A program made the translations under genes and the position numbers. Under the pieces are notes generated by a model. That model did no database searches and was not told where the DNA came from. It worked only from the letters and a program-made list of their open reading frames with translations. Below are positions 1-31,942 of a stretch of 31,942 nucleotides of DNA, piece by piece. The number at the start of each line of letters is the position of its first letter. Position 1 is the first letter of the stretch. The DNA lies in IMG/VR virus record IMGVR_UViG_3300006735_000120, positions 1 to 31,942 of that record; one strand, 5' to 3'. The DNA comes from a virus.

Positions 1-16
1 GGAAAATATATACTCT

Positions 17-1078
17 TCATCCTATCATATCCATAGCAGGAAGTTCATATTGATCTTTACCTTCTGCTAGTATCATAGCAATTTCTTTCTCTGCATCAGA
101 AAAAATCTTCTCTCCATTAAGAGAAACACCACCAGGAAGTTGTACTCCTTGGAACTTGATTAAGTTCTGACCCCACTGCCTTTTAATTAAAGCAGGAATG
201 TATTTCTTAAGCCATCTATCATTATAGACTTGTGTGTATTCCATAGGATCTAATGCCCTATAACAATCTATAAGAAGGTAGTTTCCTTCTACAACCTTTG
301 AAGGATCTATATCTAAAAATAATTTATCTTGTCTTTGATTCCATCTATACTCCACTAAAGCACCAGTGTTGACAACCATATCTAGAGTCTCAAAGTACTG
401 GCGAATCATATAGTAATTCGTCATATCAAAATTACCAAAAGCAAATCCAGATGAGAATGAGAATATATCCATCAAGAAATACTGGTTACTCAATCCAAAG
501 AGATCATTACGAACCCAGTTAGATGATACACCAAATACTTTAGATATACCTATAACATGATTAGGTATTGAAAGAAAATTATTTCTATTCTCCCATGTAG
601 TATCACTATCAACTGATTTAACTTCTATAGTTGCATCAGTGTTACCACCACTAATGGTAATAGTGTCTCCAATAGCATAATCTTGACCATCATCATTAAT
701 TAATATAGATGTTATAACACCACTATCTGTGGTAGTATTAAATGTTAATCCAGTACCACTACCACCAGTAGTAGCAACTGCAGTATTGTTAGTATACCCT
801 GTTCCACCAGATGTCAAGGTAAATGTTACAGTACCTTCATCACCTGAAACAACTTTAAGTTGATCGGAACCATTAAATCTTTCTACATCATCAGCAGTAA
901 TTTTATGTTTAAGAAACATTCTCTCGATGCCATCAAAATGACGTTCATGAAAATGTTGCAAAGCATCATCAATTAGGTCTTCCACCTGTTCATCATCTAC
1001 GTTGACTTCCAGTACTGGATGACCTAATCTCCTTAATGCGTAGTCTTTTAACTCTGCCCTAGAGGAAGGTTGTGCCAT
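17..1078 (-). CDS. 13: T4-like neck protein gp13 with inserted beta-repeat domain
   Basis: Neck (head completion) protein that, in T4, sits between the capsid portal and the tail. Residues 8-60 match my memory of the T4 gp13 N-terminus: an ELKDY..RRLG.PVLEV.V segment, then a helical stretch with DDAL..FHERHFDG and an aromatic/basic continuation. The fold resumes at TTWENRNNF (about residues 160-168) and runs to the C-terminus. Between them, about residues 83-157 form a Gly/Thr-rich insert with GGTGY and GQDYAIGDTITI motifs that T4 gp13 (about 309 aa) lacks; the protein here is 353 aa. The gene lies 9 nt downstream of the 1725-aa virion protein gene, and gp14 would be expected just beyond the left edge. 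The assignment rests on remembered family sequence, not a search. Confidence 0.85.
   Translation of the reverse strand: MAQPSSRAELKDYALRRLGHPVLEVNVDDEQVEDLIDDALQHFHERHFDGIERMFLKHKITADDVERFNGSDQLKVVSGDEGTVTFTLTSGGTGYTNNTAVATTGGSGTGLTFNTTTDSGVITSILINDDGQDYAIGDTITISGGNTDATIEVKSVDSDTTWENRNNFLSIPNHVIGISKVFGVSSNWVRNDLFGLSNQYFLMDIFSFSSGFAFGNFDMTNYYMIRQYFETLDMVVNTGALVEYRWNQRQDKLFLDIDPSKVVEGNYLLIDCYRALDPMEYTQVYNDRWLKKYIPALIKRQWGQNLIKFQGVQLPGGVSLNGEKIFSDAEKEIAMILAEGKDQYELPAMDMIG
608..832 (-). repeat. Inserted GxGY/GD beta-repeat module within gp13
   Basis: Codes for about residues 83-157 of the neck protein. It has two half-units with GTGY and DYAIGDTITISG motifs, followed by a TIEVKSV strand. The same signature (GxGYxxxDxxxIxG, then IxVxxV) recurs several times in the neighbouring 1725-aa protein, so this looks like a mobile structural module shared between adjacent virion genes. 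Confidence 0.55.
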
Positions 1079-1087
1079 GTTATTTCT

Positions 1088-4000
1088 TTATGCTTGTGCT
1101 TCTGCCCAACGTAAGTTAATTGTTGCGTTAATAGCACTACCAGACGTTAGGTAAGCATTAATCGCCAGAACATCAGGACCGTTGGGGAATGTACCACGTC
1201 CACCAATTGGTGTGTTAGTAAGTTCTTTTAATTCTGATAGATCTAGGTTGTCCCTTTCACCACCACCAGAGGCAGTAAATGAGAATACCTGCTCTCCAGG
1301 AATTGCCGCCTCAACAATTGGTTCGAAGGTATATGTAGTAGATCCAGCAGTACCTGGTCTCGTTCTGTCGGAGAAGATCAAGTAAACTTTATTGCTATCG
1401 TAGTAGTAATCCCTAATGTTAGCAACAGTAGCACCACCTTTTAGATTACCACCAGAAACTTTCCAACCAATCTGTACACCAGCAACATCTGTTCGATTAA
1501 ATATAATCCATGTTGTATTATAATTTTGAGTATTGGCGTTAGTAGCAGTAATTGCTGAAGCAGCACCCTCCCATGTAACGTCACCACCAGAGGCAACTTG
1601 TGCAAATGATGGTTGTCCACCAGCACCACCAGTATTCAATCCATTCCATAAAATACTTGTTGGATCATCAGGGTAGTTTTTAGGATTCATAACACCCTCA
1701 ACAATAACACCCTGTGAACTCGATCCACCCTGTGTAGTGATCTCAATGTTCTTGAGTAGTAATTGTGCTCGGTTGATTAGTTCTCTTTCTCCTAGGTCTC
1801 CAGTAACAGAGTTAGAAACACTAGGTGATAGACGAATCAAGAAGATAGCACTTTTACTAGTTGAAATTTCAATTTCCTTTTCTTGCCATGAGAAGAGATA
1901 ACCACGATCTTCATCAAATCCACCATCAGTTAGGAATGCAGAACCCCAGTGGTTAATCTGTGGTGTAGCAGTAGTTGATAGTAAAACAACACCACTACCT
2001 TTGGTGTGAGCAATAGCACTACCAGCAGTATAAGTTCTTTGAGATCCACCAGCAAAATTAGTGTGAGTTGCTGCTCTTGTAAGACCAGACAAAATATTAC
2101 CAGTTTTGTTGTTATAATTAATAATCTCGTTATTCATAATCAATGTACCACTAGAAGGGAATAGTGTTCCGTCTTCTAATGTCATTGTCTCTTGACTTGA
2201 ATCCATTGCAACTTCCACCCTTCCTCTAGCACCTTCATTAATAACCTCATACCTAACAGGTAGGTTACCAGAACGCATAAATGCTTCGTTGTTCATGTTG
2301 TTATTCTTCAATCTATGTAAGAATACAAAATCACCAGATGGTCCTCTGAACATCCAATCAATGAATCCTGCTCCGTACCATGAGTATTGGAATCCCATCA
2401 TCTGCATCTTCGTGATGTCAGTAATGTATCCAGACTTACCTGTACCATCTGCTCTATCAAGGTTCCACTGACTTTGTGGAATAAGAATTTCTTTTGTTAG
2501 TGCAGCTTTTACATTAGAAACTGTAGTAACTCCCCTATAATCAGGATTCATATACAAAGTTGAATCGTCATCAATCTCTGTAACGAGATGACACATACCA
2601 CGAATTACAATACGGTCACCCACTTTTAACTGTTCAGTAAATTTAGTATTGACTCCTGTTAATGTGTTACTATCTGGAGTAGCAGTTACGGTACCAGCAA
2701 TTTGGTATGTGGAAGACCTTAATCCACAGGAAACGATATCACCATCATACTGAATGAATATACCATTCTGATCATCAAAAGCACCAGCACGAACTGTAGA
2801 ACCTTTCCACTTATAAAGTGAAACAACTGGTTGCTCACCAAATTGTGCATTAGTATGTTCTAATACTTGTGTAGCAATAACGGTAAATGTAATTTCATCA
2901 ACGACTGATGCTACAACATAATGACCATTATAACCAGTAGATGTTATACCACGAAGTTGTATCTGTGCTCCAACTTGGAAACCATGATTCAAATCATCTG
3001 TTTTAAGTGTAATGATACTTCCAACTCCTGTACCAGTAGAAATAGCAGAACGCAAGTCGTAGTTTGGAGCAAACAAAGCACCAGTGGTATACATAATACC
3101 TTTACCTGACTGGTATCTAATATACTTTTTAGATTGTCTAACTGCTTGAGCACCATGAGCAGGTGATCCAGTTCCCAATTGTACACCACCATCAAATGGT
3201 CTATGTCGATAGAATGAATCTGTTCTTGGATATACCTTACCAACCAAACTACCAGAAACTGTACCAGTAGTTCTTGCGGTATATAATATTGTAGTTAATG
3301 ACGGAACTTCATTGATGTAAAATGGTCCAGAACACAAATCATGTCCACCTCCACTAGATGTGATTGCTGATAGAATTGTATCTCCAGGAACCAAACCATG
3401 ATTAGATGCAAATTCAACTTTTATTTGTGCAATTGCTGAATAGGATACTGTAGTTGCTGTTGCAATTACTTGAGTTGTGGGAGAAGATAGAGAAATTGCT
3501 GGGTAGAAAACAAGAGAATCTCCTGTTACTGGAGTACCAGATGCTGACACTGCAAGAACACCACCATCTGATGTTATATCAGTTACAGTGATAGTCATAT
3601 CATTGGTTGTATCTAAACCACCCAATGTACTACCAAGAATCTTAAATTGATATCCAACTTTATATCCAGTACCAGCATCATCAACAGTAGGAGAATATAC
3701 TCCACCAGTAATTGATGGAAGGAATCTTGCTCCAAAAGAAGGAGCGTTTACAAACATTCTATCGAACTGTTCACTACCATCAACGGCTGTACCAGAATGA
3801 GAAATTCCAGTAATAGCACCAGCAGCAGTAACAGAACTAACAGTAATAGTTAAATCATTAGTTGAATCTACTCCACCCATTCTACTACCATTAATAGTAA
3901 TAGTATCATTAATTGCATATCCAGTACCTTGATTTTGAGTAGTTACTGTATATGATGGTGAAGTCGATGTATTAGAATTAGTAGTAGTAATAGAAACTGA

Positions 4001-6265
4001 CATTGTTTGAGTGTCAGCACCAAATCCACCAGAATCTTCTGTGACTACAGCACAAAGAAAGTTAACTCCAGGAGTTTTAGAAAATAAATCTATTACTGCC
4101 ACTCCATTAGTTGGTGTTTGATCTGCTTTACTTACAGCATAACATGGTGTTGGATTTCCAGCATTCTGTTCAGCAAGATCATTGATTAATAAAACAAGTC
4201 CATTCCTTACTTCAGTTACAGTATCACCAGCAAGTGCAGTATATTCAAATTCAGATATTGTGCTATTAATAGTTTCAGTGATTATTGCTTTGAATGTATC
4301 ACCAGTTTCAATTGTTCCACCGATAAGTATCTCATGTACTTCCTGTCTGGTAACACCAGAACCAGTTCGGTCAATATCAAATTGAGCATTGATACCAGAT
4401 CCACTAGTACTATCTTGGTTTTGGTTTGTATAAGTTTGACTTGCATCAAGACCTACACCAAATGTATTATAACTTGTAATGTTTCCTTCTGCACCAACTC
4501 CAGTAATGTAAATATCAAGATCCTGTTCAGGAGAAGAACCTTCTAACTGGTTACCATAAATCGTAATTTTTTCTCCAACAAAATAATCCCTACCGTCATT
4601 GATAGAAGTAGAAGCAACTACTGAAGGACTGCCACTAATGTTACTATGAGTTGATTGTACAGTAAACCCATCAATAGCACCATTACCATCAACAGATGTT
4701 ATTTCAATTCTTAAATCATTACCAGCTTCGTCTGCTGGTGTACCAACTCCAGGAGTACCATCAACACCACCAACTTGAGATCCTAGGATATTAAATATAA
4801 CATTTCCAGCAACTACATAGTTTTCACCACCACTATTAAGACTTACAGTATAACCAGCACTAGATCCACCAGTTCTAATTACTGTAAATAAAGCACCTAC
4901 TCCTGCTCCACCGTTATTGTCACCACCAATCCAAGTTGGTGCTAAATTTGAGTATTCTGTTTTTTCGTTTATACTAACAGAAGTATAAGCACCCTTTGTT
5001 CTCTGAACATTAAATACTGCACATGGGTGTATTGGTGTTGATGCTGCTGATCCTATACCTAATCCAAAGTTCTGTATAATACCATCCACAGCACCAGAAA
5101 TAAAACTGTTACCTGTTTTATCTGTTGTGTATGGAGAAGACAATGTTACGACACTACCTTCAATATTAGTAACGAAAATAGTATCACCAGAACCATTGTT
5201 TAATGCAGCACCAATTGCAATATTTTGTGTATCGTTAAATGTAATAGTTGATACAGGTGCAACAAATGAATTCGTAATATTAAGAGTAGTATTAGTACCA
5301 ACAACACCAGTTACCTGTGTTCCTGTTGCAATACCAGTAGCAGATAAAGGAGCACCTATAGGTGGCAAGGTAGATGATGGATTTATACCAAATGTTACAG
5401 AACCAGCAGGTGTAGAACCTTCTGTCGCAAAATTTCCTGCTGATCCATTTGTGTCTACAGTGAATGTAGGAGATGTTCCAATTTCAGCACCAGTATAGAA
5501 TCCAGCTTCTTTTAGGAATGTAAAACTAGATTTAAGTGAAGAACCAGCAGTAGTTCCTACTTTTGCTTTTGAATAATAAGTGAATTCTTTTGAATTAGGA
5601 ACAGTATTAATAATAAATGAACCTTCAGCAGATGAAAATCCTATCACAGAATCAGCAAGACCTTTCATACTGATAGGATCTCCCACAGAAAGACCATGTT
5701 CTAATATTGTAGTAACTGTAATTAAAGAAGGACCAATACCACTAGAACCTGCTGAAGCATCTGTTACAATCTCTGTTGTAGCAATATCAGAACCAGGAAT
5801 CTCGTATATAGAAGGATAATTTCTTAATAGGTCAATACTTTGCCACTTCGTTGGTTGAATTCCATACTCAAAGTCAGCATCAAGCATAGACTCTGGAGCA
5901 GCAAAACGCATACGTTCGATAGCGTCTGTACCGAAGTCGTATGGTCTAGTTCTTTGCTCATCTTGTTCAACAAAGATCTGAACAGGATCAGATGATGCAT
6001 ATGCTGTAGTATCATATAAGAACGTAATAGTTGTTACACCATTAGTTCTCATGTTTTCATTTATAAAATCTGGGTCAGAACCAGTTTGATTAAATGCGAC
6101 ACTAACTTGTCTTGTAGTATCAGCAAAATTATATAAAACTTCATTCTTTTCAGTATTAGTAATCAACAAAAGTTGTTCACTATCATACTTACCAAGAAGT
6201 TTTAGCGTCCCTACACCAGCAATACCTGGAGAAAATATATAATCCCGAATCTGTTTCTTTGCCAT
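1088..6265 (-). CDS. Large virion structural protein (1725 aa) of marine T4-like phages
   Basis: A very large, beta-rich virion protein of a type I recognise from marine T4-like phages; its exact role is not known to me. The N-terminal 150 residues (MAKKQIRDYIFSPG start, then a DADFEYGIQPTKW segment) and a C-terminal region (YGAGFIDWMFRGP, then a NNEAFMRSGNLPVRYEV segment) are the conserved ends. Between them lie Thr/Ser/Gly-rich repeats carrying GTGYAINDTITI, GTGYKVGYQFKI and GGVDSTNDLTI-like motifs. AAGGA lies about 3 nt upstream of the ATG, and only 9 nt separate it from the upstream 376-aa gene, so the two are co-transcribed with gp13. By position it falls in the T4 gene 9-12/wac interval. 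A baseplate, whisker or fibre role is inferred. Confidence 0.8.
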   Translation of the reverse strand: MAKKQIRDYIFSPGIAGVGTLKLLGKYDSEQLLLITNTEKNEVLYNFADTTRQVSVAFNQTGSDPDFINENMRTNGVTTITFLYDTTAYASSDPVQIFVEQDEQRTRPYDFGTDAIERMRFAAPESMLDADFEYGIQPTKWQSIDLLRNYPSIYEIPGSDIATTEIVTDASAGSSGIGPSLITVTTILEHGLSVGDPISMKGLADSVIGFSSAEGSFIINTVPNSKEFTYYSKAKVGTTAGSSLKSSFTFLKEAGFYTGAEIGTSPTFTVDTNGSAGNFATEGSTPAGSVTFGINPSSTLPPIGAPLSATGIATGTQVTGVVGTNTTLNITNSFVAPVSTITFNDTQNIAIGAALNNGSGDTIFVTNIEGSVVTLSSPYTTDKTGNSFISGAVDGIIQNFGLGIGSAASTPIHPCAVFNVQRTKGAYTSVSINEKTEYSNLAPTWIGGDNNGGAGVGALFTVIRTGGSSAGYTVSLNSGGENYVVAGNVIFNILGSQVGGVDGTPGVGTPADEAGNDLRIEITSVDGNGAIDGFTVQSTHSNISGSPSVVASTSINDGRDYFVGEKITIYGNQLEGSSPEQDLDIYITGVGAEGNITSYNTFGVGLDASQTYTNQNQDSTSGSGINAQFDIDRTGSGVTRQEVHEILIGGTIETGDTFKAIITETINSTISEFEYTALAGDTVTEVRNGLVLLINDLAEQNAGNPTPCYAVSKADQTPTNGVAVIDLFSKTPGVNFLCAVVTEDSGGFGADTQTMSVSITTTNSNTSTSPSYTVTTQNQGTGYAINDTITINGSRMGGVDSTNDLTITVSSVTAAGAITGISHSGTAVDGSEQFDRMFVNAPSFGARFLPSITGGVYSPTVDDAGTGYKVGYQFKILGSTLGGLDTTNDMTITVTDITSDGGVLAVSASGTPVTGDSLVFYPAISLSSPTTQVIATATTVSYSAIAQIKVEFASNHGLVPGDTILSAITSSGGGHDLCSGPFYINEVPSLTTILYTARTTGTVSGSLVGKVYPRTDSFYRHRPFDGGVQLGTGSPAHGAQAVRQSKKYIRYQSGKGIMYTTGALFAPNYDLRSAISTGTGVGSIITLKTDDLNHGFQVGAQIQLRGITSTGYNGHYVVASVVDEITFTVIATQVLEHTNAQFGEQPVVSLYKWKGSTVRAGAFDDQNGIFIQYDGDIVSCGLRSSTYQIAGTVTATPDSNTLTGVNTKFTEQLKVGDRIVIRGMCHLVTEIDDDSTLYMNPDYRGVTTVSNVKAALTKEILIPQSQWNLDRADGTGKSGYITDITKMQMMGFQYSWYGAGFIDWMFRGPSGDFVFLHRLKNNNMNNEAFMRSGNLPVRYEVINEGARGRVEVAMDSSQETMTLEDGTLFPSSGTLIMNNEIINYNNKTGNILSGLTRAATHTNFAGGSQRTYTAGSAIAHTKGSGVVLLSTTATPQINHWGSAFLTDGGFDEDRGYLFSWQEKEIEISTSKSAIFLIRLSPSVSNSVTGDLGERELINRAQLLLKNIEITTQGGSSSQGVIVEGVMNPKNYPDDPTSILWNGLNTGGAGGQPSFAQVASGGDVTWEGAASAITATNANTQNYNTTWIIFNRTDVAGVQIGWKVSGGNLKGGATVANIRDYYYDSNKVYLIFSDRTRPGTAGSTTYTFEPIVEAAIPGEQVFSFTASGGGERDNLDLSELKELTNTPIGGRGTFPNGPDVLAINAYLTSGSAINATINLRWAEAQA
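3560..4900 (-). repeat. GxGY...GGxDxxND beta-repeat array in the 1725-aa protein
   Basis: The central part of the large virion protein contains at least four related units. Each has a (D/E)xGxxYxxG or GTGYxxxD turn, an I-x-G-S strand, usually GGxDxxND, and then a TI(T)VxxV strand. The clearest pair, about 90-100 residues apart, carries GGVDSTNDLTITV and GGLDTTNDMTITV. Boundaries are approximate. The gp13 insert resembles these units. Confidence 0.6.
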
Positions 6266-6274
6266 AATCCTTGT

Positions 6275-7405
6275 TTATCCTAGTGCGATAGAGAAAGCAG
6301 TAATCTTTGAATCAACATACCTACGATTAACAGCATCTGTTTGATCAGTAGGCTCTGCAAGATTTGTTACCTTATTATTTAGAAGATCTAAATTAGATGA
6401 AAATGACCCAGAAGTACCTGTGAGGTTACCAGTGGATGGGTCAACACTAAATTTATTTGCTCCAACTTCAAGAGTACCAGATGTACTAATACCACCAACA
6501 GAAGATATAGATCCTTGAGTAGATATTAAACCAGTTTCATTTGATATACCATATTTTTGAACATCAGTGGAATTATAACCAGTAAGTGTTCCTCTTACAT
6601 CGGTAGATCCAGATACATCCAATCCACTAGATGCTGTAAGTTTTCCTGTAAGAACAGAAGTTCCACCAACCGTAAGATTACTACCAACATCAAGAGTTGT
6701 ACCAACATCTAAACTACCTGCTAGTGATAAGTCGGTAGTAATAATTGTATAATTAAATTTAGCGTATGCAGCAAACGCTACATCAGGATTATCAGTATAG
6801 ACGATAACACTTTGATCTCCACGTACTTTAATATCAGTTCTTTGATATGTCTGTCTTGGATTTACATCAAGGTTATACTCCATGTACTCGTCTGGAGCAA
6901 GTGTAATTTCATTTTCTGAACTTACACCAATTCTAACTCTGGATGGATTCGGACCTTGATTGGTAATGAAAATGTTTATTGTTGCTTCTTCACCACTAGG
7001 AACAGTGTATAAAACTGCTTGAGATTTAGGATTAGATAACTTTACTGAATTAACAAATCCAGATTGTCCTGTTGGATCATCAAGCATCTGACCCTGAATA
7101 ATAAAACTTGTATTATCCTTGTCAGATTCTATTACTAAATTTTGATTATTTGCATAATATATCGATGCAGTTTCATAACTCTCACCTTCTTCAATAATAT
7201 GATCATAAATGATATATGATGAAGGATCAAATTCTGTTAACGATCCAGAAGAAACACCAACTCTTATTCTAGTTGGAAATGGATTCTTGTGAGTAACAGT
7301 AAGTTTTCCCTCAACTAACTTGCCTGAATCTGCAGTATGAAGAATAGCTCTTGCATCTTTAGATGGTGTTAACGATCCTAAATAACCAAAGGTAGGATTT
7401 GTCAT
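6275..7405 (-). CDS. Virion structural protein, fibre-like (376 aa)
   Basis: Probable virion protein of the tail or fibre region. Residues about 20-215 contain two related beta-domains, each with a (TRIRVGVSS / SRVRIGVSS) strand followed by an acidic Y-rich stretch; this looks like an internal duplication. Residues about 225-330 are low-complexity Gly/Ser/Thr/Leu repeats (SLDVGTTLDVGSNLTVGG style), as in trimeric fibre shafts. The C-terminus, with LLNNKVTNLAEPTDQTDAV then RRYVD, is a motif common at the ends of phage fibre proteins. It starts a late transcription unit: a perfect TATAAATA lies about 42 nt upstream and an AGGAACAGG ribosome site precedes the ATG. The 1725-aa protein and gp13 follow directly. 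By position it could stand in for T4 wac or gp12, but this is inference. Confidence 0.7.
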   Translation of the reverse strand: MTNPTFGYLGSLTPSKDARAILHTADSGKLVEGKLTVTHKNPFPTRIRVGVSSGSLTEFDPSSYIIYDHIIEEGESYETASIYYANNQNLVIESDKDNTSFIIQGQMLDDPTGQSGFVNSVKLSNPKSQAVLYTVPSGEEATINIFITNQGPNPSRVRIGVSSENEITLAPDEYMEYNLDVNPRQTYQRTDIKVRGDQSVIVYTDNPDVAFAAYAKFNYTIITTDLSLAGSLDVGTTLDVGSNLTVGGTSVLTGKLTASSGLDVSGSTDVRGTLTGYNSTDVQKYGISNETGLISTQGSISSVGGISTSGTLEVGANKFSVDPSTGNLTGTSGSFSSNLDLLNNKVTNLAEPTDQTDAVNRRYVDSKITAFSIALG

Positions 7406-7446
7406 GCCTGTTCCTGCTTGCGAATTTAATAATTCTATGTTATTCT

Positions 7447-7454
7447 TATTTATA
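7447..7454 (-). promoter_or_regulatory. T4-type late promoter TATAAATA
   Basis: Reads TATAAATA on the minus strand, an exact match to the T4 late-promoter octamer, about 42 nt upstream of the 376-aa virion gene in an otherwise non-coding gap. It likely drives the 376-aa, 1725-aa and gp13 genes. Confidence 0.7.
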
Positions 7455-7456
7455 AT
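7451..7456 (+). promoter_or_regulatory. Possible plus-strand -10 box (TATAAT)
   Basis: An exact TATAAT hexamer lies 22 nt upstream of the epimerase start and overlaps the minus-strand late promoter. No convincing -35 box is present at the normal spacing, so this is tentative. If real, the island gene would be read by host-type polymerase from a divergent overlapping promoter. Confidence 0.3.
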
Positions 7457-7465
7457 TTAGTGGTT

Positions 7466-7470
7466 GAAGG
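7466..7470 (+). promoter_or_regulatory. Ribosome binding site GAAGG deciding the epimerase start
   Basis: GAAGG lies 8 nt before the ATG at 7479. It falls inside the codons that would follow an upstream in-frame TTG (7464), which argues for the ATG. Confidence 0.6.
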
Positions 7471-7478
7471 TTTTATTT

Positions 7479-8270
7479 ATGAAAATGATTACTGGATGTA
7501 ATGGATTTATTGGATCACACTTTAAAGAAAGAGAAGAAAAGTATATTGGTGTAGAAGCATTTAATGCAGTTCATATGATTGAGAACTTCCCTAACTGGGA
7601 TGATATAGATGAGATCATTCATATGGGAGCAATCTCTTCGACTGTAGAAACAGATCTTAATAAGTTACATTTCTATAACGTAGACCTCACTCTACGTTTA
7701 TTTGAACAAGCTATCAAGTATAATATACCAGTAAAGTATGCGTCGTCAGCATCTGTGTATGGTAATGGAAGTGCTGGTTGGGGGGATCTAAATCCATTAA
7801 ACTACTATGCTATAACAAAACTTCAAATTGATTATTGGGTACAAGATAACATAGATCGTTTCAGTAATATACAAGGATTTAGATTCTTTAATGTATATGG
7901 ACCTGGAGAAGAATTGAAAGGAGATCAACGTAGTCCTATCAGTAAGTTTACTGAACAAGCAAAGATGACTGGTCAAATTAAAGTCTTTGAAGACTCTAAA
8001 AAAATGTCAAGAGATTTTGTTTGTGTTAATGACGTAGTTGATGTAGTATTAAATGCTAACAATCCTTCTGGTATCTATGATCTTGGTAGTGGAGACTCTA
8101 TAGATTTCTATACTGTTGCAGAAATCATTGCAGACAAAGAAGGTGCTGATATTAAAGAAATACCATTCCCTAAACATTTAGAAGGTAAATATCAATATAA
8201 CACCGAGTCAAATATGTCTTGGTCAGATCATAAATTTATTACGGTACATGAATATGTCAATAACTCCTGA
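7479..8270 (+). CDS. hldD: HldD-like ADP-heptose 6-epimerase (NAD-dependent SDR)
   Basis: Extended short-chain dehydrogenase/epimerase most like ADP-L-glycero-D-manno-heptose 6-epimerase, which inverts C6 of ADP-heptose in the cytoplasm. Numbered from the chosen ATG (263 aa): TGCNGFIG nucleotide-binding loop at 5-12; an HMGAISSTVETD segment (48-59), an HldD hallmark; catalytic Y110xxxK114; VYGPGEELKG at 139-148; and SRDFVCVNDVV at 177-187. It is shorter than typical HldD (about 310 aa) and trimmed at the C-terminus. The start at 7479 is preferred over an upstream TTG because GAAGG lies 8 nt before it. It is one of two plus-strand genes in the window and faces the minus-strand operon carrying HldA- and HldC-like genes, which supports the heptose assignment. 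Another nucleotide-sugar epimerase remains possible. Confidence 0.82.
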   Translation: MKMITGCNGFIGSHFKEREEKYIGVEAFNAVHMIENFPNWDDIDEIIHMGAISSTVETDLNKLHFYNVDLTLRLFEQAIKYNIPVKYASSASVYGNGSAGWGDLNPLNYYAITKLQIDYWVQDNIDRFSNIQGFRFFNVYGPGEELKGDQRSPISKFTEQAKMTGQIKVFEDSKKMSRDFVCVNDVVDVVLNANNPSGIYDLGSGDSIDFYTVAEIIADKEGADIKEIPFPKHLEGKYQYNTESNMSWSDHKFITVHEYVNNS

Positions 8271-8421
8271 AAAAGCAGCAAACTTAATATCCTTAATGGA
8301 ACTTATGGAAGATACCATAGAGCATTATTGCGATCAACATATGGTATCAGGTGAATCAGCATGGACAATGGCAGCATCACTCGCAGATGCAAAACTCCAT
8401 ACAGAATTTAATCACCCCTAA
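8254..8421 (+). CDS. Small conserved-looking hypothetical protein (55 aa)
   Basis: A 55-residue reading frame beginning MSITPEKAAN and ending TEFNHP. It overlaps the last 17 nt of the epimerase gene in another frame, and its end overlaps the cupin gene on the opposite strand by 14 nt. The protein looks genuine rather than random: it is amphipathic and helical, with an acidic MELMEDTIEHYCDQH stretch and then a WTMAASLADAKLH segment. It fills the only space between two convergent genes. No clear ribosome site is visible, so translation is probably coupled to the epimerase. Function not recognised. Confidence 0.55.
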   Translation: MSITPEKAANLISLMELMEDTIEHYCDQHMVSGESAWTMAASLADAKLHTEFNHP

Positions 8422-8749
8422 CTATTCTATAACTATCATCTTCGAAATGTTCTGTAGAGAATTCGAATAATTCTACATCTGTAATACCCTCCATCATGTG
8501 TCTTAACCCAGGAGGGATATAGAATTTATCACCTTTCTTTAATATAACTGTCTTTGCATCAGAGAAATCATCTTCGTAACCATGAGTCATCTTTAGTTCA
8601 CCACTCTGAACATAGAATGTCTCATCTTTAATCTTGTGATAATGATATGAACACTTCATACCTGCATTAAAAAATAGAAGTTTTCCACAATAGTTTGAAC
8701 TATTGCAGATCCACTTCTCATATCCCCATCCCTTTTCTACTATCTTCAT
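8408..8749 (-). CDS. Single-domain cupin, sugar-isomerase-like
   Basis: Small cupin (113 aa) of the mannose-6-phosphate isomerase/sugar epimerase type. Metal-binding motif 1 is visible as H36-x-H38 with E43 in YHYHKIKDETFYVQSGE, and motif 2 as GDKFYIPPGLRH with H84. The ending EFSTEHFEDDSYRIVRGD is typical of phosphomannose-isomerase-like cupins. It begins inside the stop of the HAD gene (ATGA overlap) and is the last gene of the sugar operon. Substrate unknown: it could isomerise a hexose or heptose phosphate, or act as an epimerase on a nucleotide sugar. The fold call is firm; the reaction is not. Confidence 0.8.
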   Translation of the reverse strand: MKIVEKGWGYEKWICNSSNYCGKLLFFNAGMKCSYHYHKIKDETFYVQSGELKMTHGYEDDFSDAKTVILKKGDKFYIPPGLRHMMEGITDVELFEFSTEHFEDDSYRIVRGD

Positions 8750-9063
8750 CCAAAGAAATCCTCGGAATTAATTCCTTTATCATCTATGAAGTAATGTGCA
8801 TGGAATTTACCCATGTGTAACTTATCAAATTTACATCCCCATGACTTAAGTTGATTATAAGTTAGATCATAAAATGCTTCATGTGCTTTCTGACCATCAC
8901 CATCAAACCTACCCATACCTCTAGCAGTATAAAAAACAATACTGTTTCCTTCATCATACAATTTATTTAACTTCTCTATCCGATCCATCATTGGTTCGGA
9001 TTTCTCGTATTGTCCTATTGGACAATTACTTATAGTACCGTCAATATCAACTACGTAAATCAT
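8746..9063 (-). CDS. Small HAD-family phosphatase (possible heptose-bisphosphate phosphatase)
   Basis: HAD-superfamily hydrolase of 105 aa from the start used here. Motif I is D6-x-D8-GT (VVDIDGT), motif II is FYTARG (about 44-49), a Lys is available in the HMGKFH segment, and motif IV is IDDK with D94/D95. The frame is open 69 nt further upstream, but that extension encodes a hydrophobic stretch belonging to the overlapping kinase gene, and HAD proteins normally begin just before DxDGT, so I use the ATG at 9063. It overlaps the kinase end by 17 nt and the cupin start by 4 nt. Context suggests the 7-phosphatase step of ADP-heptose synthesis, but it is much shorter than GmhB (about 190 aa), so this role is tentative. 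Small capsule-locus phosphatases are the closest type. Confidence 0.75.
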   Translation of the reverse strand: MIYVVDIDGTISNCPIGQYEKSEPMMDRIEKLNKLYDEGNSIVFYTARGMGRFDGDGQKAHEAFYDLTYNQLKSWGCKFDKLHMGKFHAHYFIDDKGINSEDFFG

Positions 9064-9883
9064 CTGCTTCATCAATAGAAAGAATATAAGTACCTGGATG
9101 TTGTACAGCAATTGAAGCAGCACGATTAGCAAGAGGTATTGCTAACTCTATCCTTCCAGATTCAAGATAGAAATATGTTAACGCAGCAAGAAAGGTATCA
9201 CCTGCACCTGATACATCAAAGGTAGGAACCTTAACACCAAGATATGGTATACCTTTATACTCTGCTCCTTGAGAACCTTTAGTTACAATAGCATTAGGAT
9301 ACTTTCCTTTTAATTTACTTCTCTCTAACTCATTGATTTTAATAAAACAATTCTTCTTTGGTAATTTGGTTTTCTTACTGTCTATGAATACAGGACCATC
9401 AAACCACTCAACTAATTCAAATATCTTTTCTTCCGAAAGGAATCCTTTATTGTAGTCAGATATAACCATAGCATCAAAAGGATCCCCCAAAGGAGTTGGG
9501 TGATTATGTATACCAGTAGGATAAGAATTGCCATCAGGTAACTCCCAATTAAAAGAATCAACCTCATCATTTTCATCAAGTCTCATGATCTGTTGATTAG
9601 AACGAATATCAACATATCTTGTCTTAACTGGTTTTAATTCATTACTCATAATATAAACATCACAACCAAATGACATTAGGTTGTTCCTGACGTTCTGTGC
9701 CATTCCTTGACACTCTTCTTTACGTTCGTACTCTAGAACAGGAACAGGTGCCTCTGGACTTAATCTAGAGGTCTTACCGTAGATGTATCTATCTACGCAT
9801 GTTTCACCTATAACTAATACCTTGAATTGTACGACTTGTGGAGTAATCTCCTTGTCTTTCAAAGAATTTAACTTCTTTAGCAT
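9047..9883 (-). CDS. hldA: HldA-like heptose-7-phosphate kinase (PfkB family)
   Basis: Ribokinase/PfkB-family sugar kinase matching the N-terminal half of HldE (RfaE), which phosphorylates D-glycero-D-manno-heptose 7-phosphate at C1. Visible marks are LVIGETCVDRYIYG near the N-terminus, SRLSPEAPVPV (an HldE hallmark), DYNKGFLS, and near the C-terminus the DVSGAGDTFLAAL anion-hole/catalytic-Asp motif. At about 278 aa it is somewhat shorter than the usual 315-aa domain. The start is placed at the ATG at 9883, with AGGA 7 nt upstream, rather than a GTG two codons earlier. This makes an 80-nt overlap with the nucleotidyltransferase gene upstream, so translation is probably coupled. The two HldE activities are separate genes here, transferase first. 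Confidence 0.85.
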   Translation of the reverse strand: MLKKLNSLKDKEITPQVVQFKVLVIGETCVDRYIYGKTSRLSPEAPVPVLEYERKEECQGMAQNVRNNLMSFGCDVYIMSNELKPVKTRYVDIRSNQQIMRLDENDEVDSFNWELPDGNSYPTGIHNHPTPLGDPFDAMVISDYNKGFLSEEKIFELVEWFDGPVFIDSKKTKLPKKNCFIKINELERSKLKGKYPNAIVTKGSQGAEYKGIPYLGVKVPTFDVSGAGDTFLAALTYFYLESGRIELAIPLANRAASIAVQHPGTYILSIDEADDLRS

Positions 9884-10202
9884 GTTCACGTCCTACGACA
9901 ACACCGTTTTTCCAATCGGATCCAACCACCAGTATATCAGGTTTGATACATTCTAGCAAGTTTTCTAAACCCGACCTATTATTAAATGTGTGAACTATGT
10001 CAATACATTCAATAGCTTCTAACACAAATCTCCTATCTTCCATTGTAAAGATAGGTCTATCAAACCCTTTATCTAATGCCACCTTCTCATCAGAATCTAT
10101 GGCAACTATTAAATAGTCACCAAGAGATTTTGCATATTGAAATAGTGCTATATGACCTGGGTGAAGAACATCAAAACATCCATTAACAAAAACTATCTTC
10201 AT
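9804..10202 (-). CDS. hldC: HldC-like sugar-phosphate nucleotidyltransferase
   Basis: Cytidylyltransferase-fold enzyme of 132 aa corresponding to the C-terminal domain of HldE, which adenylylates heptose 1-phosphate to ADP-heptose. The signature NGCFDVLHPGH is at residues 8-18 with the HxGH nucleotide-binding core. LVVGSDW follows at about 91-97 and the family's closing YSTSRTIQ motif at 119-126, so all catalytic elements are present. Its start overlaps the carbamoyltransferase stop as ATGA, and its 3' end overlaps the kinase gene by 80 nt. A glycerol-phosphate cytidylyltransferase role is possible from the fold alone, but the adjacent HldA-like kinase makes the ADP-heptose role much more likely. 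Confidence 0.85.
   Translation of the reverse strand: MKIVFVNGCFDVLHPGHIALFQYAKSLGDYLIVAIDSDEKVALDKGFDRPIFTMEDRRFVLEAIECIDIVHTFNNRSGLENLLECIKPDILVVGSDWKNGVVVGREHAKEVKFFERQGDYSTSRTIQGISYR
9891..9894 (-). promoter_or_regulatory. Ribosome binding site AGGA for the kinase gene
   Basis: AGGA lies 7 nt before the ATG at 9883, inside the coding sequence of the upstream nucleotidyltransferase gene. It supports the kinase start chosen here and an unusually long (80 nt) overlap. Confidence 0.5.
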
Positions 10203-11932
10203 TTAATGAACTTAATCTTCTTTGATACAACATTTGAATGGTCTATACTCTTATTAGGGACTTTAACTAACTTCCCAATCTCTGGAAGATACATGTATTC
10301 AATATCACTTTGACTTAATGTATCAAGTGCATCCTCAATAGTTTCGACCAAAGGATCTCCCCCAAGATTAAAACTAGTGTTAAAGAGAATAGGTACATCT
10401 GTAATTTTCTCAAAAGCATCAATGAGATTATAGTAATGTTTATTTTCTTCTTTCGTTACAGTTTGAATACGACATGTACCATCAACATGAATTACTGATG
10501 GTATCTTCTCTTCAATACCTTCGTGACATTTAACAGCATACATCATAAATGGTGTCTTATCTCTTCCTTTGAGATCAAACCATTCATGGACTTTCTCTTC
10601 TTTAATAGAACACGCAAATGGTCTAAACCACTCTCTACGTTTAACCTTATTAACAATATCTTTACCATCCTTAATGGTTGGATCAAATAGGATAGAACGA
10701 TTACCTAAAGCACGGGGACCACCTTCTGATTTACCTTGAAATATAGTAACAATATTACCTTCACGAATAAGTGCAGCAACATCATCATACGACACATCTT
10801 TTAATTCCAGATCTTTTATCTGATCTTCATAAGATTTTGGATCATATTGAGGACCATAATATACTGATGTTCTATTTCTTGGTTTTGTGTCACCAGATTC
10901 CTTATAGTGAATATAATATGCTCCACCAACAGATGTACCACCATCATGTGATATAGGTTCACAGTAGATGTTTAAATTAGGGAAACGCTCCCAATACTTA
11001 TAATTTGCTACACAGTTAAGACCATAACCACCAGAAATACAAATATTCTTTTCACCAGTTAAATCAACTGCTTTTTGAATAAGATCACACATACGATCAG
11101 ATGATTGTTCTTGAATCTTATATGCTAAATCTTTTTGTAAATCAGTGTACTCTCCTTCTTTGTGTTTTTTAACATCATCCTTAAAAATCTTATATCTGTC
11201 AACATTTATTTCAGCAGCATTAGGATAAGTTGGGATAATTAAATTTCGATTACCCCATTCTCCATTAAAAAATGATGGTATCTCATCATTTGGTTTACCA
11301 TATGGAGCAAGACCCATAGTCTTACCTGCTTCAATAGCAGGGAATCCACAATATTTTGTTACTGCTTCATACATTTTAGTATGACCAGGATACTCTGTTA
11401 GGAATATATTATCTTTTAATTCATGAAAACCAATAGATGCTTTAGTACCCATGTGCTTATACACAACATCAAATATATTAGGATATTTTGTATGGAAAAT
11501 AGTTTCAAATTCATATGATGTATCTGGACAATCTCCTACATCAAGAAAACTACCAGCACCATCAGCAACAACTGTTGCTGCAGTTTCAAATCCAGAATTA
11601 AAGAATGCAGCTGACGCATGCATTTCGTGATGAATTTCACAAATATGATGTAAATTAAATTTAAATTTCTTTCTTGCTAATTTTCTAACAAGTCCTGAAT
11701 AAACATCTCCTCCACACCAATCAAGTTCAGGACCATTTTCATGTGTGTGACAAACCACAAGATGATCAATTTTATCAACATAATCAAATACTTTAATTAA
11801 TCCAGCAAGAGGTGCTCCATCATATTTTAATCTTGTCAATCTTTCTTCTTCTAGATAGAAAATTATTTCTCCATCTATCATTAGTGTGGTACTGGAGTTA
11901 TGACCACGGGCACACGATACAATAATACTCAT
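10199..11932 (-). CDS. O-carbamoyltransferase (NodU/CmcH/TobZ family)
   Basis: Transfers a carbamoyl group from carbamoyl phosphate, via carbamoyl-AMP, to a hydroxyl, usually on a sugar. At 577 aa it has the usual family length with both domains. In the N-terminal Kae1-like domain are SCARGHNSS at the start, LEEERLTRLK, the metal-binding H101xxxH105 in HHEMHAS, DGAGS, GKTMGLAPYG, SGGYGLNCVAN and SHDGGTSVGGAYY. In the C-terminal YrdC-like domain is the signature GGPRALGNRSILFDP, then WFRPFA and LFNTSFN near the end. It sits between a heptosyltransferase-like gene and the HldC-like gene, so a heptose or heptose-containing glycan is the likely acceptor. In Pseudomonas aeruginosa a related enzyme (WapO) 7-O-carbamoylates LPS heptose; applying that here is inference. 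Confidence 0.93.
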   Translation of the reverse strand: MSIIVSCARGHNSSTTLMIDGEIIFYLEEERLTRLKYDGAPLAGLIKVFDYVDKIDHLVVCHTHENGPELDWCGGDVYSGLVRKLARKKFKFNLHHICEIHHEMHASAAFFNSGFETAATVVADGAGSFLDVGDCPDTSYEFETIFHTKYPNIFDVVYKHMGTKASIGFHELKDNIFLTEYPGHTKMYEAVTKYCGFPAIEAGKTMGLAPYGKPNDEIPSFFNGEWGNRNLIIPTYPNAAEINVDRYKIFKDDVKKHKEGEYTDLQKDLAYKIQEQSSDRMCDLIQKAVDLTGEKNICISGGYGLNCVANYKYWERFPNLNIYCEPISHDGGTSVGGAYYIHYKESGDTKPRNRTSVYYGPQYDPKSYEDQIKDLELKDVSYDDVAALIREGNIVTIFQGKSEGGPRALGNRSILFDPTIKDGKDIVNKVKRREWFRPFACSIKEEKVHEWFDLKGRDKTPFMMYAVKCHEGIEEKIPSVIHVDGTCRIQTVTKEENKHYYNLIDAFEKITDVPILFNTSFNLGGDPLVETIEDALDTLSQSDIEYMYLPEIGKLVKVPNKSIDHSNVVSKKIKFIK

Positions 11933-11941
11933 AATTTTAAA

Positions 11942-13108
11942 TTAAGATTCTATATTATTTTTTTCTAAAACTTTGTCAATAGATTTTTTAGATTTTGTTT
12001 TAACGGGTTTAACGTCAATAAGTTGATTAAAAGATTTTTTAGGTTTTCTGTGTGCTTTTGGAGCACCATCTTTTCTATTTGGAAAGTATTTTGGAATTAC
12101 TTCGTCATCAAAATATGTATCACTTACTATAGCTTTTTTTGCATTTCCACCTTCTCCAATTGTATCCTGAATATCTTTTAAGATCTTATTTTTTATATCT
12201 TCTAATTCTGCCTTGGTATAATCCATACAAGTATCATTTTTTCTATCTGTCAACTCACCATCCATTCCATCTATTCTAATTGGAGAATATTGTTTAGGGT
12301 TATTCTCTTTTTCTACAATATTAAAATGTTCTGGATAAGATATATTTTCTGCAAATGTACTTCCGAGAATAACACTTCCTGGTTTATCAAAAGCATATGC
12401 CATATGCTGTCCACATGAATCTACACCAACAAAATAATCTGCTGCATCTATAATACCAGCCCAGTGACGTAGATCGGCATCTACGTACATATTCTTATCG
12501 TTATCAAATTTAATTTCTGTCATAGAAATTACATTATAATATTTCCGAAGTCGTTCGGAAATATAAAAATAATCATCTGTACTTAAAGACCTGCTAGTTG
12601 GATCAACAACATGACCACCTTTGTGTTCTGTACCGTTTCTTCCAAATGGTTGAATAACTATAGTTCTTTCCTTTCCCTGTTGCTTTATTACTTCAGCAAT
12701 TATATCTTGTGCGTTTATTTCTTCGGTCTTCGATAAAATTATTTTTGGTTTTTCTAAATCTTCATGATCATCAGTACCATTAACGAGTTTATCAAAAGAC
12801 TCTGTTAATGATTTTTCTTGATTATAATATCCATATTCCTGATATGGTTCTAAATTTATCAGGTTATTATCTTTGATAATATCTTTAAATAATCCTTTAT
12901 GTGAAGGATCAAAAGATATATCTTGAAATTCTGTTCCTAGAAAAAACGGTAGTCCAGATTGAGAAACAATATAAAAACTATCTGGTCCATTTATTTTTAA
13001 ATATTTTTGAAAAGCAGGTAATGCACATATAATTCTACCAGCACCACCACTAACCATAAAAACTTTTTTTCTCGCTCTCGTGTTAGGAGAAGTTATTTCA
13101 TCTTTCAT
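11942..13108 (-). CDS. GT9-like glycosyltransferase, putative heptosyltransferase
   Basis: GT-B-type glycosyltransferase resembling family 9 (ADP-heptose:acceptor heptosyltransferases). The N-terminal loop reads VSGGAGRIICALPAF (residues about 19-33), corresponding to the G-x-GD-x-x-x-x-P acceptor-side loop of the family but with R in place of D. The second half has IVIQPFG and then GVDSCGQHMAYAFDKPG, matching the G-x-D-(S/T)-G-x-x-H sugar-nucleotide site. The last 80 residues are a Lys-rich tail (PKAHRKPKKS, KPVKTKSKKS) not usual in GT9. It is first in the sugar operon, with a perfect late promoter 20 nt upstream. The acceptor could be host LPS or phage fibre protein, since bacterial autotransporter heptosyltransferases modify proteins using ADP-heptose. 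Donor and acceptor are inferred. Confidence 0.72.
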   Translation of the reverse strand: MKDEITSPNTRARKKVFMVSGGAGRIICALPAFQKYLKINGPDSFYIVSQSGLPFFLGTEFQDISFDPSHKGLFKDIIKDNNLINLEPYQEYGYYNQEKSLTESFDKLVNGTDDHEDLEKPKIILSKTEEINAQDIIAEVIKQQGKERTIVIQPFGRNGTEHKGGHVVDPTSRSLSTDDYFYISERLRKYYNVISMTEIKFDNDKNMYVDADLRHWAGIIDAADYFVGVDSCGQHMAYAFDKPGSVILGSTFAENISYPEHFNIVEKENNPKQYSPIRIDGMDGELTDRKNDTCMDYTKAELEDIKNKILKDIQDTIGEGGNAKKAIVSDTYFDDEVIPKYFPNRKDGAPKAHRKPKKSFNQLIDVKPVKTKSKKSIDKVLEKNNIES

Positions 13109-13128
13109 AAAAATATCTCACTTACCAT

Positions 13129-13136
13129 TATTTATA
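13129..13136 (-). promoter_or_regulatory. T4-type late promoter TATAAATA for the sugar operon
   Basis: An exact TATAAATA on the minus strand ends 20 nt upstream of the GT9-like gene, inside the 86-nt non-coding gap. It implies late transcription of all six genes down to the cupin. Confidence 0.7.
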
Positions 13137-13140
13137 CAAG

Positions 13141-13170
13141 AATCCATGGAGCATTTCTGACCCATGGATT
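13141..13170 (-). terminator. Hairpin between two late units, possible terminator
   Basis: Perfect inverted repeat: AATCCATGG and CCATGGATT (9-bp stem) around a 12-nt loop. It lies after the 120-aa gene and just upstream of the sugar operon's late promoter. No strong T-run follows on either strand, so it may be a weak terminator, an RNA-processing or mRNA-stability structure, or a protein-binding palindrome. Confidence 0.45.
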
Positions 13171-13194
13171 AAAGAAAACCGAATTATAACTTAA

Positions 13195-13557
13195 TTAATT
13201 TTTTGGATTATCGTCTTTTATTTTTTTAATTGCAGTATACCAAGCACCTGTTTTTGCATCTGCACCTAGTTTACCACCATCAATATCCCAAAAGAGTTGG
13301 TCTAGTTGGTCACCCATATCAGGATAGTTTCTAGCTTGTACATATGGTACTTGCCATGTTTTTCCTAGAATTTCACACGCTCTTTCACTTAACTTACAAA
13401 AATCATCTAAATCAATTTCAGTAGTAAGATAATCTGTCCACTCATCAGCAGTTTCTATTTCTTTACCTTTGAATCCACAAGGGGGGTATCCATGCTCGTT
13501 TAACTCACGACCACATTCTTCACTATACCACTTTAAATAAAATTCTGATTTGTTCAT
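13195..13557 (-). CDS. Hypothetical protein with YPxxGDQLDxLFxDI motif (120 aa)
   Basis: Soluble acidic 120-aa protein, no signal peptide or membrane segment. The N-terminal half (MNKSEFYLKWYSEECG start) is not recognised. The C-terminal part carries RNYPDMGDQLDQLFWDI followed by TGAWYTAIKKIKDDNP, a pattern I associate with small phage proteins encoded beside tail-fibre genes. By analogy an assembly-chaperone or fibre-accessory role is possible but unproven. It is alone in its unit: a near-match late promoter and an AAGGA ribosome site lie upstream, and a hairpin downstream. It lies directly between the cysteine-rich fibre-like gene and the sugar operon. Confidence 0.7.
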   Translation of the reverse strand: MNKSEFYLKWYSEECGRELNEHGYPPCGFKGKEIETADEWTDYLTTEIDLDDFCKLSERACEILGKTWQVPYVQARNYPDMGDQLDQLFWDIDGGKLGADAKTGAWYTAIKKIKDDNPKN

Positions 13558-13578
13558 GGTTTTCCTTTTTTACTATGT

Positions 13579-13585
13579 TATTTAT
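13579..13585 (-). promoter_or_regulatory. Near-match late promoter (ATAAATA)
   Basis: The minus strand reads AATAAATA, seven of eight bases of the T4 late octamer, 21 nt upstream of the 120-aa gene in an AT-rich 47-nt gap. Weaker than the perfect sites, because chance matches are likely in such sequence. Confidence 0.4.
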
Positions 13586-13604
13586 TTAAATAAAATTATG
13601 TTAA

Positions 13605-14447
13605 TTAAACAGGCAATCTACCGTATCCTATTACGGTTACTGTTGAGTGACAATTGAATGGGTTTGATCCACTAGGAGTAGAGAAACAGAATCCTTTCAA
13701 ACATGCACCATGCATTCCACAACAAGGATAAGCATATCCTGAATTTCTAACACCAATACAGCACATAGTACTGTCGCCGTTCATTGAAGTAGTGAAGCAA
13801 TAGCGGAATCCTCTCTCGCCAGCACTACAAGGATTGTCTGATGAAATTCTATTATGCCACTGATAACCATTATATGAACATGCTGTCCTACAGTCACTGG
13901 AACATCCAATAGGCCATGCAATTGCTCCAGCACAAGTATACTGCCAAGAACCATTTGAACATTTGTTGTCTCCCATCCATCCACAAGAACAGTGTGCACA
14001 ACAGTAACCAGCTTGGTATCCTGGTTGGCATCCAGGCCATGCCTCAAAACAATACGCCATTTGAGAGCAATAGTAGTAACCCTTTCCTGTCGTACCCATT
14101 ATTTCGTAATGACTGAAAGCACCCCTCTTATCTGACGGGATAGCTACAGAACCATTCCAACAAGTGTTACATGCGTATAATATTTCAGGACCACCTGATG
14201 AACCACCAGCAGCAGTAACTGTTACTGCTCCAGTTGTTTGGTTTACTGAAATACCTGATCCAGCATTTACAGAATGAACAACACCTGTTAAGTTAGCACC
14301 CGATCCATTAGTACTTAATTTATTGGAGTTAATCGAACTTACTTCGTTATTAACGTAGGTACACAGGTCACTACAAGCAGAAGCAACTTTGGCATCTGCG
14401 TATTGTACTGTATTCCTTCCAGACGAATCGCCTTTAAATCTTGCCAT
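13605..14447 (-). CDS. Cysteine-rich fibre-like virion protein (25 Cys in 280 aa)
   Basis: The N-terminal 80 residues look like a phage fibre attachment/shaft region: helical MARFKGDSSGRNTVQYAD start, STNGSGANLTG, then SVNAGSGISVNQTTGAVTV, a beta-turn motif common in tail fibres. From residue 93 to 266 the protein becomes very Cys/Gly/Tyr/Trp-rich: 23 of its 25 Cys lie here, including CC pairs at 149-150, 229-230 and 242-243 and CxxC or CxC spacings (93/96, 153/155). The spacing fits a compact disulphide- or metal-stabilised tip domain rather than zinc fingers. The C-terminus returns to a beta-strand (STVTVIGYGRLPV). No signal peptide. It shares a unit with the 105-aa virion protein (15-nt gap). 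A receptor-binding tip is inferred; no homologue is known to me. Confidence 0.7.
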   Translation of the reverse strand: MARFKGDSSGRNTVQYADAKVASACSDLCTYVNNEVSSINSNKLSTNGSGANLTGVVHSVNAGSGISVNQTTGAVTVTAAGGSSGGPEILYACNTCWNGSVAIPSDKRGAFSHYEIMGTTGKGYYYCSQMAYCFEAWPGCQPGYQAGYCCAHCSCGWMGDNKCSNGSWQYTCAGAIAWPIGCSSDCRTACSYNGYQWHNRISSDNPCSAGERGFRYCFTTSMNGDSTMCCIGVRNSGYAYPCCGMHGACLKGFCFSTPSGSNPFNCHSTVTVIGYGRLPV

Positions 14448-14462
14448 TGTTAGTTCCTCTTA

Positions 14463-14780
14463 TCAAGCTGCTGATTCTAAACCGTAAACACTTACAGAAG
14501 TGTCTCCAGCAGAAGCATAAACTACGACTTTTTTACCAGCGTCAAGTACAACACCAGTTCTTTCCAGAACTCCTGTTGCTGTTATAGAAGTATTGTATTC
14601 GATAAACTCCTCGGTTTGAGGAGTGGATGCTGCAGCAAGAGCAACCCTTGCGGTTACAGCACTTCCACTTCGATTTACTACACTAATGTTTACAACCGCC
14701 ACAGTTGAAGCAGGTACTGTATAAACAACAGTATTAGTAGTTGCTGCTGGGGCAGATTGCCCTAATATTCCAGATGCCAT
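14463..14780 (-). CDS. Small virion structural protein (105 aa)
   Basis: Ala/Val/Thr-rich beta-sandwich-like protein of a type I recognise as a recurring virion protein in marine T4-like phages. It starts MASGILGQSAPAATTNT, has alternating hydrophobic strands such as VAVVNISVVNRSG and KKVVVYASAGDTSVSVYG, and ends LESAA. The same strand-loop style (RTRIRVGVSS-like) occurs in the 376-aa protein, so they may share a fold. It starts a unit with the cysteine-rich gene; AGGAAAGAG lies upstream of the ATG and a CTAAATA late-type box about 24 nt upstream. Precise location in the virion unknown. Confidence 0.75.
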   Translation of the reverse strand: MASGILGQSAPAATTNTVVYTVPASTVAVVNISVVNRSGSAVTARVALAAASTPQTEEFIEYNTSITATGVLERTGVVLDAGKKVVVYASAGDTSVSVYGLESAA

Positions 14781-14803
14781 GGGTTATCTCTTTCCTATAT
14801 TAA

Positions 14804-14810
14804 TATTTAG
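14804..14810 (-). promoter_or_regulatory. Late-type promoter CTAAATA
   Basis: The minus strand reads CTAAATA about 24 nt upstream of the 105-aa virion gene. It matches the variant late motif I associate with T4-like cyanophages and six of eight bases of the T4 octamer. Confidence 0.45.
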
Positions 14811-14841
14811 TGAATTTATTTGTTTCGTTAATTAGACAAAG

Positions 14842-14862
14842 GGTATGAGATTAACTCATACC
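14842..14862 (-). terminator. Probable terminator hairpin at the end of the 1196-aa gene
   Basis: On the minus strand GGTATGAG, a 5-nt loop (TTAAT) and CTCATACC form a perfect 8-bp stem. It is followed by CCTTTGTC, a weak T-tract. The hairpin includes the stop codon of the 1196-aa gene and precedes the next unit's promoter. Confidence 0.55.
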
Positions 14863-17800
14863 GTAGAAGAAACCATCTTTGGCTGCTGCTGCATTTTCGT
14901 TGTCAACATAAGTCTTGGTTGCTTTCTGTGTAGGGCATTTGTTATTGCTGTTAGCAGATAGTGTAACATCAGATGAGAATTCACTGATGCTCTCACCAAT
15001 TTGAGCACCAATAGAACCCAATCTCAAACTGGATAGACCAGATAGATCGAATGAAGATGCATTCAAGGTTGTTGCACCAGTTGCCTGATTAACCTTAAAG
15101 TAACGACCAACCTTGAAGTTACCATCTTGGTCAGTAGATACATAGAAGACTCTTCCAGGGAAATCTTCAGTAACTTCATTACCAGGTGCAGGAGCTTGGT
15201 TTGGTGTACCAGGGAAGTTGGTTTGTGATTTGGATCCACAACCAATATCCAAGAAGTCATGACCTGTTAGACGTACTTGAGAATACAAGTACCTAATCTT
15301 TGTGGCCTGTCTATCAAATGAATCAGCGGCTTTTTCTTCAGCAAGTACAATGGTAGTTAAACCAGTTGTTATTGTAGCTGAAGATGTAACACGGAAGAAT
15401 TCATTATCAATCTTAAGGAAATCATCTACATCAACTCCTGCTGCTGATTCAACAAGAACTATTGTTTCTGCAGCATCGATATCTCTGGCAGTATCTGTTT
15501 GTGTTGCTGCTTTGGTTGAAATACCGAAAACAGTAATTCCATCAGAGTGAGCAGTAGCAGTTGTTCCTTCAGCACCTCTATTTACTGTGCAACTAGTTGA
15601 TGATGGGAAAGTAACAACTTCCATTATTTCATCACCAACAACCATAAATCCACCAGTATCTAGATTACTAATACTGGAAACAGTAATAGTAGTTGTTGTA
15701 GCATCAGCAACTGCAGCACCCAATGTTAGGTCTCCTTTATATGCATAACGAATAATATTAGTCAAACCATCATGTGCAGCTGCAGTTGAACTCAATGCTC
15801 CTCTAGTAACTCCAAGATTACCACGTCCATTTGCTGGACTAAACGAAGAATTAGCAACCACATATGTAAATGTATCTGCACCAGCACCACCAGCACCAGT
15901 TACAAATTCAAGAGAACCACCAACAGTAGGTGCTTCTGATAGACCACCTAATGTTATAGTAAATCCATCTTGACCTTTTTGTGCGTCAGAATTATTAAGC
16001 AAAGTACAAGAAGCACCAGATGTAGAACCTGTTACAATTTCATTTTGAGTGAAAGTACCTTTTAAAGCACGATATAGAAGAGTATTAGAACTTGGTTGAT
16101 GACTTAATATTTCTCCAATAGCACCTGATGTACCTCCAACAATTTGTTCATCTGTCTCAAACTCAAGTGGAGGAGAGGAAAGTGTAAGAGGATCATATGT
16201 TAATGCTTCTCCATCTACAAAACCATCAATTGTTGTTTCTGTCTGGTTGAATCCAGCAGAAACAATACCATATGTACCCCAAGAACTGTTACCAGCAAGA
16301 GAACGAATCTGACCACCATCAGTTGCACAGTAAGAAATATGTGCATAATAAGTGAAGCAAGAAACAATTTCTGCATAACTGTTACCAGTAACCCAGAATC
16401 CTACACCAGAACCTGTCCCTGTACTATGAATTTGTGAGTAAGAGTCAAACAACATTGTCTTGTTAGATGGTGTTGCATCACTATCATACTTATCATGAAC
16501 ACTACCATCAACAATTGCTCCAACTCCACCATCAGAGAAGCAAGAACACTGTGAAACATATGGTGATTTAAGTGTTTTTGAATTAGGATTTAGACGTAAG
16601 AATACACCTTTAATTGTAGCAGTATGTAGATCTTTAGGATCAGAAACTGATGGTACAAAACCAGCCATTCCATCCATAACAAGATCCTTCATCATTGTCT
16701 TGTTACTTAAGTAGAACAATGTAGAATGTTCGTTAAGAATAGGTGATTGAGCACTAACAGCAACTCCACTAGCACCATCATCAAATGTATCATTAGTATT
16801 CCAGTTGCCACCTTTAGTTGGCTTAAGAACTAATTTTGTACCTGCTTGTAAATCATCAAGAACCATAGCTTCTTTGTTTGCTATGCCAACATTAACAGTA
16901 ATGTTATCTGAATCTACAACAGTAACTGCTAAAGCAGTAGCATGAGCAGGGTCTGTAGCACGAGGATATGTATGCTGTGTACCATGTGAATCTCTAGCAC
17001 AAGTAAATGTTAATGCGTTAGCAGCAATAGTAACTGTGTTAGCAGCATTTAAACCATGTCCAGCACTAGTTATTGTTAATACACCAGTATCAGGATCATA
17101 GGCAGCAGTATCAACATTCTTTGTACCAGCACCAGTTACAGATAATGCATTAGCAGCAGCAGATACAAATGTGTGAGCTCCCTGTTGACCATTAGTAACA
17201 GTTTCTCCACGAACACGTGAAGAAGCAACAGGAGCTGAAGCAAGTGTAACCTCTTGTGTAGAACTATTATTACCAGCATCAGGCTTAATAACTGTAGTTC
17301 TCATGTTGTCTCCAACAATCGAAACAAATTCAGGAACAGTCATCGGCAAGGTTTCTTCGTAAGTACCTGCCTTCACATAAATTGTTGCTGGACCTGTAAC
17401 AGTATCAGTAGCATGACGAATTGTTTTAAATGCTTGTGTTATGTTTTCACCAGTATTGGTATCACTACCGTCTGGTGTAACATAGAAAACCTTTTGTGTA
17501 ACTGAATTGTTCTTCCATGCAGGGTATCCACCTTCTACAGTAAGAACTTGACCATTAGTTCCTACAGGTAGTCTTGTAGAACCAGCACCACTAACATAAA
17601 GAATGTCACCTGGATCTGTTAGAACGTTTGATTGAGCACCTTGTGTTAGTGGATTCCAGTAATCTCCATTAACATCATTTTCAGGTTCCTCGTTTGTATT
17701 TGCAGCAACACTGATATATGAATGACTTAATCGTGAAATACAATCGCCAGGATTGTAAGCAGTCGCAGCATCCCAATTACCTCTCCACGTGAAACCTCCA

Positions 17801-18441
17801 ACTATGAAGTCCCAGTTGTTATTAACTGAAGTAGGTTGTGAATTAGTATTTGTAGATTTAGCAGCGTAAGAATTACCACCAAGTAATACAACGTCACCTG
17901 GTTTATAGGTAGTAGTATTATCCCAGTTACCAACAACTTTAAATCCAGTTGTTAGGATTTCCCAGTTAACATCAATACTAGTATTAGGTGCTATTCCAAT
18001 ATTAGTTGTTTTAGAAACGTATGTATAACCACCAAATACTACAATATCACCTACTTGGTACTCTGTACCAACTACCCACGAATCTTCAAACTTAAGACCA
18101 GAAACATAGGAAACAAAATTTCCACTAGCAAATGTAGCAGAAGAAGTGTGACCAGTAGTACATCTGTACTGATCGTTACCGTACTTAACGATATCGTTAA
18201 GTTTGTAGAAAATACTTACTCCTGACCAATCACCTTTTAATGCTATTCCTTCTGTGTGTAACTGCCATTTATTAAGATCAGTAATATACCAATCAGTTTC
18301 TAGCGATACGGAGGTGTGGTTGGTTGTACAAACATAAGTATTGGCACCGAACTTTACAATATCGTCGATGACATATGCAGAGGCACCAGTCCAGTCACCC
18401 CTCCAATTAAACTTAAGTCTGCCGAGTCTAAAATCTGCCAT
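14851..18441 (-). CDS. Tail fibre/spike-like protein: five carbohydrate-binding-like repeats plus beta-helix (1196 aa)
   Basis: The N-terminal 265 residues contain five repeats of about 50 aa of the form W-x-G-x-W-(5-8)-Y-x-x-x-D-x-V-x-x-x-G-x-x-Y (about 12-58, 65-113, 118-160, 167-210, 218-262), resembling the small aromatic chitin-binding-like modules of phage and chitinase proteins. A linker ends about residue 320, then VFYVTPDGSD, IYVKAGTYEE and VSIVGDN mark a pectate-lyase-type beta-helix start, with inserted beta-domains about 395-540. The C-terminal half has IxxGDEI/IDNEFF-type repeats with TVNRGAEGT, and the end reads SNNKCPTQKATKTYVDNE, a fibre-type terminus. No catalytic residues can be assigned. 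It follows the 129-aa gene by 13 nt and is ended by a hairpin. A host-glycan-binding fibre or spike is the likely role. Confidence 0.78.
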   Translation of the reverse strand: MADFRLGRLKFNWRGDWTGASAYVIDDIVKFGANTYVCTTNHTSVSLETDWYITDLNKWQLHTEGIALKGDWSGVSIFYKLNDIVKYGNDQYRCTTGHTSSATFASGNFVSYVSGLKFEDSWVVGTEYQVGDIVVFGGYTYVSKTTNIGIAPNTSIDVNWEILTTGFKVVGNWDNTTTYKPGDVVLLGGNSYAAKSTNTNSQPTSVNNNWDFIVGGFTWRGNWDAATAYNPGDCISRLSHSYISVAANTNEEPENDVNGDYWNPLTQGAQSNVLTDPGDILYVSGAGSTRLPVGTNGQVLTVEGGYPAWKNNSVTQKVFYVTPDGSDTNTGENITQAFKTIRHATDTVTGPATIYVKAGTYEETLPMTVPEFVSIVGDNMRTTVIKPDAGNNSSTQEVTLASAPVASSRVRGETVTNGQQGAHTFVSAAANALSVTGAGTKNVDTAAYDPDTGVLTITSAGHGLNAANTVTIAANALTFTCARDSHGTQHTYPRATDPAHATALAVTVVDSDNITVNVGIANKEAMVLDDLQAGTKLVLKPTKGGNWNTNDTFDDGASGVAVSAQSPILNEHSTLFYLSNKTMMKDLVMDGMAGFVPSVSDPKDLHTATIKGVFLRLNPNSKTLKSPYVSQCSCFSDGGVGAIVDGSVHDKYDSDATPSNKTMLFDSYSQIHSTGTGSGVGFWVTGNSYAEIVSCFTYYAHISYCATDGGQIRSLAGNSSWGTYGIVSAGFNQTETTIDGFVDGEALTYDPLTLSSPPLEFETDEQIVGGTSGAIGEILSHQPSSNTLLYRALKGTFTQNEIVTGSTSGASCTLLNNSDAQKGQDGFTITLGGLSEAPTVGGSLEFVTGAGGAGADTFTYVVANSSFSPANGRGNLGVTRGALSSTAAAHDGLTNIIRYAYKGDLTLGAAVADATTTTITVSSISNLDTGGFMVVGDEIMEVVTFPSSTSCTVNRGAEGTTATAHSDGITVFGISTKAATQTDTARDIDAAETIVLVESAAGVDVDDFLKIDNEFFRVTSSATITTGLTTIVLAEEKAADSFDRQATKIRYLYSQVRLTGHDFLDIGCGSKSQTNFPGTPNQAPAPGNEVTEDFPGRVFYVSTDQDGNFKVGRYFKVNQATGATTLNASSFDLSGLSSLRLGSIGAQIGESISEFSSDVTLSANSNNKCPTQKATKTYVDNENAAAAKDGFFYGMS
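17640..18420 (-). repeat. Five tandem aromatic WxGxW...YxxGDxV repeats
   Basis: Encodes the N-terminal 265 residues of the 1196-aa protein. Units carry FNWRGDWTGASAYVIDDIV, LKGDWSGVSIFYKLNDIV, DSWVVGTEYQVGDIV, VGNWDNTTTYKPGDVV and WRGNWDAATAYNPGD. The regular Trp/Tyr and GD positions indicate a duplicated carbohydrate-binding-like module. Confidence 0.7.
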
Positions 18442-18454
18442 GTTGTTTTCCTAA

Positions 18455-18844
18455 TTATTTGGGGCCTTCGGTGGAATAATCATAATCTTCGTTAAATCTT
18501 ATGCAGAAGTAGCCATCACTATCAATAAAGTACATAACTTTGCGGCTATCAAACCTATACTGTTGGTATTTATCATGTGGATGATTCAAATGAGTTTTTT
18601 CTTCAGTTGTTTCATCTACATAATCATAAACTGCAGTAGAAAGATCTATATATGGGGTTCCATCTGTACGATGAAAATCTGCTGTTTCATTATGAATACT
18701 TCTGATTTTGGTATAGTTAAGCATACCATCAGCATCTCTTCGCAGTGCATGAATTGTAAAATCGTTTCCTAAAGTATAGCTATTATTAGAAGCAGTCATC
18801 CCACCTCCACTTTGTCTATTACTTTCGCTTATATACATCGTCAT
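18455..18844 (-). CDS. Hypothetical virion-associated protein (129 aa)
   Basis: Not recognised beyond its position among virion genes. I start it at the ATG at 18844 rather than an in-frame start 30 nt upstream: GGAGGG lies 7 nt before this ATG, and the ATG overlaps the stop of the preceding gene as ATGA, the usual coupling arrangement. The protein is polar, rich in Tyr, Asp and His, with NDFTIHALRRDADGMLNYTK and a C-terminal KVMYFIDSDGYFCIRFNEDY segment that looks like a small beta-sheet. It lies between the Mtd-N-like gene and the 1196-aa spike, so a connector or accessory role is possible. Confidence 0.7.
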   Translation of the reverse strand: MTMYISESNRQSGGGMTASNNSYTLGNDFTIHALRRDADGMLNYTKIRSIHNETADFHRTDGTPYIDLSTAVYDYVDETTEEKTHLNHPHDKYQQYRFDSRKVMYFIDSDGYFCIRFNEDYDYSTEGPK

Positions 18845-19299
18845 ACGATTACCCTCCAGTAGGTGCCTTCCCAAATAAGTTGAACTCTCGCTCCTTTCAC
18901 ATCAAATACTAAAGGAGAAGAAATAACTTCCAGTTGGTTCTGGAATTGTCTTCCATCAGGATCGATTATAGTAACATTATTTATGTCCCAAGTGAAACCA
19001 ACATCTACAAACTCAATAACATCTCCTTCCTTTGGTACTAACTTATTGTTGTACAAAGGTAATGTTAATGTTAACGGTCCTCCTGATGAATCAACAAGAT
19101 AACGTAAACTAGTCCCCAATGTTTGACTAGTATTAATCAATTCCCATCTTGCTCGAAAGACATCAAAACCGCCAGTTGTAGTTCCGTCATGAATGACGGC
19201 CATATTCTTGTCGGTATCAATTGTTAACTCTCCAGCAGCTCCAGTGAATAGAGCGTGATCCGATGTGGAACCTCGTCTGAATTGTACCTGGGTTGTCAT
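18841..19299 (-). CDS. Fibre-type protein with Mtd-N-like N-terminal domain (152 aa)
   Basis: The N-terminal 45 residues (QFRRGSTSDH..FTGAAGELTIDTDKN..VIHDGTTTGG) match the small domain found at the start of many phage fibre and tropism proteins, named for the Bordetella phage major tropism determinant. It usually serves as trimerisation or attachment module. Residues 50-152 are a beta-rich domain with PLTLTLPLYN, GDVIEFVDVG and VQLIWEGTYWRVIV, also seen in marine phage virion proteins. It starts a late unit: perfect TATAAATA about 28 nt upstream and AAGG 7 nt before the ATG. Its stop overlaps the next gene. No reverse transcriptase or variable-repeat pattern accompanies it, so there is no sign of a diversity-generating system. 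Confidence 0.75.
   Translation of the reverse strand: MTTQVQFRRGSTSDHALFTGAAGELTIDTDKNMAVIHDGTTTGGFDVFRARWELINTSQTLGTSLRYLVDSSGGPLTLTLPLYNNKLVPKEGDVIEFVDVGFTWDINNVTIIDPDGRQFQNQLEVISSPLVFDVKGARVQLIWEGTYWRVIV
18852..18857 (-). promoter_or_regulatory. Strong ribosome binding site GGAGGG
   Basis: GGAGGG 7 nt before the ATG at 18844, inside the 3' end of the preceding gene. It fixes the start of the 129-aa protein. Confidence 0.65.
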
Positions 19300-19326
19300 T
19301 AATAAACCTTACTAGGATACCAATTT

Positions 19327-19334
19327 TATTTATA
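19327..19334 (-). promoter_or_regulatory. T4-type late promoter TATAAATA
   Basis: Exact minus-strand TATAAATA in the 39-nt gap after the giant repeat gene, about 28 nt upstream of the Mtd-N-like gene. It likely drives the 152-, 129- and 1196-aa genes. Confidence 0.7.
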
Positions 19335-19338
19335 AATT

Positions 19339-22300
19339 TTATACGATCCAACCGTAGGTTCTGGAAGGTGCTGCAAAAACAAATTCGATATTAGAAGTAC
19401 CCTTAACAAAGATCTCACCTTTACCTGTGTGAACTCCAAATGGTGGGTTGGTAATAGCAACACCAGTAACAAGGACTTCAATCTGACCGAGGTATGCTCT
19501 TGTGCGAATGACATGTCCACGTCCATTGTAAGAGAAGAGCATATTCTCTTCATCTGGACTGAAGGCAACACATTCTGCTGCACCACTGAAGGTAGAGATA
19601 TTACCTGAACCTTCTTCAATAACTGTAGTTCTTTCTTCTGCCTCATTAGCAGTTGTAATATCACCAGTTCCTGGATAGGATGCTCTGACAAAGGATTCAG
19701 CAGCAGATCCAGATATAGTAACAAGACCATCATCAACACTGTAATCTTTTGTAATCCTGTTGACAGATCTTCCAGCAATATCGAATAGAGTAGTCTGATC
19801 TGCTGGGTTATAAGTAAAGGATTCTGCTGCTCCAGAAAGTGTGGAGATAGAACCAGAACCAACATGAGATAGTGTAATAACAACTCTTGCTTCACCTGTA
19901 ACGGATAGAGTATGAACCTCGGTTCCAGGTACGAATGCTGTCTTCTCTGCACCACCAGAAAGAGCAGAAATTCTTCCAGATCCAACAGTAACATCTGTGT
20001 TGGAAGCATGAGCATCACCAGCAACAGTGATAAGACCAGAACCTGCCCAAGCATATGTAAAGCTAACTTCACCATTACCAAAGTCCCAAAGAACTCCTTC
20101 TCCATGGAAGTGCTTGGTAGTTCTCTCTTCAATGAATCCATCAATCCTGAATAGACCGTCTCCTTTAGGAGCAAAGGTAATGTTGGCACCTGCATCACCC
20201 CATTCCCAAATTCTACCTTTACCAATTTCTCTGACTGTGGATTTCTCACTAATCCTTGTACCTTTGTACTCGAATAGAGTAGTCTGATCTGGAGGATTAA
20301 CTGTGAAGGATTCAGCAGCACCAGATAGAGTAGAGATACTACCACTACCAATGTAACGTAGAGAAATCTTGATGATTCCATCACCAGATACAGGTATAAC
20401 ACCAGAACCTGGATAATCTGGAATAAAGAATACAGGTTCTGCAGTAGAACCAATCTGCATCTCAATTTGCTTGACTTCAGATTTGGCAGTCCTGTAAGTA
20501 CCAATACCAACAATATCAAACAGAGTCGTGATGTCTGCTGGGTTGTAAGTAAAGGATTCAGCAGCACCTGATAGTGTAGAGATGTTACCAGTACCGATGA
20601 TATCACGTACAATACTGATACCACCATTACCAAATACAGATATAACACCAGAACCTGGATAATCTGGGATGAAGAATACTGGTTCTGCAGTAGAACCAAT
20701 TTGCATTTCAACTCTCTTAACCTCGGACTTGGTAGTCCTGCTGGTAGATATGCCAGCAATATCGAATAGAGTAGTCTTATCTTCTGGGTTGAATGTGATA
20801 CTTTCAGCAGCACCACTGAATGTGGATATGTTACCAGTACCAATAACACCAAGAGATATCTTGATAAGTCCTTGACCACCAATATCAAATAGACCATCAG
20901 CAACTTCACTGACTGTTCTGGATGATGAAGCACCAGAGAAGTTGTAAAGTAGACCAGAACCAACTTCACTGTATGTTCTCTTCTCACTGATTCTCGTACC
21001 GATAAAGTAGAGATCTGCCTGTATCGCAGGAACCTTGACGGTAATAGATTCTCCACCGAATCCATGGGAGAAGAGATTGCCGTCTCCAGTGAATATTTCG
21101 GTATGAGATTCTAGACCCTGACCGTAGACTGGTAACGTACCAGAACCAATCCAGTTTGGTATGTATTTCTCTGATCCAGATCCAGTAAGTAATACATGAG
21201 TACCATCTTCTGCAGGATCGAATGCAACTCTTTCGACTGCTGTACCACTGAAGAGGATATGTGCCTCTCGCATTGGTGGTAGTTTGATCGTTCTTGCTTC
21301 TCCACCAAATCCACTGGAGAATATAGCACCTTCTCCAATAACACCAATAGATACATTGATGAATCCATCGCCACTCGTGGTAATAGTACCAGAAGCAGAT
21401 TCTGCATATGCAAGTAATGGATCTCCAGAAGTACCGAAGATAGAAAGTGATCCATCTCCTGGTATTGGTGAGTATGCAACTTTCTGAACACCAAATCCAG
21501 CAATGTCGAACAGAGTTGTAAGATCTTCTGGATTGAAGGTGACTGCTTCTGCTGCACCTGATAGAGTGGAAATATTTCCAGTACCAACAAACGCAGGAGC
21601 AATGCTCTCTGTTGCAATACCAGAAAGAGTAACCAAACCTTCGAAGGTTTCGACAAACGCAACTGTTTCGACACCTGCTCCAGATAGAGTAATGACTCCA
21701 CCTTTGCTGATCTCTCTGATAGTAACTTTTTCTGAAAGTCTTCTGCCTTCGAATGAGAAGAGCATCTGCTCTTCGTCTGGACTGAATGCGATAGATTCTG
21801 CAGCACCAGAAAGTGTTGAGATAACACCAGAACCATGATAATGATTTGCAAGCAGAATACTTGCTGTACCAGAGAGTACAATATCTCCAGATGCAGTAGA
21901 TGCAACCAAAGTAGATTCAACTGCACCATCGAATCCATAAAGTCTTCCAGATCCAATGTATGGAGCATATATTCTAGACTCGGCACCAACACCAGAAGTC
22001 TGAATATGTCCATCACCTTTATGCAACAGACTAAATGTGCAATAGGCAAAGTCGTCAACACCAACGTAGATGTAACCAGTTCCAGCCCAGTAGGGTGGAA
22101 GACGTGCAATACCAACACCATCGAGTTGAATGTCTGCTCTTCTTCCCGAATCGTAATCGAAGGTTGTTGTGTGTGAAAGAGAGAATGGTGTTTGTGCAGA
22201 ACCACTAACAGAAAGACCACCAAATGGATAGATGCTTCCATCCCAATCAGGTGCAATAACCCATTCATAGTCTTCCCTTACATCTGCCTCATGGAGGTTT

Positions 22301-25300
22301 CCAGGAAGACCAGCAATTGGTTGTGGAAGTTCTATATGACCACAATCTAGATACTGACCTGATCCTGCAGTGTATACAAGATCTCCTATTACTTCATCTT
22401 TAATGGTCTCGATAACCACATTGGCGTGGTTAGCAATGACCCAAGAATCGATGACTGGAGAACTAACTTGACCGTAATCTCTATAATCAAAGAAGTCAAT
22501 AGAAGATCCGTTGTAACTGAATACTCTTCTCTCATCAACATTGTTGATATTCCAGAGAACACCTTTACCATGATAATGAGGTCCGTACTTCTCTGTAAGA
22601 ACACCATCAACTGGTATAGTTCCGAAGGAATTCCAATTCGGTGTAAATCTTGTTTTTGAAGTACCAGTAAATTTGAGATCAACTGTTCTTGCTGGTGGTA
22701 TAGAAGCAACACATTCTGCTGCTCCACCCATAGCAAACAATCCACCAGAACCAACGTAGTCCTTGGTAACTTCTTCCTCACCAGTGATAATATTGAATAG
22801 ACTACCACTACCTGTCTCTCTGTAACTAACAGCAGGTGCAGCTTCACCTGAAACATAGATCGTTCCAGAACCTGTCCATGGCCATGGGAACTGTACAGAT
22901 ACAGTACCAAAGTTGAATAGAGTACCAGATCCATTATGACGAAGACTAAAGTTAGTCCTACTAGCACCACCAACAACAAGATCGCCAAAGGCATATCTAG
23001 TCTGACCTTGCCAAATAAACTCGTAATCTTCAGTGACAGTCTCTGGAGCATCCTGACCATCAATAAGAATATTCTGATAATCTAGATACTGACCTGATCC
23101 TGTGGTGTATACAAGATCAATAATCTTATCATTAGCAAGACTTTGTATAGTCTCATTTGCGTGATTAGCAATGACCCAAGAGTCAATAACTGAACCACTA
23201 ACTAGACCATAATCTTTGTAATCGAATATGACATGTGAAGAGAGAGCATTGTAATCGTATGTTCTCTTCTCTTCTCCACCTGCCCAAGACCATAGTGAAC
23301 CTGAAGTAGCGTAATGATCTGTTTGTCTCTCAACTGCATGACCAGTAAATGGTAGGGTACCAAAACCATTCCAGTTAGGAGTAAAGATCTCATGACCAGT
23401 ACCAGAAATCTTAAGGTCAACAGTTGGAGGACGTACATTGAAGACAGCAGATTCTGAAAGTCCACCAATTGTGTGAAGAGTAAATGGTCTTGTTTGATAT
23501 GTAAAGGATCTAGCAAATGCACTATACTGGAAGTTGTATAGAGTACCACTTCCTGTTTCTCTGATAGTAGAAGATTCTGAACCTTGACCACGAATTTCTG
23601 TTTGTACAAATGCAACCCATCTTGGTTTTGTTCTACCTCTACCACGAACCCAAACTTTAATATCACCACTACCAATATGAGATAGACTAAAGTTAGTCTT
23701 GGCAGCACCACTAATAGTGAGATCACCAAAGGCATATCTAGTTGTACCTTGCCAAATATACTCCCAATCCTCCCTTACAGTCTCTGGAGCATCTTGACCA
23801 TCTATTAATATTGATTTGAAATCTAGATATTGACCTGTTGTTGTACTGTTTACAAGATCAATAATTCTATCATTTGCTAGACTCTGTATAGTTTCATTGG
23901 CATGACTAGCAATAACCCATGAATCAATAACAGGACTGGATACAGAACCAAAATCTCTCTTCTCGAAGATAGCATGAGATAGTGGATTGTAATCGTATAC
24001 AACATTCTCCTGACCACCAGAGAAGTTGAATAGAGATCCAGATCCCAACCAGTGGTCTGTCTGTCTTTCTGTTAGGTGTCCACTGAATGGTATGGTACCA
24101 GAACCATTCCAGTTAGGAGTAAAGATCTCGTGACCAATACCAGTGATATTAAATAATAACTGTCTATCTTCTGGATTGAAGGAGACTGATTCAGAAGCAC
24201 CACTAATTGTGGAGATAGAACCTGTACCTTCATAACCAAATGTTCTTCTCTGTTCACCATTAGATAGAGTAAATAGATGACCTCCACCAATAGCAAGTAG
24301 ACTGAAGTTAGTCTTTGCAGCACCACTAATCTTTGTCTGAACATAGGCAATCCACCTAGGTTTAACTCTACCTATACCATTACCAAATCCAAATAGGGTA
24401 CCAGAACCATTCCAGTTAGGTACAAAGTTTTGTTTAGCAGTACCTTTGAGACTCCATAGTCCCATAGCATATCTGCTACCATCTCCTTGCCAAATATACT
24501 CCCAATCTTCTACTACGGTCTCTAAAGGATCCTGACCATCTATTAATATAGATTGGAAATCTAGATACTGTCCACCTGTTGTGGAGTTTACTAGATCAAT
24601 AATTCTATCATTAGCGAGACTTTGTATAGTCTCATTCGCATGATTTTGTATTACCCAAGAGTCAATTACTGGAGAAGTAATTGATCCGAAATCTTTGTAT
24701 ACAAATAGATCGTGTGAAACACCATCATAATTGTATGTGCGTCTTTCATCTAGACTTGATACTGATGGTAATCTACCAGTACCAATGTATGCAGGTGTAT
24801 ACCTCTCATCTAATGTACCATCAACTGATACAATACCCGAACCATCTAAATTAGATGTGAATCTACTATCACTATTGCCATTAACAGAGAATAATAGTTG
24901 TCTTTCTTCTGAATTAAATGTGACTGCTTCAGCCGATCCAGAGAATTTCTTGAGGGATCCAGTTCCTAATTCATGTACAAGAGTTCGTTGCGTAGCAAAA
25001 CTACGGAATGGGAGAATCCCATCCGTAGCAATACTAGGTACATAGAAGGTCGTTGAGAGACCACTTAATCGTAAGGTACCCGAAGCTTGGTAAGGAGCAA
25101 TTAGACGTGTTATAGCACGACCACGCTCCCAAATCTGACCAGTACCAACCCATACCTTATGTACACTCCAAGTTGGTAGACTGACTAGTTTAAATGTTCC
25201 GAATGAGAATACATCTGAAGATGTAGTGATGAGTCCCCAATCGTCTTGAGATACTGCTTGGATTTCATTTATAGAACCAAGATCTACGTAATTTCCTGTA

Positions 25301-25527
25301 CCACTGTTTACAAGATCGATAATTCTATCATTAGCAAGACTTTGTATAGTCTTGTTTGCATGATTAGCAATGACCCATGAATCAATAGGTAGTTCTGCTA
25401 CAGATCCATAATCAAGATAATAGAATGGATCACCAGTAGATGGATTGTAGCTATAGGAAAGAATCCCGAATAAATCCTCTGATCTAAACGGGAATAATCT
25501 ACCAGTACCAGCGTATGAAAACGCCAT
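19339..25527 (-). CDS. Giant two-tier repeat virion protein (2062 aa)
   Basis: The largest gene in the window and almost wholly repetitive. The N-terminal half carries five copies, about 240-247 residues apart, of a module with VIDSWVIANHANETIQSLAN, then (I/V)DLV and GQYLD (near residues 49, 289, 535, 782 and 1027), each followed by EDWEYIWQG-(S)RYAFG. Throughout both halves run short beta-repeats: GSG-x-I-(S)-x-x-SGAAES-x-x-(F/Y)-NP-(E/A)-D-x-TTLFDI-x-G (at least ten copies) and NWNGSGTLP-type units. No catalytic motif, signal or membrane segment is visible. This suggests a long beta-structured fibre or sheath-like virion component. It begins 23 nt after a strong terminator with no visible late promoter and a weak ribosome site. 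Function unknown; I know no well-characterised homologue. Confidence 0.8.
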   Translation of the reverse strand: MAFSYAGTGRLFPFRSEDLFGILSYSYNPSTGDPFYYLDYGSVAELPIDSWVIANHANKTIQSLANDRIIDLVNSGTGNYVDLGSINEIQAVSQDDWGLITTSSDVFSFGTFKLVSLPTWSVHKVWVGTGQIWERGRAITRLIAPYQASGTLRLSGLSTTFYVPSIATDGILPFRSFATQRTLVHELGTGSLKKFSGSAEAVTFNSEERQLLFSVNGNSDSRFTSNLDGSGIVSVDGTLDERYTPAYIGTGRLPSVSSLDERRTYNYDGVSHDLFVYKDFGSITSPVIDSWVIQNHANETIQSLANDRIIDLVNSTTGGQYLDFQSILIDGQDPLETVVEDWEYIWQGDGSRYAMGLWSLKGTAKQNFVPNWNGSGTLFGFGNGIGRVKPRWIAYVQTKISGAAKTNFSLLAIGGGHLFTLSNGEQRRTFGYEGTGSISTISGASESVSFNPEDRQLLFNITGIGHEIFTPNWNGSGTIPFSGHLTERQTDHWLGSGSLFNFSGGQENVVYDYNPLSHAIFEKRDFGSVSSPVIDSWVIASHANETIQSLANDRIIDLVNSTTTGQYLDFKSILIDGQDAPETVREDWEYIWQGTTRYAFGDLTISGAAKTNFSLSHIGSGDIKVWVRGRGRTKPRWVAFVQTEIRGQGSESSTIRETGSGTLYNFQYSAFARSFTYQTRPFTLHTIGGLSESAVFNVRPPTVDLKISGTGHEIFTPNWNGFGTLPFTGHAVERQTDHYATSGSLWSWAGGEEKRTYDYNALSSHVIFDYKDYGLVSGSVIDSWVIANHANETIQSLANDKIIDLVYTTGSGQYLDYQNILIDGQDAPETVTEDYEFIWQGQTRYAFGDLVVGGASRTNFSLRHNGSGTLFNFGTVSVQFPWPWTGSGTIYVSGEAAPAVSYRETGSGSLFNIITGEEEVTKDYVGSGGLFAMGGAAECVASIPPARTVDLKFTGTSKTRFTPNWNSFGTIPVDGVLTEKYGPHYHGKGVLWNINNVDERRVFSYNGSSIDFFDYRDYGQVSSPVIDSWVIANHANVVIETIKDEVIGDLVYTAGSGQYLDCGHIELPQPIAGLPGNLHEADVREDYEWVIAPDWDGSIYPFGGLSVSGSAQTPFSLSHTTTFDYDSGRRADIQLDGVGIARLPPYWAGTGYIYVGVDDFAYCTFSLLHKGDGHIQTSGVGAESRIYAPYIGSGRLYGFDGAVESTLVASTASGDIVLSGTASILLANHYHGSGVISTLSGAAESIAFSPDEEQMLFSFEGRRLSEKVTIREISKGGVITLSGAGVETVAFVETFEGLVTLSGIATESIAPAFVGTGNISTLSGAAEAVTFNPEDLTTLFDIAGFGVQKVAYSPIPGDGSLSIFGTSGDPLLAYAESASGTITTSGDGFINVSIGVIGEGAIFSSGFGGEARTIKLPPMREAHILFSGTAVERVAFDPAEDGTHVLLTGSGSEKYIPNWIGSGTLPVYGQGLESHTEIFTGDGNLFSHGFGGESITVKVPAIQADLYFIGTRISEKRTYSEVGSGLLYNFSGASSSRTVSEVADGLFDIGGQGLIKISLGVIGTGNISTFSGAAESITFNPEDKTTLFDIAGISTSRTTKSEVKRVEMQIGSTAEPVFFIPDYPGSGVISVFGNGGISIVRDIIGTGNISTLSGAAESFTYNPADITTLFDIVGIGTYRTAKSEVKQIEMQIGSTAEPVFFIPDYPGSGVIPVSGDGIIKISLRYIGSGSISTLSGAAESFTVNPPDQTTLFEYKGTRISEKSTVREIGKGRIWEWGDAGANITFAPKGDGLFRIDGFIEERTTKHFHGEGVLWDFGNGEVSFTYAWAGSGLITVAGDAHASNTDVTVGSGRISALSGGAEKTAFVPGTEVHTLSVTGEARVVITLSHVGSGSISTLSGAAESFTYNPADQTTLFDIAGRSVNRITKDYSVDDGLVTISGSAAESFVRASYPGTGDITTANEAEERTTVIEEGSGNISTFSGAAECVAFSPDEENMLFSYNGRGHVIRTRAYLGQIEVLVTGVAITNPPFGVHTGKGEIFVKGTSNIEFVFAAPSRTYGWIV
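20395..20530 (-). repeat. Near-identical direct repeat, copy A
   Basis: Pairs with copy B at 20641-20776, offset 246 bp (82 codons). In the first 71 bp only five bases differ, mostly at third codon positions. Encodes the EMQIGSTAEPVFFIPDYPGS segment. Confidence 0.75.
20641..20776 (-). repeat. Near-identical direct repeat, copy B
   Basis: Partner of the copy at 20395-20530. High identity over the first 71 bp indicates a recent duplication or gene conversion inside the giant gene. Confidence 0.75.
22370..25430 (-). repeat. Five long repeats of about 740 bp in the giant gene
   Basis: Copies of the AATTCTATCA-TTAGC/TTTGC-block coding for RIIDLV and LAND occur at about 25321, 24601, 23863 and 23122, with a diverged fifth near 22376. 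Spacings are 720, 738, 741 and about 735 bp. The first and fifth protein copies are the most diverged; copies 2-4 are nearly the same in the DSWVI-to-YAFG core. Confidence 0.75.
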
Positions 25528-25550
25528 AAACTACAATCTTTGTGATAAAG

Positions 25551-25582
25551 AAAAAAAAGGGGAACTGCTGATGCAATTCCCC
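25551..25582 (-). terminator. Strong intrinsic terminator
   Basis: On the minus strand GGGGAATTGC, loop ATCA, GCAGTTCCCC forms a 10-bp stem (one G-T pair), followed at once by eight T residues and then CTTT. It lies 28 nt after the 462-aa gene and 24 nt before the giant gene, and is the clearest terminator in the window. Confidence 0.9.
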
Positions 25583-25609
25583 CATAATGTAAATATCAAT
25601 TTGAACAGA

Positions 25610-26998
25610 TCAGTCGAGGCTGACGTTCAGTGTTACCTTAATTTGGTCACCTGCGTTTTGAATAGCGTAAGGACCATTTGTGAATCTTTCAGCGAAGAAT
25701 ATCGCACTATAGAGTGTTATTGATCCAGTTCCATCTAGAGCTGGAGTTGTAGTGAATGTATTTGCATCAGGTGTTTCAAATATGGTGTAAGTGGAAGCAG
25801 TTGTAGTATTGTTACCTGTTCCCTGTGCAATATAAATTGTATCTCCTACATTCAATGCATGAGCAGTTGCAGTTGCTTTACTAAAGTCGAACTGAACTTC
25901 ACCGTTATTAGCGTTATCAGAAATTGTTTCGATAATAGCATTGTTTATATGAACTACTACTGTACCATCTGTATCAGCAGTTTCATAATCAATACCTGTA
26001 ATAACAGTAGCAGCATCGATACCATTAGGAGTAGCAGTCTGTGAAACTGTCATTCCTAAAGTTAGATTTTCAGCAACGTTTGCTTGGAAATCAAGATCAT
26101 TGGATACAGCACCAGAAAGTGCAGTATCTAGGTATACTGTTGTACCTGCAATACCAGCAACACGAGTACCAGCAGCAACACCTGTACCTGTTACACGTTG
26201 CTTAACAGCAATACCAGTAGTAGCAGTTGCAGTAACTTCAAATGTACCAGCAGTACCAGTACAAGCAGTTGTTGCTTTTACAGCAGCTAGTGTAAGATAT
26301 GTGTCTCCAATGTTACCTTTAACACTGGTTTTCTCGATTTGTGTTCCTGCAGCAGCAGTACCAGCATCTGCTACACCATGAATGGTTGTAGGTAGATTGT
26401 TAGCACGTACTAGCATGTAACCATAAACGTCACCAGCAGGTCCACTAAATTCGAATGTTTCTTCTGGATATGAAGCAGTTGTTCTGCCCTTACCGAAGTC
26501 TAGGTTCTGCGTAGCAAATGTACCTTGATTCTTAACACTTAACAGAAGATTGTTTCCATCGATGTCTACAACATATGCACCAGTTCCAACAGATCCACCA
26601 GTTACATAGTCTCCTTTTTTAATTTCAGCATTAGATGTTACGGTAATACCATACTCGTTGGCAGTACCACTACCAGTTACTTGTATAGCAGCAGTTGAGA
26701 GTGTTTCGATTGTCCAACGGTTTCCGTTTAACAGTTTACCATACTGTTGTGAGTAATCCTGATCATGCCTTGTATTAATAATTGCACTATAACCTGTGGC
26801 AGGTGATGTACCATACCCTAGGGTATTATTAGTTGTATAAGGCTCGTAGTATGCTGTCTGTGATGGAGTATCACTTTCTGCAGGATATGTATTGGTAGTG
26901 AAAAGTTTTAGAATAAGATTTCTTGGAATTGCTTGGTTTTGGTTAAGCAAATTACGCAAGGAATCAATTTCACCATTATCGGTTACTAGCAGTGCCAT
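25610..26998 (-). CDS. Virion structural protein (462 aa)
   Basis: Probable virion protein of marine T4-like phages. The N-terminal 110 residues (MALLVTDNGEIDSLRNLLNQ start, LILKLFTTNTYP, RWTIETLST) and the last 50 (FFAERFTNGPYAIQNAGDQI then KVTLNVSLD) form a conserved-looking frame. Between about residues 210 and 400 is a Thr/Ala/Gly-rich insert of beta-repeats with VTGTGVAAGTRVAGI and TVYLDTALSG, the same style found inside the 1725- and 1196-aa proteins. GGAGAG lies 8 nt before the ATG, two perfect late octamers lie upstream, and a strong terminator lies downstream, so it forms its own single-gene transcription unit. That suggests a product needed in different amounts from its neighbours. 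Location in the virion unknown. Confidence 0.75.
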   Translation of the reverse strand: MALLVTDNGEIDSLRNLLNQNQAIPRNLILKLFTTNTYPAESDTPSQTAYYEPYTTNNTLGYGTSPATGYSAIINTRHDQDYSQQYGKLLNGNRWTIETLSTAAIQVTGSGTANEYGITVTSNAEIKKGDYVTGGSVGTGAYVVDIDGNNLLLSVKNQGTFATQNLDFGKGRTTASYPEETFEFSGPAGDVYGYMLVRANNLPTTIHGVADAGTAAAGTQIEKTSVKGNIGDTYLTLAAVKATTACTGTAGTFEVTATATTGIAVKQRVTGTGVAAGTRVAGIAGTTVYLDTALSGAVSNDLDFQANVAENLTLGMTVSQTATPNGIDAATVITGIDYETADTDGTVVVHINNAIIETISDNANNGEVQFDFSKATATAHALNVGDTIYIAQGTGNNTTTASTYTIFETPDANTFTTTPALDGTGSITLYSAIFFAERFTNGPYAIQNAGDQIKVTLNVSLD

Positions 26999-27038
26999 GT
27001 TGGAAACTCTCCGTATTTTATCTTCTGTTGGTTATTTT

Positions 27039-27046
27039 TATTTATA
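27039..27046 (-). promoter_or_regulatory. T4-type late promoter TATAAATA (proximal)
   Basis: Exact minus-strand TATAAATA about 40 nt upstream of the 462-aa gene, in the 59-nt gap. Confidence 0.7.
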
Positions 27047-27054
27047 TCCGATAG

Positions 27055-27062
27055 TATTTATA
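27055..27062 (-). promoter_or_regulatory. T4-type late promoter TATAAATA (distal)
   Basis: Second exact octamer, 16 bp upstream of the first and overlapping the stop codon of the 238-aa gene. Tandem late promoters ahead of one gene. Confidence 0.6.
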
Positions 27063-27774
27063 GTTTAAGCTTCAATGAGATGACGAATCTACTGATATTA
27101 ATAGCGTAGATAACCTCGAATTGAAATATGTCACCTGAAAATACTTCGGTAGACCAAGTAGAAAGGGTGTCGTTTTTTGCCTTTCTTTCTTGTGAATTAT
27201 TTAATACACCTAACTGTGGCAATTCTGTACCACATATAGATGTGAAATTTGGGAAATCATCATAACTACATTTCTGAATATCTAGTTTTAGATTACCCTC
27301 TTCTTCAGTAATAATTGTCCAAGATTCTATAACACCAGTAACATCTATTGTCATGTTACCTTTGATTCCTGGATTGAGTGGATCGGATCCACTATCAATA
27401 ACATAATTAAGAGTCCTTGTTAAATCAGCAGTAGTTGCATATGCAATACCAAAGAATGGACTTGATGATGTAGGTGGAGTACTGAAAACAATTTTATCGT
27501 CTGATATAGTATAATCAGTACCTGGTTCAAGAATTACATCATTAACAGTTATCATCAACTGTTCATCATTAAGAGGATAATATGCATCTCCATTAATGGT
27601 TAAAGCGAATGTATCTTCGGTACCATTAAATTGACCAGTTATATTATCTAATTTCTTATTAGTAAACTGTGTTGATTTAGAAGGTATCTCATAATTAACA
27701 TCAAGTGTGTATTGTGGCGATGGACGCTGTGCTACACGATGAGTATTATTTCCAAGTCTGACATTATATGCCAT
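27058..27774 (-). CDS. Probable virion structural protein (238 aa)
   Basis: Not tied to a named family. Features visible are a polar N-terminus (MAYNVRLGNNTHRVAQRPSP), a central beta-domain with a QFNGTEDTFALTING strand pair and VNDVILEPGTDYTI, typical of receptor or fibre domains in tail proteins, and a C-terminal region with two Cys (KCSYDD and SICGTE) ending in a hydrophobic strand FEVIYAINISRFVISLKLKL. Its start overlaps the stop of the 112-aa gene by one base (TGATG), so the two are translationally coupled. It shares a unit with the 112- and 62-aa genes, which suggests a small sub-complex. A tail or baseplate component is inferred from context. Confidence 0.65.
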   Translation of the reverse strand: MAYNVRLGNNTHRVAQRPSPQYTLDVNYEIPSKSTQFTNKKLDNITGQFNGTEDTFALTINGDAYYPLNDEQLMITVNDVILEPGTDYTISDDKIVFSTPPTSSSPFFGIAYATTADLTRTLNYVIDSGSDPLNPGIKGNMTIDVTGVIESWTIITEEEGNLKLDIQKCSYDDFPNFTSICGTELPQLGVLNNSQERKAKNDTLSTWSTEVFSGDIFQFEVIYAINISRFVISLKLKL

Positions 27775-28112
27775 CAGGATACCCCATAATTTATTTCAGC
27801 AAGACCTTCTATAACCCTTGTTTTATAATCGTTAGGAGAAGTTAATAGTATATCATATACATATCTTCTTCTACTCAAAGCAGATGTTTCAGTAGGAGTT
27901 AATGCAATTTGAACATGTCCAAGAGTCCTATCAAGAAATGATAGTGTAAATGGAATTCGATCAGTTTCTTTAGCAGAGAAACTTTTCTTCAAAGCAGCCT
28001 CACCAGTATACCCTGCCATGTTAAGCGGAGTACCATCTTGGTTTGTAATATAAAAAGAAGTATCGAAATTTGCTCCTTGATCAATTAGTATGTTAACTGG
28101 GACTGCTGCCAT
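27774..28112 (-). CDS. Small beta-sandwich virion protein, baseplate-accessory-like (112 aa)
   Basis: Resembles small phage structural domains of the type that begin with an IDQGANFDTSFYI strand, then GTPLNMAGYTGEAALKK, a basic loop, RTLGHVQIALTPTETSAL, and finish with RRYVYDILLTSPNDYKTRVI and a GLAEINYGV strand. This order recalls BppU-like baseplate N-terminal domains and many marine phage small virion proteins. It overlaps the upstream 62-aa gene by 20 nt and the next gene by one base, so the three genes are a tightly coupled set. A scaffold or connector in the baseplate/fibre region is a reasonable guess, not shown by the sequence. Confidence 0.7.
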   Translation of the reverse strand: MAAVPVNILIDQGANFDTSFYITNQDGTPLNMAGYTGEAALKKSFSAKETDRIPFTLSFLDRTLGHVQIALTPTETSALSRRRYVYDILLTSPNDYKTRVIEGLAEINYGVS

Positions 28113-28281
28113 CGTTCACATCTGCTGGTTGTTTTTCAAGTAAATCAAGAGTTTCTAAACCACCTTCGAGTTTTAATTTATACTCTTTAAGTTTATCAAT
28201 CTCTTCCTCACCTTTCTTAATTCTAAAAGCATAATCTTTCAATTGTGCTTCGAATTCTGATCGCATTTTTGATGTATCCAT
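28093..28281 (-). CDS. Small coiled-coil protein (62 aa)
   Basis: A 62-residue, highly charged, helical protein. From MDTSKMRSEFEAQLKDYAFR to about residue 48 it shows a heptad-like pattern of Leu/Ile/Phe with Lys/Glu between (KKGEEEIDKLKEYKLKLEGG), suggesting a coiled coil. The tail is polar (NDGSSPS). It is the first gene of a three-gene unit: a near-match late promoter lies 22 nt upstream and its 3' end overlaps the 112-aa gene by 20 nt. No clear ribosome site. A small assembly or chaperone-like factor is possible but not established. Confidence 0.6.
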   Translation of the reverse strand: MDTSKMRSEFEAQLKDYAFRIKKGEEEIDKLKEYKLKLEGGLETLDLLEKQPADVNDGSSPS

Positions 28282-28302
28282 AACAAAAATATATTATAGT
28301 TA

Positions 28303-28310
28303 TATTTATC
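28303..28310 (-). promoter_or_regulatory. Near-match late promoter GATAAATA
   Basis: Seven of eight bases of the T4 late octamer on the minus strand, 22 nt upstream of the 62-aa gene and touching the protease stop codon. Confidence 0.5.
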
Positions 28311-30481
28311 TAGGCATTCACGTATATCATCCCATTCATAGAAGAGTGATATTCACAATTATAATAATATGTTCCTACTATTGCATTAGTAGTATCCCAT
28401 GTGAGAGAACCATTTTCTGCACCATTGCCAGTTACTCCAGTATTATATGCACCACCAGTTCCAATACTTTGAGATGTTTTAATCCAGAATGGATGTCCAA
28501 CAGCATTAACTGTAAACTCTATAGTATCACCTTTCTTTACATTGATTGTTGGTTGTGTACTATTACTATGAGTAGTATTCCTATCATCACCTGTTAATTT
28601 ATAACTACCGTAAGAGACAGTAACAGTTATTGGGTAAGTCTTAATCAATGCCTCTGAAATAGGTCTATAATAAGTATTAGTTCTAGGATACATCTGGGCA
28701 TTAAGGGGAATTGAATGTATATCCCTCCTCATACCTTTCAATGTTTCTTTATACCACCCATCAATAACACCACTCACATTTCTTGGATTGATTGCTCTTA
28801 TTTCTCTAGTGGTAGAAGTAGATCCACCATATAATGGATTTCCCCCTCCATCACAAGTTCTATCATCAAACAAACCACCATTAATATTAAATGTTATATC
28901 ATTTTCATAAGAATTATTTTGTATGAATCCCATTACATCACTATTAGTAAATCTTTCTTTACCTGTTGCTAACAATGCTGCAATACCACAAACCTGTGGT
29001 GATGCCATACTAGTTCCACCAATAGTATATCTCCAATTAGCACCACCATATTTGTTATCAACATAACCAACACCATTTAATCCTGATGCAACATAAATGT
29101 TAGCAGGATTTGGCCAAGCACCTTGAATCTTATCTCCAGGTGCCCACACATCAATCAATGGTCCAAAATTAGAAAAGTCTGACTTTCTAAAATCAGATAG
29201 ATTTGAAATAGAACCTACAGTAATACAACCTTTAGAATTAGCTGGAGAAGATCCTCTATTATGATAAGCTGTGTATAGTGAACCACTAGGAAGATTAAAT
29301 TGAATATAATTATTCCAATCAACATATTCTGGTGCTGTTGGATCTCTATGTATACCATATTGATCATTGTTACCAGCAGCAGCAATAATAACTACACCAT
29401 CTTCAATAGCATCTTCCATGTCATATCTAGACCCAGTGCTATCAGCATTATATCTGTATTGTGATGGACCTACACCAAAATCTTTATGGATTCCATCAAT
29501 TGTCCATCCATTAGGACCAGGATTGCCAGCATTATATGTAACACCACGAACTCTAATGTTAGCAACATCAGCTTCAGTTAATAATCTTTCATAAAATGGA
29601 TATATGTTGTAACTAGATCCCCAACTATGATTTGTTACTGTAGGATTCTTTTTACCTGTTAAAGGATTTATTGGTTTGTGTCTGTGGAATGCTCTCAAAT
29701 AATCAAATACTAATGTAGATGTTACAGGAGTTCCAAAACCACTACCAAGGTTTACATGTAAACTATAAATATTTGCTTCTCTTGCCCATCCATACCATTG
29801 TCCTGCTACTGTTGAAGCAACGTGTGTGCCATGAAATGTTGCATTAGCAGAATTGGGGTGATATCCATATGTTCCTGAAGGAAGTGCATTACCATCATCA
29901 TCTATACTACTAACATAACCATTTAACTGACCAAACCAATCATATTCTACAAATCTATTGAGTCCAGTAGTAGGACTTTGCCATTCAGCACAATCAAATG
30001 AAACTGGATTATCAACAATAACTACATCAACGTGTTTTCCATCTGCATAAATTTCAACATTATCAGTAACCATTGAAGTATTATCATGTCCAAAAACTCC
30101 TTTCTGTCTTGCAGCAGCATCACCAGAGGAGTGTAAATGACCCCACTGTTTTTCATTATCACCATGCTGACTTGCAGAATCTGACTTCTCAAAATCCCCA
30201 GCAAATCCGTATGGAGTATTATTAACTTCAGTATAAAAAGGTGTGATTTCTTTTATTGGATCATCATCTATATTAATTTCAACAGCAGCAACCCTAGAAT
30301 CATTTCGTATATCTTGTGCTTCAGTACTATTCATATAGTACTCTGTACTTCTACTGATAGGACGTTTTAGATGGAGTTTATATCCATCCGATGCCATGTC
30401 AGAATAAAAACTTTCTAAATCAGATTTATTTTCAAGTGTGACAACATATACCTTATCATCTGAATGATCGTATAGTCCCAT
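28310..30481 (-). CDS. Subtilisin-like serine protease with C-terminal cupredoxin-like domain (723 aa)
   Basis: S8-family protease. Residues about 10-72 look like an I9-type propeptide (VYVVTLENKSDLESFY to RVAAVEIN). The catalytic triad is visible: D157 in VDVVIVDN, H217 in FHGTHVAST and S491 in GGTSMASPQV; the oxyanion Asn is N371 in AAAGNND. After a linker, residues about 616-723 resemble a cupredoxin/plastocyanin-type domain: IEFTVNAVGHPFWI with H663, then YYYNCEYHSSMNGMI with C709, H712 and M715, the order of a type I copper site. No secretion signal, so it probably acts in or on the virion. It starts one base after the fibre-like gene and both likely share a late transcript. Possible targets are virion proteins or host-surface proteins; copper binding is inferred. 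Confidence 0.9.
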   Translation of the reverse strand: MGLYDHSDDKVYVVTLENKSDLESFYSDMASDGYKLHLKRPISRSTEYYMNSTEAQDIRNDSRVAAVEINIDDDPIKEITPFYTEVNNTPYGFAGDFEKSDSASQHGDNEKQWGHLHSSGDAAARQKGVFGHDNTSMVTDNVEIYADGKHVDVVIVDNPVSFDCAEWQSPTTGLNRFVEYDWFGQLNGYVSSIDDDGNALPSGTYGYHPNSANATFHGTHVASTVAGQWYGWAREANIYSLHVNLGSGFGTPVTSTLVFDYLRAFHRHKPINPLTGKKNPTVTNHSWGSSYNIYPFYERLLTEADVANIRVRGVTYNAGNPGPNGWTIDGIHKDFGVGPSQYRYNADSTGSRYDMEDAIEDGVVIIAAAGNNDQYGIHRDPTAPEYVDWNNYIQFNLPSGSLYTAYHNRGSSPANSKGCITVGSISNLSDFRKSDFSNFGPLIDVWAPGDKIQGAWPNPANIYVASGLNGVGYVDNKYGGANWRYTIGGTSMASPQVCGIAALLATGKERFTNSDVMGFIQNNSYENDITFNINGGLFDDRTCDGGGNPLYGGSTSTTREIRAINPRNVSGVIDGWYKETLKGMRRDIHSIPLNAQMYPRTNTYYRPISEALIKTYPITVTVSYGSYKLTGDDRNTTHSNSTQPTINVKKGDTIEFTVNAVGHPFWIKTSQSIGTGGAYNTGVTGNGAENGSLTWDTTNAIVGTYYYNCEYHSSMNGMIYVNA

Positions 30482-30482
30482 A

Positions 30483-31919
30483 TCACACCTCTAATTGAAC
30501 ATATGTTAATGTTACTGCAATGTTTGCGGTACTACCACTTTTATTAACTACCTTTGCATATATGTTAGTAGATGGTGTTGGGTCATTATTCCATCCAATA
30601 GTACCTGGAGTAATGATTTGTGTAGCACCATCAGATGTAATGATTTCTGCAAGTACACCTGAACCTGGAAGTGGATCTGTTGTTTCAGTTCTACTAGAAT
30701 CAGCAGTTCTACTAACAGTATCAGTGTAAAGAGTTACCCATGCAGCATGTGATGTTTGTATTTTTAATAAACTAAATGCTTTTGCTGCAGTAATTGTTAT
30801 ATCTGCTGCTGCTGTATCAGCTAAATTTGTAGCAGTTGCAGAACCAGTTGTTCTTGAAGTTAATCCACTGCCACCACCGCCACCACCAGACTGTGCTACC
30901 CAACCTGTGGTTCCTGCACCATCTGTGGATAAAACATACCCATTAGTACCTTCATCTGGAGGTAAAATAAAATTAACATTACCACTGTAATTAGCATGTA
31001 ACGGTGCTTTTATACTTACTTTGTGTGCGTTATTAACCTCACAATATAAATCAATTGCTGCTACGTTTCCAGTACCAGTTCTTATAGCAACACTACCATC
31101 AGAAAGAGTTATACCACCAGTAGATCCATTACCACCAGCAGTTATATTATTTGCAGTTGAACTGCCACGACCAGTTACTGAATCAAGAGTGTCTGTATTT
31201 ATTGCAGAAAGATCTGGGGGAGTATATGTAAAAGCACCTGAAACATTATTATATGTTAAAGAACCACCACCAGAAGCAGAAAGACTATTTGCAGAAATAT
31301 CAGTTAGAGAAATACCTCCTCCACTTCCACCACCAGATAAATCTGGTCCTGCAATCCATCTAGAAGTACTACCATCCCATTTTAAAACATGACCATCAGT
31401 TACAACACCACTAACATTAACATCTGTTATATCGTTAAGAGCAATAGCACCAACACTAGTTACATACCCAGCTTGACTGTGATCACCCCAACCATATGCT
31501 GTATCCCAATTATTAGAGTTATAATTTGAAGGAGTAATAGTTGCAGAATCAGCACCATCTTGTAAATTTATTTGTGCTAGATTACCTAATTGAGTTACAA
31601 GTAAGTTATTTACAAAAGTTTTAGTTACTCTATTATCAATTTCACTAATTGCTCTAACACTTGTGTAGAATAAACCATTCACACCCTCTGTAAGACTATT
31701 TGTAGTAAATTCTGTAAAATCTAATGCAAGAGTATAAGTATTAGCTGTATCATCATAAACAGCAGCAATACCTGTGCCAGCAGTTATTAATCCATTAATT
31801 CTATCATCAATTTTCTCATTAAAATTAACATCTAGATCATTTACATCACCAGCAAGATTGTTTATCTCTTGTCTCTGTTGATCTAAAGTATATGTTATTG
31901 GTACGTTTCTTAACGTCAT
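30483..31919 (-). CDS. Tail-fibre-like virion protein (478 aa)
   Basis: Fibre-style protein. The N-terminal 120 residues hold a short coiled-coil-like stretch (YTLDQQRQEINNLAGDVND) then strands typical of phage fibres (GTGIAAVYDDTANTYTLALD, LTEGVNGLFYT). The centre has NNWDTAYGWGDHSQAGY, LNDITDVNVSG then HVLKWDGSTSRW and GYVLSTDGAGTTGWV, motifs repeated across marine phage fibre proteins, separated by Gly-rich flexible linkers (GGGSGGGIS, QSGGGGGGSG). The C-terminal 120 residues form a beta-domain with SLLKIQTSHAAWVTLY. AAGGA lies upstream of the ATG. Its promoter lies beyond the right edge. A long or short tail-fibre, or neck-fibre, role is likely. Confidence 0.78.
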   Translation of the reverse strand: MTLRNVPITYTLDQQRQEINNLAGDVNDLDVNFNEKIDDRINGLITAGTGIAAVYDDTANTYTLALDFTEFTTNSLTEGVNGLFYTSVRAISEIDNRVTKTFVNNLLVTQLGNLAQINLQDGADSATITPSNYNSNNWDTAYGWGDHSQAGYVTSVGAIALNDITDVNVSGVVTDGHVLKWDGSTSRWIAGPDLSGGGSGGGISLTDISANSLSASGGGSLTYNNVSGAFTYTPPDLSAINTDTLDSVTGRGSSTANNITAGGNGSTGGITLSDGSVAIRTGTGNVAAIDLYCEVNNAHKVSIKAPLHANYSGNVNFILPPDEGTNGYVLSTDGAGTTGWVAQSGGGGGGSGLTSRTTGSATATNLADTAAADITITAAKAFSLLKIQTSHAAWVTLYTDTVSRTADSSRTETTDPLPGSGVLAEIITSDGATQIITPGTIGWNNDPTPSTNIYAKVVNKSGSTANIAVTLTYVQLEV

Positions 31920-31942
31920 GGTACTAGCATTCCTTGATAATA

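Follow-up and report, generated by a model that had tools for sequence, protein, structure and literature searches.

A cassette of seven genes set between tail genes of an oceanic T4-like cyanophage (Kyanoviridae; cyanobacterial host predicted) most likely allows the phage to decorate its own tail proteins with heptose, possibly carbamoylated, with gene adjacency suggesting a candidate acceptor. The cassette encodes HldD, a cupin, a small HAD phosphatase, HldA, HldC, a carbamoyltransferase and a GT9-like glycosyltransferase. We see an even chance that these genes together supply a self-sufficient ADP-L-glycero-D-manno-heptose pathway and the means to transfer its product onto the tail of the phage itself. 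The heptose cassette itself is not new, as cyanophage "LPS/heptose genes" have already been published; the link of the GT9-like gene to cysteine-rich tail proteins and the putative isomerase role of the cupin appear new. If true, this reading would explain the heptose genes in many cyanophages whose hosts mostly lack them, as decoration of the virion and not of the cell. It would also describe an unrecognised protein-glycosylation system in abundant ocean viruses, with heptose perhaps S-linked on cysteine-rich adhesins.

All seven genes that the sequence-only reading had placed inside a phage tail locus were present in the order and on the strands it gave, with intact motifs in HldD, HldA, HldC and the HAD protein and with tail-fibre and virion genes as flanks. 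In the window, which is the whole 31,942-nucleotide stretch of DNA analyzed, one flank is a tail fibre protein matching phrog_11338 (6275..7405, minus strand). Beyond the GT9-like gene, all on the minus strand, lie a 120-aa ORF whose C-terminal part matches PHROG families with no assigned function (13195..13557), a Cys-rich tail-type protein with 25 Cys in 280 aa, which is the proposed acceptor (13605..14447), a small tail-fibre-like protein (14463..14780; phrog_11338, phrog_693) and a tail fibre protein (14851..18441; phrog_9851). A T4-type late promoter motif, TATAAATA, precedes the start codon of the GT9-like gene by ~20 bp (13129..13136, minus strand); 11 of the 12 copies of ATAAATA are on the minus strand, with a total count not above chance. 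The cassette genes occur in the same order in P-SSM2, S-CAM1, S-CAM3, S-SSM7 and Sf-FS3. The cassette is syntenic across several cyanophage genera at protein identities of mostly 40–70%, and its conservation is therefore not due to chance. S-CAM1, S-CAM3, P-SSM2 and S-SSM7 are sequenced, cultured phages with this cassette.

Sequence similarity, conserved gene order and motifs support an ADP-heptose route. The HldD-like ADP-glycero-manno-heptose 6-epimerase (268 aa; 7464..8270, plus strand, probable ATG at 7479) matched TIGR02197 (5.8e-54) and PDB 1eq2 (2e-31), and its S95, Y115, K119 and K152 align with E. coli HldD, with the Ser, the Tyr-x3-Lys and the second catalytic Lys intact. The HldA-like heptose-7-phosphate kinase (9047..9889, minus strand; TIGR02198 1.4e-39, PDB 4e84 9e-18) has a shortened PfkB fold with two internal deletions and retains the SPEAPVP motif and the GAGD anion hole. 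The HldC-like heptose-1-phosphate adenylyltransferase (9804..10202, minus strand), identified by TIGR02199 (6.7e-35) and alignment, retains the NGxFDxLHxGH and GxD nucleotidyltransferase motifs. Profile searches thus matched the kinase, the epimerase and the transferase to heptose families, as the sequence-only reading had expected, though below the curated cut-offs: 183 bits against 274.6 for HldD, 136 against 345 for HldA, 120 against 181.5 for HldC and 21 against 170 for the GT9-like protein (TIGR02201, heptosyltransferase III). Such scores against the NCBI heptose equivalog models reflect divergent, shortened enzymes. The predicted heptose-1,7-bisphosphate phosphatase is a small HAD protein of the EcbF/BcbF type (8746..9072, minus strand; TIGR01689 6.9e-10) in an ORF open to 9132 with a probable ATG start at ~9072. 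Its DxDGT/DDK motifs are intact, and profile search did not place it in the GmhB family; a GmhB homologue replaces it in two other loci (L030 and L034). The public cyanophage label "phosphoheptose isomerase" was rejected for this gene, which is a HAD protein by profiles and motifs. The ADP-heptose enzymes of a pathway that had been called near-complete were all found, and the pathway is probably complete, with the cupin filling the GmhA step.

The cupin (8408..8749, minus strand; Cupin_2 1.4e-9) most likely supplies the sedoheptulose-7-phosphate isomerase that the pathway had seemed to lack, as a predicted metal-dependent replacement of GmhA. Its AF2 model (pLDDT 96.5) was closest in Foldseek to the D-lyxose isomerases 7nzp/7nzo, with archaeal phosphomannose isomerases also high among the matches, and its metal ligands H36, H38, E43 and H84 (HxH, E, H) are invariant. 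An archaeal member (L240) scored 25.4 against Lyx_isomer PF07385, above the gathering score of 20.8; the window cupin fell below it. In two Woesearchaeota (L238 and L240), we identified a GmhB-cupin-HldC fusion and an HldA-cupin fusion. Genes of the ADP route (HldA/HldC) accompany the cupin in some loci and those of the GDP route (HddA/HddC) in others, which counts for an isomerase because the steps these routes share are the isomerase and the phosphatase. Public labels of the cassette cupin as "nucleotidyltransferase" or "cysteine dioxygenase" were not supported by profiles.

The distribution of GmhA, a SIS-domain protein, is consistent with replacement by the cupin. Of 15 phage records with the cupin, 14 gave no GmhA match, the window record being a fragment, and the SynMITS9220M01 record contained both. 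Among 126 HldC-bearing Planctomycetota genomes, which are not phylogenetically independent, GmhA was present in 0 of 12 with the cupin vs. 107 of 114 without it. Linked heptose genes were not found beside the cupins of these 12 genomes, where the support is the phyletic pattern. In cellular genomes with the cupin, GmhA was also present in 4 of 22. A second phylum held one strong cupin, in a genome without GmhA, and medium-scoring cupins (50–91 bits) that mostly coexist with GmhA and probably have other functions. A cupin in a Prochlorococcus locus (L192) was rejected as evidence for a host copy, since UvsX-like and tail genes show that the contig, from a single-cell genome, belongs to a phage. 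The cupin is a candidate for the missing enzyme in phages, bacteria and archaea that apparently have HldC and lack GmhA.

In the proposed mechanism, the cupin would isomerise sedoheptulose-7-P to D-glycero-D-manno-heptose-7-P, from which HldA would make the 1,7-bisphosphate; the small HAD would remove the 7-phosphate, HldC would add AMP to heptose-1-phosphate and HldD would epimerise C6. The GT9-like enzyme would then move the heptose onto the products of the cysteine-rich tail genes immediately upstream, and the sugar would receive a carbamoyl group from the carbamoyltransferase; we infer both this modification and the sequence of the final steps. That the host would have no such sugar of its own, as had been suggested, agrees with the host survey: of 151 genomes in the Prochlorococcus family, only 4 have a strong HldC, and marine Synechococcus LPS is described in a review as lacking heptose (PMC4515613).

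The GT9-like glycosyltransferase (GT-B; 11942..13108, minus strand) matched TIGR02201 at 1.5e-4, and hhalign against GT9 gave 96.5%. A Pfam search at E 1e-3 returned no family, and a PDB sequence search with its profile returned nothing meaningful; the fold search succeeded, matching 3tov, TibC (4rap/4rb4), WaaF (1psw) and WaaC, with Z of 17.8–21.8 for GT9/GT9-like chains vs. ~11 for the next folds. Structure comparison bore out the expected resemblance to heptosyltransferases. A single-protein query retrieved one near-identical contig, and an alignment query was needed for relatives. In all relatives inspected, the GT9 catalytic Asp is replaced by Arg25 (GGxGR), which hhalign pairs with WaaC D13. 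Donor-site residues D230 and H235 (motif DSxGQH), corresponding to WaaC D261 and H266, were invariant in 36 sequences. The catalytic Asp of TibC (D110) is essential (PMC4358343), and its absence here makes ordinary O-heptosylation by the known mechanism doubtful, so that the protein might bind and not transfer.

Genes for Cys-rich proteins accompany the GT9-like gene closely. A Cys-rich ORF was found upstream of it in 75/75 loci with enough flank, vs. 2/46 loci without the transferase; for whole cyanophage genomes, the counts were 3/3 and 0/5, respectively. Tail proteins beside the transferase contain up to 13% cysteine. Distant Vibrio and Aeromonas phages carry lone GT9-like homologues beside tail-type genes that include cysteine-rich ones, and no Hld gene was found among the annotated neighbours in these loci. 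With the fold matching TibC as well as the LPS heptosyltransferases, the virion target favoured by the sequence-only reading is favoured more strongly here. Overall that reading was borne out in part: its ADP-heptose route and host proviso were also supported, and for the carbamoyltransferase a role like that of WapO is an inference.

Three other explanations were weighed. The products could act on the host surface, with carbamoylated heptose added to the LPS or capsule of infected cells, e.g., as a superinfection block. We consider this rather unlikely, although it fits the description of cyanophage clusters as LPS genes and the related cupin/Hld genes in LPS-like clusters with other glycosyltransferases (S-SM2, S-T4, P-TIM68). 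Heptose-pathway loci that lack a GT9-like gene lie in LPS-like clusters, which counts against a tail target. On the other side, the GT9-like gene belongs to a tail operon close to a late-promoter motif, goes with Cys-rich tail proteins and not with LPS clusters, and has lone homologues beside tail-type genes in Vibrio and Aeromonas phages. The cupin could also be a later epimerase or a regulator, with heptose-7-phosphate supplied by host GmhA. Cupins are functionally diverse, CapF (reductase/epimerase) had a Z no lower than that of the isomerases, and ~29 of 151 host-family genomes encode a GmhA-like protein (E below 1e-20); however, most of these genomes lack GmhA, and the fusions to GmhB, HldC and HldA, the exclusion with GmhA in HldC-bearing genomes and the company of both nucleotide routes make this improbable.

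The GT9-like protein might instead be a non-catalytic GT-B protein, a chaperone or sugar-nucleotide binder needed for the folding or assembly of disulfide-bonded Cys-rich tail proteins. The invariant Arg would suit such a role, and at identities above 45% no residue of the Cys-rich proteins is better conserved than Cys, as expected of disulfide cores. Nevertheless, the invariant donor-site motif, the ADP-heptose pathway near 25 of 34 long GT9-like loci (carbamoyltransferase near 31 of 34) and a Cys spacing in which no metal- or disulfide-type pattern was found beyond slight clustering leave it quite unlikely. Tail decoration with heptose could have a more specific form, which we advance tentatively as a possibility: the GT9-like proteins would be cysteine S-heptosyltransferases that coat tail-tip proteins with S-linked, possibly carbamoylated heptose, and the cupin would be a new, widespread phosphoheptose isomerase class. 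The general-base Asp would then have been lost because a thiol needs none, and the invariant Arg would stabilise the thiolate.

In the open-access literature searched, we found no precedent for S-linked heptose, phage S-glycosylation, Cys-rich cyanophage tails or a cupin phosphoheptose isomerase. The sequence-only reading had missed that the cassette is known in cyanophages, as well as the cupin isomerase role, the GT9 Asp loss and the cysteine-rich partners. Clusters of P-SSM2, S-SSM7 and SynMITS9220M01 were published as LPS genes with no assigned purpose (Sullivan 2010, PMC3037559; PMC7378029); these comprise the same genes, essentially the same cassette being present in P-SSM2, S-SSM7, S-CAM1, S-CAM3 and Sf-FS3, without an isomerase role for the cupin or a link to Cys-rich tail proteins. 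As represented in PMC11461863, Tang et al. (Science) report that viruses encode functional NDP-heptose enzymes and that the phosphatase is absent from viruses; relative to that account, the cassette offers a HAD candidate, or a GmhB homologue in some contigs, and the cupin as isomerase candidate. The carbamoyltransferase (10199..11932, minus strand; PF16861, PF02543; Carbam_trans_C 1.5e-59; PDB 7xb6 7.9e-50, TobZ 3ven 1.2e-46) conserves both the N- and C-terminal domains of the NodU/TobZ/GdmN enzymes and WapO. The cupin shares with D-lyxose/D-mannose isomerases and archaeal phosphomannose isomerase the fold, the HxH...E...H metal site and the YCxK and KxExF motifs, and the aldose-ketose stereochemistry of these enzymes is related to that of its proposed reaction, whereas it forms a family of its own, marked by the signature EFSTxHFxxDxxR and by fusion or linkage to heptose genes. 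The GT9-like protein has the fold and donor-site D...H motif of WaaC/WaaF and differs in Asp13 to Arg, its phage tail operon and the lack of LPS core context. It resembles the TibC/AAH autotransporter heptosyltransferases in GT-B/GT9-like fold, ADP-heptose context and adhesin-type likely acceptors, and differs from them in Asp110 to Arg, proposed Cys-rich acceptors in place of Ser-rich repeats and an identity of ~11%.

Gene checking of the window placed all seven genes of the heptose cassette noticed in the sequence-only reading where that reading had put them. Profile searches agreed with its enzyme identities: an HldD-like epimerase (7464–8270, plus strand), and on the minus strand (8408–13108) a cupin and a small HAD protein, together with HldA-like and HldC-like enzymes, a carbamoyltransferase of the NodU/TobZ type and a protein weakly resembling GT9 (the transferase, 11942–13108). 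Its tail-locus setting also held, with tail-fibre and other virion genes on the cassette flanks. The observation was thereby confirmed; the proposal that the virus makes and attaches a carbamoylated heptose stood in part. Alignment with E. coli proteins showed intact catalytic motifs in HldD, HldA, HldC and the HAD, and two internal deletions in the kinase. A phrog_11338 domain is common to the tail fibre (6275–7405) and a 105-aa protein (14463–14780) on either side, as if the cassette had been inserted beside a duplicated tail module.

The closest relative of this 31,942-base viral record was MH319766, a single-cell Kyanoviridae contig from the Pacific, and its relatives suggest a picocyanobacterial host. 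A 67 kb IMG/VR contig carries a second, near-identical cassette, and gene order is identical in S-CAM3, P-SSM2, S-CAM1, S-SSM7 and Sf-FS3. The cassette itself is already known. Co-occurring LPS genes, including T4-GC 304, 305, 307 and 308, were described in three cyanophages (Sullivan et al. 2010, PMC3037559); in the P-SSM2 and S-SSM7 records these four are the nucleotidyltransferase, kinase, cupin and epimerase. Heptose genes were reported in SynMITS9220M01 (PMC7378029), and functional viral heptose enzymes by Tang et al., as summarized in PMC11461863. Two genes seem to be misnamed in public records: the HAD is listed as a phosphoheptose isomerase, and the cupin as a nucleotidyltransferase or cysteine dioxygenase. 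Sf-FS3 and S-SSM7 carry an extra carbamoyltransferase-like ORF within the cassette, the former also prolyl-4-hydroxylase-type dioxygenases and the latter a tryptophan halogenase, possibly further tail modification enzymes. Cyanophage-like cassettes found in MAGs labelled archaeal, planctomycete or rhodobacterial (loci L183–L187, L202) are probable phage contamination of public genomes.

In the family of Prochlorococcus, HldC (E below 1e-40) was found in only 4 of 151 genomes, the next match lying on a phage contig, and GmhA (E below 1e-20) in about 29 by our own count. Marine Synechococcus LPS has been reviewed as lacking heptose (PMC4515613).

GmhA is absent from the window cassette, and several lines suggest the cupin as its replacement, a role for which we found no earlier report in the literature searched. 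The predicted structure (pLDDT 96.5) best matched D-lyxose isomerases in Foldseek, with archaeal phosphomannose isomerases also high; CapF, KdgF and others ranked level with or above the isomerases by VIA Z-score, so the fold alone is indecisive. The metal ligands (H36, H38, E43 and H84) do not vary. The C2/C3 configuration is the same in lyxose, mannose and D-glycero-D-manno-heptose. Two Woesearchaeota genomes without a GmhA match encode fusions: a GmhB-cupin-HldC triple fusion (L238, 7437–8864, 475 aa) downstream of an HldA-like gene, and an HldA-cupin fusion (L240, 7059–8369) upstream of a GmhB gene. Near each is a normal GT9 gene with its GD motif intact; fusions and canonical GT9 genes together mark an archaeal heptose pathway. 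Further operons read cupin-HldA-HldC (L236) and HldC-cupin-HldA (L197).

Of 15 cupin-bearing phage records, 14 lacked GmhA; SynMITS9220M01, the exception, has a separate HddA-GmhA pair. Nor did GmhA occur in the fetched flanks of any of the 80 viral cupin loci. Cupin partners are HldA/HldC or the HddA/HddC of the GDP route; as the steps common to both routes are the isomerase and phosphatase, this also argues for an isomerase. In Bellamy (L011) and SynMITS9220M01 (L019), the cupin sits between HddA-like and HddC-like genes, and these phages probably use the GDP-heptose rather than the ADP route. Among 149 Planctomycetota genomes, 12 had a strong cupin, all with HldC and none with GmhA, which was present in 107 of 114 HldC genomes lacking the cupin (Fisher p 2.6e-12, uncorrected for phylogeny). 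However, GmhA occurred in 4 of 22 cupin-bearing cellular genomes, and the Planctomycetota cupins were unlinked to heptose genes.

The window HAD is of the EcbF/BcbF type, not GmhB. In two otherwise equivalent cassettes (L030, L034), a GmhB homologue stands in place of the small HAD, supporting functional equivalence. As a survey summarized in PMC11461863 gives the phosphatase as absent from viruses, the HAD is a candidate to fill a second gap.

The transferase gene is preceded, on its own strand, by genes for one to three tail-type proteins, most of them 7–13% cysteine (25 Cys in 280 residues in the window), a pairing not reported in the literature we searched. Most belong to one glycine-rich family, some members matching Pfam Gly_rich_2; the rest include RCC1 propellers and unrelated proteins. 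Every one of the 75 transferase loci for which 4 kb upstream was available had a Cys-rich ORF, with at least 7.3% Cys across a 150-residue stretch and a median of 14%; of 46 loci lacking the transferase, 2 had one at a 6% threshold. Large Cys-rich proteins adjoin the transferase in P-SSM2, S-CAM1 and S-SSM7, and none was found in S-SM2, Bellamy, S-T4, P-TIM68 or SynMITS9220M01 by a 6% whole-protein test. In Aeromonas phage HJ05 and Vibrio phage K479, a Cys-enriched structural gene adjoins the transferase, with no heptose pathway among the surrounding annotated genes. Their gammaproteobacterial hosts make ADP-heptose themselves. One viral ORF of 1188 residues and 131 cysteines (L030:4312–7875), for which PHROG gave a weak match and Pfam none, adjoins a GT9-like gene.

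From the observed families, motifs, folds, synteny and associations, we infer the reactions, acceptor and linkage as follows. The cassette would convert host sedoheptulose-7-P to ADP-heptose, the transferase would move the heptose onto Cys-rich tail proteins, and the neighbouring carbamoyltransferase, which 31 of 34 long loci encode, would carbamoylate it. Cysteine is the best-conserved residue of the Cys-rich proteins at identities above 45%, and an adhesin rich in disulfides, with a GT9-like partner that is non-catalytic or O-linking, is a possible alternative. For heptose transfer to the tail proteins, the loss of the catalytic Asp together with the Cys-rich neighbours makes an S-linkage worth testing.

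Upstream of the transferase gene is a T4-type late-promoter motif. The AlphaFold2 model of the transferase is confident across its GT-B core (pLDDT mostly exceeding 90 up to residue 320), and structural matches at Z 17.8–21.8 comprised GT9 3tov, TibC, WaaF, WaaC and plant NDH subunits, the next folds scoring about 11. The phage protein keeps the donor-side Asp and His (D230 and H235), whereas an invariant Arg replaces the catalytic Asp (WaaC D13, TibC D110), a residue that TibC requires (PMC4358343). The K479 and HJ05 homologues likewise have this Arg, in the motif GGLGR.
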